Source: Oscillospiraceae bacterium (GTDB lineage Bacteria > Bacillota > Clostridia > Oscillospirales > Oscillospiraceae). From it: 64,000 nucleotides of DNA. The notes under the pieces are model-generated. The model saw nothing but the letters and a program-made list of their open reading frames with translations, searched no databases and was not told the origin of the DNA. The position numbers and the translations under genes were made by a program. Shown here one piece after another: positions 1 through 64,000 of the stretch (positions are counted from its first letter, which is position 1; every line of letters starts with the position of its first letter). The stretch is taken from contig JAETOQ010000004.1 in NCBI GenBank assembly GCA_021771635.1, forward strand, positions 1-64,000, in the 5' to 3' direction.

Positions 1-116
1 GCCATACGGCGTCGCTTTCCCTTGCCATACGTCAGTATGGCTGCGGAAAATCTCCTTGTCTGACGAGAAAAATCCTCGTCCATCCGGCATTCCCCGGTTA
101 TGAATACAGGTTCTTA
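1..116. repeat. MITE-like dispersed repeat, copy A (left end cut off by the window edge)
   Basis: gccatacggcgtcgctttcccttgccatacgtcagtatggctg...cattccccggttatgaatacaggttct-ta; near-identical to 57449-57563. Confidence 0.8.
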
Positions 117-213
117 TTGTGAAATTCTAAGAATTTACGGCGTTAAGCAAGTACTTTCTGTGCCAAAGACGAAAAGACTTTTTACCGTTTCCCAAAAATA
201 TTTATGAAAAATA

Positions 214-264
214 TTGACCAGCAGGTCTATTTGTGGTAGATTCTAAAAATAGACCTGCTGGTCG
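214..264 (+). promoter_or_regulatory. Promoter with paired inverted operator sites for the TetR regulator
   Basis: 17-bp perfect inverted repeat GACCAGCAGGTCTATTT (216-232) / AAATAGACCTGCTGGTC (247-263); TTGACC (214-219), 17 bp, TAGATT (237-242) lies between and overlaps the arms. Confidence 0.7.
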
Positions 265-282
265 ATTTTTTGAGGTGAGTAC

Positions 283-906
283 ATGAAGCGTGAAGAAAAA
301 AACCAACAGACAAGACGGCGGATCATGGACGGCGCACTGGCTGAGTTTTCCAAACAGGGATACGGGGCCAGTTCCATCAATACCATCTGTGCCGCCCAGG
401 ACATTTCAAAGGGCATCGTGTATCACTATTTTGAAACAAAGGATGCTCTGTTCCTTGCCTGTGTAGCGGAGTGCTTCCAGCGTCTGACGGAGTACATCCG
501 GGCAAATATGATAGAACAGGGCGATACAGGGTTCTGTTTGGAAGAATACTTTGCGATCCGCACAAGATTTTTTCGTTCCTATCCAGTTTATCAGCGCATT
601 TTCTGTGAGGCGGTGGTTTCACCTCCCGAACATTTACGCGCCGAGATACAGACATGCAAGCAGGATTTTGACGCACTCAACATCCAGATCCTGGAACAGC
701 TGCTGGATCCGCTCGCTCTGCGTTCCGGCGTCTCCAAGCAGGAAGTGATCGAGACCTTCCGCCAATTTCAGGATTTCATCAATATTCGTTATCAAATAGC
801 CGATACAAACGGGCGGGAATTTGAGGCCCGTGAGGAAAACTGCCGCAAGGCGCTGGACATTTTACTCTATGGAGTCATCGAAAGGGAGAACACCAACCAT
901 GCCTAA
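283..906 (+). CDS. TetR/AcrR family transcriptional regulator
   Basis: N-terminal HTH: TRRRIMDGALAEFSKQGYGASSINTICAAQDISKGIVYHYFETKDALF. Confidence 0.93.
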   Translation: MKREEKNQQTRRRIMDGALAEFSKQGYGASSINTICAAQDISKGIVYHYFETKDALFLACVAECFQRLTEYIRANMIEQGDTGFCLEEYFAIRTRFFRSYPVYQRIFCEAVVSPPEHLRAEIQTCKQDFDALNIQILEQLLDPLALRSGVSKQEVIETFRQFQDFINIRYQIADTNGREFEAREENCRKALDILLYGVIERENTNHA

Positions 907-2272
907 GAAGGAACCGCAGACACAGTCCGTGCTGGCCGATCTGCCCCCCGCAAAATCCATCGTGAAGCTTGCCATTCCGGCCACTCTCGCCCTGCTGGCA
1001 AAGGCCGTCTATAACCTGGTGGACACCGCCTATATCGGAATGCTGCGCTCCGACATCGCACTGACGGCGGTGGGCGTTACCGTTCCGCTGCTGCTGATCA
1101 TGGTGTCCATCGAAAACATCTTTGCGGCGGGCGCCGCGGTCCTCGCGGGCCGTCAGCTGGGGGCCAAGGACAGCGAGGGAGCCAGCCGTACCGCCACCAC
1201 CATCATCGGCGTTTCCGTGATCATCGGCACAGTGCTTTCCATCGGCGGCATCGTCTTTCTGGAGCCGCTCATGCGGGCGTTTGGGGCGTCAGATGCCTCT
1301 CTGCCGCTGGCAAAGGACTACGCTTTCTGGATGTTTATCGCCGCGCTTGCCAATCTTCCGGCACAGAGCATGAACTGTGCCGCCAGGGCGGAATCCTCTG
1401 TCAAGATATCGTCTGTGGCCGTGATCACCGGCGCGCTTCTCAATGTGGTGCTTGATCCTGTTTTCATGTTTGACTGGGGGCTCAACATGGGGGTGGAGGG
1501 GGCCTCTCTGGCCACCACGGTCTCTCAGTTTGTCACCTTCTTTATCCTCACCTGGTTCTATGCCAGCGGGCGCTCCATCATCAAAATCAAGCGAAAGGCG
1601 TTCCGGCCGAGCTGGCAGCTGATCAAAACTGTCGCTGTCATCGGCATCCCGACGGCAGTCATCCAGATCTGCCTGTCCGTCGTGGCCTCGCTGACGAACG
1701 TTGCCGCCGCCGGACTGCCCCAATCCGATGAGATCATTGCCGCCTATGGAGTCGTCCAGCGTCTGATCCTCATCGGCTGCTATGTGATCATGGGCTTTAT
1801 GCAGGGATATCAGCCGGTGGCCTCCTTTGCTTTTGGGGCGAGGAATGAGGACCGGTTCCATCAGTCCGTGCGCTTTGCACTGAAGGGCTCCCTGCTTCTG
1901 ACCGTGCTGGTGGCCGCCGTCTATATCCTGTTATCCAGGCCGCTGATCCTGCTGTTTAACCAAAACCCCGTCATTGTGGAATATGGAAAGCAGCTGCTGA
2001 TCTCGCAGGTGGCGCTCTATCCCGCTTTTGGCCTGTGCTATATGATGACCATCACCTATCAGACCATTGGAGCCTCCCGTTATGGGCTGTTCCTGTCCCT
2101 GATCCGGCAGGGCCTGTTCTTTATCCCCTTTATCCTGGCTCTGCCGAGGTTTTTCGGCGTGACAGGGATCTATCTCTCTCAGCCGGCCGCCGATGTGCTG
2201 ACGATCCTGGTGTGCCTTTGCTCCATTAAATCCATGAAAGCCACCGCGTCCCGGAACATGGCGGAGGTGTAA
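899..2272 (+). CDS. MATE family efflux transporter
   Basis: Start at 899 (MPKKEPQTQ), overlapping the TetR stop; multi-TM MATE pattern (VKLAIPATLALLAKAVYNLVDTAYIG). Confidence 0.93.
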   Translation: MPKKEPQTQSVLADLPPAKSIVKLAIPATLALLAKAVYNLVDTAYIGMLRSDIALTAVGVTVPLLLIMVSIENIFAAGAAVLAGRQLGAKDSEGASRTATTIIGVSVIIGTVLSIGGIVFLEPLMRAFGASDASLPLAKDYAFWMFIAALANLPAQSMNCAARAESSVKISSVAVITGALLNVVLDPVFMFDWGLNMGVEGASLATTVSQFVTFFILTWFYASGRSIIKIKRKAFRPSWQLIKTVAVIGIPTAVIQICLSVVASLTNVAAAGLPQSDEIIAAYGVVQRLILIGCYVIMGFMQGYQPVASFAFGARNEDRFHQSVRFALKGSLLLTVLVAAVYILLSRPLILLFNQNPVIVEYGKQLLISQVALYPAFGLCYMMTITYQTIGASRYGLFLSLIRQGLFFIPFILALPRFFGVTGIYLSQPAADVLTILVCLCSIKSMKATASRNMAEV

Positions 2273-2601
2273 GGAGGCGGCAGATGAACATGATCATTAC
2301 GGTCAGCCGCCAATTTGAAAGCGGCGGGCGGCTGATCGGCGCTGAATTGTCCAAGAGGCTGGGGATTCCCTGTTATGAAAAAACGCTCTTTGAGGGGGCT
2401 GCCAAGCACAGCGGTATTCATCAGCTCTTTTTTGAGCAGGCAGAGGGACACAATGACCGCATCTATGCCAATACACTCTCCTGCCGCTATACCCCCATGG
2501 ATATGTCTTTGGATGATCGGATGTATATTGTTGGGCGTTACGCACGGAGGGGGAGGGAATACGGGCTGGGGCCTGCATCTTTTGGCCAATACGTGACACA
2601 T

Positions 2602-2637
2602 CGGAGCAAGCGTTATATCGCTTGCTCCGACTTTTTG
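2602..2637 (+). terminator. Intrinsic-terminator-like hairpin
   Basis: cggagcaagcg / cgcttgctccg stem followed by actttttg. Confidence 0.5.
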
Positions 2638-2750
2638 CAAAGGTCAAGGTGCGCTCATTCCCCTGCGCGTCCTCTCAAAACCGGATCCGCTCTGCTGGAC
2701 AGCGGTCTGGATTTTGCACGGCTAGCATTTTCAGCGCGTTGGCATAAGAG

Positions 2751-2780
2751 AAAGACACGCCTGCGGCGTGTCTTTTTTTG
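2751..2780. terminator. Terminator between convergent genes
   Basis: aaagacacgc-ctgc-ggcgtgtctttttttg. Confidence 0.75.
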
Positions 2781-2801
2781 ACGCTCTCGGCGTCTCAAAT
2801 G

Positions 2802-3548
2802 TCAGGGTTCCCCCACGATATGGGGCAGGAAATAGCGGATCTGCTTTTTCCACCAGGGCCAGTCGTGGTTCACGTCCAGGCCCCAGTAATCCACCCACGC
2901 GCGGATACCCTTCTGCCGCAGTACCGCATCCAGCCGGCGGGTCCCGGCGAGGAGTGGCTCTTCCCAGGCACCCTGGCCCACGCAGATGATGATGTTCCGC
3001 TGGTTGTAGAGCTGGATATAGGGGTGGTCGGCGGGCATGTTGGCGATGCTGGCGCAGGGATCGTTGACGTAGACTACCTCGTCCATATAGCCGCCGTACA
3101 TGTCGTATGTGTCATAAATGCCGGACAGGGCGATGACGCTGTCAAAGATGTCGGGGCGGCGGAAGAAGAAATTCCCCGCGTGGTACGCGCCCATGGAGAA
3201 GCCGGTGGACAGCAGGGCCTGGCCGGTGCCGTTGATCTCCCGGACGCGGGGGACCAGCTCTTCCATCACATACTGGTACCAGGTCTCATGCCGCCGGACA
3301 CGGTCATAGGGATCAACGCCCTTGGCGGACACGGTCTCCCCGTCGATGGTGTCCACGGTGAACAGCTGGAGCTTTCCATGGTCCAGATAGTCGGCTAGGG
3401 TGTCCAGCATGCCGAAGCCCTCCCAGTCGTAAAAGCGGCCGTTCTGGCAGGGAAACGCCAGCACGGGCTTTCCGCCGTGGCCGTAGACCTTGAATTCCAT
3501 ATCCCGTCCCAGACAGCGGCTGGATTCCTTGTGATACTCAGCGTGCAT
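2802..3548 (-). CDS. Esterase family protein (alpha/beta hydrolase)
   Basis: MHAEYHKESSRCLGRDMEFKVYGHGGKPVLAFPCQNGRFYDWEGFGM, GFSMGAYHAGN nucleophile elbow; RBS cctcc upstream of 3548. Confidence 0.85.
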   Translation of the reverse strand: MHAEYHKESSRCLGRDMEFKVYGHGGKPVLAFPCQNGRFYDWEGFGMLDTLADYLDHGKLQLFTVDTIDGETVSAKGVDPYDRVRRHETWYQYVMEELVPRVREINGTGQALLSTGFSMGAYHAGNFFFRRPDIFDSVIALSGIYDTYDMYGGYMDEVVYVNDPCASIANMPADHPYIQLYNQRNIIICVGQGAWEEPLLAGTRRLDAVLRQKGIRAWVDYWGLDVNHDWPWWKKQIRYFLPHIVGEP

Positions 3549-3615
3549 GTGATCGCCTCCTTCGCCCATCCTACCATAAAACACCGCTGTGGGCAAGAGA
3601 GAGGCTTGCTTCGCA

Positions 3616-3643
3616 GCATTCCCCGGTTATGAATACAGGTTCT
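3616..3643. repeat. Solo terminal-repeat fragment of the MITE-like family
   Basis: 28 bp gcattccccggttatgaatacaggttct, identical to the right ends of the copies at 1-116 and 57397-57563. Confidence 0.7.
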
Positions 3644-3716
3644 AAGATGCCTCTTGTTCCCGGTAAGCCGCGAAAAAGGGGGGTATCCGTTTTCGCGGAT
3701 ACCCCCAGTCAGGGAA

Positions 3717-4145
3717 CTACTTTTTCATACTGCCGTCCCAACCCATCAGGTCTGTCAGCTCTTCGATGTGTTCCAGAGGGAACGGCGGCGACGCCAGGGG
3801 CTTCATGGCGATGGACATCAACTTCATGGGATTGTCGTCCGCCGCCACCCGGTTGGAATTCAGTTTGCCGCAGCGGCGGCAGCGGTGGATCAGCGCCCAT
3901 TCGCCGTCCTTCCGCACCCACACGCCGATAGGGTCCATCCACCCGCCGCAGTCCGACATGCGGTCTCCCGGCACCTCGTCCACGTGGAGGCTGGACAGGC
4001 AGTTAGGGCAGTGGTCCCGGTGGCCGCTTCCAGCGCCTTCCGGCACCACCAATCTTCCGCACACCTTGCAGGTAAAAACCTCCCGGCAGGTGTGAGTCTT
4101 GTAATATCCTTTTTCAAATGACTTTCGTTTGTTTTCCCGATTCAT
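3717..4145 (-). CDS. RNHCP domain-containing zinc-ribbon protein
   Basis: FTCKVCGRLVVPEGAGSGHRDHCPNCLSSLHVDE...HRCRRCGKLNSNRVAADDNP. Confidence 0.88.
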   Translation of the reverse strand: MNRENKRKSFEKGYYKTHTCREVFTCKVCGRLVVPEGAGSGHRDHCPNCLSSLHVDEVPGDRMSDCGGWMDPIGVWVRKDGEWALIHRCRRCGKLNSNRVAADDNPMKLMSIAMKPLASPPFPLEHIEELTDLMGWDGSMKK

Positions 4146-4456
4146 GGGATGTGTCCTCCTAAAAAGTTCGTGGTTCTCTTTTTGGGAGGTCTGTGATACG
4201 CCGCGCAAACCTCCCGGTCAGCGGACAATCACCGAAGCACAGTATCGTTTCAAAAAACATGCTCCTTTTTAATAGATTTGCCTGCGGCATGATTTGATGA
4301 TAGCATAGACGGTCCGCAGCCGCAACCCCATTCCACCGTATTTTCCTGAAAAAGCGGATACTGTCGCAACCGGGCGGAATTTCCCTTGCATTTTTTCCAT
4401 AGCGGGGCTATAATTCAATGCCATAAAGCGCTAAATCACGAACAGGAGGGCTTTCC

Positions 4457-5659
4457 ATGAATTTCGTGTTTATCTCCCCAAACTTTCCCGAGGCATACCG
4501 CTGGTTCTGCATCCGCCTGCGGGAGAACGGCGTCAATGTGCTGGGCGTGGGCGACGCATCCTATGAGGCTCTGCACCCGGATCTGAAAAGGACGCTGACG
4601 GAGTATTACCGGGTGGACAGCCTGGAAAATTACGACCAGGTCCTGCGGGCTCTGGGCTATTTCACCGGACAGTACGGCAAGATCGATTGGGTGGAGAGCA
4701 ACAACGAATACTGGCTGGAGCTGGACGCCGCCCTGCGGACGGATTTCAACATCACCACCGGCCTGAAATCCCATGAGATCGAAAAATACAAGAGCAAGCT
4801 GGCCATGAAGGAATACTACCGGAAGGCGGGCATCCCTTGCGCCCGGTGCGCCCCCGTGACCACGGAGGAGGCTGGCTTCGCCTTCGCCGAAGAGGTGGGG
4901 TATCCCATCATCGTCAAGCCGGATAACGGTGTGGGCGCCATTGCCACCTGGAAGCTGAAGGATGACGGGGACATGGCCGAATTTTTCCGGGACCCGCCCG
5001 CCGTGCCCTACCTGATGGAGGAGTTCGTGTCCGGGCATGTCACCACCTATGACGGCGTGTGCAACTCCAAGGGCGAGGTCCTCTTCGCCGCCAGCCACAT
5101 CACCCGGAACTCCATTATGGACATGGTGAACGAGGGCGTGCCCACGTATTATTACGTGGATAAGGAGGTCCCCGCCGATGTGGAGGCGGCGGGCAAGGCC
5201 ACGCTGAAGGCCTTCGGCGCCTCCAGCCGGTTTTTCCATCTGGAGTTTTTCCGCCTCACCGAGGGCAAGAAGGGCCTGGGCGAAAAGGGCGATATCGTGG
5301 CCCTGGAGGTCAACATGCGCCCGGCCGGCGGCTTCACGCCGGATATGCTGGACTTTGGACAGAGTGTGGATGTGTACCAGATCTGGGCGGATATGGTGGC
5401 CTTTGACGAGCTGCGGCATACATACAACGGTCCCCACAGCTACTGTGTGTATGCGGGGCGGAGGGACGAGAACCACTATGTCCTCACCCTGCCGGAGCTG
5501 GAGAAGCGGTGCGGCAGCCATGCCCGGCTGTTCACCCGGATGCCGGACGCTTTGGCGGGCACCATGGGCAACCAGGTGGCCATTGCCTGCTTTGACACCC
5601 TGGAAGAGGTGGACGACTTCGTTCAGACCGCCTTTGAGCTGGCTTCGGTGGAAGTCTGA
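4457..5659 (+). CDS. ATP-grasp domain-containing protein (carboxylate-amine ligase type)
   Basis: YPIIVKPDNGVGAIATWKL, YLMEEFVSGHVTTYDGV, ALEVNMRPAGGFTPDML. Confidence 0.88.
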   Translation: MNFVFISPNFPEAYRWFCIRLRENGVNVLGVGDASYEALHPDLKRTLTEYYRVDSLENYDQVLRALGYFTGQYGKIDWVESNNEYWLELDAALRTDFNITTGLKSHEIEKYKSKLAMKEYYRKAGIPCARCAPVTTEEAGFAFAEEVGYPIIVKPDNGVGAIATWKLKDDGDMAEFFRDPPAVPYLMEEFVSGHVTTYDGVCNSKGEVLFAASHITRNSIMDMVNEGVPTYYYVDKEVPADVEAAGKATLKAFGASSRFFHLEFFRLTEGKKGLGEKGDIVALEVNMRPAGGFTPDMLDFGQSVDVYQIWADMVAFDELRHTYNGPHSYCVYAGRRDENHYVLTLPELEKRCGSHARLFTRMPDALAGTMGNQVAIACFDTLEEVDDFVQTAFELASVEV

Positions 5660-5672
5660 TCGTCTGGAAAAG

Positions 5673-5705
5673 AGAGAAGCGCCTGATAAGGCGCTTCTCT
5701 TTTTG
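5673..5705 (+). terminator. Intrinsic terminator
   Basis: agagaagcgcctgataaggcgcttctctttttg. Confidence 0.85.
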
Positions 5706-5721
5706 CATATGGAGGATGATA

Positions 5722-6837
5722 TTATCCGGCGGACTCCGCTTGGTCCAGGTCCATCTGGTCCAGCTCCAGCCAGGTGCCGTTGATCTGTATGGCCTCCACG
5801 GCGGCGGGGTCTATGACACGATGGAAGGGGCCGCGGCTGACGGCGCCTCCCCAGCTGCCGTCTGGGCCGTTTTCCCATCTGCTGGATCGTTCACTGGAGA
5901 ATCCTGTGACTTCCTCTCCGTTCACCCGGAGGGCCTCAATGGAGAGCGCGGAGGGATCTCCCTTTCCAATGGGACTGCCGTTGGCATCCAGTTCCAGACG
6001 CTCACATCCGGTATAGCTGACTGAAACGCGGAGAGGAGTCAGACTGACCTTGGTGACGCGGATGGGATCGCTTTCCGCGGGCTCCAGATCCACAGCTCCA
6101 AAATAGACCTGCTTCACGGCGTGAAGATCGACTGTGAAGGTGAATTCAAAGGGGCCCTGAAGAATATCACCGCTGATATCCAGATTTTCCAGATGAAGCG
6201 TCAGCTCCTGGGAATCTCCGCTGGTGTAGATCGAGGACTCGATCTGCATCTCATAGGCAGAGGTCTGCCGGTTGTAGAAATAGGCGGCGGAAACACCGCC
6301 GAAATAGCGGCTGGTTTCCAGATACTGGTCTAGATAGGTGTCCAGCTCTTCTTCGGACATGTATGGAAAACTCGTTTGGAGCGCCGCCTTGGTCTGCGCG
6401 CGGGAGGGGGTGAGCCAGGAGTCCTCAAACTTCACGCTGGACCAGTAGCTGGATGGGAGGGCCTCCCCCTCTAGAGAGAGGGACAGCATCAGGTCTTTTC
6501 CATCCCAGATAGCGCCATTCAGGACGACTGTCACGCCGTCCGCAGTCTGGCTCTGGCCGATGACCGTGCCCATGCTGGCCAACAGGTCCTCGGAGGCCTC
6601 CGGCGTCTGGGAGTCAGCGGCCTTGTTCCAGAACCACTGGGAGAACTGTCCGGTGACGGCGGCATAGCCGCAGGCGGACAGCACCAGCGCCGCCGCGATG
6701 ACCGCTGCCGCCCAGCGGCGCTTCCGCCCGCGGGGCAGGGCGGCTCGGACTTTTTGCTCAATGCGGACACGGGACACCTCGTCCAGCGGCGGGCTGTCGG
6801 TCTCCAGGGCATTGGCCCATTCATACCACTCGTTCAT
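5722..6837 (-). CDS. Single-TM protein, probable anti-sigma factor paired with the upstream sigma gene
   Basis: Short cytosolic N-terminus, TM (RRWAAAVIAAALVLSACGYAAV), long extracytoplasmic domain; start overlaps the stop of the sigma gene by 4 nt. Confidence 0.6.
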   Translation of the reverse strand: MNEWYEWANALETDSPPLDEVSRVRIEQKVRAALPRGRKRRWAAAVIAAALVLSACGYAAVTGQFSQWFWNKAADSQTPEASEDLLASMGTVIGQSQTADGVTVVLNGAIWDGKDLMLSLSLEGEALPSSYWSSVKFEDSWLTPSRAQTKAALQTSFPYMSEEELDTYLDQYLETSRYFGGVSAAYFYNRQTSAYEMQIESSIYTSGDSQELTLHLENLDISGDILQGPFEFTFTVDLHAVKQVYFGAVDLEPAESDPIRVTKVSLTPLRVSVSYTGCERLELDANGSPIGKGDPSALSIEALRVNGEEVTGFSSERSSRWENGPDGSWGGAVSRGPFHRVIDPAAVEAIQINGTWLELDQMDLDQAESAG

Positions 6838-7346
6838 AGGGGCACCTCCTTTTGCAGCAGTTTCCGGACACGGTGGAGCCGGGAGCGGACGGCGGACTCC
6901 GTCAGGCCATACCGCGCCCCGATCTCCGCCGCTGTTTCCAACAGCAGATAGTGCCGGAGGAAGATCTCCCCATCCGGCGGAGAGAGGGTGCGGATCTGCT
7001 CGGCCAGCACGGAGCCCAGCACCTTCCGCTCCAGAAAGTCGGAGTCCTCCACGTCGTTGTCGAACAGGGGCACTTCCGCCCGGCGGCGCAGGACCCGCCA
7101 GCGGTCGATGGCGAGGTTCCGGGCCGTGGTGATGACAAAGCCCCGCAGAGTCTCCGCCGCCAGGGAGTCCCCGGCCTGCCAGATTTTGATGAGGGTGTCG
7201 GCGGCGATCTCCTCGATATCTGCCTGACGCCCGGGCAGGACACGTCCGGCGATGGCCGCCGCCAGGGGCGCATACCGCGCGGTCAGTTCGGCCAGGGCCG
7301 CGTCAGGGGCATGGTGCAGCTGTGCCAGCAATTCCCGGTCCGTCAT
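6834..7346 (-). CDS. RNA polymerase sigma factor, sigma-70/ECF-like
   Basis: Start MTDRELL at 7346 with AGGAGG; IEEIAADTLIKIWQ (region 2), AAEIGARYGLTESAVRSRLHRVRKLLQ (region 4). Confidence 0.9.
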   Translation of the reverse strand: MTDRELLAQLHHAPDAALAELTARYAPLAAAIAGRVLPGRQADIEEIAADTLIKIWQAGDSLAAETLRGFVITTARNLAIDRWRVLRRRAEVPLFDNDVEDSDFLERKVLGSVLAEQIRTLSPPDGEIFLRHYLLLETAAEIGARYGLTESAVRSRLHRVRKLLQKEVPL

Positions 7347-7585
7347 CCGTCCACCTCCTTTCGCTTTCATGATGGATACGATGGAAACCCGCAAAACGGT
7401 GCAAAATTTTTTTAAAAAGAAAAACGGCCTTGCCCCGCCGGCAGGCAGGGCAAGAGAAGAATGGCCGTCCGGCGGGAACACCGAACGGCCGTTGAAGTTG
7501 TCATGCCCAGCCCATGGCGGTGAGAAAGTCCGTCAGGGCTTCCTGGGGTGTTTGATCCGCGTCTTCCTCCATGGCGGAGAAATCT

Positions 7586-8755
7586 TTAAATGCGGGCCAC
7601 GCCGGAATCGTAGGCGGCCTGCTTCACGGCGGCGGACACGGCATCCGCCACCCGGGGATCAAAAGCGGCGGGAATGATGTAGTCGGCGGAGAGATCGTCA
7701 CCCACCAGGCCGGCCAGTGCGCGGGCGGCTGCGATCTTCATCTCGTCATTGATGTCGCTGGCCCGGGCGTCCAGGGCGCCCCGGAAGATGCCGGGGAAGG
7801 CCAGGACGTTGTTGATCTGGTTGGGGTAGTCGCTGCGGCCCGTGGAGACCACCGCCGCGCCGCCGGCTTTGGCGTCATCGGGGAAGATCTCCGGCGTGGG
7901 ATTGGCGCAGGCGAAGATGATGGCGTCTTTGTTCATGGTTTTGACCATGTCGGTGGTGACCATGCCGGGGGCGGAGACGCCGATAAACACATCGGCACCC
8001 ACCAGAGTTTCCGCCAGAGTGCCGGGCCTCTTCTGGAGATTCGTGACCTGGGCCATCTCCTCCTTGATCCAGTTCAGGCCCTCCCGGCCCGCATAGATGG
8101 CGCCCTTGCGGTCACAGAGCGTGACGTCCCTGGCACCCGCGGAGAGCAGGAGCTTGGTGATGGAAATGGCGGCGGCGCCCGCGCCGTTGATGACGATGCG
8201 GACCTCCTCCAGCTCTTTGCCCACCACCTTCAGGGCGTTGGTCAGGCCCGCCAGGGTGATGACGGCTGTGCCGTGCTGGTCGTCGTGGAAAATGGGGATG
8301 TCGCAGCGCTCCTTCAGCCGCCTCTCGATCTCAAAGCACCGGGGGGCGGAAATGTCCTCCAGATTCACGCCGCCGAAGCTGCCAGCCAGCAGGGCCACGG
8401 TATTCACGATATCGTCCACATCATGGCTTCTGACGCACAGGGGGATGGCGTCCACGCCGCCGAAGGCTTTGAAAAGGACGCACTTGCCCTCCATGACCGG
8501 CATGCCGGCCTCGGGACCGATGTCGCCCAGGCCCAGGACGGCGGTGCCGTCGGTGACCACGGCCACGGTGTTCCAGCGGCGGGTCAGCTCATAGCTTTTA
8601 TTGACGTCCTTCTGGATCTCCAGGCAGGGCTGGGCCACGCCGGGGGTGTAGGCCAGGGAAAGGGCCTCCTTGCTGTCCACGGCGGCGCGGGGCGTCACCT
8701 CCAGCTTGCCCTTCCATTCGTAGTGCAGACGCAGAGATTCTTTTGCGTAATCCAT
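7586..8755 (-). CDS. NAD(P)-dependent malic enzyme
   Basis: SLAYTPGVAQPCLEI, GLGDIGPEAGMPVMEGKCVLFKAFGGVDAIPLCV, FHDDQHGTAVI, NGAGAAAISI. Confidence 0.95.
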   Translation of the reverse strand: MDYAKESLRLHYEWKGKLEVTPRAAVDSKEALSLAYTPGVAQPCLEIQKDVNKSYELTRRWNTVAVVTDGTAVLGLGDIGPEAGMPVMEGKCVLFKAFGGVDAIPLCVRSHDVDDIVNTVALLAGSFGGVNLEDISAPRCFEIERRLKERCDIPIFHDDQHGTAVITLAGLTNALKVVGKELEEVRIVINGAGAAAISITKLLLSAGARDVTLCDRKGAIYAGREGLNWIKEEMAQVTNLQKRPGTLAETLVGADVFIGVSAPGMVTTDMVKTMNKDAIIFACANPTPEIFPDDAKAGGAAVVSTGRSDYPNQINNVLAFPGIFRGALDARASDINDEMKIAAARALAGLVGDDLSADYIIPAAFDPRVADAVSAAVKQAAYDSGVARI

Positions 8756-8891
8756 CGTTCCAAACTCCTCTCATATGTTGAAAAATCATACCTATTTTAC
8801 GGAAAAACAGAGCGGCTGTCAATTCTGTTTCCAAAATACTTGAAATCCCAGATTTCCTATGGCAAAATAAAAATATAAAGGGGGTATGGAT

Positions 8892-9311
8892 ATGAGGATT
8901 TCCACCAGGGGACGGTACGCCCTGCGGCTGATGATGGATATCGCGTCCCACGACCGGGAGGGCTATGTGTCCCTGAAAGACGCGGCAGCCCGGCAGGAGA
9001 TCTCCATGAAGTACCTGGAGCAGATCGCGGGAATGCTGGCCAAAGCGGGGATGCTGCGCAGCGGCCGGGGCGCCCAGGGCGGCTATCGTCTGGCGAAGGA
9101 GCCGGAGGCATACACCATCGGCAGCATCCTGCGGCTGACAGAGGGCAATCTGGCCCCGGTGTCCTGCTTGGAAGGGCCGGAGAACACCTGCCAGCGGTGC
9201 GGCGAATGCCCCACGCTGGACTTCTGGACGGGGCTGTACGCCGTGGTGAATGACTACATTGACCGCTTCACCCTGGCGGACCTGCTGGCGGAGCAGGCGA
9301 AAAAGCCATAA
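8892..9311 (+). CDS. Rrf2 family transcriptional regulator (IscR-like, Cys motif)
   Basis: MRISTRGRYALRLMMDIA; CLEGPENTCQRCGECPTLDFW. Confidence 0.92.
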   Translation: MRISTRGRYALRLMMDIASHDREGYVSLKDAAARQEISMKYLEQIAGMLAKAGMLRSGRGAQGGYRLAKEPEAYTIGSILRLTEGNLAPVSCLEGPENTCQRCGECPTLDFWTGLYAVVNDYIDRFTLADLLAEQAKKP

Positions 9312-9326
9312 AAGCAATATAAGAGA

Positions 9327-9363
9327 AAACGGAGGACCGGCACTTGCCGGTCCTCCGTTTTTG
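9327..9363. terminator. Bidirectional terminator
   Basis: aaaacggaggaccggcacttgccggtcctccgttttt. Confidence 0.85.
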
Positions 9364-9377
9364 ACTCCAGCGGGAAG

Positions 9378-9575
9378 TTACAGGGACTTCTCGTAGGACT
9401 CGATCATCTTCTTGACCATCTGGCCGCCGACAGAGCCGGCCTCACGGGAGGTCAGGTCGCCGTTGTAGCCTTCCTTCAGGTTGACGCCGACCTCGGAAGC
9501 GGCCTCCATCTTGAACTTATCCATAGCGGCGCGGGCCTCGGGAACGTTGATCTTGTTAGAATTCTTGCTAGACAT
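9378..9575 (-). CDS. Small acid-soluble spore protein, alpha/beta type
   Basis: MSSKNSNKINVPEARAAMDKFKMEAASEVGV...GDLTSREAGSVGGQMVKKMIESYE; start at 9575. Confidence 0.95.
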   Translation of the reverse strand: MSSKNSNKINVPEARAAMDKFKMEAASEVGVNLKEGYNGDLTSREAGSVGGQMVKKMIESYEKSL

Positions 9576-9737
9576 AATCCTTTTCTCCTTTTCATCTATC
9601 AAACATGAGTGGGTTTACTGGGTATCGCGAGCATAGTTTGACTCGAAAGAACAGGAATATGCCGATTTTTTGCCGGAAATTTTTGCTTGCGAGAATTGAT
9701 CTGTATTCACGGATGGATGCGGAGCTGCCCGGCGGAG

Positions 9738-10271
9738 TCAGGGACGCCCGCGGTCCGGCAGGAAGCAGAGACAGCCCGCTTCCCGGGTGCGGTTCAGATC
9801 GATGAGCCGCTGGTTGCTGCTGCCCCGGAACCGCAGGGAGATGTCCTTCAGCTCCTCCACGAAGCGGCCGTCCACCAGCACGTCCAGCAGGGACAGCAGC
9901 TCGTCCGTCACCTCACAGCGGGGGTGGCTGCCGTCGGTCAGCAGCTCCTCGTAGGTAAAGCCGGAGAAGCCCCAGATGGTCTTTTGGGGATATGCCGCCC
10001 GCACCCGGCGGAGAAAGGGCACCAGCGCCCGCTGGTTTTCCGGCTCAAAGGGCTCGCCTCCCAGCAGCGTCAGGCCGTTGATATAGTCCGGCGCCAGCAT
10101 GGCAAGAAGCATGTCCTCCGTCTCCTCCGTAAAGGGCTGGCCGTAGGTGAAGTCCCAGGTCTGGGGCTGGAAGCAGTTTTTGCAGTGGTTGGTGCAGCCG
10201 GAGACGAACAGCGTCACCCGCACGCCTTCGCCGTTGGCGATATCGCAGTTTTTGATCTCTCCGTAATACAT
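9738..10271 (-). CDS. nrdG: Anaerobic ribonucleoside-triphosphate reductase activating protein (radical SAM)
   Basis: MYYGEIKNCDIANGEGVRVTLFVSGCTNHCKNCFQPQTWDF; next to nrdD. Confidence 0.95.
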   Translation of the reverse strand: MYYGEIKNCDIANGEGVRVTLFVSGCTNHCKNCFQPQTWDFTYGQPFTEETEDMLLAMLAPDYINGLTLLGGEPFEPENQRALVPFLRRVRAAYPQKTIWGFSGFTYEELLTDGSHPRCEVTDELLSLLDVLVDGRFVEELKDISLRFRGSSNQRLIDLNRTREAGCLCFLPDRGRP

Positions 10272-10362
10272 GAAAACATCTCCGATCAGCCTCCGCAAAA
10301 CAGAAAATCAACCAGCGGCTTGGTGGCTTTTTGCGGGACGGGTGGTATCATTTTCAAACGGC

Positions 10363-12561
10363 TTACAGGTGCAGGACGCGGTCCCGGATCTCCTGTGTCC
10401 GGCCCTGGTTCCAGAACTGGGTGCCGATATAGCCGCAGGTGCGGCGGGCCACATTCATCTTGTCCTGGTCCGTGTTGCCGCACTTGGGGCACTTCCAGAT
10501 CAGCTTGCCGTTCTCCTCCACGATCTGGATCTCACCGTCCCAGCCGCAGACCTGGCAGTAGTCGCTCTTGGTGTTCAGCTCGGCGTAGATGATGTTGTCA
10601 TAGATGAACTTCATCACCTGCAGGACCGCCTCCAGGTTGTTCTGCATGTCCGGCACCTCCACGTAGCTGATGGCGCCGCCGGGGGACAGGTGCTGGAACT
10701 GGGCCTCGAATTTCAGCTTGTCGAAGGCGTTGATGTTCTCAGACACATGGACGTGGTAACTGTTGGTGATATAGCCCTTGTCCGTGATGCCCTCAATGAC
10801 GCCGAAGCGGCGCTGGAGGCACTTGGCGAACTTGTAGGTGGTGGACTCCAAAGGCGTGCCGTAGAGGGAGTAGTCGATGTTCTCCGCCTTCTTCCACTCG
10901 GCGCACTTGTCGTTCATCTTCTGCATGACGCTCAGGGCAAAGGGCGTGGCGGAGGGGTCGGTGTGGCTCTTGCCGGTCATATACTTCACGCACTCGTACA
11001 GGCCCGCGTAGCCCAGGGAGATGGTGGAGTAGCCGTTGTACAGCAGCTTGTCGATGGTCTCGCCCTTTTTCAGACGGGCCAGGGCGCCGTACTGCCACAG
11101 GATGGGGGCCACGTCGGAGACGGTGCCCAGCAGCCGCTCGTGGCGGCAGCGCAGGGCCCGGTGGCACAGCTCCAGACGCTCCTCAAAGATGCGCCAGAAC
11201 TTTTCCAGATTGCCGCCGGAGCTGAGGGCCACATCCGGCAGGTTGATGGTGACCACACCCTGGTTGAAGCGGCCGTAGTACTTGTGCTTTCCCGGCTCGT
11301 AGTTGCCTGCGTTGGCGATGTTGCCGATACCGGCGTCGGTGAAGCGGTCCGGAGTCAGGAAGGAGCGGCAGCCCATGCAGGTGTACACGTCGCCCTTCAG
11401 CTCCAGCATCTTCTTCTCGGAGATGTAGTCGGGCACCATCCGGCGGGCGGTGCACTTTGCCGCCAGCTCCGTCAGATACCAGTAGGGGGAGTCCTCATGG
11501 ATGTTGTCTTCCTCCAGCACGTAGATGAGCTTGGGGAAGGCGGGGGTGATCCACACGCCGTCCTCGTTCTTCACGCCCTCGTACCGCTGCTCCAGAGTCT
11601 CCTCAATGATAAGAGCCAGGTCTTTTCGCTCCTGGTCGTTTTTGGCCTCGCCCAGGTACATGAACACCGTGACAAAGGGGGCCTGTCCATTGGTGGTCAG
11701 GAGTGTCAGCACCTGGTACTGGATGGTCTGCACGCCCCGGCGGACCTCATCCCGGAGGCGGGCCTCCACCAGCTCGGAGAGCTTCTCCTCACCGGGGGCC
11801 GTACCGATGGCGGCCATCTCCTGCTCCACCACTTTCCGCAGCTTTTTCCGGCTGACGTCCACAAAGGGCGCCAGGTGGGCCAGGGAGATGGACTGCCCGC
11901 CGTACTGGTTGGAGGCCACCTGGGCGATGATCTGGGTGGCGATGTTGCAGGCGGTGGAGAAGCTGTGGGGCCGCTCGATGAGGGTGCCGGTGATGACAGT
12001 GCCGTTTTGCAGCATGTCCTCCAGGTTCACCAGGTCGCAGTTGTGCATATGCTGGGCATAATAATCCGTGTCATGGAAGTGGATGATGCCCTCCCGGTGG
12101 GCCTCCACGATATCGGGGGGCAGCAGGAGCCGCTCGCTGATGTCCCGGGAGACCTCGCCGGCCATATAGTCCCGCTGAGTGGAGTTCACCACGGGGTTCT
12201 TGTTGGAGTTCTCCTGCTTGGCCTCCTCATTGCAGCACTCGATGAGGCTCAGGATCTTTTCGTCGGTGGTGTTGCTCTTGCGGACCAGGGAGCGGGTGTA
12301 GCGGTAGGTGACATAGTTCTTCGCCACCTCGAAAGCGCCGTGGGCCATGATCTGGTACTCCACCAGGTCCTGGATCTCCTCCACGGAGGGGGAGCGGTTC
12401 ATCTTCTGGCAGGCCAGGTCCACAGACTCCGCGATCCGCTGAATCTGCATGGGCGTCATGCGGACGCTCTCCTCAATGCTCTCATTGGCCTTGGTGATGG
12501 CCGCGATGATCTTTGTGATATCAAAGACCACTTCTGTTCCGTTTCGCTTGATGACTGTCAT
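10363..12561 (-). CDS. nrdD: Anaerobic ribonucleoside-triphosphate reductase
   Basis: ATP-cone N-terminus (MTVIKRNGTEVVFDITKI), MGCRSFL, C-terminal CxxC ... CPKCGNTDQDKMNVARRTCGYIG. Confidence 0.97.
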   Translation of the reverse strand: MTVIKRNGTEVVFDITKIIAAITKANESIEESVRMTPMQIQRIAESVDLACQKMNRSPSVEEIQDLVEYQIMAHGAFEVAKNYVTYRYTRSLVRKSNTTDEKILSLIECCNEEAKQENSNKNPVVNSTQRDYMAGEVSRDISERLLLPPDIVEAHREGIIHFHDTDYYAQHMHNCDLVNLEDMLQNGTVITGTLIERPHSFSTACNIATQIIAQVASNQYGGQSISLAHLAPFVDVSRKKLRKVVEQEMAAIGTAPGEEKLSELVEARLRDEVRRGVQTIQYQVLTLLTTNGQAPFVTVFMYLGEAKNDQERKDLALIIEETLEQRYEGVKNEDGVWITPAFPKLIYVLEEDNIHEDSPYWYLTELAAKCTARRMVPDYISEKKMLELKGDVYTCMGCRSFLTPDRFTDAGIGNIANAGNYEPGKHKYYGRFNQGVVTINLPDVALSSGGNLEKFWRIFEERLELCHRALRCRHERLLGTVSDVAPILWQYGALARLKKGETIDKLLYNGYSTISLGYAGLYECVKYMTGKSHTDPSATPFALSVMQKMNDKCAEWKKAENIDYSLYGTPLESTTYKFAKCLQRRFGVIEGITDKGYITNSYHVHVSENINAFDKLKFEAQFQHLSPGGAISYVEVPDMQNNLEAVLQVMKFIYDNIIYAELNTKSDYCQVCGWDGEIQIVEENGKLIWKCPKCGNTDQDKMNVARRTCGYIGTQFWNQGRTQEIRDRVLHL

Positions 12562-12876
12562 GGAAGCTCCCTCCGTTGATTCCCTTGCGGTTGGACCGCA
12601 ATATCTATTGTAATGAAACTATTATAATATACAAGATATAGAAAAGCTAGTTGCTTTTACCACTGTGGGGCAAAAGATTTGTACTGTGCCGCATCGACGG
12701 CACAGTCTCTATTCTGGCAAAAGAACCGCGGTTTGTCCATTGGGAGTTTCGCCAGAAATCGACCGGAAAATTCTCCATGCGGAAGATGGGCGGCCACGGC
12801 TATGGAAATCGCCGGCCCTGGGGCCGCTCCTGCTGGAAACGGTACATGCGCATCTGCGGACGGCTTGGGTTCCAAC

Positions 12877-12906
12877 AAAAAAAGAGGTGCGCGGACGCGC
12901 ACCTCC
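12877..12906 (-). terminator. Intrinsic terminator of the ECF S-component gene
   Basis: Minus strand: ggaggtgcgcgtccgcgcacctctttttttg. Confidence 0.85.
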
Positions 12907-12925
12907 AGTTTTGCGACAAAGGCGT

Positions 12926-13453
12926 TCAGCGGACAGAGAACTTGTTCCAGAAGGCCAGCAGGCCGCCCTTGAAGCACAGCAGCATGGACACCACGGCGCC
13001 GAAGCTGGCCTGGAAGATCTGGAAAGGCAGCTTCAGCAGCGCCGCGCTGGCGTCGGCGTAGACAAAGGCGCGGCCCAGAGAGTAACCCGCCACATTGATC
13101 AGAACGCCCAAGATCACGCCTGCCAGAGCGCCGCGGACACGGTGCTCCTTTGCCAGCTTATGGGCGCACAGGGAGACTACCACGGCTTGCAGGCCATGTG
13201 TCGCCAGAGAGACGAACATAGGGGCGGGATAAAAGAAAAAGTCACCCAAAAACGCGCCGACGCCGCCTACGAGAAAGGCCCCCAGAGGGTCCAGCAGGAT
13301 GGCGGCGGTGCAGATCACAGCGTCGTTCAGGTAGAGGTGGCCGCCTGGGACGGGAATGCTGAAGGAGCTCATAACGATGTTCAGCGCCATCAGCATGGCG
13401 GTGACCGTGAGCCACTTCACCGGACGCACGGTGTGCAGAGAGGATGCAGACAT
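12926..13453 (-). CDS. ECF transporter S component
   Basis: MLMALNIVMSSFSIPVPGGHLYLNDAVICTAAILLDPLGAFLVGGVGAFLGDF; about 6 TM; substrate not assignable. Confidence 0.8.
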   Translation of the reverse strand: MSASSLHTVRPVKWLTVTAMLMALNIVMSSFSIPVPGGHLYLNDAVICTAAILLDPLGAFLVGGVGAFLGDFFFYPAPMFVSLATHGLQAVVVSLCAHKLAKEHRVRGALAGVILGVLINVAGYSLGRAFVYADASAALLKLPFQIFQASFGAVVSMLLCFKGGLLAFWNKFSVR

Positions 13454-13473
13454 GAGGAACAGCCTTCTTTCTT

Positions 13474-13638
13474 AGAGCTTATCCATAAATTAAGAGCACA
13501 TAGCTTGCTTGCATATTATGCGGCATACTTCGTTGCTTTTTCTTGCCGGGCGTCAGCCCGCCTGCGAAAAATCGCCTCGTCTGACGCAAAATCTGACGGC
13601 GCAATCTGCGCACGCCTAATTTACGGATAAGCTCTTAA
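13474..13638. repeat. MITE-like element, second family (related interior)
   Basis: Terminal inverted repeats gagcttatccataaatta / taatttacggataagctc flanked by TTA on both sides; interior resembles the family at 57397-57563. Confidence 0.75.
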
Positions 13639-13706
13639 TCGTATGGACACATCTTAAACCTGAAATGACCATGGTAAAAGTTCCAATATATGAAAATTTT
13701 ATAAGG

Positions 13707-14534
13707 TCAGATGTGAAGAATTTCATAGATACCGTGGGCCACGCCGTCCTGATCATGGTGTACCGTCACGTGATCCGCCGCTGCCAGACAGGTGGGGGTG
13801 GCATTTGCAACAGCAATGCCGCATCCGACAAAGGCCAGCATGTCCGCGTCATTGTCGCCGTCACCAAAGGCGGCGATCTGCGCGGGAGAGAGGTCCAGCA
13901 GCTCCGCCACATACCGGACGCCGGAGTGCTTGCCCGCGTCCCGGTGGGAGATCTCAATCAGCTGCCGGACAGAGGAGGTGATATAGATGTCCGGGACGCT
14001 CTCTTTCAGCAGCCCCCAGACATGCGTCTTTGTCTCCTGGTCCGGGACCACCAGGTCCAGACTGTCCAGATGGTGGATATGGGCGCGGATGAAGGCGGCG
14101 ATATCCGACTCTGGGCGGCGGGTGCGCTGGATGTACGGAATGGACTGGGGTGCGGCGCCGTGGCCCAACGGGTCCGCCACATAGGCGGCATCGGCATAGG
14201 CCCGCCCATCCACAAAGGCCTCGTAAACGACACGCTCTCCGGCTGTCAGACGCAGGATCTCCTGAACGGACCGGGATTTCAGCGCATAGCTGTGCAGGCG
14301 TTTGCCCGTGGGGATATGGTAAACGGCGGCGCCGTTGGAGGTGATGGCGTATTCGATGCCGGGGACGGACAGCACGTCCTGGGGCAGGGAGGCAAAAGCC
14401 CGTCCGCTGGCGATCACGATATGGACGCCCCTGCTGATAGCGTACTCCAAGGCCCGCCGGTTCCCCGGCGACAGGCGGCCGGCCCCATCCAATGTGGTCT
14501 GGTCCAGATCCAGTGCGATACATTTGATATCCAT
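13707..14534 (-). CDS. Cof-type HAD-IIB family hydrolase
   Basis: MDIKCIALDLDQTTLDGAGRLSPGNRRAL, GDGDNDADMLAFVGCGIAVANA. Confidence 0.93.
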   Translation of the reverse strand: MDIKCIALDLDQTTLDGAGRLSPGNRRALEYAISRGVHIVIASGRAFASLPQDVLSVPGIEYAITSNGAAVYHIPTGKRLHSYALKSRSVQEILRLTAGERVVYEAFVDGRAYADAAYVADPLGHGAAPQSIPYIQRTRRPESDIAAFIRAHIHHLDSLDLVVPDQETKTHVWGLLKESVPDIYITSSVRQLIEISHRDAGKHSGVRYVAELLDLSPAQIAAFGDGDNDADMLAFVGCGIAVANATPTCLAAADHVTVHHDQDGVAHGIYEILHI

Positions 14535-14687
14535 TTCATCGCCTCCTGCCGGCTATTGTAACACGGATAAAGGGGACTTGCAACGCGGCGTCCTCCGTGG
14601 TCCGGCTGTACCAATGGCTTGAAATACCCCTGCGGACATAGTAAAATAAATCCAACATGGATCAGAGCTTTGAAGAGAAGGTGTATC

Positions 14688-14873
14688 ATGAAAAAATATG
14701 AATACGTTAACGTCCATATCGGAAAGTTCTGCGGCGCAAAATCGGAAGAACACCGGACGATCATTGACGAATATGCGGCCAGGGGCTGCCGCTATGTGGG
14801 TTATATACCGACCAATATCAGCGGTTATGGAAAGATCAAGGACATGGACCTGGTGTTTGAGCTGAAGTGCTGA
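14688..14873 (+). CDS. Small DUF4177-like protein
   Basis: MKKYEYVNVHIGKFCGAKSEEHRTIIDEYAARGCRYVGYIPTNISGYGKIKDMDLVFELKC; RBS gaagagaag. Confidence 0.7.
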   Translation: MKKYEYVNVHIGKFCGAKSEEHRTIIDEYAARGCRYVGYIPTNISGYGKIKDMDLVFELKC

Positions 14874-14959
14874 ACCGGAATAAAAACAGCCCTTTGGCAC
14901 AAAACCAGAAGGAGAGACAGATCGACAGCACCCTTCAGGAGATAACGGAGGATACAGAT

Positions 14960-16267
14960 ATGGAACAGGACTTATCCCGCGGACTGCTGGCGTTTTTGGA
15001 CGCCAGTCCCACCTGCTATCACGCGGTGGAGGAACTGACAAAGGAACTGCTGGGCAACGGATACCAGCAGCTCTGGGAGTCCCGGCCCTGGCGGCTTGCC
15101 GAGGGCGGAAGCTATTTTGTGGTGCGGGGGGACTCCACCCTCGCGGCCTTCCGGGTGCCCTGCCGGGACTTCCGGGGATTCATGCTGGCGGCGGGGCACA
15201 GCGATTCGCCGGCATTCAAGATCCGGGAGGCGGCGGAGGTCGCCTCCCCGGGCAATTGCACCCGGCTCAGCGTGGAGCCTTACGGCGGCATGATCATGCG
15301 CTCCTGGCTGGACCGGCCCCTGTCCGCGGCGGGCCGTGTCATGGTGCGGGAGGATGGAGGGATCCGCTCCCGGCTGGTGAACGTTGACCGGGACCTGCTG
15401 ATCATCCCCAGCGTTGCCATCCACATGGACCGGGAGGTCAACAAGGGCACGGCCCTGAAGGCCAACACGGACATGCTGCCGCTGCTGGGCGGCGCGGGCG
15501 AGCCGGGGCGGTTCCGCCGCCTCATTGCGGAAAGCGCCGGCGTGCCGGAGGACGGCGTGCTGTCCACGGAGCTGTTCCTCTATCCCCGCACCCCAGGCGT
15601 GCTGATGGGGATCGACGGGGAGTTCATCGCCGCGCCCCGGCTGGACGACCTGCAGTGCGTGTTCGGCTGCTTCCGGGGATTCCTGGCGGCGGAGGCCGGC
15701 GCCAGCGTGCCGGTCCTGTGCGTGTTCAACAATGAAGAGGTGGGCAGCGGCACCCGGCAGGGGGCGGACTCCACCTTCCTGACCGACGTGCTGGAGCGCA
15801 TCAGCGACTCTCTGGGCCGGTCGGCGGAGGAGCACCACGCGGCCCTTGCCAACAGCTTCCTGGTGTCGGCGGACAACGCCCACGCCCTCCATCCGGCCCA
15901 CCCGGAGTACGGGGACCCGCAGGAGTCCCCCGTGCTGAACGGGGGTGTGGTCATCAAATACAACGCCAACCAGCGTTACACCACCGACGCGGTATCCGCC
16001 GCCGTCTTTGGGCAGATCTGCGCTGAGGAGGGCGTTCCGGTGCAGCGGTACAGCAACCGGGCGGACCTGCCCGGCGGCTCCACCCTGGGCAACATCAGCA
16101 GCGCCCACCTGTCCGTCCCCACAGTGGACATCGGCCTGCCCCAGCTGGCCATGCATTCCGCCTGTGAGGTGGCGGGCGTCCGGGACACGGAGGCCCTGGT
16201 CAAGGCCATGACGGCCTACTACGGCAAAAGCCTGAGGACCGGGCCGGAGGGAATCGAAATTTTATAA
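14960..16267 (+). CDS. M18 family aminopeptidase
   Basis: AAGHSDSPAFKI, FNNEEVGSGTRQGADS, SADNAHALHP, GGSTLGNISSAHLSVPTVDIGLPQLAMHS. Confidence 0.95.
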   Translation: MEQDLSRGLLAFLDASPTCYHAVEELTKELLGNGYQQLWESRPWRLAEGGSYFVVRGDSTLAAFRVPCRDFRGFMLAAGHSDSPAFKIREAAEVASPGNCTRLSVEPYGGMIMRSWLDRPLSAAGRVMVREDGGIRSRLVNVDRDLLIIPSVAIHMDREVNKGTALKANTDMLPLLGGAGEPGRFRRLIAESAGVPEDGVLSTELFLYPRTPGVLMGIDGEFIAAPRLDDLQCVFGCFRGFLAAEAGASVPVLCVFNNEEVGSGTRQGADSTFLTDVLERISDSLGRSAEEHHAALANSFLVSADNAHALHPAHPEYGDPQESPVLNGGVVIKYNANQRYTTDAVSAAVFGQICAEEGVPVQRYSNRADLPGGSTLGNISSAHLSVPTVDIGLPQLAMHSACEVAGVRDTEALVKAMTAYYGKSLRTGPEGIEIL

Positions 16268-16277
16268 GGATTTTACA

Positions 16278-16306
16278 AAAGCCGGTGATTTCACCGGCTT
16301 TTGTCA
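16278..16306 (+). terminator. Intrinsic terminator
   Basis: aaaagccggtgatttcaccggcttttgtc. Confidence 0.75.
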
Positions 16307-16366
16307 TTGATTTGTTACACACGACGAAGCGGATTATGATATGATAAGAAAAAATGTGGAGGCCCC

Positions 16367-16480
16367 ATGAACGAGGAACGGCGAAGCGTGCTGCGGGCGG
16401 CCATCGATGCCGGAGAGGGGGCCCTGCGCCATCTGGACAGCGCCATGGTACGGCTGAAGGGAAACTCGACGGAGAAATAG
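16367..16480 (+). CDS. 37-aa small ORF of unknown function (not in ORF track)
   Basis: tggaggccccATG; MNEERRSVLRAAIDAGEGALRHLDSAMVRLKGNSTEK, directly upstream of the next gene. Confidence 0.4.
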   Translation: MNEERRSVLRAAIDAGEGALRHLDSAMVRLKGNSTEK

Positions 16481-16497
16481 GCGGGAAAGGAGTACAT

Positions 16498-17364
16498 ATG
16501 GAGGGATATTGTGGGAAATCCTGTGAGATCTGCACCTGGCGGGAGCGGCTGGGGTGTCCCGGGTGCCAGGAGGGGCCGGGACGGGCCTTTTCCGGCGGCT
16601 GCGGCATCGCCGCCTGCTGCCGGGGCAAGGGCCACGCCACCTGTGCCACCTGCGGCTTTTTGACCGGATGCCCCACCCGGATGAAACGGGAGGATATGCC
16701 TGCCCTGCGGCAGAGCGCCCTGGAGCGGGAGGCGGAGCGGCGGAAGTGGATGGGGGAGAACGCTCCGCTGCTGGGAAAGTGGCTGTGGGTGCTGTTCTGG
16801 CTGTTCATCCCCAGTGAGATCGGGACACTGATGACAAATGATACCATCGCGGGAGCGTTCCCGGCGCTGCTGGTGCCGGGGCAGGTCCTGACGGTGGCTG
16901 TGAGTGCCGCTTATGCACTGGTGCTGTGGAAGCTGGCGCCGGTAGGAAAGCGCTACCGCGCCGCGGCGCTCTGTATGCTGGTGGCCGCGGCCCTCGCAGT
17001 TCTGCCGCTGGCGGGCGTGCGGGAGCAGAGCACGGTATGGTGGCTGGTCTCCCTGCCGGGGATGGCGGTGAGCCTGTATGGGACGTATCAGGAATACCAG
17101 GCCCACGCGGAGGTGCTGGACGGCGTGGATGATGATCTGGCGGCGAAATGGCGGAAGCTGTGGAAGTGGGAGATCGGCCTGCTGGCGGGCTTGTTGGGAT
17201 GCCTGCTGCTGGTGTTGGTCGCCGGGCTGCTGGGCGCGCTGGTGATGATCGCGGTGTCCATCGGCATCCTAGTCGTGGCGGTTTTGAAGCTGGTGTACCT
17301 GTACCGGACAGCCAGATTGTTCAGAGATCATATTCCATCTGAAACGGAGCGGTTAGAGGCATGA
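16498..17364 (+). CDS. DUF3795-like Cys-rich N-terminus plus multi-TM membrane protein
   Basis: MEGYCGKSCEICTWRERLGCPGCQEGPGRAFSGGCGIAACCRGKGHATCATCGFLTGCPT followed by hydrophobic segments. Confidence 0.75.
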   Translation: MEGYCGKSCEICTWRERLGCPGCQEGPGRAFSGGCGIAACCRGKGHATCATCGFLTGCPTRMKREDMPALRQSALEREAERRKWMGENAPLLGKWLWVLFWLFIPSEIGTLMTNDTIAGAFPALLVPGQVLTVAVSAAYALVLWKLAPVGKRYRAAALCMLVAAALAVLPLAGVREQSTVWWLVSLPGMAVSLYGTYQEYQAHAEVLDGVDDDLAAKWRKLWKWEIGLLAGLLGCLLLVLVAGLLGALVMIAVSIGILVVAVLKLVYLYRTARLFRDHIPSETERLEA

Positions 17365-17831
17365 GACTTTACTTCAAACAGCGTTTTTTCTCCTGGTTCG
17401 ACAGCTATGATATCTACGACGAGGATGGGAACACGGTCTACACCGTGGAGGGGAAGCTCTCCTGGGGCCACTGTCTCCATATCCTGGACGCCGGGGGGAA
17501 CCACATCGGCACGGTCCAGGAGCGGGTATTCACGTTTCTTCCCAAGTTCGAACTGTACGAGTACGGGACGTACATCGGCTGTATCCAAAAGGCGTTCACC
17601 TTTTTCACGCCCCGGTTTGACATTGACTGCAACGGCTGGCAGGTCCAGGGCAGCTTCATGGAGTGGGACTACACGGTGACGGAGCCCTGCGGCGCCCTGG
17701 TCGCCACCATCACCAAAGAGCTGTTCAACTGGACGGACACCTATGTCATCGACGTGGCGGACCCCGGAAACGCCCTGCGGGCACTGATGCTGGTGCTGGC
17801 CATTGACGCCGAAAAATGCTCGAGGAATTAA
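17361..17831 (+). CDS. LURP-one-related family protein
   Basis: MRLYFKQRFFSWFDSYDIYDEDGNTVYTVEGKLSWGHCLHILDAGGNHIGTVQERVFTFLPKFELY; overlaps previous gene by 4 nt. Confidence 0.85.
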   Translation: MRLYFKQRFFSWFDSYDIYDEDGNTVYTVEGKLSWGHCLHILDAGGNHIGTVQERVFTFLPKFELYEYGTYIGCIQKAFTFFTPRFDIDCNGWQVQGSFMEWDYTVTEPCGALVATITKELFNWTDTYVIDVADPGNALRALMLVLAIDAEKCSRN

Positions 17832-17866
17832 ATAGTCCCTGATATGGGAGGCCTCATTGTTGGAAG

Positions 17867-17910
17867 GAAAAAGATACCCCGCCGTGCAGCTTTTCAGCTG
17901 CGCGGCGGGG
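17867..17910 (-). terminator. Intrinsic terminator for the 54-aa minus-strand gene
   Basis: Minus strand: ccccgccgcgcagctgaaaagctgcacggcggggtatcttttt. Confidence 0.8.
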
Positions 17911-17916
17911 ATCGTG

Positions 17917-18081
17917 TTAGCTGTCTGCTTGAAAGTGATCGGAGAGGACAGCCTCTTCAGCAGCCTTCTGGGCCTCAATCAGAATATTTGCCGCCACACC
18001 GATGTTTTGCTGTTCCAGTGCTTGGCGTGCCTGCTCGGTGGCACGGAATAGGTAAAAATAAAGTTCACGATAAGTCGTCAT
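17917..18081 (-). CDS. 54-aa protein of unknown function (not in ORF track), divergent from the XRE gene
   Basis: MTTYRELYFYLFRATEQARQALEQQNIGVAANILIEAQKAAEEAVLSDHFQADS; RBS ggagag upstream, hairpin terminator just downstream. Confidence 0.75.
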   Translation of the reverse strand: MTTYRELYFYLFRATEQARQALEQQNIGVAANILIEAQKAAEEAVLSDHFQADS

Positions 18082-18150
18082 GAGCATTCTCTCCTAAAAA
18101 TACCAAATCGGGATATATTCAATATACCATACTGGCATAATAATGTCAAG

Positions 18151-18357
18151 GTGATGCTTTTGAGACTGAAAGAATTACGCTTGGCACGCAGAATGACACA
18201 GCAGCGATTGGCGATGGAATTGTCTATGAGCCAGAATACGGTCAGTCGTTATGAAAATGGGGAGCGGGAGCCGGGACTGGCAGAATTGATTCGAATTGCG
18301 GACTATTTTGAAGTTTCTGTGGATTATTTGCTGGAGCGGACAGATCAACCGCGATAG
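18151..18357 (+). CDS. XRE family HTH regulator
   Basis: LKELRLARRMTQQRLAMELSMSQNTVSRYENGEREPGLAELIRIADYFEVSVDYLL. Confidence 0.93.
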   Translation: MMLLRLKELRLARRMTQQRLAMELSMSQNTVSRYENGEREPGLAELIRIADYFEVSVDYLLERTDQPR

Positions 18358-18409
18358 GTGAATAAAAGCACCATTGGATTGTTTGCGGCTCCAATGGCGC
18401 TTTTTATTT

Positions 18410-19192
18410 TTATGGCGTTTCCGGTTCACTGTCGGCGTCCTCGGCGGCCAGCTCGTCCCTGGCCTGCTGGAGGACCTTTTTTTCGGACTTGGTAGTCAGT
18501 TGGGATTCATCGAATTTGGCGAACATGTCCGGGCGGCGGCGCATGGTGCGCTTGTAGCTCTCCTTTTTCCGCCAGTCCGCCACCTTGCCGTGGTCGCCGG
18601 AGAGCAGGATCTCCGGCACCTGCCGGCCGTGCCACTCGGCGGGGCGGGAGTACTGGGGGTACTCCAACAGGCCGTTCCAGTGGGATTCCTCCTCAAAGCA
18701 CTCGGCGTCCGGCAGGACGCCGGGGACCATGCGGCACACGGCGTCCGCCACCGCCATGGCGGGGATCTCGCCGCCGGTGAGGACGAAATCACCCATACTG
18801 ATCTCCTCGTCCACGCACTCGTCGATGAACCGCTGGTCGATGCCCTCGTAGTGGCCGCAGACCAGAATCAGGTGGTCATACTGCTCCTTCAGCTCCCGGG
18901 CCACCGCCTGGGTGAAGGTGCGGCCGCAGGGGGACATAAAGATGGTCCTGCCGGGGCCGTAGGTCTCCACGATATGGGCCCAGCAGCGGTAGAGGGGGTC
19001 CGCCTGCATGACGGCGCCCCGGCCGCCGCCGTAGGGATAGTCGTCCACCTGCATCTGCTTGTTGGTGGTGTATTCCCGGATCTGGTGGGTGCGGATGGCA
19101 ATATGGCCCCGCTCCTGGGCACGGCCCAGGATGCTGACGTTCAGCATGGCGTCCACGGAGTCGGGGAAGAGGGTCATGATGTCAATGTTCAT
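18410..19192 (-). CDS. trmD: tRNA (guanine(37)-N1)-methyltransferase
   Basis: MNIDIMTLFPDSVDAMLNVSILGRAQERGHIAIRTHQIREYTTNKQMQVDDYPYGGGRGAVMQADP; SMGDFVLTGGEIPAMAVADAV. Confidence 0.97.
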   Translation of the reverse strand: MNIDIMTLFPDSVDAMLNVSILGRAQERGHIAIRTHQIREYTTNKQMQVDDYPYGGGRGAVMQADPLYRCWAHIVETYGPGRTIFMSPCGRTFTQAVARELKEQYDHLILVCGHYEGIDQRFIDECVDEEISMGDFVLTGGEIPAMAVADAVCRMVPGVLPDAECFEEESHWNGLLEYPQYSRPAEWHGRQVPEILLSGDHGKVADWRKKESYKRTMRRRPDMFAKFDESQLTTKSEKKVLQQARDELAAEDADSEPETP

Positions 19193-19688
19193 CCGTCGCC
19201 ATCCCCTCCCAGACGTGGACCTCCATGCGGTTGAGGCTCAGGTCCACGGATTTGATGAACGCGTCCTTCACGGCGGGGATCAGGTATTCCCGGGCGCCCC
19301 GGACAGTATAGACCTTGTGGGCGGGATAGGAGTCCACCTGGACGATCTCACCCAGGCAGGCGCCGGTGGCGGCATCGTAGACCTCCACGCCCAGCAGCTC
19401 ATCATCAAAATATTCACCCTCGGGCAGATGGGCGTCCTCCCGGCGGATATACAGGTCCTTGTCCTTATAGGTCAGGGCGGTGTTCATATCGTCCACGCCG
19501 GGGAGCTTCATCAGCACCAGGCTCTTGTGGACGTGGTTGGCGGTGGGGGTGACGGGCCTGCCGTCGATATAAAAGGTCTTGAAGCGGGTCAAAAAGCCGG
19601 GATCACCGTCCCGGGGCTGGACACGGACCTCGCCCTTGATGCCGTGGGCATTGACGATGCGGCCGACCTTGATGGTTTCCAGTTTCAT
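19182..19688 (-). CDS. rimM: Ribosome maturation factor RimM
   Basis: MKLETIKVGRIVNAHGIKGEVRVQPRDGDPGFLTRF; PAVKDAFIKSVDL; start at 19688. Confidence 0.95.
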   Translation of the reverse strand: MKLETIKVGRIVNAHGIKGEVRVQPRDGDPGFLTRFKTFYIDGRPVTPTANHVHKSLVLMKLPGVDDMNTALTYKDKDLYIRREDAHLPEGEYFDDELLGVEVYDAATGACLGEIVQVDSYPAHKVYTVRGAREYLIPAVKDAFIKSVDLSLNRMEVHVWEGMATDEH

Positions 19689-19756
19689 GGAATTGGCTCC
19701 TTTTGTGTTGATACGATTAGTATAGCTTGTTTTTTGCCAGGTGGCAAGGGGGGAGG

Positions 19757-20434
19757 GGGGATGTCCGGCTTTGCCGGACGGGAATGCCCCCCCATTTTCT
19801 TTGTTTGCGACAAAGAAAACGGGCCGTGCACGGTCCAAAAGAAAAACGCTTTTGGGGGTCCAACTTTGTCCACTTGGGACAAAGTTGGACGGGAGTTGGT
19901 GGTTAGATGTGCCACTAAGTCCGGAATCCTTCTGCCGGGGGCGCTATACCGGGTACGAGGGTAGAACTGCGACGCCGCATTTAGGCGTGGGTGCATGGGC
20001 GGGGCGGTCGATGAAAGGCTTTTACCTCTGGCCCCGTGTGTTCCGCTTCGCTACACACTACCTCGTCCCACATCGAAGAACAGGCCCTCAAATACGCTAC
20101 ACTGCCTCAATTGCCCAGACAGCGCTAAGCGAAGCGGGGAGCGCGGAAAGAGACGCTGGTCAAGTCCAGTCTTTGCCCGTCCTCGCAATTCCGATTCGCG
20201 TGGCTGAAAGTCCAAAGATTCAGCAAGACCGGGCCCGCGCCCAACGCTTCATCTAGCCTCGACCGCCAAGGTCTCTTGCTGGGCCCCCCGTATTTTAAGC
20301 AAATAAGGCGTGAAGCGCCGTTTTGCGCTCAAGCGCCTTCTCTTTGGACCGTGCACGGCCCGTTTCTCTTTGGCATGACAAAGAGAAATGGGGGGTGCAT
20401 TCCCGTGCCGCAAAGCGGCACACCCCCGTCCTGT
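19757..20434. repeat. Non-coding element bounded by long imperfect inverted repeats
   Basis: Arms about 19757-19840 and 20342-20434 share CGGGAATGC-CCCCC-ATTT-CTTTGT-CAAAGA-AAACGGGCCGTGCACGGTCCAAA in opposite orientation; about 500-bp interior without a convincing ORF. Confidence 0.75.
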
Positions 20435-20478
20435 CCGAGAACGAAAAAATCCCGGCCAAGCGGCCGGGAATGATAAGA

Positions 20479-20784
20479 TTATATATTTTTTAACAAATCT
20501 GCAATGATTTGCTGTTGTTTTGGGGAGAGTGCAGACCAATTGTCCAACATTTCCTGTTGCTGTGATGTTAACGAAATAGGCTCATCACCTTCGGCAAAGA
20601 ATTGGGATAAAGTGATGCCCAGTCCTTTGCATAACTTATCTAAAGTCTGAATGGTGGGAGTCTGTTTTTTGGCATACCAAGTCGAAATCGTTGATTGAGG
20701 TATTCCCGTGTTTTTAGCAAGTTCATATTCGGACCAACCGCGTTTTTGGCGAAGCCGATCGATCTCTATTAAGATGTTTTTCAT
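20479..20784 (-). CDS. XRE family HTH regulator
   Basis: IEIDRLRQKRGWSEYELAKNTGIPQSTISTWYAKKQTPTIQTLDKLCKGLGITLSQFF. Confidence 0.92.
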   Translation of the reverse strand: MKNILIEIDRLRQKRGWSEYELAKNTGIPQSTISTWYAKKQTPTIQTLDKLCKGLGITLSQFFAEGDEPISLTSQQQEMLDNWSALSPKQQQIIADLLKNI

Positions 20785-20900
20785 ATGAACCCCCTTATTA
20801 CTTCTTTATAACGTATATTATAGTTCGGAAAAACGTTGATTATTAGTCATTTAAATCGTATAATTATATCGTTATAAATAATCACTGGGGGGAAATAAAA

Positions 20901-21566
20901 ATGAACTTCAGCAAAGAGGTCCATCAAATCAAAACGGATCTGTACACCGATACACGTTTAAAAAGTCTCTTTTACGGCTACCTTCTGGACGAAAAGGCGT
21001 CAAAACGGAATCCTTGGGAGGAACTCTACACGGAGGGAGAGACCGCTCTGCCAAAACTACTGACTGACGCGCAGCAGAAAAAGCTGTTCGACATCGAGGG
21101 CGGCTACAAACACTGTCTGCAATGTGCCTTTTCGTTCTCCTTCCCACGGGGCCTCTGCGCCGCCTTTCAGCAGTATTTCACCGACGACACCGGGGAAAAT
21201 GCCTTTCAGGACTGGATAGAGAAGCGTCTGCCGGAAGAGCCGGTGGCAAAGTTCCACGGCGGGCTTCTGAATTATCGGAATCGATGCGCGGGATACCTCT
21301 CCAAGCTGGAAGAAGAGGTGGACGAGGCGGCGAAGAAATACATCCGCGGCATCGAACGCGTATGGAACGACCGGATCAACGGCGTGCTGCGGTACGGCTT
21401 CTATCTGGGCTACCGCTGCGGGCTGTCCGCCATCACGATGGATCTATCCCTCCAAGAGGCGGAGGATCTGGAGAAAAAGATCCTGCTGACGGAGTTTGGC
21501 TTGAAGATCACAAGCACCCATTGGACAAAGGAAGCGCTGGATCAGACAAACCCCTACTACTTTTGA
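20901..21566 (+). CDS. 221-aa protein of unknown function
   Basis: Complete ORF, RBS ggggggaaataaaaATG, divergent from the XRE gene; no family recognised. Confidence 0.7.
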   Translation: MNFSKEVHQIKTDLYTDTRLKSLFYGYLLDEKASKRNPWEELYTEGETALPKLLTDAQQKKLFDIEGGYKHCLQCAFSFSFPRGLCAAFQQYFTDDTGENAFQDWIEKRLPEEPVAKFHGGLLNYRNRCAGYLSKLEEEVDEAAKKYIRGIERVWNDRINGVLRYGFYLGYRCGLSAITMDLSLQEAEDLEKKILLTEFGLKITSTHWTKEALDQTNPYYF

Positions 21567-21570
21567 AAAC

Positions 21571-21605
21571 CGATAAAAAGCCCCCGGCCACCGGCCGGGG
21601 ACTTT
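21571..21605. terminator. Terminator between the 221-aa orphan gene and khpA (convergent)
   Basis: aaaaagcccccggccaccggccggggactttt. Confidence 0.75.
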
Positions 21606-21607
21606 TC

Positions 21608-21838
21608 TCAGTCTACGATATCAACGGAAACCTTGACTCCGGTGCGCTGCGCATAGGAGCGGACGACCGTCCGGATCTCCTTTGCGATGCGGCCCTGACG
21701 GCCAATGACCTTGCCCATGTCGTCGGGGGCGACGCGCAGCTCCAACGTCAGCTCCTGATCGCCCTGGATCTCGGTTACAGAGACCGCGTCAGGATCATCC
21801 ACAAGGTTTCTGGCGATATAGAGCAGCAAGTCCTTCAT
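21608..21838 (-). CDS. khpA: KH domain RNA-binding protein
   Basis: MKDLLLYIARNLVDDPDAVSVTEI...DMGKVIGRQGRIAKEIRTVVRS. Confidence 0.95.
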   Translation of the reverse strand: MKDLLLYIARNLVDDPDAVSVTEIQGDQELTLELRVAPDDMGKVIGRQGRIAKEIRTVVRSYAQRTGVKVSVDIVD

Positions 21839-21853
21839 CTGAACTCCTCCGGA

Positions 21854-22093
21854 TCAGAGGACTTCCACTTTTTTCAGCAGAGCTCTGACGGTGTCGGTGG
21901 GCTGAGCGCCGGACTTGATCCAAGCCTGAGCGCGGTCTGTGTCGATCTTGATCTCAGCGGGGGAGACGCAGGGGTTGTAAGTGCCGATCTCCTCGATGAA
22001 ACGGCCATCCCGGGGGAAACGGGAGTCGGCGACAACAACGCGGTAGAAGGGAGCCTTCTTGGCGCCCATGCGGCGCAGTCTGATCTTAACCAT
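21854..22093 (-). CDS. rpsP: 30S ribosomal protein S16
   Basis: [41 protein letters not shown]. Confidence 0.97.
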
Positions 22094-22159
22094 GATTTGT
22101 ACCTCCAAAAATGTTATCAAAATAATTCTATCTATAAATGCTTGAGCACTTATATACCT

Positions 22160-22276
22160 TGGTGAATTGATAATAGATCATTGACAATGAATGGGAGAAC
22201 AGGGAGGCCGCCTTCGGCGGCGATTTAAAAGCATTTGCCGCAGGCAAATTCCTCCATCATCAATTGTCAATTATCC
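22160..22276. repeat. Small MITE-like inverted-repeat sequence in the rpsP-ffh intergenic region
   Basis: ttgataatagatcattgacaatgaatggga ... ttcctccatcatcaattgtcaattatccc are imperfect inverted repeats around ggccgccttcggcggc. Confidence 0.5.
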
Positions 22277-22278
22277 CG

Positions 22279-23640
22279 TTATTTGAAGCGTTTCTTGCGG
22301 CCAAAGCCGTGCATCCTGCCGCCCATGCCCATCATACCGGGCATCCGGCCCTTGGAAAACTGCTTGGTCAGCTGCTGCATCATCTCGAACTGCTTCAGCA
22401 GGCGGTTGACATCCACCACCTGCAGGCCGCAGCCCGCGGCGATGCGCTTTTTGCGGCTGGCGTTCAGGATCTGGGGATTTTCCCGTTCCAGCGGCGTCAT
22501 GGAGAGGATGATGGCCTCCGTATGGGCCATGACCTTCTCATCAATGGTGGCGCCCTGGAGCTGTTTGCCCAGATTGCCCGGCATCATGCCCGCCAGCTGG
22601 CTCAGATCGCCCATGCCCCGCAGCTGCTGGAGCTGGTCATAGTAATCCTGAAGGGTGAAGCGGTTTTTCTTCAGCTTCTCTTCCAGCTTGGCGGCCTGCT
22701 TTTCATCGTAGTTGGCCTGGGCCTTTTCGATGAAGGAGAGCATGTCGCCCATGCCGAGGATGCGGGAGGCCATGCGGTCGGGGTGGAACGGCTCGATCAT
22801 GTCCAGCTTCTCGCCGGTGCCCACGAATTTGATGGGCTTGCCGGTGGAGGCCCGAATGGAGAGAGCCGCGCCGCCGCGGGCGTCACCGTCCAGCTTGGTG
22901 AGGATGACGCCGTCGATGCCCAGTGCCTCGTCAAAGGCGGAGGCGGCGTTCACCGCGTCCTGGCCGGTCATGGCGTCCACGACTAACAAGATCTCGTTGG
23001 GATGGACCGCGGCTTTCATCCGCTTCAGCTCGTCCATCAGTGTTTCGTCCACATGGAGACGGCCGGCGGTATCCAGGAACACCATGTCATTTCCGTAGTC
23101 CCTGGCGTGACGAATGGCGGCTTCCGCGATCTTCACGGGGTCTCCCTGGCCCTGTTCAAAAACAGGCAGTTCCATCTGGGAGCCTACCACCTTCAGCTGC
23201 TCGATGGCGGCGGGGCGGTACACGTCGCAGGCGGCCAGCAGGGGACGCTTGGTGTACTGCCGGCGCATCAGGCCCGCCAGCTTGGCGGTGGTCGTGGTTT
23301 TGCCGGCGCCCTGAAGGCCCACCATCATGACCACCGTGGGGCCGTTGTTGGCCATGGCCAGCTTGGCGTTGGCGCCGCCCATCAGGTTCGTCAGTTCCTC
23401 GTTGACGATCTTGATGACCTGCTGGGCGGGAGTCAGGCTGTCCAGCACGTCGCTGCCGATGGCCCGCTCCGTGACGGTGGCCACGAAGTCCTTGACCACC
23501 TTGTAGCTCACGTCGGCCTCCAGCAGGGCCAGGCGGACCTCCCGCATGGCCTCCCGGACATCGTTCTCCGTCAGGCGGCCCTTGCCCCGCAGGCGTTTGA
23601 ACGTCGCATTCAGTTTTTCAGAGAGTCCTTCAAATGCCAT
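22279..23640 (-). CDS. ffh: Signal recognition particle protein Ffh
   Basis: GLQGAGKTTTTAKLA, DTAGRLHVDETLMDEL, TKLDGDARGGAALS, C-terminal Met/Gly-rich M domain. Confidence 0.98.
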   Translation of the reverse strand: MAFEGLSEKLNATFKRLRGKGRLTENDVREAMREVRLALLEADVSYKVVKDFVATVTERAIGSDVLDSLTPAQQVIKIVNEELTNLMGGANAKLAMANNGPTVVMMVGLQGAGKTTTTAKLAGLMRRQYTKRPLLAACDVYRPAAIEQLKVVGSQMELPVFEQGQGDPVKIAEAAIRHARDYGNDMVFLDTAGRLHVDETLMDELKRMKAAVHPNEILLVVDAMTGQDAVNAASAFDEALGIDGVILTKLDGDARGGAALSIRASTGKPIKFVGTGEKLDMIEPFHPDRMASRILGMGDMLSFIEKAQANYDEKQAAKLEEKLKKNRFTLQDYYDQLQQLRGMGDLSQLAGMMPGNLGKQLQGATIDEKVMAHTEAIILSMTPLERENPQILNASRKKRIAAGCGLQVVDVNRLLKQFEMMQQLTKQFSKGRMPGMMGMGGRMHGFGRKKRFK

Positions 23641-23643
23641 GAT

Positions 23644-24009
23644 TTAGTCCTTCAAAGCGCTGGTTTCCGCGGTGATCAGGTCGGCCAGCTCGGTCAGCCG
23701 GGCGTCCTCATACTGGCGGTAGTTGATGGTCTTGAGTTCGTCGGCGGCGGAGGCGATGGCGTCCAGGTGGGGGCGCTGGGCCTCAAACCGCTTGATGATG
23801 CCCGTTTTGTCCTCCACCTCCTGCATGGCGGCCTCGGCACGGACGATGACGTCCCGGACGCCCTGCCGGGAGATGCCCGCGTTTTCCGCGATCTCACCCA
23901 GGGAGAGGTCCTCGTTGTAATACAGGTCGAAGAATTCCTTCTGCCGGTCCGTCAGGAGTTCTCCATAAAAATCGAAGAGCATGGTCATGCGGTAAGTCTG
24001 ATTTTTCAC
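23644..24009 (-). CDS. ylxM: YlxM/p13-family HTH protein
   Basis: MTMLFDFYGELLTDRQKEFFDLYYNEDLSLGEIAENAGISRQGVRDVIVRAE; upstream of ffh. Confidence 0.93.
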   Translation of the reverse strand: MKNQTYRMTMLFDFYGELLTDRQKEFFDLYYNEDLSLGEIAENAGISRQGVRDVIVRAEAAMQEVEDKTGIIKRFEAQRPHLDAIASAADELKTINYRQYEDARLTELADLITAETSALKD

Positions 24010-24275
24010 GGGATCGCCCCTTTCTGTAAAGCCCTATGCCTTTACAACATGAAATAGTTTACAGGAATTCAGCAGAAAAGTCAAGAGAAAAAACGGATGA
24101 AATATGGGGAAAGCTAAAAAAATTTCAGCGCCCGGAAAAAGAAGGCGAAATGTGCGGAGATCCTGCCGTTTTGTGCTGGATCCAGGAGACCGGGCTTGCG
24201 CGGATGGGGCAAAGACGCTATACTGAAAAAGACGAATGCCGCCCGCGGGGCGGACCGGAAAAGGAGAGAGACCTT

Positions 24276-25517
24276 ATGTTTGCAGATTTCTTTATGGAGA
24301 ACCTGGGCCGCGCGAGCCTGATCGCCCCGGAGGACACCTGGGCCCTGCTGGCCCTGCTGGTGAGTTCCGTGGCCCTCGCCGTCTGGCTGGAACAGAAATA
24401 CGTGTGGGCGTCCAAAATATCCGGCGCCATCATCGCCCTGATGATCGCCCTGATCGCGTCGAATTTGGCCATCATTCCGACCAGCTGCGTGCTGTACGAC
24501 GAGGTGGTCTGGGGCTATGCGGTGCCCATGGGCATCCCGCTGCTGCTTCTCCAGTGCAATATGAAGAAGATCTGGAAGGAGACCGGGCGGATGATGGTCA
24601 TCTTTCTGATCGGTGCCGCAGGAACGGTGGCGGGGGCTTTCCTTGCCTACGGACTGCTGCATGCGTACATCCCCGGCCTGGAGGATGTGGCGGCCATGAT
24701 GACCGGCTCCTACATCGGCGGCGGCGTCAATTTCGCCGCTCTGGCCAAGGAGTTTGACGCGGGGGAGATCGCCGGTTCCGCCACGGTGGCGGACAATCTG
24801 CTGATGGCCCTCTACTTCTTTGCCCTGCTGCTGTTCGCGGGCATGAAATTCTTCCGGAAGCACTTCACCCATCCCCATATCGACGCCGTGGCGGAGAGCG
24901 GCGACCTGGAGGGCGCCCAGACACAGGCGGCGGCCTATTGGAGCCGGAAGGACATCTCTCTGAAGGATATTGCACTGAATGTCGCCTATTCCGTGCTGGT
25001 GGTGTTCGCGGCAAAGCTGATCGCCGCGTTCATCGGCGGACTGATCCCGGATACCGGCGTGGCGCTCCATATGCTGCATACCTTCTTCGGAAGTGAATAT
25101 GTATGGATCACCACGGTCGCCATGGCCGCCGCCACCTGGGGAGAGAAGCAGGTGGCAAAGCTCAGCGGCTCCCAGGAGATCGGCACCTATCTGATCTATC
25201 TGTTCCTGTTCGTCATCGGCGTTCCGGCCTCCATTCCGAAGATCATCGAGGAAACACCGCTCCTGCTGGCATTCACCGGCATCATGGTGGTGGTGAACAT
25301 GCTGTTCTGCTTTGTGGGCGGCAAGCTGCTGCACTTTGACCTGGAGGACATCATCCTGGCCTCCAACGCCAACATCGGCGGCCCCACCACCGCCGCCGGC
25401 ATGGCGATCTCCCAGGGCTGGAGCGCCCTGGTGGGCCCGGTGATGCTGGTGGGCACCTTTGGCTATGTCATCGGCACCTATCTCGGCATTTTGGTGGGCG
25501 GCGCGCTGGGGGCGTGA
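24276..25517 (+). CDS. DUF819 family membrane protein
   Basis: SKISGAIIALMIALIASNLAIIPTSCVLYDEVVWGYAVPMGIPLLLLQCNMKKIWKETGRM; multi-TM. Confidence 0.88.
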   Translation: MFADFFMENLGRASLIAPEDTWALLALLVSSVALAVWLEQKYVWASKISGAIIALMIALIASNLAIIPTSCVLYDEVVWGYAVPMGIPLLLLQCNMKKIWKETGRMMVIFLIGAAGTVAGAFLAYGLLHAYIPGLEDVAAMMTGSYIGGGVNFAALAKEFDAGEIAGSATVADNLLMALYFFALLLFAGMKFFRKHFTHPHIDAVAESGDLEGAQTQAAAYWSRKDISLKDIALNVAYSVLVVFAAKLIAAFIGGLIPDTGVALHMLHTFFGSEYVWITTVAMAAATWGEKQVAKLSGSQEIGTYLIYLFLFVIGVPASIPKIIEETPLLLAFTGIMVVVNMLFCFVGGKLLHFDLEDIILASNANIGGPTTAAGMAISQGWSALVGPVMLVGTFGYVIGTYLGILVGGALGA

Positions 25518-25529
25518 CGATTATCAGGA

Positions 25530-26504
25530 ATGAGGGAATTTATGGTTTTTGACGGACATTCGGACCTCTTGTACGACGTGACACGCCGCCGTCTGGCGGG
25601 GGAGGACCATGTGCTGGAGCGCTGTCATCTGGACCGTCTGCGCCACGGCGGCGTGGAGGGGCTGGTTCTGGCGCTGTGGACCAGCGCGGCGGGAGGAGAG
25701 ACCTTTTGGAAGGACGTGCGGCCGACGCGGACCGACGCGGACCGGATGGAGATCATGATGGCCTGCGCCCGGTCGGAATTCGCGGAGTGCCCATGGCTTG
25801 CCATCGTCCGGACCGCCGGGGAAGCGGAGCGGGCCCGGTCGGAGGGAAAGCTGTACGCCTTCCTGGCCATCGAGGGTATGGCGGCTATTGGAGAGGATTT
25901 AGGCGGCATTGACCTCTGCCATGCCTTCGGCGCCCGGATCGGGATGCTGACCTGGAACGAGGAGAACTGCCTCGCCACCGGCGCCGGGGGAGATCCCTAC
26001 TCCGGCCTGACGGATTTGGGACGGCAGGCGGTCCGCCGGATGTGGGACCTGGGGATGCTGGCGGATGTGTCCCATCTGAATGACGGCGGCTTCGGGGATG
26101 TGATCAAGCTGGCCCACGGGCCGGTGATCGCCTCCCACTCCAACTGCCGGGCCCTGTGTGATGTCCGCCGGAACCTGACAGATGATCAGCTGCGGGCCAT
26201 TCGGGACACCGGCGGCGTGGTGGGATTGAATGTGCATCACGCCTTTGTCCACGCCGATCCGGCGCGGCAGACGGCAAAGACACTGGCGTACCACGCCGCC
26301 CACATGGCGGAGGTCATGGGAGTGGAGCATGTGGCCTGCGGCTTTGACTTCTGCGAGTTCATGGGGCCCGGAAATGAAGGGGCCGATGGCTTGGAAAACT
26401 GCGCTCATATCCAGAATCTCTTCTACTGGCTGGAAGAGCTGGGGATGTCCGCCCGGGAGCGGGAGATGATCGCGCGGGAAAACTTTTTGCGGGTGCTGGC
26501 ATAA
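25530..26504 (+). CDS. Membrane dipeptidase (peptidase M19)
   Basis: FDGHSDLLYDV, AFLAIEGMAAIGEDL, LTWNEENCLATGAGG, DVSHLNDGGFGDVI, VIASHSNCRAL. Confidence 0.93.
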   Translation: MREFMVFDGHSDLLYDVTRRRLAGEDHVLERCHLDRLRHGGVEGLVLALWTSAAGGETFWKDVRPTRTDADRMEIMMACARSEFAECPWLAIVRTAGEAERARSEGKLYAFLAIEGMAAIGEDLGGIDLCHAFGARIGMLTWNEENCLATGAGGDPYSGLTDLGRQAVRRMWDLGMLADVSHLNDGGFGDVIKLAHGPVIASHSNCRALCDVRRNLTDDQLRAIRDTGGVVGLNVHHAFVHADPARQTAKTLAYHAAHMAEVMGVEHVACGFDFCEFMGPGNEGADGLENCAHIQNLFYWLEELGMSAREREMIARENFLRVLA

Positions 26505-26511
26505 TCGGCAT

Positions 26512-26548
26512 AAAAAGCCGGCTGTTCCGGAGGAACAGCCGGCTTTCT
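26512..26548 (+). terminator. Intrinsic terminator
   Basis: aaaaagccggctgttccggaggaacagccggctttctt. Confidence 0.8.
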
Positions 26549-26809
26549 TGATCTCAATGCCGCTCAAAAATCAGGAATCGGGCCTATGCAAGGCCAAACG
26601 GCCTGTGCCGGCCTCCGCCGGGAGACTATGATGCATCCCCGGCCAACCGGGAGAACGGCTTGTCTTGGTGCGGCTGCCGGGCAGGAAGCGCTTCACAGGA
26701 CTCGCGATGCCAAAGCCGGATGTATGCATGCCGGAAAACACGCCTCTCGTCTCTTATTTTATCATGGTGGGATAAACAGCAAGAAAGAATTTGAATTATA
26801 AGAAGAGAT

Positions 26810-27012
26810 ATACTATAATAATGTCTACTGAATAAACCGCAAATCGGTTTATTCGCGCGGCGGCAGCCGCGCAATTCCATAAAAACGGCTCAAAGGAGCC
26901 GCTTTTATGGAATCCAGCCATTGTTACAATGCGTATTTCCACCGGAAGCCAATTGGTTTTGAAGGCCTTGGCCTTCAAAACTTTTGGCTTTGTTCAGTAC
27001 GCATTATAATAA
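26810..27012. repeat. MITE-like element with nested hairpins
   Basis: Ends tataataatgtctactgaataaacc and (revcomp) ttattataatgcgtactgaacaaagcc are imperfect inverted repeats; interior hairpins gcgcggcggcagccgcgc, ccataaaaacggctcaaaggagccgcttttatgg, gttttgaaggccttggccttcaaaac. Confidence 0.6.
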
Positions 27013-27048
27013 CCTTGTATCGCATTCCACGAAAGAGGAGTTGAGACT

Positions 27049-28317
27049 TTGGAAGTGACCAGAACCAAGCTTGCCGACGGCGTGTATCTGACCTATCTGC
27101 CGGCGCGGAAATTCAAAACGAGTTTGCTTTCCGCTCAGTTCGTGACACCCATCCGCCAGGAGACGGCGGCGGCCTACGCCCTGCTGCCCGCCGTACTGCG
27201 GCGGGGGACCGTGACCTACCCCGACATGGGGAGCCTCTCCGCCCGGCTGGACAAGCTGTACGGCGCCCGGATCGATTACACGGTCCGGAAGAAAGGCGAA
27301 AACCAGTGCGTGGGCTTTGTGGCCAGCCTGATCGACGACAGCTTTGCCCCCGGCGGGGAAAAGCTGCTGGAGCCGGTGGCGGACCTGCTGGGGGAGCTGA
27401 TCTGCGATCCCGCCACGGAGCGGGGCCGCTTTGTGCCCGCCTATTTTGAGAGTGAAAAGACGAACCTGATCGACGCCATCCGCAGCCTCATCAACGACAA
27501 GCGGGATTACGCCGACAGCCGCCTCCTGCGGGAGATGTGCGCGGGCGAGCCCTACGGCATCCCCCGGCTGGGCGATGAAAAGAGCGCGGAAAAGCTGCAA
27601 TTACAGAAGCTGCACGCCCAGTACGGCCAGCTGATCGCCGCCTCCCAGCTGGAGCTGTTTTACAGCGGAAACGCCAGCTGGGACCGGGTGGCGCATGCGC
27701 TGCTGTCTGCCTTTTCCACACTGCCCCGGGATAATATCAAGTATGCTGCCGCGGCTCAAAACCACCCCGCCCGGGAGGAAGTCCGCACCGTCACGGAGTC
27801 TCTGGATGTGACACAGGGCAAGCTGGGAATGGGCTTCTCCTGCGGAAGCTCCGATACCGCCGCTCTGTTGATGGGCAACACCCTCTTTGGCGGCAGCAGC
27901 AACTCCAAGCTGTTTTTGAACGTGCGGGAAAAGCTGTCCCTGTGCTATTACGCATCTTCCCTCTATCACCGGCAGAAGGGGATGATCACCGTCTCCTCCG
28001 GCATCGAATTCGGGAATTACCAGAAGGCCTATGATGAGATCCTGGCCCAGCTGGCGGCGGTCCAGAACGGCCAGCTGGAGGACTGGGAGCTGGAGGGCGC
28101 CCGCAGCACGCTGCTGAACGCCTATGCCTCCATGGGGGATTCCCAGGGCAAGCTGGAGAACTTCTATCTGGGCCAGGCGGCCACGGGACAGTCCGAGACA
28201 CCGGAGGCGCTGGCGGCTCAGGTGCGGGGCGTGACGCCGGAGCGCATCTTCGAGGCCATGAAGACGGTGAAGCTGGACACGGTGTACTTCCTGCGGGGAA
28301 AGGAGGCGGCGGAATGA
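27049..28317 (+). CDS. yfmF: M16 family metallopeptidase-like protein (YfmF type)
   Basis: LADGVYLTYLPARKFKTSLLSAQFVTPI...SLCYYASSLYHRQKGMITVSSGIEF; first of two tandem M16 genes; TTG start. Confidence 0.85.
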   Translation: MEVTRTKLADGVYLTYLPARKFKTSLLSAQFVTPIRQETAAAYALLPAVLRRGTVTYPDMGSLSARLDKLYGARIDYTVRKKGENQCVGFVASLIDDSFAPGGEKLLEPVADLLGELICDPATERGRFVPAYFESEKTNLIDAIRSLINDKRDYADSRLLREMCAGEPYGIPRLGDEKSAEKLQLQKLHAQYGQLIAASQLELFYSGNASWDRVAHALLSAFSTLPRDNIKYAAAAQNHPAREEVRTVTESLDVTQGKLGMGFSCGSSDTAALLMGNTLFGGSSNSKLFLNVREKLSLCYYASSLYHRQKGMITVSSGIEFGNYQKAYDEILAQLAAVQNGQLEDWELEGARSTLLNAYASMGDSQGKLENFYLGQAATGQSETPEALAAQVRGVTPERIFEAMKTVKLDTVYFLRGKEAAE

Positions 28318-29585
28318 AACAGAGCTTTTACGAGCGCATCGGCGAGTCCGTCTACCGGGAGACACTGCCCAACGGCCTCCAGGTCTGCGTGGTCCCCAAG
28401 CCGGAATATGCCAAGAGCTATGCCTTTTTTGCCACCCGCTACGGCGGCATGGACACCCGCTTCTGCCTGAACGGCAGGTGGCTGGACACCCCGGCGGGCA
28501 TTGCCCACTATCTGGAGCACAAGATGTTCGACACCAAGGAGGGCAACGCCCTCCAGGAACTGGCGAAAAACGGCGCGGAGCCCAACGCCTTCACCTCCAA
28601 CGCCATGACGGGCTACTATTTTGACTCCACAGAGCATTTTGAGGAAAACCTGAAGATCCTGCTGTCCTTCGTATCCATTCCCTATTTTACGGAGGAGAGC
28701 GTCGCCAAGGAGCAGGGCATCATCGCCCAGGAGATCCGCATGATCGAGGACAACCCCGACTGGCAGATCTATACCCGCATGCTGAAGGCACTGTACCGGA
28801 CCAGCACCGCCCGCACCTCCATCGCGGGCACGGTGGAGAGCATTTCCCACATCACGGCGGAGACGCTGTATGACTGCCACAAGGCGTTCTATACGCCGTC
28901 CAACATGATCCTGACCGTGGTGGGCAACGTGGACCCCGTCCATGTGGTGGACCTGGCGAGACGCATCCTGCCCCGGGAGGGCGGTCCGGAGATCCCCCGG
29001 GATTACGGTGCGGAGCCGGAGGCGGTGGCGGAGAAGGAGACCAGCCTCGCCATGGAGGTCTCCAGCCCCCAGTTTCTCACCGGCTTCAAGTGCCGTCCTG
29101 TTCAGGACGGGGAGGGCTATATGCGCGCCGCTGTTCTGGGCGACATGGCCTGCGACATCCTGCTGGGGGATTCCAGCCCCCTGTATCTGCGGCTCTATGA
29201 CCAGGGGCTGATCAACACCAGCTTTGGCGGCGCCTTTGAGATGATGCCCGGCGTGGCCTACCTCTACGCCGGCGGTGACAGCAAGGACGCCCGCAGAGTG
29301 ACGGCGGAGATCCGGAAAGAGGTCTGCCGCTTAACGGCGGAGGGGATCGGCGAGGACTTTTATCAGCGGGTCCGCCGGGCGGCCTTTGGCTCCAACCTGC
29401 GGGGGCTGAACTCCTTTGAAAACATCGCCGTCTCCCTGACAGAGGGCTATTTCCACGGGTATGATCCCTTCCGGTTCCCCCAGGTGTTCGACTCCATCTC
29501 CAAAGAGGACGTGCTGGAATTCCTGCGGGACAACCTGACGGAGGACCGGATGGTCCTGTCCGAGATCGTGCCCCGGGAAGCGTAA
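28314..29585 (+). CDS. yfmH: M16 family metallopeptidase (YfmH type)
   Basis: TPAGIAHYLEHKMFDTKEGNALQELAKNGAEPNAFTSNAMTGYYF zinc site HYLEH. Confidence 0.92.
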   Translation: MKQSFYERIGESVYRETLPNGLQVCVVPKPEYAKSYAFFATRYGGMDTRFCLNGRWLDTPAGIAHYLEHKMFDTKEGNALQELAKNGAEPNAFTSNAMTGYYFDSTEHFEENLKILLSFVSIPYFTEESVAKEQGIIAQEIRMIEDNPDWQIYTRMLKALYRTSTARTSIAGTVESISHITAETLYDCHKAFYTPSNMILTVVGNVDPVHVVDLARRILPREGGPEIPRDYGAEPEAVAEKETSLAMEVSSPQFLTGFKCRPVQDGEGYMRAAVLGDMACDILLGDSSPLYLRLYDQGLINTSFGGAFEMMPGVAYLYAGGDSKDARRVTAEIRKEVCRLTAEGIGEDFYQRVRRAAFGSNLRGLNSFENIAVSLTEGYFHGYDPFRFPQVFDSISKEDVLEFLRDNLTEDRMVLSEIVPREA

Positions 29586-29628
29586 ACCATTTGTGATTCC
29601 GTGATAGAAAGAAAGGAAGAATCCTGTT

Positions 29629-30636
29629 TTGACAGCTTTGAAGGATATGCCCATCAGTTTTCCCGGCCTGTTTGGCGACTGGGAGTTCAATCCCGACCCC
29701 ATTGCGATCCACATCGGCCACGGCGTCTACTGGTATGGCATCATTTTGGCCCTGGCCATGCTGGCGGGTCTGCTGCTCTGCATGAAGCAGGCCAAGCACT
29801 ATGGCCTGACGGAGGACAATGTGCTGGACATGGTGCTTTGGGCGGTGCCCTGCTGTATCCTGGGGTCCCGCATCTACTATGTGGTCTTCTATCTGGACCT
29901 GTACCGGAATGCCGACGGCAGCCTGGACTGGGGGCGCATCATCGCCATCTGGGACGGCGGCCTCGCCATTTACGGCACGGTCATTGCGGGGGTGATCGTG
30001 GCCCTGCTCTATACCCGGCATAAAAAATTGAAGTTCGCCGCCATGACGGACCTTGCCGTCATGGGACTGCTGCTGGGGCAGATCATCGGCCGCTGGGCCA
30101 ATTTCATCAACCGGGAGGCCTTCGGCGGCCTGACGGACCTGCCTTGGCGGATGCGGCTGTGGGTCAGCGCCTACCAGTATATTGAGGTGCATCCCACCTT
30201 TTTGTATGAGAGCCTGTGGAACCTGGCGGGCCTGCTGCTGATCCTGCTCGTGGTGTCCAAGGGACGGCGGTTCGACGGGGAGAACACCTGGTTCTACTTC
30301 CTGTGGTACGGCCTGGGCCGCTCCTGGATCGAGGGCCTGCGGACTGACAGCTTGTATCTGTTCGACTGGACGATCCTGGGACAGCCCATCCGGGTATCCC
30401 AGGCGTTGAGCATGGTGATGGTGGTTGTGGCCGCCTGGATGCTGTTTTACAACATCCGCATCAAAAAGCGCTCGGCGGAGGACCTGCTTGTAAACCAGCG
30501 GAGGAGGCTGGCCATCGCGGCGGCAGACACGGAGGCGCTTGCCTCTTTGTCAGAGGAGATGCCGGAAGAGGCGGCGGAGCCGGCTCCGCAAAATGACGAG
30601 GTGCGGGAGGAGACGCGGGATGGCAGTCAGGATTGA
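29629..30636 (+). CDS. lgt: Prolipoprotein diacylglyceryl transferase
   Basis: HGVYWYGIILALAMLAG, GRWANFINREAFGG, VHPTFLYESLWNL; TTG start. Confidence 0.95.
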   Translation: MTALKDMPISFPGLFGDWEFNPDPIAIHIGHGVYWYGIILALAMLAGLLLCMKQAKHYGLTEDNVLDMVLWAVPCCILGSRIYYVVFYLDLYRNADGSLDWGRIIAIWDGGLAIYGTVIAGVIVALLYTRHKKLKFAAMTDLAVMGLLLGQIIGRWANFINREAFGGLTDLPWRMRLWVSAYQYIEVHPTFLYESLWNLAGLLLILLVVSKGRRFDGENTWFYFLWYGLGRSWIEGLRTDSLYLFDWTILGQPIRVSQALSMVMVVVAAWMLFYNIRIKKRSAEDLLVNQRRRLAIAAADTEALASLSEEMPEEAAEPAPQNDEVREETRDGSQD

Positions 30637-31459
30637 CGGAAAGGCCCTGGCCGCCAAGGTCAAAGACCAGGTCCGGGAGGAGGCGGCCCAGCTGCCCCGG
30701 AGGCCCGGCCTGGCTGTGATCCTGGTGGGGGATGATCCCGCGTCCCAGGTCTATGTCCGGGGAAAGGAGAAGGACTGCGCCGCGTGCGGCATCGAGAGCT
30801 TCGAGCACCGTCTGCCCGCGGAGACGGCGCAGGAAGACCTGCTGGCACTGGTCAGGGAACTGAACGCGGACAGCGCGGTGGACGGTATTTTGGTGCAGCT
30901 GCCGCTGCCCGGGCATCTGAACGGGGAGCAGGTCATCAACGCCATCGTCCCGGACAAGGATGTGGACTGCTTCCACCCCTTCAACGTGGGGCGGATGGCC
31001 ATCGGCGAGCCGGTGTTCCTGCCCTGCACGCCCGCCGGCGTCCTGGAGATGCTGCGGGAATATGACATCCCCATCCGGGGGAAACGCTGTGTGGTGCTGG
31101 GGCGGAGCAACATCGTGGGCAAGCCCATGGCGATGCTGCTGACACAGCGCGACGGCACGGTGACCATCTGCCACTCCCGGACGGAGGACCTGGCGGAGAT
31201 CACCCGTGAGGCGGACATCCTGGTGTCCGCTGTGGGCCGGACCAAATTCGTCACAGCGGAGATGGTGAAGGACGGCGCCGTGGTCATCGATGTGGCCATG
31301 AACCGGGATGACCACGGAAAACTGTGCGGCGACGTGGATTTTGCGCCTGTGGAGCGGAAGGCCTCTTACATCACGCCGGTCCCCGGCGGCGTCGGCCCCA
31401 TGACGCGGGCGCTGCTGATGCGGAACATCCTGACGGCGGCCCGGAACCACCAGAGCTGA
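30620..31459 (+). CDS. folD: Methylenetetrahydrofolate dehydrogenase/cyclohydrolase
   Basis: RPGLAVILVGDDPASQVYVRGKEKDCAACGI, VDGILVQLPLPGHLN, VLGRSNIVGKPMAMLL, TPVPGGVGPMTRALLM. Confidence 0.97.
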   Translation: MAVRIDGKALAAKVKDQVREEAAQLPRRPGLAVILVGDDPASQVYVRGKEKDCAACGIESFEHRLPAETAQEDLLALVRELNADSAVDGILVQLPLPGHLNGEQVINAIVPDKDVDCFHPFNVGRMAIGEPVFLPCTPAGVLEMLREYDIPIRGKRCVVLGRSNIVGKPMAMLLTQRDGTVTICHSRTEDLAEITREADILVSAVGRTKFVTAEMVKDGAVVIDVAMNRDDHGKLCGDVDFAPVERKASYITPVPGGVGPMTRALLMRNILTAARNHQS

Positions 31460-31470
31460 CAACTATCATA

Positions 31471-31503
31471 AAAGCGCCGCAAGCTGATGGCTTGCGGCGT
31501 TTT
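31471..31503. terminator. Intrinsic terminator between folD and the PAP2 gene
   Basis: aaaagcgccgcaagctgatggcttgcggcgttttg. Confidence 0.8.
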
Positions 31504-31504
31504 G

Positions 31505-32209
31505 CTATTCGGGATTCTCCATGGGACGGGAATGGCGGCGGGGCCGGAGCGCGGCCAGAGGCGCATGGCGGTAAACAGGCAGTCCCACCGCGACAGCGAG
31601 GGCGGCTCCGCCGGCCACATCCAGGACCGTGTGCTGCTTGATGAACAGGGTGGACAGGCAGATCAGGGCCGCCAAAACCACCGTGCCCCAGCGCAGGGCC
31701 GGCTTCCGGCGGAACGGACAGCTGTCCCACACCGCCCAGGCGGCGCCGATGGAACCCACCACATGGACAGAGGGAAAAACATTGGTATTGGTGTCGATGC
31801 TGTACAGCCCGGCCACCCAGCGGGAGAAGAAGTTGTCCCGGGGCATGACCGGCGGGCGCAGGTCCTGGCCGTTGGGGATCAAAAACCAGATCAATTCACT
31901 GAGAAAGAAGGACACCGCCAGGAAGCACATATAGCGGCGAAACCCCTTGCTGTCCCGTACCAGCAGGGACAGGCCCACCGCCACCAGCAGGGGATACCAC
32001 ATGCAGTAGGGGATCACGAAAAGCTCCTGAAAGGGGATCAGACGGTCCAGGGGCAGCTGAGTGGCCCAGTAGCTGTGGGAGCCGTCAACCACCTGTTCCA
32101 GCAGCACGAAACTCACCAGATAGACCGGAAGCCAGAGAGCATATTTCAAATCACGCCAGGAAGCGGAGAGAGAAGCGGGAAGCCGCAAGACGATCACGTC
32201 TCCAATCAA
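31505..32209 (-). CDS. PAP2 superfamily phosphatase-like membrane protein
   Basis: NVFPSVHVVGSIGAAWAVW ... STLFIKQHTVLDVAGGAALAV. Confidence 0.88.
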   Translation of the reverse strand: MIGDVIVLRLPASLSASWRDLKYALWLPVYLVSFVLLEQVVDGSHSYWATQLPLDRLIPFQELFVIPYCMWYPLLVAVGLSLLVRDSKGFRRYMCFLAVSFFLSELIWFLIPNGQDLRPPVMPRDNFFSRWVAGLYSIDTNTNVFPSVHVVGSIGAAWAVWDSCPFRRKPALRWGTVVLAALICLSTLFIKQHTVLDVAGGAALAVAVGLPVYRHAPLAALRPRRHSRPMENPE

Positions 32210-32730
32210 GAGTTTGATTGCTGTTAAGATAGCATAAAAATTTATAGGAGTCTATGGACAATCTGCAAACAATTTATGAACAGGGACAGAAAAATTCTGC
32301 CCGGTTTGAAAAGAGAATATTCCCGGCGGGCCTCCATCATGCGAAAGGAAACAGCTCAATGCCTGCTGCTCCGCGAAAAAACAAAAAACACCGCTGCATA
32401 GACGGGTGTCCGTAAAACAGTTAATCCTCCGTATGGCTTAGACCATGCGGAGGATTTGTTTATGTCTAATCTTCAAACTTGCTGGCGGCAAACGGTTTGT
32501 CAAAAACGTTTGCGGACGGCAAGTCCACAAGGGATAGCCGCATTAGCGGCGCAAGGGGGTGTAGCCACCTTGACGGAACGAAGTGACGAAACATTCTCGG
32601 TCGAGCAGTTTTCTTCTGCTGACCGGGAATGAAGCTCCGCAGGACGCACGATACTCTCGACAGGAGAGTATAGAAGTGCGCCCTTTAGTTCCTAAAGGGA
32701 TTTTATCAGTTCGACAAACTGGAAGTTGTC

Positions 32731-32889
32731 TTACTTCTTGTCATTGAAGTAGATGATAAAAGCACCCATTACTGCAATAGCAATGAGCAATCCAAACTCA
32801 TACCAATTACCTAAAAGTTCAAGTCCTACGACCGTACCTAAATAACCAACAATCAATGTAACGATTGCTGCCAAAATCGCTTTACCCAT
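32731..32889 (-). CDS. 52-aa two-TM small membrane protein (not in ORF track)
   Basis: MGKAILAAIVTLIVGYLGTVVGLELLGNWYEFGLLIAIAVMGAFIIYFNDKK; RBS AAAGGAG 9 nt upstream. Confidence 0.7.
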   Translation of the reverse strand: MGKAILAAIVTLIVGYLGTVVGLELLGNWYEFGLLIAIAVMGAFIIYFNDKK

Positions 32890-33029
32890 ATAATCACACT
32901 CCTTTGTCAAATTTCGATTTGTTGCTCAATTTCGTATTCAAATTATACCATAAAACTTGTGAACAATTCTACCGCAACTTTGGACTATATGAGAAAAGTC
33001 CGAACAGTTTTCTGCCCGGACTTTCTCAC

Positions 33030-33227
33030 TCAATCATAAATCAATTCCGCTTTCACAACTTCCTCTGCCTGTGCCTTGCAAGCGTTCATCTGCCGCACCC
33101 ATTCCATTTGGTTTCCGGCTTTCAGTTGTTCGGTTACGCCGTTTTGCTTTGCCAGCGACCGCATGATCAGCTCCATGCGGTTTTGTGCCGCTTCGTCAAT
33201 CTTAGCGCAATACTGTCTTACGTACAC
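33030..33227 (-). pseudogene. TnpV-like transposon protein, C-terminal fragment
   Basis: MYVRQYCAKIDEAAQNRMELIMRSLAKQNGVTEQLKAGNQMEWVRQMNACKAQAEEVVKAELIYD matches the TnpV C-terminal pattern. Confidence 0.65.
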
Positions 33228-33262
33228 CCAGCTATCGCAGCGGTGTTTTTTAGCGGTATGGT

Positions 33263-34246
33263 TCAGCGCTCCTCACGGAAATAGGCAAGGCCCAGGCTTG
33301 CGGGGGGCTGTTTGTCCTTGCTGTTGCGCATGCTGGTGAAGATCAGGACGATGACCGTTACGACATAGGGGAGGATCTTGTAGATCTGATCCGGGATAAA
33401 GGGCAGCTGCAGCCGCAGATACAGGATCATCAGGGCACCGAACAGGACCGAGCCGAAGATGGCGCTGATGGGCCGCCACAGGCAGAAAATGACCAGCGCC
33501 ACGGCCAGCCAGCCTTCGCCGGAGAGGCCCTCGTGGTTCCAGACACATCCGGCGATGGTCATGATGTAGACCATGCCGCCGATAGCGGAGATGCCGCCGC
33601 CTAGGATCGTCGCCAGATACTTGTAGCGGGTGACATTGATACCGGCGGAATCAGCGGTGGCAGGGGACTCGCCCACGGCCCGCAGATAGAGGCCGGAGCG
33701 GCTTTTGCGCAGGTAGAATCCCATCAGGACCGCGATGATGACGCCAAGGTAAACAAAGACGTTGTACTGGAACAGCAGGGGGCCCAGAACGGGGATGTTC
33801 TGCAGGGCGGCGGGCAGGGGGGAGGTCATGAAGGCGGCCTTCAGCTGGTTGCTGATGGCCACATAGCCGCCGGAGGTGGTGCGCATGTATTCGCCGATGA
33901 ACTGGCCCGCGCCGGTGCCGAAAATGGACAGGGCCAGGCCGGTGACATTCTGGTTGGCCCGGAGGGTGATGGTGATAAAGCTGTAAATCAGGGCACCGAA
34001 GGCACCGCCCAGAAACGCGCACAGAATGGCGAGCAGAACGGCCAGAAGGCCGCTGGCGTTCTGGCCCGCCAGCATCTCGTAGTAGAAAGCGCCGCCAAGG
34101 CCCAGGGCGCCGCCCATGTACATCATGCCCTCCACGCCCAGGTTCAGGTTGCCGGACTTCTCCGTCAGCACCTCGCCCACGGTGCCGAACAGCAGAGGCG
34201 TGCCGTTGAGCACGGCGTTATAGATCAATAACAGCACAGCGTTCAT
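33263..34246 (-). CDS. ABC transporter permease (BMP/nucleoside family)
   Basis: FGTVGEVLTEKSGNLNLGVEGMMYMGGALG ... VGESPATADSAGINVTRYKYLATILGGGISAIGG. Confidence 0.95.
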   Translation of the reverse strand: MNAVLLLIYNAVLNGTPLLFGTVGEVLTEKSGNLNLGVEGMMYMGGALGLGGAFYYEMLAGQNASGLLAVLLAILCAFLGGAFGALIYSFITITLRANQNVTGLALSIFGTGAGQFIGEYMRTTSGGYVAISNQLKAAFMTSPLPAALQNIPVLGPLLFQYNVFVYLGVIIAVLMGFYLRKSRSGLYLRAVGESPATADSAGINVTRYKYLATILGGGISAIGGMVYIMTIAGCVWNHEGLSGEGWLAVALVIFCLWRPISAIFGSVLFGALMILYLRLQLPFIPDQIYKILPYVVTVIVLIFTSMRNSKDKQPPASLGLAYFREER

Positions 34247-34248
34247 GA

Positions 34249-35340
34249 TCAGGCCACCTCCTTGTGCTTGCCGCGGAAGATCATTTGATAGTTGATAAAG
34301 AACTCACAGCCCAGCATGCAGAACAGGAAAATGCCGGTGATGATGTCGGAGATGGAGGCGGGGACGGCCATGCGGGTCTGGAGAGTGTCCGCGCCCTTTT
34401 CCAGCACGGCCAGCAGGCCGGAAATGCCAATCATGGCGAAGGGATTCAGCTGGGCCAGCCACGCCACGGTAATGGCGGTGAAGCCCACACCGGCGGCCAC
34501 GCCGTCATACAGCGTGCCGTTGGCACCGGAGGCCACGATAAAGCCCACGATGCCGCAGATGCCGCCGGAGAGGAACATGGTGCGCATGATGATGCGGCCC
34601 ACGTTCATGCCCGCGTAGCGGGCGGTGTTTTCGCTCTCGCCGATAACGGCGATCTCATAGCCCTGCTTGGAGTAGCGCATGTAGATGTACATCAGGACCG
34701 TCATCACCAGCACGATGATCCAGCCGCAGTGGACGCCGAAGACCTTGGGCAGTACGGCGGCGGAGTCGAACATGGGGATGATCTGAGAGCCGGGCCGTCC
34801 CTCCCAGGGGCCGCCCTGGAGCCACTTCACGATGCCGATGATGATGTAGTTCATCATCAGGGTGAACAGCGTCTCGTTGGTGTTCCATTTTGCCTTGAAA
34901 AAGGCGGGGATCAGGGCCCATAAGCCGCCGGCAATGGCGCCGGACACGCACATGACCGTCAGGAGGAGCAGCGGGGGCATCTTATCGTACCAGAAGAGGG
35001 CAAAGTAGCTGGCGGCCAGGGCACCGGCGGTGATCTGGCCCTCTGCGCCGATGTTCCAGAACCGCATTTTGAAGCAGGGGGCGATGGCAAGAGCGGTGCC
35101 CAGCAGGGGGATGGCCAGCTTCACGGTCTGGCGGATGGCGGTATTCTTGCCAAGAGAGCCGGAGATGATGGTGCCGTAGGCGGCGATGGGGTTGTTCCCC
35201 ATCAGCAGGAAGATCAATCCGCCCAATAGAATGGCCGCCAGGAAGGAACTGCCGCGGATGCACCAGACTTTCCAGGGCTCCATGGAGTCCCGCTTTGCCA
35301 GTCGGATCAGAGGTGTTTTCTGTTCATTCATGGATCGCAT
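34249..35340 (-). CDS. ABC transporter permease (BMP/nucleoside family)
   Basis: FWNIGAEGQITAGALAASYFAL ... VIGESENTARYAGMNVGRIIMRTMFLSGGICGIVGF. Confidence 0.95.
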   Translation of the reverse strand: MRSMNEQKTPLIRLAKRDSMEPWKVWCIRGSSFLAAILLGGLIFLLMGNNPIAAYGTIISGSLGKNTAIRQTVKLAIPLLGTALAIAPCFKMRFWNIGAEGQITAGALAASYFALFWYDKMPPLLLLTVMCVSGAIAGGLWALIPAFFKAKWNTNETLFTLMMNYIIIGIVKWLQGGPWEGRPGSQIIPMFDSAAVLPKVFGVHCGWIIVLVMTVLMYIYMRYSKQGYEIAVIGESENTARYAGMNVGRIIMRTMFLSGGICGIVGFIVASGANGTLYDGVAAGVGFTAITVAWLAQLNPFAMIGISGLLAVLEKGADTLQTRMAVPASISDIITGIFLFCMLGCEFFINYQMIFRGKHKEVA

Positions 35341-36877
35341 CCTCCTTTCCGCCGCCTACCCGGGTCATGAGCAGGCCGACTTCTTCCTTGGTAACGGAGC
35401 GGGCATCCACAACACCGCTGACCTGGCCGCCGCACAGGACCAGGATGCGGTCGCACAGCTCCAGCAGGACATCCAGGTCCTCACCGACGTAGATGACGGC
35501 GACGCCCTTCATCTTCTGCTCGGTCATCAGGTTGTAGATGGTGTAAGATGTATTGATGTCCAGGCCCCGGACGGCATAGGCACTCATGAGGACGGTGGGG
35601 GAGGAGGCGATCTCCCGGCCCACCAGGACTTTCTGCACATTGCCGCCGGACAGCCGCCGGACGGGGAACTCCACGCTGGGGGTAACGACCTCCAGACGCT
35701 CCTTGACCTCCAGAGCCAGGGCGTTGGGGTCCTTCCGGTTGACGAAAACGCCCTTGCCCTTGCGCCAGGAGCGGAGCATCATATTGCCGGTCATGCCCAT
35801 GCCGCCCACCAATCCCATGCCGAGACGGTCCTCGGGGACAAAGGCCATGGCGACGCCGGCCTTTTTGATCTCCATGGGCGGTTTGCCCACCAGATTTACC
35901 GGCGGCTTACCATCGGGAGAGTAGAGGATGGAGCCCTCCGCGACGGGGTACAGGCCGGCGATGGCCTCCAGCAGCTCCCGCTGGCCGGAACCCGCGATGC
36001 CGGCGATGCCCAGGATCTCTCCGCCCATGGCGGTAAAGGAAACGCCGTCCAGCTTTTTCACGCCCTCCGCGTCCAGGCAGGTGAGGCCCTGGACCTCCAG
36101 CCGTGGAGTGGGATCCACCGGCAGAGGGCGGTCGATGTTCAAGGTGACGCTGTGGCCCACCATCATGTCCGTCAGGGCCTGGGGCGAGGTCTCGCTGGTC
36201 TTCACCGTGCCGATGTACTTGCCCTTCCGCAGGACAGCCACCTTGTCGGACAGGGCCATGACCTCGTGGAGCTTGTGGGTGATGATGACGATGGCCTTCC
36301 CGTCCTCCCGCATGGTGCGCAGGATGCGGAACAGCCGGTCCGTCTCCTGGGGCGTCAGAACGGCGGTGGGTTCATCCAGGATCAGGATGTCCGCGCCCCG
36401 GTAGAGGACCTTGACGATCTCCACGGTCTGCTTTTCCGACACGGACATGTCATAGACCTTTTTGTTGGGGTCGATGCCGAAGCCGTACCGGTCGCTGATC
36501 TCCCGCACCTTGGCGGCAATGGCCTTTCGATCCAGCCTGCCGCTGCCCGGGAGGCCCAGCGCGATGTTTTCCGCGGCGGTGAACACATTCACCAGCTTGA
36601 AATGCTGGTGGATCATGCCGATGCCGTGGTCAAAGGCGTCCTTGGGGGAGCGGATGGAAACAGGCTTGCCGCCCACCAGGATTTCGCCTTCGTCCGGAAA
36701 ATAGATGCCGGAGAGCATGTTCATGAGGGTGGTCTTGCCGCTGCCGTTCTCACCGAGAAGGGAGAGAATCTCGCCGCGGTCCAAAGTCAGGTCGATGCTG
36801 TCATTGGCCACCACCTTGCCGAATCGCTTGGTGATGTGGCGAAGCTCAATGGCGTGAACAGATTCCACGGTCGTCAT
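35324..36877 (-). CDS. ABC transporter ATP-binding protein, duplicated ATPase (nucleoside type)
   Basis: LLGENGSGKTTLMNMLSGIYFPDEGEI, LILDEPTAVLTPQETDRLF, RRLSGGNVQKVLVGREIAS. Confidence 0.96.
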   Translation of the reverse strand: MTTVESVHAIELRHITKRFGKVVANDSIDLTLDRGEILSLLGENGSGKTTLMNMLSGIYFPDEGEILVGGKPVSIRSPKDAFDHGIGMIHQHFKLVNVFTAAENIALGLPGSGRLDRKAIAAKVREISDRYGFGIDPNKKVYDMSVSEKQTVEIVKVLYRGADILILDEPTAVLTPQETDRLFRILRTMREDGKAIVIITHKLHEVMALSDKVAVLRKGKYIGTVKTSETSPQALTDMMVGHSVTLNIDRPLPVDPTPRLEVQGLTCLDAEGVKKLDGVSFTAMGGEILGIAGIAGSGQRELLEAIAGLYPVAEGSILYSPDGKPPVNLVGKPPMEIKKAGVAMAFVPEDRLGMGLVGGMGMTGNMMLRSWRKGKGVFVNRKDPNALALEVKERLEVVTPSVEFPVRRLSGGNVQKVLVGREIASSPTVLMSAYAVRGLDINTSYTIYNLMTEQKMKGVAVIYVGEDLDVLLELCDRILVLCGGQVSGVVDARSVTKEEVGLLMTRVGGGKEDAIHE

Positions 36878-36953
36878 CCTTTCTTTTTAAAGTTGCGTGG
36901 CCGGGCATTCCGTGGAGGCATGACAAAAAGAGCGGAATGTTCCGATAGGAAAA

Positions 36954-36983
36954 GGGGGGCTGCGAGGTCGCAGCCCCCCAGTT
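36954..36983 (-). terminator. Intra-operon attenuating hairpin between the lipoprotein and ATPase genes
   Basis: Minus strand: ggggggctgcgacctcgcagccccccttttcc. Confidence 0.65.
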
Positions 36984-36994
36984 TGGGAACGAGA

Positions 36995-38248
36995 TCAGAA
37001 TGCGGAGTTCAGCCACTCGATGCCGTCGATCTGCAGGGCGAAGTAAGGAGCGGACTGGAAGTAGGACTCGTGGAAAGCGCCGTCGAACACGGCTTCCTCG
37101 GCGTCAGGGGTGAAGTCACCATCGGTATCCAGCGCGAAGGCGTTGGTCAGAGTCTCACCGCCGATGGTGAAGGTGGAGGTGTCGAACACCTGGAGAGAGC
37201 CGTCGGCCAGAGCGGCCTCCACCTCGGCCAGCTTTTCCGCCGTGCCGGGAGCGGCGATGTCTTCGTTCAGGTCGGTCAGGACCACGGCACCCATGTCCAT
37301 GCCATGGCACCAATCCTGGTCGAACGCCTCACCGTTGGCGACAGCCTCAATGGCATACTCGAAGTAGTAGGACCAGTCGATGCGGGTGGAGACCAGGGAG
37401 GCCTCGGGAGCAACGGAGATCATGTCGTTGTTGTAGCCGGTGTGGAACACGCCCCTGGACTGGGCGGTGGTGGCGGGAGAGGTGTTGTCGGAGTGCTGGG
37501 AGATCATGACGCAGCCCAGATCGGCCAGAGCCGCGGCGGCGTTGCCCTCTTCAGTGGCGTCAGACCAGGAGCCGACGAACTGGACCTTCATGGTGGCGCT
37601 GGGGCAGACGCTCTTGGCACCCAGGTAGTAAGCGGTGAAGCCGGAGATGACCTCCGCGAAGGAGTAGGCGCCCACATAGCCGATGACGGCCTGATCGGCG
37701 GTGATGTCGCCGTTGTCGATCATCTCCTGCATCTTCATGCCAGCCACGATACCGGCCAGGTAGCGGCCTTCATAGATGTTGGCGAAGGCGTTGTGGGTGT
37801 TGTCCTTGCCGTCGTTCCAGGAGCCCTGGTTGGTGCAGGCGATGAACTGGACGTCGGGATAGTCGTCCACGACCTTCAGCATGAAGGGCTCAAAGCCATA
37901 GGAGTTGTTGATGATCAGCTGGCAGCCCTCTTCGGCCAGCTCAATGTTGGCGTCCTCGCAGGTGGAATCCTCGCCAATGTTGTACTTGACGACCCACTCC
38001 ACGTTGATGCCCTTGGCGGCCAGCGCCGTGGTGGCAGCTTCCTTGCCGCGGATGAAGTTGTAAGTATAGCCCTGGTCGTTTTCGTCGCCGATGCAGATCA
38101 GGCCGACCTTGACGGTCTTGGCGGCGGGCTCCTCAGTTTCGGTGGGTTCACCGGTGGTGTCAGGGGTGTCGCTCCCCTTGTCACCGCCGCAGGCGGCCAG
38201 GCTCAAGACCATGACCAAAGAGAGAAGCAGTGCAAGAAACTTCTTCAT
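36995..38248 (-). CDS. BMP family ABC transporter substrate-binding lipoprotein
   Basis: MKKFLALLLSLVMVLSLAACGGDKGSD lipobox; VGLICIGDENDQGYTYNFIRGKEAA; AYSFAEVISGFTAYYLGAKS. Confidence 0.95.
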   Translation of the reverse strand: MKKFLALLLSLVMVLSLAACGGDKGSDTPDTTGEPTETEEPAAKTVKVGLICIGDENDQGYTYNFIRGKEAATTALAAKGINVEWVVKYNIGEDSTCEDANIELAEEGCQLIINNSYGFEPFMLKVVDDYPDVQFIACTNQGSWNDGKDNTHNAFANIYEGRYLAGIVAGMKMQEMIDNGDITADQAVIGYVGAYSFAEVISGFTAYYLGAKSVCPSATMKVQFVGSWSDATEEGNAAAALADLGCVMISQHSDNTSPATTAQSRGVFHTGYNNDMISVAPEASLVSTRIDWSYYFEYAIEAVANGEAFDQDWCHGMDMGAVVLTDLNEDIAAPGTAEKLAEVEAALADGSLQVFDTSTFTIGGETLTNAFALDTDGDFTPDAEEAVFDGAFHESYFQSAPYFALQIDGIEWLNSAF

Positions 38249-38424
38249 TTTAAATTTCCTCCTTCAAAATAATGACGAAAAAAGTGTGAAAAGACCTTCT
38301 CTACTGTTATCATACAGGGTTACCTCTGGAAATTCAACTGAATTTTTACAAAGCGGAGGAAATCGAGAGAAAAAATTTACTATTTGATCAGGAAAACTTT
38401 TATCAAAACCCACAAATCAAAGAC

Positions 38425-38458
38425 AAACAGGAGAGCTTTTTGCTCTCCTGTTTGAAAA
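38425..38458. terminator. Terminator at the end of the carbamate kinase gene
   Basis: acaaacaggagagctttttgctctcctgtttgaaaa. Confidence 0.75.
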
Positions 38459-38492
38459 TGCGCGGATGGATCTTTTGAAGGGAAACGGGGCC

Positions 38493-39425
38493 TCACAGGG
38501 AGACGGCGGTCCCGGTCCTGCCCGCGATGCCGTCTTTCGCCTTTTCCAGCAGGGTGATCAGCGCCGTGCGTCCGGACTTGGACTCGGCGAATTTCACCGC
38601 CGCCTGGACCTTAGGCAGCATGGAGCCGGGGGCGAACTGATCCTCTCCGATGTAGCGCTGGGCTTCTTCGGGAGTCAGATGGTCCAGCCACCGCTGATCG
38701 GGCTTGCCGAAGTTGACAGCTACCTTCTCCACAGCGGTGAGGATGACCAGGGAGTCGGCGTTCAGTTCCTCCGCCAGCAGCTCCGCGGCAAAGTCCTTGT
38801 CGATAACGGCGCCGGCGCCCCGGAGGTGGTGCCCCTCCTGAATGACGGGTATGCCGCCTCCGCCGCAGGCCACCACGACCTGTCCGGCCGCCAGCAGCGC
38901 CCGGATGGTCTCAATCTCAATGATGGACTTGGGCAGAGGGGAGGCCACACACCGCCGCCAGCCCCGGCCCGCGTCCTCCATGACGGCGTGGCCCTGGAGA
39001 CGGAGGGCCTCCGCCTCCTCCTGGGTCATAAAGCTGCCGATAGGCTTGGTGGGATGCTGGAAGGCGGGATCCTGGGGATCCACCTCCACCTGCGTCAGGA
39101 TGGTGGAGACGGATCTCTCCATCTCCCGGTCCAGCAGCTCTTCCCGGATGGAATTCTGCAGGTCATAGCCGATATAGCCCTCGCTCATGGCGGTGCAGAC
39201 GGACATGGGGGCTATGGGGTGAGAGGGGTCCTCCCGGGAGAGGGAGGTCATGGCGACATTGATCATGCCCACCTGGGGGCCGTTGCCGTGGACGATCACC
39301 ACCTCGTGGCCCTCCTGGATCAGGTCCACAATGGCTTTGGCCGTGTGCTTCACAGCGGCCATCTGCTCCGGCAGGTTTTTGCCCAGGGCATTGCCGCCCA
39401 GGGCGATGACGATACGTTTACCCAT
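38493..39425 (-). CDS. arcC: Carbamate kinase
   Basis: MGKRIVIALGGNALGKNLPEQM, VIVHGNGPQVGMINVAM, VVACGGGGIPVI. Confidence 0.96.
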   Translation of the reverse strand: MGKRIVIALGGNALGKNLPEQMAAVKHTAKAIVDLIQEGHEVVIVHGNGPQVGMINVAMTSLSREDPSHPIAPMSVCTAMSEGYIGYDLQNSIREELLDREMERSVSTILTQVEVDPQDPAFQHPTKPIGSFMTQEEAEALRLQGHAVMEDAGRGWRRCVASPLPKSIIEIETIRALLAAGQVVVACGGGGIPVIQEGHHLRGAGAVIDKDFAAELLAEELNADSLVILTAVEKVAVNFGKPDQRWLDHLTPEEAQRYIGEDQFAPGSMLPKVQAAVKFAESKSGRTALITLLEKAKDGIAGRTGTAVSL

Positions 39426-39528
39426 GATGATACCTCGTTCAATTTGATAGGGTACGATATAAAGCGGCGATGGTCCGGACAGGGGGTATTCCGTCCAGAT
39501 CATTGCGTGTTTCGGGACGGGTAAGCGA

Positions 39529-40719
39529 TTAGAAGTTCTTGCGCTTTCCGCCCTGGTCCAGCGCCATCAGCGCGGCCACGGGGTCCTTCACTTTGGACAT
39601 CATGATCATGGCGGCGATGATATAGGGCTTGTAGCTGGCCTCCTTGTACAGGGGCACCAGATACCGGTCGAAGACGGAGTTGTCCACCTCGCCCTCGGGG
39701 CAGCTCAAGCCGGTGATGTCGGCGGGCAGGCAGTGCAGATACAGGGCCTTGCCGTCCTTCGTCCGCTTCATCATCTCCTCGGAGCAGGTCCAGTCCTTGT
39801 GCTGGGCGTTCTGAGCCAGCAGCTGCTTTTCCAGGGCGTCGATACCGGCCTGGTCACCGGCCTGATAGAGCTTGGTGCGCTGCTCCATGGCGGCGAAGGG
39901 TGCCCAGGACTTGGGATAGACGATGTCAGCGTCCTGGAAGGCCTCTTCCATGGTGGCGACCTTGCGGTAAGAACCGCCGGTGGCGGCGGCGTTCTTCCGG
40001 GCGATCTCCTCCACCTCGGGCATCACGTCATAGCCCTCGGGATGGGCCAGGACCACATCCATGCCGAAACGGGTCATCAAGCCGATGACGCCCTGGGGCA
40101 CGGACAGGGGCTTGCCGTAGCTGGGGGAGTAGGCCCAGGTCATGGCGATCTTCTTGCCCTTGAGGTTCTCCACACCGCCGAACTGGTGGATGATGTGCAG
40201 CATATCGGCCATGCACTGGGTGGGATGGTCCACGTCGCACTGGAGATTCACCAGGGTGGGCTGCTGCTCCAGAATGCCGTCCCGGTAGCCCTCCTTCACG
40301 GCGTCCATGAAGGTCTTTTGATACTTGTGGCCCTCGCCGATGAACATGTCGTCCCGGATGCCGATGACATCGGCCATGAAGGAGACCATGTTGGCGGTCT
40401 CACGGACGGTCTCGCCGTGGGCGATCTGGCTCTTCTTCTCGTCCAGGTCCTGGACGGTGAGCCCTAACAGATTGCAGGCGGAGGCAAAGGAGAAGCGGGT
40501 GCGGGTGGAGTTGTCCCGGAAGATGGAGATGCCAAGGCCGGAGTCGAAGATGCGGGTGGACTTGTTGCGCTCCCGCAGGTCCCGCAGGGCGTCGGCCACG
40601 GTGAAGATGGCGTCCAGCTCCTCATCGGTCTTGTCCCAGGTCCAGTAGAAGTCGGACTTATACATATTGTTGATGTGCAGCTTTTCCAGGTGCTGCGCCA
40701 GTTCGATGGTCTTAGACAT
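39529..40719 (-). CDS. ygeW: Knotted carbamoyltransferase YgeW
   Basis: SGLGISIFRDNSTRTRFSFASACNLLGL, HPTQCMADMLHI, MTWAYSPSYGKPLSVPQG. Confidence 0.93.
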   Translation of the reverse strand: MSKTIELAQHLEKLHINNMYKSDFYWTWDKTDEELDAIFTVADALRDLRERNKSTRIFDSGLGISIFRDNSTRTRFSFASACNLLGLTVQDLDEKKSQIAHGETVRETANMVSFMADVIGIRDDMFIGEGHKYQKTFMDAVKEGYRDGILEQQPTLVNLQCDVDHPTQCMADMLHIIHQFGGVENLKGKKIAMTWAYSPSYGKPLSVPQGVIGLMTRFGMDVVLAHPEGYDVMPEVEEIARKNAAATGGSYRKVATMEEAFQDADIVYPKSWAPFAAMEQRTKLYQAGDQAGIDALEKQLLAQNAQHKDWTCSEEMMKRTKDGKALYLHCLPADITGLSCPEGEVDNSVFDRYLVPLYKEASYKPYIIAAMIMMSKVKDPVAALMALDQGGKRKNF

Positions 40720-40886
40720 AGTTCATTCTCCTTACGATTTACTTTGATCGTGAGCGATTGTCTCACAGAGTTTGCGGCGTGTACGGCGACAAAAATTCTT
40801 TTCGGCTTTCGCAGTGTGCGAGCGCAGCGAGTGCGCGGAGAAAGCCGTATCTCCCTCGCCAAAATGATTGCATTTTGGCGAAGAAA

Positions 40887-42299
40887 TTATTTGATCTCGT
40901 TGTCCGTCAGGCTCTGGCGGAATTCCGTCACGTCATCCGTCTTGTTCTCCGGCTTATACAGGGGAATGGCGGCGGCATACAGGGCGGCGCAGGTCACCAG
41001 ATCCTGCTTCCAGGTGATCTCGTTGGGGGCGTGGGCCTGAGACTCGGCGCCGGGGCCGAAGCCCACGCAGGGGATGCCGTACCGGCCCTGAATGGACACG
41101 CAGTTGGTGGAGAAGGTCCACTTGTCGGTCAGGGGGCGGCCGTCCCGCAGGTGCATGGCGTCGAACTTGGGCTCCGCGTCGGCGTGGCCGATACGTTTGT
41201 CGCCCCACAGAGCATGGTGGGCGTCGATGAGCGCCTGGACATGGGCGGCGCTCTCCTTGTTGATCCAGGTGGGGAAGAAGCACTCGGTCTCATAGACCTC
41301 GCCGGTCCAGGAGGGCCGGTCATACATGTACATGCTGACCTGCACGTCATCGCCGTACTTCTTCACGCTGGGCAGCTGCCGGATCTCCTCCAGGCAGGAG
41401 TCCCAGGTCTCACCAGCGGTCATGCGGCGGTCAATGGAGATGGAGCAGCTGTCCGCCACGGCGCAGCGGGAGGGGGAGGTATAGAAGATCTGAGAGGTGG
41501 TGCAGGTGCCCCGGCCCAGGAACTGGGCGTCCTCATAGTGCTGGGGATTGAATGCGGGGTTGAGCATCTTCACCAGGCCCTTGACGGTGTTGGAGGGGCC
41601 ATCGCCGTTTTCGTTCAGAGCACGGACATCCTGGAGAATGTCGGCCATCTTATAGATGGCGTTGTCACCGCGATGGGGGGCGGAGCCGTGGCAGCTGATG
41701 CCCTTCACATCCACCCGGATCTCCATGCGGCCCCGGTGGCCTCGGTAGATGCCGCCGTCGGTGGGCTCGGTGGAGATGACGAAGTCGATCTTGCTGCGGG
41801 CGTCCTCGGGACCGTTGAAGTACTTGTTGACGATGTACTGCCAGCACATGCCGTCACAGTCCTCCTCCTGGACGGAGCCCACCACCATGATCTTATAGCC
41901 GGCGGGGATCAGGCCCAGGTCCTTCATGATCTTGGCGCCGTACACGGCGGAGGCCATGCCGCCCTCCTGGTCGGAGCCGCCCCGGCCGAAGATGATGTCG
42001 TCCGTCTCATAACCCTGGTAGGGGTCGGCTTCCCAGTTGCTGGTGTTGCCGATGCCCACGGTGTCGATGTGGGAGTCGATGGCGATGATCTTCTCGCCCT
42101 CGCCCATCCAGCCGATGACGTTGCCCAGGCCGTCGATCTCCACCTTGTCAAAGCCCAGCTTTTCCATCTCGGCCTTGATGCACATCACGACATCCTTTTC
42201 CTCACAGCTCTCGCTGGGATGGGAGATCATATCCCGCAGGAACCGGGACATGTCGGCCTGATAGCCTCTTGCCGCAGCCTTGATCGCTTCAAAATCCAT
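40887..42299 (-). CDS. ygeY: YgeY family selenium metabolism-linked hydrolase (M20)
   Basis: [86 protein letters not shown]. Confidence 0.93.
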
Positions 42300-42519
42300 A
42301 TCGATACCCTCCATAAAAATATTGTAAGCAACCCATTTGTCTGTTGGTCCGCTCTGGTTCTACCCCTATCATAGCACAAGAAAACAACTTGTCAAACAAA
42401 ATTTTTGAAAACCAAAAAAATTTTTTGAAAAAGTGATTGATTTTTGCGGAATTTGTGATATGATAAGTATGGTAAAAAAGAATGTTTTCTTAAAACGGTG
42501 AAAAAGGGAGGAAAACACC

Positions 42520-43161
42520 ATAGAAAGTGGAAAATTAGAACTGCTGAAGCAGGTGGCATCAGGCATCGCCGCGCAGTTCGGCAGCGACTGCGAAGTGGTG
42601 GTACACGATTTGAGCCGCCACCCGGACCACACCATCGTGGCTATTGAAAACGGACATGTCTCCGGGCGGAAGGCGGGGGACGGCGCGTCCCATGTGGTCA
42701 TTGAGCAAATGCAGACCAATGACCGGTCGCCGAAGGACCACCTCTGCTATCTGACAAAGACGCCGGATGGCAAGATCTTAAAATCCTCCACCGTATACAT
42801 CCGCAACAGCAAGGGCAAGGTCTCAGGCATTCTCGCCATCAACTATGACATCTCCAAGCTGCTGATGGTGGAGGGCGCGGTGCGGGAACTGGTCTCCACC
42901 CAGGAGCCCCAGCAGGCGGAGCCGGAGAAGATCGTGAATATCAACGACATGCTGGATGACCTGATCCAGCAGTCGGTGGTGCTGGTGGGAAAGCCGGTGG
43001 CGCTGATGAACAAAGAGGATAAGGTGAAGGCCATCCAGTTCCTGAACCAGAACGGGGCGTTTCTGGTAACGAAATCCGGTGACAAGATCGCGAGGTATTT
43101 CGGCATCTCTAAATATACGCTGTACTCCTATATTGATGCCAAGCAGGAGGACAGAGCATAA
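42520..43161 (+). CDS. YheO-like PAS/HTH transcriptional regulator; apparent ATA start, or GTG at 42553
   Basis: (I)ESGKLELLKQVASGIAAQFGSDCEVVVHDLSRHPDHTIVAIENGHVSGRKAGDG; C-terminal NGAFLVTKSGDKIARYFGISKYTLYSYID; GGGAGG at 42506-42512. Confidence 0.85.
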   Translation: MESGKLELLKQVASGIAAQFGSDCEVVVHDLSRHPDHTIVAIENGHVSGRKAGDGASHVVIEQMQTNDRSPKDHLCYLTKTPDGKILKSSTVYIRNSKGKVSGILAINYDISKLLMVEGAVRELVSTQEPQQAEPEKIVNINDMLDDLIQQSVVLVGKPVALMNKEDKVKAIQFLNQNGAFLVTKSGDKIARYFGISKYTLYSYIDAKQEDRA

Positions 43162-43227
43162 GGACCCGCGCCCGCCCGCCGTTTCACGGACGGTGCTTGC
43201 AGCGGGCGGCAGATAAGCAGATAAAAA

Positions 43228-43450
43228 GATCCCGGCAGAGGTTTCTGCCGGGATCTCAGGCTGTCGATCCCCCCCCAAAAAACCAACGCGACGGGAAGGA
43301 AGGGAGTGCGCGGGAAACCCAGGAAGGGTGTCCTGCGCTATTTTAATCATAAGTTTTCAGAACTTTTTGAAGTTCTGAAAACTTGCCCAACTTACCGGAA
43401 AGTCTTTTCCGGTAAGTTGGGATCCCGGCAGAAACTTCTGCCGGGATCTG
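43228..43450. repeat. Array of four near-perfect hairpins, two sharing a stem
   Basis: gatcccggcagaggtttctgccgggatc; aagttttcagaactttttgaagttctgaaaactt; cccaacttaccggaaagtcttttccggtaagttggg; gatcccggcagaaacttctgccgggatc. Confidence 0.75.
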
Positions 43451-43452
43451 GC

Positions 43453-43902
43453 TTATACGATTTTCCGGAGGAGCTGTGGCTCCAAAGCGTCCTTCTGCTC
43501 GGCAAAATAGCGGATGATATCCTTGCGGGTGACGATGCCGATAAAGCTGCCGATGTCATCCACCACGGGGATAAAATTCTGATTCATAGCGCTGTTGAGC
43601 AGTTCTTCCATGCTGACGGTGATGCGGACGGGGGGATAGTTGTTTCCGCGGAGGATATCCCGGATGCGCAGCTGCTCCAGGTCCTTCATGGAGCGGGAGA
43701 ACTGTGCTTTCGGCTCGTCGGCGAGAAGGCGCCAGAGGAAGTCGCCCTCACTGACCGTACCGACATATTGCCCGCTCCGTGTGATGACGGGGATGGCTGT
43801 GTAGCCATGGTGGCGCATCTTCTCCAGCCCCTGGCGGAAGGTGCAGTCATCATACAGATAAGCAACGTGATTCTTCGGGAGCAGAAAATAAGCAATGTTC
43901 AC
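43453..43902 (-). CDS. CBS domain-pair protein
   Basis: KMRHHGYTAIPVITRSGQYVGTVSEGDFLW ... NSAMNQNFIPVVDDIGSFIGIVTRKDIIRY. Confidence 0.92.
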   Translation of the reverse strand: MNIAYFLLPKNHVAYLYDDCTFRQGLEKMRHHGYTAIPVITRSGQYVGTVSEGDFLWRLLADEPKAQFSRSMKDLEQLRIRDILRGNNYPPVRITVSMEELLNSAMNQNFIPVVDDIGSFIGIVTRKDIIRYFAEQKDALEPQLLRKIV

Positions 43903-44095
43903 GTTTCAGCCTCTTTTCTGTGAGGCGGGAGGGCCCGCCTGTATTTGCCCATCTGGCTTCTATTTACAATATACAGGATGAGCCTGGTAATTTGGTGAAC
44001 AATTTATGAAATCTGCCAGAAGCAGGGCTTTACATTTCCATGAAAAGCTGATATGCTGATTTTGTGATATATGCAACAAGAAAGGGGCGGGAACC

Positions 44096-44758
44096 ATGCT
44101 GACACAGCAGGAGCTGGAAAAGAGTCCGCTGTTTCGGGACATCACCTATGACGAGTACCAGGCGATGCTGGGCTGTTTTCAGGCTGTTCAGAAGACATTC
44201 AGGGCAGATGACCTGATCTATGATTTTTCCTCGAAGGGGAACGATGTGGTAGGCATCGTGGAGCGGGGCACGGCCTCCATCATCCGGATCGATGAGGAGG
44301 GGGTGGCCACCGTATTGGAAGAACTGAACACCGGAGGTGTGTTCGGCCGGACGCTGGCCTACGCCGGCTCCGTCCGGGACAGCCTGGAGGTGGTGTGCCG
44401 CACGCCGTGCGACGTGCTGTTCATCGACTATGCTCATATTGTGAAACGATGTGAACGGGCCTGCCTGCACCACAGCCTGCTGGTGCAGAATATGCTCCGC
44501 CTGATGGCGGATAAGGCCCAGGACCTCAGCCAGCGGATCGACGTGCTGTCCCGCCGCTCCATCCGGGAAAAGCTGCTGTGCTATTTCCGCCAGCTGGCGG
44601 AGAAGGAGGGAAGCGGCACCTTTACCCTGCCTTTTTCCCTCAGCACACTGGCGGATTATATCGCCACGGACCGCAGCGCCATGATGCGGGAACTGAAACG
44701 GCTGCGGGAGGAGGGCGTTCTCCGCTCGGACGGGAGGCGGTTTACGCTTTGCTCATGA
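44096..44758 (+). CDS. Crp/Fnr family transcriptional regulator
   Basis: cNMP-binding-like N-terminus; SRRSIREKLLCYFRQLAEKEGSGTFTLPFSLSTLADYIATDRSAMMRELKRLREEGVL. Confidence 0.93.
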   Translation: MLTQQELEKSPLFRDITYDEYQAMLGCFQAVQKTFRADDLIYDFSSKGNDVVGIVERGTASIIRIDEEGVATVLEELNTGGVFGRTLAYAGSVRDSLEVVCRTPCDVLFIDYAHIVKRCERACLHHSLLVQNMLRLMADKAQDLSQRIDVLSRRSIREKLLCYFRQLAEKEGSGTFTLPFSLSTLADYIATDRSAMMRELKRLREEGVLRSDGRRFTLCS

Positions 44759-44807
44759 AAGTGACAAAAATTTGTTGGAACTTTGGCAGAAACACAATGA
44801 AAACAGA

Positions 44808-44836
44808 TTGACGGGTCAAAGCGTATATGTTAAAAT
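44808..44836 (+). promoter_or_regulatory. Sigma-A type promoter upstream of the nfnAB-like operon
   Basis: TTGACG (44808-44813), 17 bp, TAAAAT (44831-44836); palindrome TTGACGGGTCAA overlaps the -35. Confidence 0.7.
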
Positions 44837-44906
44837 GTAAACAATGTGTCAATGGCAGGATACAGGTCTGTATTAAAATTTGATCATTCGGGAAAGAAGG
44901 AAGAGT

Positions 44907-45749
44907 ATGTATCGTATCGTGAGAAAAGAGGCCCTCCGTCCCACCGTGACCCTGTACGAGATCGAGGCGCCCCTGATCGCAAAGAAGGCCCAGCCGGGCC
45001 AGTTCATCATCCTCCGCGTGGATGAAAACGGCGAGCGCATTCCCATCACCATCAACAACTATGATCCCGAGAAGGGCACTGTCACCATCATCGTCCAGAC
45101 CGTGGGTTCCACCACGGAGAAGCTGAGCCACCTGAACGAGGGCGACTGTCTGCATGACTTCGTGGGCCCCCTGGGCAAGGCCACCGAGACCGAGGGCAAG
45201 AAGAAGGTCTGCGTGGTCGGCGGCGGCGTGGGCTGCGCCATCGCGTACCCCGTGCTGAAGAAGTTCCACGACTGCGGCGCGGAGGTCCATGCCGTGGTCG
45301 GTTTCAAGAACAAGGATCTGGTCATCCTGGAGGATGACTTCCGCAAGTCCTCCGATGTGCTGAAGATCTGTACCGACGACGGTTCCTACGGCCAGAAGGG
45401 CCTGGTCACCGACGCGTTGAAGGAGCTGATCGACGCGGGCAACCAGTACGACGAGGTATTCGCCATCGGCCCCATGGTCATGATGAAATTCGTCTCCAAG
45501 ACCACCGAGCCCTACGGCATCCCCACCACCGTCTCCATGAGCCCCATCATGATCGACGGCACCGGCATGTGCGGCGGCTGCCGCCTGTCCGTGGGCGGTG
45601 AGATGAAGTTCGCCTGCGTGGACGGCCCCGACTTTGACGGCCACAAGGTGGACTGGGACCTGGCGGTCAAGCGCAACCAGATGTACCGGGACTTCGAGAT
45701 GCACAAGCATGAGGAGACCTGCAATCTGTTCAAGAAGGAGGCTGAATAA
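44907..45749 (+). CDS. FAD/NAD-binding subunit (SudB/NfnA-like)
   Basis: GQFIILRVDENGERIPITINNYD, KKKVCVVGGGVGCAIAYPVLKKF, GTGMCGGCRLSVGGEMKFACVDGPDFDGHKVDWD. Confidence 0.93.
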   Translation: MYRIVRKEALRPTVTLYEIEAPLIAKKAQPGQFIILRVDENGERIPITINNYDPEKGTVTIIVQTVGSTTEKLSHLNEGDCLHDFVGPLGKATETEGKKKVCVVGGGVGCAIAYPVLKKFHDCGAEVHAVVGFKNKDLVILEDDFRKSSDVLKICTDDGSYGQKGLVTDALKELIDAGNQYDEVFAIGPMVMMKFVSKTTEPYGIPTTVSMSPIMIDGTGMCGGCRLSVGGEMKFACVDGPDFDGHKVDWDLAVKRNQMYRDFEMHKHEETCNLFKKEAE

Positions 45750-45751
45750 TC

Positions 45752-47134
45752 ATGGCGAATATGTCTTTGACCAAGAATCCCATGCCCTCTCAGGACCCCA
45801 ACGTCCGGAATAAGAATTTTGACGAGGTGGCACTGGGTTATACCGAGGAGCAGGCTCTGGACGAGGCCCAGCGCTGCCTGAACTGCAAAAACAAGCCCTG
45901 CATGACCGGCTGCCCTGTCATGGTACATATCCCCGAGTTTATTGCGGAGGTTGCCAAGGGCGATTTTGAGGCCGCCTATCAGATCATCTCCAACACCTCC
46001 GCCCTGCCCGCCGTCTGCGGCCGCGTCTGCCCCCAGGAGAGCCAGTGCGAAAAGTACTGCGTCCGGGGCAAGAAGGGCGATCCCGTCGGCATCGGCCGTC
46101 TGGAGCGTTTCGTGGCCGACTGGCACAACGCCCACTGCACCGAGGCTCCCGCCAAGCCCGCCAGCAACGGCCACCGTGTGGCTGTCGTGGGTTCCGGCCC
46201 CTCCGGCCTGACCTGCGCCGGCGACCTGGCCCGCAAGGGTTACGAGGTCACCGTCTTTGAGGCCCTGCACCTGGCCGGCGGCGTGCTGGTCTACGGCATC
46301 CCCGAGTTCCGTCTGCCCAAGTCCATCGTCCAGAAGGAAGTGGACGGCCTGAAGGCACTGGGCGTCACCATCGCCACCGATACCGTTGTCGGCCGCACCA
46401 TCACCGTGGACGAGCTGATGGAGGAGCAGGGCTTTGAGGCTGTGTTCATCGGCTCCGGCGCGGGCCTGCCCATGTTCATGAACATCCCCGGCGTCAACTA
46501 CAAGGGCGTTCTGTCCGCCAACGAGTTCCTGACCCGTATCAACCTGATGAAGGCCTACAAGCCCGACTCCGACACCCCCATCATCCACCCCAAGAAGGTG
46601 GCCGTGGTGGGCGGCGGCAACGTGGCTATGGACGCCGCCCGCTGCGCCAAGCGCCTGGGTGCCGAGGTCTACATCGTCTACCGCCGCGGCATGGAGGAGC
46701 TGCCCGCCCGTAAGGAAGAGGTGGAGCACGCCGAGGAAGAGGGCATCATCTTCAAGACGCTCTGCAACCCCGTGGAGATCCTGGCTGATGAGAACGACGA
46801 CTGCAAGGGTATCCGCTGCATCAAGATGGAGCTTGGTGAGCCCGACGCCTCCGGCCGCCGCCGTCCCATCGAGGTCCCCGGCAGTGAGTTCGAGCTGGAC
46901 GTGGACTGCGTCATCATGGCCCTGGGCACCAGCCCCAACCCCCTGATCAAGTCCACCACCAAGGGCCTGGAGATCAACAAGAAGGGCGGCATCGTGGTCA
47001 ACGAGGACGGCCTGACCTCCAAGGAGAACGTCTACGCCGGCGGCGACGCCGTCACCGGCGCGGCCACCGTCATTCTGGCCATGGGCGCCGGCAAGACCGC
47101 CGCCAAGGCCATCGACGAGCAGCTGAGCAAGTAA
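45752..47134 (+). CDS. gltA: NADPH-dependent glutamate synthase small-subunit family (GltA/NfnB-like)
   Basis: ALDEAQRCLNCKNKPCMTGCPVMVHIPEFI, VVGSGPSGLTCAGDLARKGYEVTVFEALHLAGGVLVYGIPEFRLPK. Confidence 0.95.
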   Translation: MANMSLTKNPMPSQDPNVRNKNFDEVALGYTEEQALDEAQRCLNCKNKPCMTGCPVMVHIPEFIAEVAKGDFEAAYQIISNTSALPAVCGRVCPQESQCEKYCVRGKKGDPVGIGRLERFVADWHNAHCTEAPAKPASNGHRVAVVGSGPSGLTCAGDLARKGYEVTVFEALHLAGGVLVYGIPEFRLPKSIVQKEVDGLKALGVTIATDTVVGRTITVDELMEEQGFEAVFIGSGAGLPMFMNIPGVNYKGVLSANEFLTRINLMKAYKPDSDTPIIHPKKVAVVGGGNVAMDAARCAKRLGAEVYIVYRRGMEELPARKEEVEHAEEEGIIFKTLCNPVEILADENDDCKGIRCIKMELGEPDASGRRRPIEVPGSEFELDVDCVIMALGTSPNPLIKSTTKGLEINKKGGIVVNEDGLTSKENVYAGGDAVTGAATVILAMGAGKTAAKAIDEQLSK

Positions 47135-47161
47135 GCCACATAAATTAAGATGTTAAGATGT

Positions 47162-47447
47162 AAGGGACGGCAGCATGTTTGCTGCCGTCCCTTGAGTTTG
47201 TCGAAAAACCATCGTTTAGGAAAGAGAGACTCTCCGCGATGCGGGGGAGCACGAGGGGGCAGCGTCCGCCTCGTGTTGGATCGAATGTCCGCAGCGGACT
47301 GCGGCGCAGTCCGTTGCCCGCGAAGCGGGAGATTTTCAAAATGTGCAACATTTTGAAAATCGGGACATTAGCAGGCTGTCGAAAAAGGCCGGGAGGCCTT
47401 TTTCGACAGCCTGAAGGGACGGCAGCATGTTTGCTGCCGTCCCTTGT
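47162..47447. repeat. Palindrome-rich intergenic element bounded by two copies of the same terminator-like hairpin
   Basis: gggacggcagcatgtttgctgccgtccctt at about 47163-47193 and again at about 47414-47444; interior gattttcaaaatgtgcaacattttgaaaatc and caggctgtcgaaaaaggccgggaggcctttttcgacagcctg. Confidence 0.75.
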
Positions 47448-47566
47448 TTGTCTGCAAGCAAAGACGGACGGAAACTGTCGACGGGTAAAGTTAATTTACT
47501 TGTCATATGCTGTCTCAGCTGGGTTTGCTTAAATGTTGATTGGAAAGCTTCAAAAGAAGGATCGTT

Positions 47567-48076
47567 TTATTCGTTCTTCCGTGTCAGGAACATTCCAATG
47601 ACTGTACCAATCAGGAGAATCGGTGCTGCTCTGACAAACAGCCATTCAAATGCGTGAAATGCCACTCCGAGAACGGCGGTTTCAGGATCACGATAATCCC
47701 ACCCCAAATAAGGACTTTCCAATGCCAATAGGATCGCAAAAATTGCTGTTATGACTGCGCACAATGAGATAAGAAACCAATGCAGAATCTGTTTTCTTGC
47801 GGTTTTTCTCTGCGCAAGCTGCAAGTTTATCACCTCCAGCTTTGTGGAAATTGCCTTTAAGTCATCTGCTTCCGACTCTATGACGTTTTCTCCAAGCAGT
47901 GTACTCACGGGTGTTTCAAGCACTTCCGATATGGAGATCAGCATATCAGAATCGGGAACGGACAATCCTTGCTCCCATTTAGAAATGGTCTGCCGCACGA
48001 CGTTCAGGCTGACGGCAAGCTCCTGCTGCGAAAGTCCTTTTGATTTTCTGATTGCTTTCATATTTTCGTTGAGCAT
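47567..48076 (-). CDS. XRE HTH regulator with C-terminal TM segments
   Basis: MKAIRKSKGLSQQELAVSLNVVRQTISKWEQGLSVPDSDMLISISEVL; two hydrophobic segments. Confidence 0.92.
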   Translation of the reverse strand: MLNENMKAIRKSKGLSQQELAVSLNVVRQTISKWEQGLSVPDSDMLISISEVLETPVSTLLGENVIESEADDLKAISTKLEVINLQLAQRKTARKQILHWFLISLCAVITAIFAILLALESPYLGWDYRDPETAVLGVAFHAFEWLFVRAAPILLIGTVIGMFLTRKNE

Positions 48077-48290
48077 GCGGGCTCACCTCCTTTCTTTCGC
48101 TTGTTACCGTTATTCTAGGAGGAACTGCCCGTTGCCGCAAGCAACGCATATGAACATTTTGGAAAACAGCGGTTTTTGCTCTGCCTTTCCCGCAATTTCT
48201 TGTTATTACGAACTTCTAATTCCCGCCCAAAAGGCGGGGGCAAGTCCGCCAAGCGGACTTGCTTAGCAACCACTGGTTGCGGGATAGAAA

Positions 48291-48328
48291 AAAACCCGCT
48301 GTACAGCGTTTTGTACAGCAGGGTTTCC
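48291..48328 (-). terminator. Intrinsic terminator
   Basis: aaacccgctgtacagcgttttgtacagcagggttt. Confidence 0.75.
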
Positions 48329-48333
48329 TATGT

Positions 48334-48873
48334 TCACAAATCTACCACCGTGACCTCATGCCCGGTATAGGGCAGGAGCTTTTGCAGAACATCGGCGGTC
48401 TTCAATTTTAAACTGCTGGTGCAGATACAGGGGTGGCAGCTTAAGTACTCCGCCTCATAGACCTCCCGCTCCATCAGCAGACGGACCTGATGCCCTTTGT
48501 CATTCATCAGGCCCAGAATGGTGGCGGAGCCGGGGGTGCAGCGCAGCAGTTCCCACAGCATCTCTTCCGGCGCGAAGGACAGCCGGGCGGAGCCGATCTG
48601 GTGGGAGAGGTCCTTGGTGTGGAAGGGCTTGTCAGGCCCCATGCACAGCAGATAGAATTGCGTTTTCTGCCGGTTGCAGAGAAAGAGGTTCTTGCAGATG
48701 GGCACCCCCAGGACCTCACTGACAGCGGCGCATTTCTCCATGTTGTCCGCGGGATCGCTGGACACACGGTCATAGGCCATCTCCAGAGTTTCTAAAAGGT
48801 CAAAGGCGTCGGCCTCCTGGGGCAGCAGCTCGCCCTCGGGACGGGTGTTGTGATACAGCGGGGAGATCTCCAT
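48334..48873 (-). CDS. Prolyl-tRNA synthetase-associated (YbaK/ProX-type) domain protein
   Basis: CKNLFLCNRQKTQFYLLCMGPDKPFHTKDLSHQIGSARLSFAPEEMLWELLRCTPGSATILGLMND. Confidence 0.88.
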   Translation of the reverse strand: MEISPLYHNTRPEGELLPQEADAFDLLETLEMAYDRVSSDPADNMEKCAAVSEVLGVPICKNLFLCNRQKTQFYLLCMGPDKPFHTKDLSHQIGSARLSFAPEEMLWELLRCTPGSATILGLMNDKGHQVRLLMEREVYEAEYLSCHPCICTSSLKLKTADVLQKLLPYTGHEVTVVDL

Positions 48874-48881
48874 GGTCTTCT

Positions 48882-50285
48882 TTAGCCCCTTTCCAGAAGC
48901 TTTTCGCCGGCGCGGTAGATATCTCCCGCGCCCACAGTCAAAATGAGATCGCCGGGCTGTGCCAGCTGGTACAGCTGGTCCGTTACCTTCTCCAGGGTGG
49001 AGCAGTAGACGGAACCGGGGATATTGCGGCACAGGTCGGCGGAGGAGATGCCCAGGGTATTCTGCTCCCGGGCGGCATAGATCTCCGCCAGGATCGCCAC
49101 ATCCGCCAGCTTCAGCTCCTCCACGAAGCGGTCAAACAGCTTGGCGGTGCGGGTGTAGGTGTGGGGCTGGAAGGCCACCACCAGGCGCTGGTAGCCAAGC
49201 TCCCGAGCGGTGGTCAGCAGGGCGTGAAGCTCGTCGGGGTGGTGGGCGTAGTCGTCGTAGACCGCGGCGCCGTGGAAGGTGCCCTTGTGCTCAAAGCGGC
49301 GGCCGGCGCCGGTAAAGGCGGCAAGCCCCTCCTCCACGGCCTTGCCGGGGATGCCCAGCACATAGGCGGCGGAGGCGGCAGCCAGGGCGTTCAGAATATT
49401 ATGGTGTCCATAGACATGGAGGGTGACATGGGCGTATGTTTCGCCTTTGACCAGAATGTCAAAAGTGGGGGCTCCATCTATATCCGCGAGGTTGGCGGCG
49501 GTGCAGTCGGCAGGGTGGTCCAGGCCGAAGGTGAAGATGGGACGGTCCACACCCGCCACGGAATCCACCGCTCCCTGGTTATCCACATTGACCACCACAT
49601 GTCCGGCACCCGGGACCAGCTCCGCAAACTTGTGGAAAGAGTGCTCAATGTCGTCCAGATCCTTGAAAAAGTCCAGGTGATCGGCCTCCACGTTCAGGAT
49701 CACGGCCACGGTGGGATAAAAGCAGAGAAAGCTGTTGCAGTATTCGCAGGACTCCAGAATGATGGTGTCGCCGTGGCCCACCCGGTAGCCGGAGTGGAGC
49801 AGGGGCAGCGTGCCGCCGATCATGACGGTGGGGTCCGCCTGGGCGGCCATAAAGATGTGGGTGCACATGGAGGTCGTCGTGGTCTTGCCGTGGGTGCCGG
49901 AGACACACAGCGCGTTGGGGTAGTGCTGCATGATGGCACCCCAGGCCTGGGCGCGCTCATAGACGGGGATACCCCGGGCTACAGCTCCGGCGATCTCCGG
50001 ATTGCTGTCATGCACAGCGGCGGTGCGGACCACGAAATCGCAGTCCCCCAGATTCTCGGCGTTGTGGCCGATGGCAACGGAAATGCCCAGGGAGCGGAGG
50101 TGCTTCACCGTGTCGCTGTCCGTCATGTCGGAGCCCTGGACCGTCAGGCCCATGCCCCGCAGAACCTCGGCCAGGGGACACATGGATACGCCGCCGATGC
50201 CCACCAGGTGGACCCGCTTGCCGGGGACCAGGTAGTCACGGATGGGAGTTGGATTGTTCATCATAGGAACGGACTTCCTTTCCAA
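48882..50285 (-). CDS. murC: UDP-N-acetylmuramate--L-alanine ligase
   Basis: VHLVGIGGVSMCPLAEVLRGMGLTVQGSDMTDSDTV, CVSGTHGKTTTTSMCTHIF, YDDYAHHPDELHALL. Confidence 0.97.
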   Translation of the reverse strand: MERKSVPMMNNPTPIRDYLVPGKRVHLVGIGGVSMCPLAEVLRGMGLTVQGSDMTDSDTVKHLRSLGISVAIGHNAENLGDCDFVVRTAAVHDSNPEIAGAVARGIPVYERAQAWGAIMQHYPNALCVSGTHGKTTTTSMCTHIFMAAQADPTVMIGGTLPLLHSGYRVGHGDTIILESCEYCNSFLCFYPTVAVILNVEADHLDFFKDLDDIEHSFHKFAELVPGAGHVVVNVDNQGAVDSVAGVDRPIFTFGLDHPADCTAANLADIDGAPTFDILVKGETYAHVTLHVYGHHNILNALAAASAAYVLGIPGKAVEEGLAAFTGAGRRFEHKGTFHGAAVYDDYAHHPDELHALLTTARELGYQRLVVAFQPHTYTRTAKLFDRFVEELKLADVAILAEIYAAREQNTLGISSADLCRNIPGSVYCSTLEKVTDQLYQLAQPGDLILTVGAGDIYRAGEKLLERG

Positions 50286-50436
50286 AACGGCTTTTCTCGT
50301 TGCGGACGCGAAAAAAGCGTTATATAATCATAATACCTTCCTCCAAAAGGAGAATTCAGAGAAAGAAATGGAACAGACTAAGCTATTATAATGCAGAAAT
50401 ACGAGAAATGCAACGGGGAAAGGCGGTGAAAAGGCG

Positions 50437-51750
50437 ATGGAGATGCCGGGATATGTGCAGAACGTGCTGACGGCGCTGGAAGCAGCGGGATATGAGGCGT
50501 GGTGCGTGGGCGGCTGTGTGCGGGACCTGATGCTGGGCCGCGCCCCGGAGGACTGGGATGTGACCACCAACGCCCTGCCGGAGGCGACCATGGCGCTGTT
50601 TGGGAGCCACGCGTTTCCAACGGGCCTGCGGCACGGCACCGTGACGGTGCGGGAGGAGCACCGGAGCGTGGAGGTCACCACCTACCGGGTGGACGGAGAC
50701 TACCACGACCACCGCAGGCCGGATACCGTCGTTTTCACCCCCTCGCTGGAGGAGGACCTGCGGCGGCGGGACTTCACCGTCAACGCCATGGCCCTGAGCC
50801 TGCGGGGGGACCTGCGGGATCCATTCGGCGGACAGGCGGATCTGAAAGCGGGCGTCCTGCGCTGCGTGGGGAAGCCGGAAAGGCGCTTTGGGGAGGATGC
50901 CCTCCGTATCCTGCGGGGGCTGCGGTTCGCGGCTGTGCTGGGCTTTGCCATGGATCCGGCCGCGGCGGCGGGCATCCACGGCCACCGGGCGCTGCTGAAA
51001 GACATTGCCGCCGAGCGGATCCAGGTGGAGCTTTTCAAGCTGCTGTGCGGAAAAGACGCGGCGGCGGTCCTGCGGGAATACCCGGATGTGGTCGGCGTGT
51101 TCTGGCCTGAGATCCTGCCCATGGTGGGCTTTGACCAGCGGAACCGCCACCACTGCTATGACGTGTGGGAGCACACCCTCCATGCGGTGGAGGCGGTGGA
51201 GCCGGAGCCGGTCCTGCGCTGTGCCATGCTGCTCCATGACGTGGGCAAGCCCCGGTGCTTTACCGTGGATCAGGATGGAAACGGGCATTTTTACGGCCAT
51301 CCGGAGATCAGCCGGGAGTTGGCGGACGATATGCTCCGGCGGCTGAAATGCGCCGCGGCGTTCCGGGAGACGGTGGTGCGGCTGGTGGAGTGGCACGACA
51401 GGAACATCCCCCGGACGGACCGGGGCCTCCGCCGCGCCCTGCGGGCGCTGGGGGAGGAGGACCTGCGGCGGCTGATCCTCGTGAAGCGGGCGGACAACCT
51501 GGCCCAGGCTCCGGAATACCGGGACACCCAGCGGGAGATCGACAGGGCGGAGGCCATTCTGGACAAGCTGGTGGCGGCGGACGCCTGCTTTTCCCTGGGG
51601 CAGCTGACTGTGAACGGAAGGGACCTTGCAGCGCTGGGGCTTTCCGGCTCGGAGATCGGTCGGACGCTGAACGCGCTGCTGGACAAAGTGGTGGACGGAG
51701 AACTGCCCAACGAGCGGACGGCCCTGCTGGAAGCGGCACGGAAATTGTAA
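50437..51750 (+). CDS. cca: CCA tRNA nucleotidyltransferase with HD domain
   Basis: YEAWCVGGCVRDLMLGRAPEDWDVTTNALPE, RRDFTVNAMALS, GEDALRILRGLRFAAVLGF, LLHDVGKP. Confidence 0.95.
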   Translation: MEMPGYVQNVLTALEAAGYEAWCVGGCVRDLMLGRAPEDWDVTTNALPEATMALFGSHAFPTGLRHGTVTVREEHRSVEVTTYRVDGDYHDHRRPDTVVFTPSLEEDLRRRDFTVNAMALSLRGDLRDPFGGQADLKAGVLRCVGKPERRFGEDALRILRGLRFAAVLGFAMDPAAAAGIHGHRALLKDIAAERIQVELFKLLCGKDAAAVLREYPDVVGVFWPEILPMVGFDQRNRHHCYDVWEHTLHAVEAVEPEPVLRCAMLLHDVGKPRCFTVDQDGNGHFYGHPEISRELADDMLRRLKCAAAFRETVVRLVEWHDRNIPRTDRGLRRALRALGEEDLRRLILVKRADNLAQAPEYRDTQREIDRAEAILDKLVAADACFSLGQLTVNGRDLAALGLSGSEIGRTLNALLDKVVDGELPNERTALLEAARKL

Positions 51751-51862
51751 CCAAAGTCAACGGTCTGTAACCAAAACGGCGGGATTTGTTACCAAAATGC
51801 GGTGGACATGCCGGGGCGGCGGCTGTTATACTGCCCCCATAAAAACAGGGGGTGCATTTCAG

Positions 51863-53590
51863 ATGAAAAAGGGCCTGGGATATGTGCTGGCGGTGTGTCT
51901 GCTGCTGACAGGCTGCGGCGCGGCACAGGACGGGACAGTGCGGACCGAACCGCAGGCGGAACCGGCGGCGGTGGACTGGCGGACAGGGTACAAATCCTGC
52001 CTGGCGGACCTGTGCGATGAGGATGCCCAGCGGTGGATGGCGGGGTATCCGGAGGGCGGAGACCCGCCTTTGAGTCGTTACTGGCTGTATGACATCGACA
52101 AGGACGGTGTGCCGGAGATGCTGGTGGAGTACGGGAGCTGCGAGGCGGACCGCCGCACCGATGTCTATGGCTGGGTGGATGATGCCCCGGCGGAACTGGG
52201 GCAGTTTCCCAGCGGACATTGCAGCCTGTACACCTGGCCGGGGGAGAACGGCGCAGCCCTCCACTATGGACAGATGGGCGTTGAATACATCTATAAGATC
52301 AGCATTGAGGACGGCGCGCTGACCGTGGAGACGCTGCTGGAGGCGGGACTGGAAGAGCCGGTGGAGGAGTACACCGACATGGAGACGTTCCTGCCGGGAA
52401 GCGTATGCCTGGAGGACCAGGGCATCCGGGCCGCTTTGGACGGCACCCTGGACGAGGAGACCGGGATCTATACCCAGGAGCCCAACACGGCGCTGATCGA
52501 CAGGTATGTGGAGACGTTAGAACCGGACTTCACCTATGACGAATCCGGTTTGGCGGACTGGCAGCGGGGCTACGCGGACTTCCTGCGGGCGCTGTGCAAA
52601 GAGGAAGCGGCGGTGCGGAACATCGACCGGCCGGACTATGATCCCAACGAGTATCCCAGTGAGACAGGGATGCTGAGCGAAGGCTACTGCCTCTATGATA
52701 TCGACAAGGACGGCGTGCCGGAGATGATGATCCGGTACGGAAACTGTGAGGCGGCGTACCATACCTACGTGTACGGCTGGGCGGACGGCGTGGTGGCGGA
52801 GCTTGGGGATTTTTACAGCGGACATTCCAGCCTGTACACCTGGCCGGAGGAGAACGCCATGGCCTTCAACTGGGGCCACATGGGCGGTCACTATGTGGAG
52901 AAGATCAGCCTTGTGGATGGCACGTTGACCTTTGAAGAGGTCTTTTCGGAGAATATCAGTCCGGAAAATCCATACACCGAAATAGAGGACATTGTGCCCG
53001 GCAGCACATATCTCCGAGCGGTCCGGACCACCCTGGGGCTGACATTTTTGGAGGAGGCCGGCTCCGACGCGGACCAGCCCCTGCTGCTGCCTATCTACGA
53101 CTATGGCCGGGAGCAGGTGCGGCAGGAGACCGACATGGATCGGGACGCGGCGGCCCGGGCGGCTATCACGGCGGTTTTGGAGGACGGCGCAACGTTTTAC
53201 GGCGTTTCCGCCGACGGCTTCGGCGGCGACACCGGCTGGACGGCGCTGGAACAGTACCTGGCTCCCAGCGGCGTGGACAGGTACGCGGATACGCCCCAGA
53301 CGCTGGATAAGCTGGCCTGGATGGACGTGGACGGAGACGGGCAGACGGAGTGCCTGCTGTCCCTGCGGGACGCGGAGGGCTGGCCGGACCAGTATGTCAT
53401 CCTCAGCGAGCAGGATGGAACAGTCTACGGTTACTGCGTGAATTACTGCGGCGATGATTCCGTGAACGCGGACGGCGTATTTTATCAGTACGGGGAGCCC
53501 TTCGCCGTGTCCTTTTGGAAAGACCAGTGCTATCAATACACCGTGTCCTGTGACGGGACCGTCCCCGATGTGGAATGGGAGGAGCCATGA
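51863..53590 (+). CDS. Lipoprotein with two internal homologous domains and DxDxDG motifs
   Basis: MKKGLGYVLAVCLLLTGCGAAQ lipobox; DIDKDGVPEMLVEYGSCEADRRTDVYGW and DIDKDGVPEMMIRYGNCEAAYHTYVYGW; DVDGDGQTE. Confidence 0.85.
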   Translation: MKKGLGYVLAVCLLLTGCGAAQDGTVRTEPQAEPAAVDWRTGYKSCLADLCDEDAQRWMAGYPEGGDPPLSRYWLYDIDKDGVPEMLVEYGSCEADRRTDVYGWVDDAPAELGQFPSGHCSLYTWPGENGAALHYGQMGVEYIYKISIEDGALTVETLLEAGLEEPVEEYTDMETFLPGSVCLEDQGIRAALDGTLDEETGIYTQEPNTALIDRYVETLEPDFTYDESGLADWQRGYADFLRALCKEEAAVRNIDRPDYDPNEYPSETGMLSEGYCLYDIDKDGVPEMMIRYGNCEAAYHTYVYGWADGVVAELGDFYSGHSSLYTWPEENAMAFNWGHMGGHYVEKISLVDGTLTFEEVFSENISPENPYTEIEDIVPGSTYLRAVRTTLGLTFLEEAGSDADQPLLLPIYDYGREQVRQETDMDRDAAARAAITAVLEDGATFYGVSADGFGGDTGWTALEQYLAPSGVDRYADTPQTLDKLAWMDVDGDGQTECLLSLRDAEGWPDQYVILSEQDGTVYGYCVNYCGDDSVNADGVFYQYGEPFAVSFWKDQCYQYTVSCDGTVPDVEWEEP

Positions 53591-54579
53591 ACCAACTGTG
53601 GAGCATCTATCACAATGAGATACCGCCCTTCCTCCGGGAGTTCTCAGCCGCGCCGCCCATGGCGCGGCTGAAGGACGTGGGCATGAACTGCGGGTGCGAG
53701 TACACCCACTTTCCCCGCTTTCGGGATATCGGCCCCTACTCCCGCTATGACCACAGCCTGGGGGTGGCGCTGATCGTCTGGCATTTCACCGGGGACAAGA
53801 AACAGGCCCTGGCGGGACTGTTTCACGATATCACCACGCCGGTGTTCGCCCACGTGGTGGATTTCCTGGACGGCGACCATCTCCGGCAGGAGTCCACCGA
53901 GGCGGGGACGGCGGACCGCATCGCCGCCTCGCCGGAGCTGTGCGGTTTGCTGGAAGAATATGGACTGACGGTGGAACAGGTGGCGGATTACCACCGCTAT
54001 CCCATCGCCGACAATCCCGCCCCGGCGCTGTCGGCGGACCGGCTGGAGTACACCCTGGGAAACGCCCTGAACTACGGCTTTGCGGATTTAGGACAGATCC
54101 GCGCTTTTTACGGGGACCTGACCGTGGGAGAGGACGAGGCGGGCCGCCCGGAGCTGGTGTTCCGGACGCCGGAGACCGCCGCGGCGTTCACCAGGACGGC
54201 CCTGCAAAATTCCCATGTCTATGTGGCGGACGAGGACCGCTTCGCCATGGAGGCACTGGCGGACCTGCTGCGGCTGGCGCTGGACCGGGGAATTTTGACA
54301 AGGGAGGACCTGTGGATCACGGAAAAGCCGGTCATTGAACGGCTGGAGGCTGATCCGGTCTGCGGTCCGGTGTGGAGGAAGTTCCGCGGCTATTCCCGCA
54401 TCCTGCGGAGCACGGAACGGCCAAGCGGCGGGACCTGGGTCCGCGTGGATGCAAAAAAGCGCTGGATCGATCCGATGGCCCGGGGCATGGGCCGGGTGTC
54501 CCAATGGGACGCGGAGACACGGGAAGCGATCGAACAGTTTCGGAGCCTGGAGTTCTCCTGCTGGCTGTATGGGGAGTAG
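53587..54579 (+). CDS. HD domain-containing phosphohydrolase
   Basis: YSRYDHSLGVALIVWHFTGDKKQALAGLFHDITTPVFAHVVDFL. Confidence 0.92.
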   Translation: MNQLWSIYHNEIPPFLREFSAAPPMARLKDVGMNCGCEYTHFPRFRDIGPYSRYDHSLGVALIVWHFTGDKKQALAGLFHDITTPVFAHVVDFLDGDHLRQESTEAGTADRIAASPELCGLLEEYGLTVEQVADYHRYPIADNPAPALSADRLEYTLGNALNYGFADLGQIRAFYGDLTVGEDEAGRPELVFRTPETAAAFTRTALQNSHVYVADEDRFAMEALADLLRLALDRGILTREDLWITEKPVIERLEADPVCGPVWRKFRGYSRILRSTERPSGGTWVRVDAKKRWIDPMARGMGRVSQWDAETREAIEQFRSLEFSCWLYGE

Positions 54580-54632
54580 AAAAGATCAAAAGGGCGTCAA
54601 GGCCAAGCCTTGGCGCCCGCTTTTTATTCGCA

Positions 54633-55136
54633 TTATTCGCACACCGCCGGGAACTGCTGGCGGCACAGGCGCCTGCCTGTTTCGGTTTGGAAGATCGTCT
54701 CATAGACGTGCTTTTGAGCTGCCGGCGGCTCCCCGTCCTCGTAGAGATTCACCAGAAAATCCGCCTCTATCAGGATCTGATAATCCAACCCGTCGATATT
54801 GGTGTATGTGTGGTGATGCCCCACCAGGTACATGACGCGGCGGATGACCTCCCGGGGCCAGTTCAGCTGGCTCAAAAGCGCCTCTGCCTCGGCGGGGCCA
54901 AGCTCCTCCTGGTATTTGCCGGTGTTGACGCCATAGACCGCCTCCGCCTTGTGGATACCGATGTCGTGGACCACGGCGGCGGTCTCCAAAACAAACTGCA
55001 TGTGCGGGTCCAGCCCCTCTTCCAGGCCGATCAAACGGGCAAAGGCGTGGACTTTCAAAAAGTGCTGGATGCGCTTGACGTCTCCAGCGTCATAGGCGAT
55101 GGCTGCGGCGATGGCCTTCTCAATGGGATGTTCCAT
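54633..55136 (-). CDS. HD domain-containing protein
   Basis: VLETAAVVHDIGIHKAEAVYG ... RRVMYLVGHHHTYTNIDGLDYQILIEADFLVN. Confidence 0.9.
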   Translation of the reverse strand: MEHPIEKAIAAAIAYDAGDVKRIQHFLKVHAFARLIGLEEGLDPHMQFVLETAAVVHDIGIHKAEAVYGVNTGKYQEELGPAEAEALLSQLNWPREVIRRVMYLVGHHHTYTNIDGLDYQILIEADFLVNLYEDGEPPAAQKHVYETIFQTETGRRLCRQQFPAVCE

Positions 55137-55148
55137 AGCAATGCTCCT

Positions 55149-55832
55149 TTATACGATCTCCAACAGTTCCCGCAGGTCCGAGATCTCGTAGTCGATGCGC
55201 AGGCCGTCCTGCCGGGGCTTTTTGCCGGGATTGAACCAGCAGCAGGGGAGACCGGCATTGTTGGCGCCCCGGATATCCGTGGCCAGAGAGTCGCCGATGA
55301 CCAGTGTGTTTTCCGCCGTGATGGCGGGAACGCGGGCCTGTACATAGTCATAATAGGCCTTGTTCGGCTTGGAGGCGCCCGCCTCCTCCGAGATAAAGGC
55401 GTCGGTGAACAGCTCCCCGAACACGCTGCCCCGGAGGCGGCTCCGCTGGACGGAGGCCACCGCGTTGGTGACGATGTACAGCTTGTGCCCCCGCTCCACA
55501 AGGGTGCGGCAGACCTCCTCGGCGTGGGGGAGGGGATAGGCGCACCGGCCCAGGGCCTCCAGATAGTCCCGGTTGCACTGGGCGGGGTCCGCGTCCATGT
55601 CCAGAGCTTTTAAAAAGCGGACATAGCGCTCCAGCGTGACGAATTCCTTGCTCACCTCACCGCGGTCAAAAGCGGCCCAAAGGTCCAGATTGATCTCGTG
55701 ATACAGCTGATAGACCTCCGGAGTGTCGGGGATCCCGTGGGCCGCGCACATGACGGAAAAAGCCCGGGAGGAGGCTTTGGGAAAATCGAAAAGCGTGTCG
55801 TCCACGTCAAAGAGCAGATAGGGATAGTTCAT
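55149..55832 (-). CDS. YjjG-type pyrimidine nucleotidase, HAD superfamily
   Basis: MNYPYLLFDVDDTLFDFPKASSRAF; VIGDSLATDIRGANNAGLPCCWFN. Confidence 0.92.
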   Translation of the reverse strand: MNYPYLLFDVDDTLFDFPKASSRAFSVMCAAHGIPDTPEVYQLYHEINLDLWAAFDRGEVSKEFVTLERYVRFLKALDMDADPAQCNRDYLEALGRCAYPLPHAEEVCRTLVERGHKLYIVTNAVASVQRSRLRGSVFGELFTDAFISEEAGASKPNKAYYDYVQARVPAITAENTLVIGDSLATDIRGANNAGLPCCWFNPGKKPRQDGLRIDYEISDLRELLEIV

Positions 55833-55940
55833 CTCTTGACTTCCTTTCAAAAATTTGTGTCCATCTTATCATGAGAGCGGTAAAAAGGCAATCACCTCCG
55901 GGGGCATCCGGCCATACCATGAAGCGAGGGGGGATGCCGG

Positions 55941-56792
55941 ATGAACAGGTCCTTTGGCGTCATCGGAGGAGACCGGCGGCAGGCGGAATTGGCCCGGCTG
56001 CTGGCGGCGGATGGCAATACGGTTTGTACTTACGGTCTGGACCGCTGGAAGCCCGGCGGCGAGGGCTCGCTGGATCACGCGGCTCTGGCGGACACGGTGA
56101 TCCTGCCGCTGCCGCTGTGCAAGGGAGACGGTGTGCTGAACTGCGAGGAGGGGCCGGTGCCCACCACCGATCTGTTCCGCCGCCTGCACCCGGGCCAAAT
56201 GATCCTGGCCGGACAGGTGAAGCCCCAGCAGCGCCAGGAGGCGGCGGCCTGCGGCCTGACATTGGAGGACTACTTCCTGCGGGAGGAACTGACGGTAGCC
56301 AATGCCGCGGCCACAGCAGAAGCGGCCATCCAGGTGGCCATGGAACAGCTGGACCGGACGCTGCTGGGAATGCCCTGCCTGGTCCTGGGCTTTGGCAGGA
56401 TCGGAAAGCTGCTGAGCCACCGGCTCCACGGCCTGGGTGCCCAGGTGACGGCCACTGCCCGGAAGCCGGAGGACCTGGCCTGGATCCGCGCCTTTGGCTG
56501 GCGGCCGCTGGAGACAGGCGCGCTGGATGGAAAGCTGGGGGCTTTTGGCGCGGTGTTCAGCACGATCCCCTCTCCGGTCCTGGGTGCGCCTCTGCTGGCC
56601 CAGCTGCCAAAGGACTGCCTGTGTGTGGACCTGGCGTCTGTACAGGGCATCGATCTGGCGGCGGCGGAAAGGCTGGGCCTGCCCCATGTGTGGGCAAGGT
56701 CCCTGCCGGGGCGGATGGTGCCCCGCACCGCAGCGGTGGTCATCCGGGACGCGGTCTATTACATCTTGGAAGAACGGGGTGGCCCTGTATGA
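55941..56792 (+). CDS. dpaA: Dipicolinate synthase subunit A
   Basis: FGVIGGDRRQAELARLLAADG, VLGFGRIGKLLSHRLHGLGAQVTATARKPEDLAW. Confidence 0.93.
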   Translation: MNRSFGVIGGDRRQAELARLLAADGNTVCTYGLDRWKPGGEGSLDHAALADTVILPLPLCKGDGVLNCEEGPVPTTDLFRRLHPGQMILAGQVKPQQRQEAAACGLTLEDYFLREELTVANAAATAEAAIQVAMEQLDRTLLGMPCLVLGFGRIGKLLSHRLHGLGAQVTATARKPEDLAWIRAFGWRPLETGALDGKLGAFGAVFSTIPSPVLGAPLLAQLPKDCLCVDLASVQGIDLAAAERLGLPHVWARSLPGRMVPRTAAVVIRDAVYYILEERGGPV

Positions 56793-57367
56793 GAAAAGAA
56801 CGGGTCGGATTCGCGGTATGCGGGTCCTTCTGCACACATGAGCAGGTCATGAAGGCGCTGAAGCGGCTGACGGAGCTGTATGAAACGGTGATCCCCATCG
56901 CATCGGAGAATACGGCCTTTACAGACACGCGCTTCGGCACATCGGATGACCTGCTGGAAAAGATGGAAGAGCTGACGGGACACGAGGTCCTGTGCGATAT
57001 CCCATCGGTGGAGCCCATTGGGCCGAAGGGACTGCTGGATGTGCTGGTGATCGCGCCCGCCACCGGCAACACCATTGCCAAATTGGCGTCGGGCATCACG
57101 GATACGGCGGTCACGATGGCGGCGAAGGCCCACCTGCGGAACGGAAGGCCGGTGGTCATCGCCATGGCCAGCAACGACGGCCTGGCCGCGGGGGCAAGGA
57201 ATATCGGAGAACTGCTGGTGCGGAAACAGTACTATTTTGTCCCCTTCGGACAGGACAACGCTGTTTCAAAGCCCTGTTCCCTGATCGCGGATTTTGAAAA
57301 GCTGCCGGAGACGGTGGACGCCGCACTGAGGGGAGAGCAGATCCAGCCGATTTTGCTGCGGGAATAG
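56789..57367 (+). CDS. dpaB: Dipicolinate synthase subunit B
   Basis: VGFAVCGSFCTHEQVMKALKRL, VLVIAPATGNTIAKLASGITDTAVTMAAKAHLRNGRPVVIAMASNDGL; ATGA overlap with dpaA. Confidence 0.95.
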   Translation: MRKERVGFAVCGSFCTHEQVMKALKRLTELYETVIPIASENTAFTDTRFGTSDDLLEKMEELTGHEVLCDIPSVEPIGPKGLLDVLVIAPATGNTIAKLASGITDTAVTMAAKAHLRNGRPVVIAMASNDGLAAGARNIGELLVRKQYYFVPFGQDNAVSKPCSLIADFEKLPETVDAALRGEQIQPILLRE

Positions 57368-57370
57368 GGA

Positions 57371-57398
57371 GAAGAGCCAGGCCGCCGGCCTGGCTCTT
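57371..57398 (+). terminator. dpaAB terminator stem; downstream T-tract interrupted by a MITE-like repeat
   Basis: agagccaggccgccggcctggctct directly followed by tagaacctg. Confidence 0.7.
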
Positions 57399-57563
57399 AG
57401 AACCTGTATTCATAACCGTTGAACGCCGTCTGGGAGGCCTTTTTCCCGCCATACTGCGTCGCTTTCCCTTGCCATACGTCAGTATGGCTGTGAAAAATCT
57501 CCTTGTCTGTCGGGAAAAATCCTCGCCCATCCAGCATTCCCCGGTTATGAATACAGGTTCTTA
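57397..57563. repeat. MITE-like dispersed repeat, complete copy
   Basis: Terminal inverted repeats gaacctgtattcataaccg / cggttatgaatacaggttc, flanked by TTA on both sides; matches 1-116. Confidence 0.85.
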
Positions 57564-57712
57564 GACTGTCGATAAACCCGGAAGAGCAGGAAAACGAGAA
57601 GGAGGGGTGTGCGCGGCTGGCCCGCAGGCCGTTTCGGAGCGCAACCGCGCGATCTCTCGATAACTCAGCCCATCCACATAATATTTCCGTATACAACTCC
57701 GCGCATAGTTCA

Positions 57713-57907
57713 TACAATTGGTATGAGCGGTGCATTAAGGAAGCCCATTCCGCAGACGTTGCGCCGGTGCGGCATGGGCGGTGGGAAGAAATTCGCAACG
57801 CTTATGGTGATCTGGAAGGCTGGTTGCACACCAACTGTGGGAGAGAAGTGAAATGCAAGGAAAAATACTGCCCCAACTGCGGCGCAAAGATGGATTTGGA
57901 TGGATGA
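57713..57907 (+). pseudogene. Phage-type zinc-ribbon protein, C-terminal fragment
   Basis: YNWYERCIKEAHSADVAPVRHGRWEEIRNAYGDLEGWLHTNCGREVKCKEKYCPNCGAKMDLDG; no clear start. Confidence 0.6.
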
Positions 57908-57912
57908 GGTGA

Positions 57913-58161
57913 AGTTACATCTACGGCGATTTAGAAACGGCACAGCGGCTTGTGGATAGATACCACGGAACAGGCGAAGTAATCATTAATCGGAAAGGTG
58001 CTTGGTCCAGCAAAGAGGTCATATTCCAGGCAGAAGTGATAGGCGTAGAAGTAGATCCTAAAAGCGGATTGGAAAGGGAAACCAGGCGCTTTACGATTCA
58101 TTACGGAAAAAATGGCACGCATGTTGTTCCCACAAAGGAGAATGAGAATGGATTACAGTGA
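57913..58161 (+). pseudogene. Ntox50-like toxin domain fragment (phage structural protein C-terminus)
   Basis: SYIYGDLETAQRLVDRYHGTGEVIINRKGAWSSKEVIFQAEVIGVEVDPKSGLERETRRFTIHYGKNGTHVVPTKENENGLQ. Confidence 0.7.
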
Positions 58162-58357
58162 GTTCTATAATGAAAATTCCGGGAAGAATGTCCGTGCTGA
58201 AATGACCGACGGCGAGGTCATTAGCGGGAAGTTGTACGGATATATCTCAGAGAAAGACAATGAACCAGATCCTGAAAGCATCATTGTGAAAAACTCAGAT
58301 GGAATGCTTACCGAGCTTTTCACCGATGAGATTGCGGGAATCGCTCTTGGTAACTAA
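58148..58357 (+). CDS. 69-aa protein downstream of the Ntox50-like fragment; candidate immunity protein
   Basis: MDYSEFYNENSGKNVRAEMTDGEVISGKLYGYISEKDNEPDPESIIVKNSDGMLTELFTDEIAGIALGN; aaggagaatgagaATG. Confidence 0.65.
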   Translation: MDYSEFYNENSGKNVRAEMTDGEVISGKLYGYISEKDNEPDPESIIVKNSDGMLTELFTDEIAGIALGN

Positions 58358-58428
58358 CAAGGAAGCTGTATGACAGACGAAGCTATCAAGTCCATTATAC
58401 ATAAGTGGGTACTGAATAAAATAAAAAT

Positions 58429-58455
58429 CCCTAGAGCCGTTGAAGCTCTAGGGGT
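58429..58455 (-). terminator. Terminator of the tRNA-Arg gene
   Basis: Minus strand: cccctagagcttcaacggctctagggatttttatttt. Confidence 0.8.
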
Positions 58456-58460
58456 TCTTT

Positions 58461-58537
58461 TGGTACGCCCGACTGGATTCGAACCAGCGGCCTTCAGAGT
58501 CGGAGTCTGACGCGCTATCCAACTGCGCCACGGGCGC
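58461..58537 (-). tRNA. tRNA-Arg (anticodon CCG), CCA encoded
   Basis: GCGCCCGTGGCGCAGTTGGATAGCGCGTCAGACTCCGACTCTGAAGGCCGCTGGTTCGAATCCAGTCGGGCGTACCA; loop CTCCGAC. Confidence 0.93.
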
Positions 58538-58917
58538 GTATCAAAACGGTATGAACTTGTGGGGAAGTGCTATTTTTCAAAATAGTGGTCAAATAGTAGT
58601 CAACGGCAAAGGGAATTTTCCTCTGCATTGGCTGTAAGCCACTGATTGCAAGGGGTTGCGCCGGTTCGCTGCGGATAGGACCTGAAACGTCGGAGTCTGA
58701 CGCGCTATCCAACTGCGCCACGGGCGCGTATCAAAACGGTATGAACTTGTAGGGAAGTGCTATTTTTGAAAATAGTGGTCAAATAGTAGTCAACGGCGAA
58801 GGAAAATTTCCTCTGCATTGGCTGGAAGCCACTGATTGCAAGGGGTTGCGCCGGTTCGCTGCGGATAGGACCTGAAACGTCGGAGTCTGACGCGCTATCC
58901 AACTGCGCCACGGGCGC
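58501..58917 (-). repeat. 190-bp tandem units carrying 5' half-tRNA-Arg copies
   Basis: cggagtctgacgcgctatccaactgcgccacgggcgc at 58501-58537, 58691-58727 and 58881-58917; near-identical 153-bp spacers. Confidence 0.92.
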
Positions 58918-59015
58918 ATAAACTCAAGATATGCTGTCTCACATATCTTTGCTTAGTATAGCAGAGTTTTGATTTGCTGTAAAGTGCTTTTCGGGAAAAA
59001 TTTTTACAAAAAAGA

Positions 59016-59055
59016 TTGTTAAAAAAATTGACAAGTTAATCGATTTGGTCTAAAC
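59016..59055 (+). promoter_or_regulatory. rex promoter with Rex-operator-like inverted repeat
   Basis: TTGTTAAAAAAATTGACAA (59016-59034); TTGACA (59028-59033), 17 bp, TAAACT. Confidence 0.6.
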
Positions 59056-59098
59056 TATATTTGAGAATAATTTAACGATTTCAGTTTCTAAGGAGTGA

Positions 59099-59734
59099 AT
59101 GGTTTTGAAGAAAGAGAACATCTCTGACGCTGTGATCCGCCGACTGCCCAGATATTATCGTCAATTGACAGATCTATGCAGCCGCGGAGTCATTCGGATA
59201 TCCTCCCATTCGCTGGGCCAGGAAATGAATATCACCGCCTCACAGATCCGGCAGGATTTCAGCTGCTTTGGCGAATTTGGACAGCAGGGATATGGCTATA
59301 ATGTGGAAGAGCTGCGCTCTGAGATCGGTCACATTTTAGGCGTGGACAACGATCACCATCTGGTCATGATCGGCGTGGGCAATTTAGGCCATGCGCTGCT
59401 GCAGGGATTCCTGTTTTCCCAGACCGGCTTTACGGTGGACGCCGCTTTCGATGTGTCTCCGGCAGTCATCGGCACCACGGTGAATGGCGTGCCGATCTAT
59501 TCCCTGAATGATTTGGAGACCTATATTCAGGAGCACAGTGTGGACGTGGTGGTGCTGACGATCCCCCAGTCTGTGGCGCAGGATACCGCCAACCGCCTGA
59601 TGAACCTGGGCATCAAGGGCTTCTGGAATTTTACAAATGTGGAATTGAGCAGCAGCGATCCGGATGTGAAATTTGAGAACATCCACTTTGCGGACAGCCT
59701 GCTGACACTCAGCTATCGGATCGCAAACCGCTGA
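59099..59734 (+). CDS. rex: Redox-sensing transcriptional repressor Rex
   Basis: ISDAVIRRLPRYYRQLTDLCSRGVIRISSHSLGQEMNITASQIRQDFSCFGEFGQQGYGYNVEEL; VMIGVGNLGHALL. Confidence 0.97.
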   Translation: MVLKKENISDAVIRRLPRYYRQLTDLCSRGVIRISSHSLGQEMNITASQIRQDFSCFGEFGQQGYGYNVEELRSEIGHILGVDNDHHLVMIGVGNLGHALLQGFLFSQTGFTVDAAFDVSPAVIGTTVNGVPIYSLNDLETYIQEHSVDVVVLTIPQSVAQDTANRLMNLGIKGFWNFTNVELSSSDPDVKFENIHFADSLLTLSYRIANR

Positions 59735-59785
59735 CACGCCGCCTCGGCGCTGCCGCCAGGCTGACGAAAGGATACATACCCGCTT

Positions 59786-60874
59786 ATGATGAAAAAAATT
59801 GCCATTCTGCTCCCGGTCTGTGCTCTGCTGGCCGCCGCCGTATGGGGCTTCGCCGCGGGAGACGCCGGTGATCCGCTGGCATCGCTGTCCTATCTCAACG
59901 GCACATTTGCCGAAGCGGTGGAAAAACAGGTCGAAAAACGGCTGGATGCCTCGGATGCTGCCCTCTTAGAGAGCGGCGGCAGCGGCGAAGGCTCTTCCGT
60001 CTCTGCCGCCACATGGATGGAGAAGCGCATGAAGCAGGAGGACAGCCTGACCGGCTATACCGGGACGAGTGTCATGCTGCTGGCCGGCGGCGTCCAGGTC
60101 ACATATTCCGGAAGCGCCGTGGTGGATGTCACCACCGGTACAGTCGTGCCCAGCGGCGCCGCCCTGACAGCGAAGCACCGCTACATGGTGGCGGAGGACA
60201 CCTCGGCAGCATTTACTGTCACCACCAAAACGGCGGTGGTGGATTATCAGGGCGATCATGCGTTCAGTGCTTCCAATACCACGGACTACAACGCCATGGC
60301 GGCTGCGCTGAAGACGCTGCACCTGTTCAAGGGCAGCTTTACCGGCTATGGCGAGGGCTTTGACCTGGAAGCGGCGCCCACACGGCTGCAGGCGCTCATC
60401 ATGTTTATCCGCGTCCTGGGTGAGGAGGAGCAGGCCCTGGCCTGGACCGGCACCATACCCTTTACGGATATCGCCAGGGGCTCTGACGCGGAGAAGTATG
60501 TGGGCTACGCGTACAGCATGGGCTATACCAACGGATACAGCGCCACTCAGTTCAAGCCCGCTGGGGCCGTGAATGCCTACCAGTACACGGAATTTGTCCT
60601 GCGGGCCATGGGATACAGCTCCGCTGCCAATACGAATTTGGGGGATACCCTGTTCCGCGCCGAGGAGGCCGGTGTTCTGACAGCCGGGGAGGCCGCCATG
60701 CTCCAGCAGGACAAGTTCCTGCGGGCGGAGTTGGTCTACATCTCCTACTACGCGCTGGAGGCGGAGCTGCCGGACGGCAGCCAGACGCTGGGAGACCTGC
60801 TGTGTGACAAGGGTGTGTTCACCAAGCGGGAATACCGGGACGCGGAGAATATGGTGACCAGCTGGCGGCTGTAA
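59786..60874 (+). CDS. S-layer homology (SLH) domain-containing secreted protein
   Basis: N-terminal signal; TGTIPFTDIARGSDAEKYVGYAYSMGYTNGYSATQFKPAGAVNAYQYTEFVLRAMGY. Confidence 0.85.
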   Translation: MMKKIAILLPVCALLAAAVWGFAAGDAGDPLASLSYLNGTFAEAVEKQVEKRLDASDAALLESGGSGEGSSVSAATWMEKRMKQEDSLTGYTGTSVMLLAGGVQVTYSGSAVVDVTTGTVVPSGAALTAKHRYMVAEDTSAAFTVTTKTAVVDYQGDHAFSASNTTDYNAMAAALKTLHLFKGSFTGYGEGFDLEAAPTRLQALIMFIRVLGEEEQALAWTGTIPFTDIARGSDAEKYVGYAYSMGYTNGYSATQFKPAGAVNAYQYTEFVLRAMGYSSAANTNLGDTLFRAEEAGVLTAGEAAMLQQDKFLRAELVYISYYALEAELPDGSQTLGDLLCDKGVFTKREYRDAENMVTSWRL

Positions 60875-60957
60875 ATCGGGAGGAACCAAGAGCACGGAGG
60901 CGCATACTATGGATTGAGACCGCTTCGTTCGGTCTACATCTCATAGGAGGTCCCAAT

Positions 60958-61095
60958 ATGTGCAATAACGGTTTTGGCGGCGGCAACTGCTGCTGGATTA
61001 TCATCCTGCTGATCATCATCTGGTGCTGCTGCGGCAACAACAGCTGGGGCGGCTGCGGCTGCAACAACGGCTGCAACAACAATTCCTGCTGCTGA
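60958..61095 (+). CDS. 45-aa Cys/Gly/Asn-rich single-TM small protein (not in ORF track)
   Basis: MCNNGFGGGNCCWIIILLIIIWCCCGNNSWGGCGCNNGCNNNSCC; AGGAGG 8 nt upstream; terminator at 61117. Confidence 0.75.
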   Translation: MCNNGFGGGNCCWIIILLIIIWCCCGNNSWGGCGCNNGCNNNSCC

Positions 61096-61116
61096 TTTCC
61101 TAAGATAACAAACAGC

Positions 61117-61145
61117 GCCCCGGGGCCAAAAGGCCCCGGGGCGCT
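61117..61145 (+). terminator. Intrinsic-terminator-like hairpin
   Basis: gcgccccggggccaaaaggccccggggcgctt. Confidence 0.75.
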
Positions 61146-61212
61146 TGACTCTACCTCCGGTCGATTGCGCGCAGAACTGCCGGATGGTAGAATGCAGCCA
61201 GAGGTGAATGAA

Positions 61213-62121
61213 ATGGAGCAAAAGACCATCGGCACACTGATCCGGCAGGCGCGGCTGGCCCGCGGGCTGACACAGAAGGAACTGGCGGAGCGCCTCCACG
61301 TGACGGACAAGGCCGTGTCGAAATGGGAGCGGGATGTCTGCCGCCCGGATATCGCCCTGCTGGAGCCGCTGTCCCAGGAGCTGGGGCTGTCGATTTGGGA
61401 CCTGTTAGGGGTGGAGGAGCCGGAGAGAGGCTTGCGGAATCTGGTGGACTATTCCGTGGCGGAGGTGCGCAGGAAAAAAGGACAGGTCAACCGAAGATGG
61501 GCGGGCCTGCTGGGAGCGCTGCTGCTGCTGGCGTGGGGCTGGCTGCTGATGTCGGGATACCGATTTTCCCCGGAGGCGGCGGCCAGATACCAACTGATGT
61601 TCCGGAACGGGGAGACAGCGGAGGTGGTGCTGCGGGAGACGATTTACGATTATGATGCCTTCTTGTTCGACGCAGGAGACACGTACCACATGACCTTTGT
61701 GCGGAAAGCGGGACCACTGTGGCAGCCCATGGGGGTGGATGCGTATGGCCCCAAGCGGGACGACCGGATCGAATATCTGGGCGGCGCCACATTTGAGGGT
61801 TCTTTTGGCTTCATGCTTCTCTGCTGCCATGATCCGAACGTGGAGACCGTCACCGTCAACCTGGGCGGAAAGACAACCATCACCCAGGCGGTGGGGACAG
61901 ACCAGATCGAGATTTTCCGCTGGCCTACGGAAATGCAGCGGCCCTGGAGCAGCCTTCCCACGGCGGTGGCCTGTGACGCGGACGGGGAAGTGCTGTACCA
62001 TCTGGATATGCTCCAAACCAAAGAGAATTATGCTCTGCATGTCTATCCGGGTATCTATCACTGGTGGGAGGGCCCGGAGGGGACCTACCCCGGATATGAA
62101 GAGGATTTGAAAAACCGATAG
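61213..62121 (+). CDS. XRE HTH regulator with TM segment and extracytoplasmic domain
   Basis: IGTLIRQARLARGLTQKELAERLHVTDKAVSKWERDVCRPDIALLEPLSQELGLSIWDLLGVEE; TM WAGLLGALLLLAWGWLLMSGY. Confidence 0.9.
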   Translation: MEQKTIGTLIRQARLARGLTQKELAERLHVTDKAVSKWERDVCRPDIALLEPLSQELGLSIWDLLGVEEPERGLRNLVDYSVAEVRRKKGQVNRRWAGLLGALLLLAWGWLLMSGYRFSPEAAARYQLMFRNGETAEVVLRETIYDYDAFLFDAGDTYHMTFVRKAGPLWQPMGVDAYGPKRDDRIEYLGGATFEGSFGFMLLCCHDPNVETVTVNLGGKTTITQAVGTDQIEIFRWPTEMQRPWSSLPTAVACDADGEVLYHLDMLQTKENYALHVYPGIYHWWEGPEGTYPGYEEDLKNR

Positions 62122-62225
62122 GAGAGAGGGGCCGCAGGTCCCTTTTCTTTCCGTGTGCTATGGTGACAAATTCGGAAAGCTGTGGTATAATCCCTCTCAA
62201 ACTGTGAAAAACACAGGAGGGACCT

Positions 62226-62627
62226 ATGGAGAACTATTTTGAACCCCGCCTGACCGATGACCAGCTCCGGGCCATCAGCTCCATCGGCCTGGCCCACATG
62301 GGGGACGCGGTCTTTGAGGTGTTGGTCCGGGCTTGGCTGTGCGCCCACGGCAAGGCCACCGGAAAGGGCCTGCACCAGGCCACCATTCGGCTGGTGTGCG
62401 CCGAGTCCCAGGCGGAGAAGGCGGAGCGCGTCCTGCCCCTGCTGACGGAGGAGGAACTGGCGGTGTTCAAACGGGGCCGCAATGCCCAGGTCCACACCGT
62501 TCCCGGCCATGCCAGCCGCGCCCAATACGGCGAGGCCACGGCATTGGAGGCCCTGCTGGGCTGGCTGTACCTGCGGGGAGAGAGGGAGCGCGTCAACGAA
62601 CTGTTCTGCAAGATGATGGAGGAATGA
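62226..62627 (+). CDS. mrnC: Mini-ribonuclease III
   Basis: LRAISSIGLAHMGDAVFEVLVRAWLCAHGKATGKGLHQATIRLV; QYGEATALEALLGWLYLRGE. Confidence 0.95.
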   Translation: MENYFEPRLTDDQLRAISSIGLAHMGDAVFEVLVRAWLCAHGKATGKGLHQATIRLVCAESQAEKAERVLPLLTEEELAVFKRGRNAQVHTVPGHASRAQYGEATALEALLGWLYLRGERERVNELFCKMMEE

Positions 62628-62630
62628 GCC

Positions 62631-64000
62631 ATGCCACTGGACGCGGTATGTTTACAAGCGATCGTGGAGGAGCTGCGGCCCCAGCTTCTGGGGCTGCGGA
62701 TCGATAAGGTCCAGCAGCCAGCCCGGGACCAGGTGATCCTGCTGCTGCGGGGAAACAAGCGGCTGCTGCTGAACGCGGGGGCCAACGCGCCCCGGCTCCA
62801 ATTGACGGAGCTCACCCGGGACAACCCGGCGGAGCCGCCTATGTTCTGCATGCTGCTGCGCAAGCATCTGGTGGGCGCCCGGGTGGCGGAGATCACCCAG
62901 CCGAAATTGGAGCGTTTGGTGCGGCTGGAGCTGGACATCACCGACGACTTCGGCCAGCCAGGCCGGCGGACGCTGGTTCTGGAGGCCATGGGCCGCCGGT
63001 CCAACCTGATCCTGCTGGATGGGGAGGGGCGAATCATCGACTGTATGCGCCGGGTAGACGCGGACATGTCCGCCCAGCGGCAGGTTCTGCCGGGGCTTTA
63101 CTACGAGCCGCCGGCTTCCACTGGCCGTCTGCCGGTGACGGAGGAGACGGCGGAGGGCTTCCGGGAGAAGCTGGCCGCCGCCAATCCGGAGCGGCAGCTG
63201 GACGCCTTTCTGCTGGACAGCTATTTCGGCATCTCCCCCCTGATGGCCCGGGAACTGGCCTTCCGGACAGCCGGGGAGACAGACCGTCATCTCTTCGAAT
63301 TGGACGCTGCCGGTGTAGAACGCTTCTGGCAGAAAATCCAAGGATTTATAAGCACAATACAGGAAAATACCTTTACGCCGTACTGCCTGAAGCAGGAGGG
63401 CCGTCCGGTGGAATTTGCCTGTGTTCCCATCGCCCAATATGGCGCCGCCATGGAGCTGGAGCGGTATGAGAGCTTCTCAGCCCTGCTGGATGACTTTTAC
63501 GAGGCACGGGAGCGGCAGGAGCGGGCACGCCAGCGGGGCGCGGACCTGCTCCGCACCGCAACCACCGCCCGGGACCGGCTGCGGCGGAAGCTGGCATTGC
63601 AGGAGAAGGACTATGCCGCCACCCAAAATCGGGACGAACTGCGGATCTGCGGCGATCTGATCACCGCCAACCTCTACCGGATGGAGCGGGGCCAGAGCAG
63701 GCTGACCTGCGAAAATTTCTATGACGAGAGCTGCGCCCCCATCACCATCCAGCTGGACCCGCTGCTGACGCCCCAGCAGAATGCCGCCAAGTACTACAAG
63801 CGCTACACCAAGGCCAAGACCGCCGAGAGGTATCTCCGGGAGCAGATGGAGATCGCCCGCCGGGATCTGGAGTATCTGGAGAGCGTGCTGGAGGAGATCG
63901 ATCACGCGGAGACGGAGCAGGATTTTATCGACATCCGCGGCGAATTGAAGGACGCTGGGTTCCTGCGGAAGCAAGGGAAGAAGGAACTGAAGCGGACGGC
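62631..64000 (+). CDS. rqcH: NFACT family protein RqcH, truncated by the window end
   Basis: MPLDAVCLQAIVEELRPQLLGLRIDKVQQPARDQVILLLRG; NPAEPPMFCMLLRKHLVGARV; missing from the ORF track because it runs off the end. Confidence 0.93.
   Translation, partial: MPLDAVCLQAIVEELRPQLLGLRIDKVQQPARDQVILLLRGNKRLLLNAGANAPRLQLTELTRDNPAEPPMFCMLLRKHLVGARVAEITQPKLERLVRLELDITDDFGQPGRRTLVLEAMGRRSNLILLDGEGRIIDCMRRVDADMSAQRQVLPGLYYEPPASTGRLPVTEETAEGFREKLAAANPERQLDAFLLDSYFGISPLMARELAFRTAGETDRHLFELDAAGVERFWQKIQGFISTIQENTFTPYCLKQEGRPVEFACVPIAQYGAAMELERYESFSALLDDFYEARERQERARQRGADLLRTATTARDRLRRKLALQEKDYAATQNRDELRICGDLITANLYRMERGQSRLTCENFYDESCAPITIQLDPLLTPQQNAAKYYKRYTKAKTAERYLREQMEIARRDLEYLESVLEEIDHAETEQDFIDIRGELKDAGFLRKQGKKELKRT

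Follow-up and report, generated by a model that had tools for sequence, protein, structure and literature searches.

Why would a complete tRNA gene be preceded by two copies of its own 5' half? In the window (the whole 64,000-nucleotide stretch of Oscillospiraceae DNA that we analysed, labelled G000:C105; other labels starting with G or L are genomes and loci that were compared), ARAGORN reports one complete tRNA-Arg(CCG), at 58461–58537 on the minus strand. The first 39 nt of this gene are repeated exactly at 58689–58727 and at 58879–58917, with 190 bp from one start to the next, and with flanking bases the repeat grows to 42 nt (100% and 98%). An earlier note on this DNA described a 37-nt block every 190 bp; the repeat and its spacing hold, but the block is 39 nt long and the starts that were quoted were off by 2 nt. 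The 3' half is present solely in the copy that is last in transcription order, as the note had said. The two 190-nt units upstream of the tRNA are 97% identical to each other. A chance origin of the half-tRNA repeats is excluded.

We propose that the locus very probably consists of stacked left-end footprints, left by integrative mobilizable elements whose integration is tRNA-dependent. Comparison with related genomes reveals the element, its core, an imported tRNA, displaced 3' halves of host genes, and nesting, with no cognate integrase here. In the direction of transcription (all on the minus strand), the locus begins with the predicted promoter of the host tRNA gene, with a -35 box (TTTACA) at 58978–58983 and a -10 box (TATACT) at 58955–58960. 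The divergent rex gene lies beyond this promoter, at 59099–59734. The outermost 39-nt repeat (58879–58917), which we interpret as the 5' half of the original host gene, ends in the core ACTCCGAC (58879–58886), and it adjoins the host promoter and rex, as in relatives. The outer-unit spacer (58728–58878) would contain an element's left end (GTTTCAGG..), arm-type repeats, and a tRNA leader; the arm-type direct repeat GTTGACTACTATTTGACCACTATTTT is at 58769–58794, and such repeats are also found inside element right ends. The next repeat (58689–58727) is probably the 5' half of an imported tRNA that was split at its core (58689–58696), and similar nesting is seen elsewhere. The inner-unit spacer (58538–58688) has a left end, arm sites, and leader as well, with its arm-type direct repeat at 58579–58604. 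The two spacers are 96% identical, which bears out their description as near-identical, and both contain the motif gtggtcaaatagtagtcaac. The inner spacer is 98% identical to that of G013, which has a complete element downstream. Last come the functional tRNA-Arg(CCG), with its core at 58499–58506, and its intrinsic terminator (58423–58459; an inverted repeat, then a run of T).

Small gene remnants lie between the tRNA and the chromosomal genes, on the plus strand (57767–58357). Positions 57952–58161 match Ntox50 of Pfam (bacterial toxin 50, PF15542) in its C-terminal part, and positions 58112–58357 match phrog_1865 of PHROG. These remnants are probably debris of mobile DNA, although their origin is not proven. 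Elsewhere in the window, ARAGORN also calls a tRNA-Asp(atc) at 31426–31515; given its odd anticodon and length, this is probably a false positive.

We compared the unit to 86 genomes of the genus (the Dysosmobacter/Oscillibacter group) and to other Oscillospiraceae. Most of these are draft MAGs. At least one unit precedes the same tRNA-Arg(CCG) in 19 of the 86 genus genomes (counting the window's own), so the unit is not an assembly artefact that is peculiar to one MAG. Isolates are among the carriers of the unit, namely Oscillibacter valericigenes An860 and An890. Besides these 19 genomes, the genus has two further, decayed copies of the unit. Across eight genomes (G000, G007, G008, G013, G029, G089, G091, and G107), the unit is 94–99% identical while the adjacent rex is only about 80% identical, which implies that the unit moves horizontally, independently of the chromosome. 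Elsewhere in the genus the spacer is more diverged (mostly 73–78% identity, and lower in G061 and G085); these spacers retain a nearly equal length and the direct repeats GACTACTATTTGACYACTATT. A genus-wide search for the pattern ACTCCGAC followed by RTTTC found the units, one decayed unit, and four matches in unrelated coding DNA.

What carries the unit? The earlier note had suggested comparing it to related genomes, and we found that in relatives it does flank integrase-bearing elements. In many genomes of the genus, two adjacent tyrosine recombinases (Int1 and Int2) are downstream of the unit and the tRNA and point towards the tRNA. In G013, profile searches matched the genes after the recombinases to relaxase, NikA/MobC, and AAA_25, and a Fic protein is encoded between the tRNA and the recombinases. 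Int1, Int2, relaxase, and MobC are thus all present in G013; the screen for secretion systems covered part of the gene set. There were no phage structural genes among the G013 proteins that were scanned, and a carrier with a relaxase and MobC/NikA does not fit a temperate phage. Judging from their genes and junctions, the carriers of the unit are probably integrative mobilizable elements, forming one family that inserts into the anticodon loop at the 8-bp core ACTCCGAC. The note had already proposed tyrosine-recombinase elements that enter there, and the tandem recombinases and the core in relatives agree with this. We also noticed that in many elements (L028, L029, L030, L088), a conserved gene starting with MSKYAGTQTEKNL comes right after the imported tRNA; by eye, it is rubrerythrin-like.

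The ends of these elements show what happens to the host's gene. The sequence shared by attB and attP is just the 8-bp core, which is seen at left junctions, at right junctions, and at the tandem junction in L171. attL reads 5' half|GTTTC.. and attR reads ..CCTGATA|3' half. There is no tRNA at attL or attR, and ARAGORN reports solely the complete inner gene. The G061 element reaches over 15.5 kb, from the core of the first 5' half to a right end (...CGCCTGATG|ACTCCGAC) that is followed by the remaining 3' half of the host gene. G013 has its first right end at a distance of 13.5 kb; another, shorter stretch, with a right end of the same type, comes between it and the host 3' half. (Several left and right ends sit on separate contigs of draft MAGs.) The genus has about 20 displaced 3' halves, nearly all of which start exactly at the core, and they come after conserved right ends of the CCTGATA or TGTCAGAAA type. 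Between the split halves, both G061 and G013 have a complete tRNA-Arg(CCG), and the same architecture is found in other genera. The imported tRNA comes with a leader and a terminator, and about 150 bp separate it from the element's left end. In G061, the complete tRNA and the two remnants (5' and 3') all differ in allele, so the complete gene was brought in whole.

The note had instead proposed conventional islands, in which attP has a long block of identity to the tRNA and its 5' half regenerates the gene. Exact repeats of the 5' half would fit with this. However, the far end has a host 3' half and a 5' half is left upstream as well, so that both ends are broken. Furthermore, a complete tRNA is found inside the element's left end, and its alleles can be unlike those of both host halves. 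Regeneration from an identity block is contradicted by the attL and attR of G061 and G013, and we consider conventional islands to be extremely improbable.

There remained two models for the left boundary of the element. The element might start at the spacer (GTTTC..) and carry the whole tRNA, or it might start inside the complete tRNA, with the unit being separate. Close relatives of Int1 from other genera settle the boundary in favor of a start at the spacer. Eight of ten tRNA-bearing loci of these relatives have the arrangement 5' half, spacer, full tRNA-Arg(CCG). L171 has no 5' half: a right end with arm repeats and CGCCTGATA leads to ACTCCGAC and then to GTTTCAGACC, arm repeats, leader, and full tRNA. 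The arm-type repeats of the window's outer unit also flank this junction, on either side. L171 thus has two elements in tandem, with a junction that is equivalent to attP. Across 17 loci, the distances between spacers agree with the distances between Int1 proteins (Mantel r 0.68, p 0.0001). At the junctions, the scores of inverted repeats lean the same way (6–8 of 10 with the unit's left end versus 4–6 with the tRNA 3' half), but these are too weak to count by themselves. The stub would then be the left att arm of the element plus the 5' part of the element's own tRNA. L171 and L172 (both in G395) together have two complete tRNA-Arg(CCG) genes, which are about 28 kb apart in tandem elements.

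We also considered that the 190-bp unit might be a tiny non-autonomous cassette (a left att arm and a tRNA 5' half) that inserts at the core by itself, driven in trans by the integrases of other elements, which have a conventional 3' half. This could explain why near-identical units precede unrelated downstream flanks (in G000, G007, G008/G091, and G013/G089/G107) and why the elements in G083 and G064 lack the unit. But varied flanks are expected anyway if the second core serves elements for nesting or for exit. A cassette also seems inconsistent with the joint divergence of the spacer and Int1 across genera, with L171, where the unit's left end is joined to an element's right end with a full tRNA behind it, and with G061, where the complete tRNA is a matched allele that is unlike both host halves. 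We judge such a cassette to be quite improbable. The idea of an autonomous 190-bp cassette was dropped because of L171 and the congruence with Int1.

Element loci without an upstream unit are found in G083, G099, and L179; either the unit is sometimes lost, or some elements carry the 3' half only. In G083 (L088:18141–18260) and G064 (L087:10999–11100), the host promoter is fused to a leader that resembles the end of an element's spacer, with no 5' half in between, apparently because of a later deletion of the stub. Other elements may use the same gene. L026, L097, and L089 share a TTTGACTACTATTT repeat about 90 bp from the tRNA, past its terminator; this hints that tRNA-Arg(CCG) is used by a second kind of element, with a conventional 3' half. 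And in O. valericigenes An890 (L025:1–1046), the same tRNA is followed, 140 bp on, by a single tyrosine integrase that is unrelated (28% identity to Int1); this is a different element using the same tRNA gene.

How could a host survive the integration of such an element? We propose that the recombinase would join attP (right end, ACTCCGAC, GTTTC left end) to the host's only tRNA-Arg(CCG) gene, within its anticodon loop. The host gene would be destroyed: its promoter and 5' half would be kept upstream, and its 3' half would move to the far end. CGG is the commonest arginine codon (62/112 in six nearby ORFs), and we saw just one CCG tRNA gene in the window's assembly, so breaking this gene without replacing it should kill the host. 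The element's own tRNA-Arg(CCG), lying in the same orientation as the host gene, could replace it. Transcription from the host promoter would cross the inactive 5' half and the arm sites to reach the imported tRNA, and RNase P and the 3' enzymes would yield a normal tRNA from the read-through transcript.

Expression by read-through is the economical reading, because the host promoter is invariant and the spacers have none above chance. In 18 of the 19 unit-bearing genomes, the first 5' half is preceded by TTTACA-17-TATACT, unchanged in hexamers and spacing; the exception, G102, has the same -10 box and no -35 box at 17 nt in the stretch that was scanned. Within the spacers, promoter scores were no better than for shuffled sequences. 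The note had required either read-through or a promoter in the spacer, and of these we retain the dependence on read-through. We infer that the imported tRNA is made by read-through from the captured host promoter, with ordinary processing. The minimum-energy fold of the whole 488-nt read-through transcript does not contain a clean tRNA; the global fold lets an upstream half compete.

Our proposal also suggests how units could accumulate. Since the imported tRNA has the same core, a second element could insert into it, giving half, spacer, half, spacer, full tRNA. The bodies of the elements would be lost when the second core (or the shared 3' halves) recombines with attR, and what remains after each round would be an intact tRNA with one 190-bp unit. 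A circle formed by exit at the second core would have the junction right end|ACTCCGAC|TCTGAAGG. In G033 (G033C40) and G062 (G062C146), the DNA past the right end and the 3' half is the left cargo flank of a further family member, so in these genomes one element is inside another's tRNA. Two stacked units are also present in G029 (from the genus) and in G233 (from another genus); differences in their spacers or half-tRNA alleles indicate separate events. In G233 (L174:7154–7568), the two stacked units come with three different half or full tRNA alleles and one tRNA-Arg(CCG), and this genome reached the window's architecture independently. The elements, nesting, and stacks in relatives support the note's view that serial events and the loss of element bodies left att-bounded stubs.

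The window's assembly has no close relative of Int1 (best 28% identity) and no displaced 3' half apart from the functional gene, and therefore the window's history is read from its relatives. The window's inner spacer is closest to G013 (3 differences) and the outer spacer is closest to G007 (2 differences), while the two differ from each other at 6 sites. The window seems to have gone through integration and exit twice. An alternative that concerns solely the origin of the second unit is that one integration left one unit, which was later duplicated in tandem (190 bp) within this lineage. The units are equal in length and 97% identical, and the 39-bp repeats would favour unequal crossing-over. 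Yet the outer spacer has more differences from the inner spacer than from G007, and the stacks in G029 and G233 have different alleles. Monophyly of the window's two units is rejected by the AU test (p 0.013) but not by the KH or SH tests (p 0.10), using 151 bp. We think that a duplication is unlikely, though less so than the other alternatives above. We infer two independent rounds in the window's genome, as well as the route of exit. In G008 and G091, the unit and the tRNA are followed by the flank that is found beyond attR in G007; each has one unit, and the short contig piece that is available shows no recombinase. Similarly, the terminator of the window's tRNA is most similar to the flank beyond the right end (attR) in G092 and G089. 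These are what would be left after the second core or the 3' half recombined with attR. Site-specific and homologous exit are indistinguishable in these data.

We looked for free or phage-borne forms of the element. The core/left-end junction and two predicted attP patterns had no match in the viral contigs that were scanned, and a search for relatives with Int1 confirmed none there; neither approach found a free circular form. Int1 had no match in plasmids. In a phage collection, Int1 matched three records, and the best of these is an unannotated faecal contig with an attR-like end.

Overall, we slightly favour a broader interpretation, in which these elements of gut Oscillospiraceae repeatedly swap an essential single-copy tRNA gene for their own allele, rely on the captured host promoter, and offer that allele as the next landing site, and in which their exit leaves behind a chimeric tRNA as well as a fixed footprint (about 190 bp), with the locus thus keeping count of past invasions. 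If so, alleles of essential tRNAs can travel with mobile DNA. The replacement gene would have a simple route to expression, by staying downstream of the host promoter. It would also be a fresh target, which gives a reason for the stacking. The scar, in turn, would be readable.

The closest known system is tRNA-dependent lysogeny, as described for the phages Fionnbharth and Gaia (Guerrero-Bustamante and Hatfull 2024; PMC10865867). Both systems have a tyrosine integrase, an attB in a host tRNA gene, arm-type sites beside a core of 8–10 bp, no junction at which the tRNA is rebuilt, and an element-encoded tRNA of the same isotype. Those authors speculated that the element's tRNA gene could act as a second attB, and they asked how common tRNA-dependent lysogeny is beyond actinobacteriophages. 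Here the carriers bear a relaxase and two tandem recombinases and are from gut Bacillota, and nested integration and scars are seen in natural genomes. Also, the tRNA of Fionnbharth has its own promoter (PMC10865867), whereas the tRNA here, about 150 bp from the core, appears to use the host's. The family seems to work like tRNA-dependent lysogeny without being lysogeny, as the carrier is not a temperate phage. As described in PMC10865867, the prophage Lj965 of Lactobacillus johnsonii is similar in that the tRNA is not rebuilt, the prophage encodes the cognate tRNA, and the host belongs to the Bacillota; it differs in being a prophage and a single case.

Two other systems explain parts only. 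Islander-type tRNA islands (PMC4383910) share the tyrosine integrase, the crossover in the anticodon loop, the tRNA fragments at the ends, and the tandem arrays. But in those islands a fragment carried in attP restores the gene, while the unit-bearing elements have fragments at both ends, no restoration at either junction, and a whole imported gene. Island finders that assume fragment-based restoration will misplace the left end of such elements. In IME/CIME accretion (PMC5704250), mobilizable elements are also stacked at one att site with att-bounded remnants of decayed members, and some IMEs encode two tandem tyrosine recombinases. In contrast, accretion here is into the element's own functional tRNA, and the remnant is a fixed 190-bp att arm with a half tRNA. 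Replacing the tRNA gene that is broken was a strategy previously known mainly from phages of Actinobacteria. What is new is the relaxase-bearing carriers in Bacillota, the stacked scars, and, apparently, the capture of the host's promoter: a relaxase-bearing family in several genera of Oscillospiraceae appears to do likewise, at the only gene that reads the commonest arginine codon.
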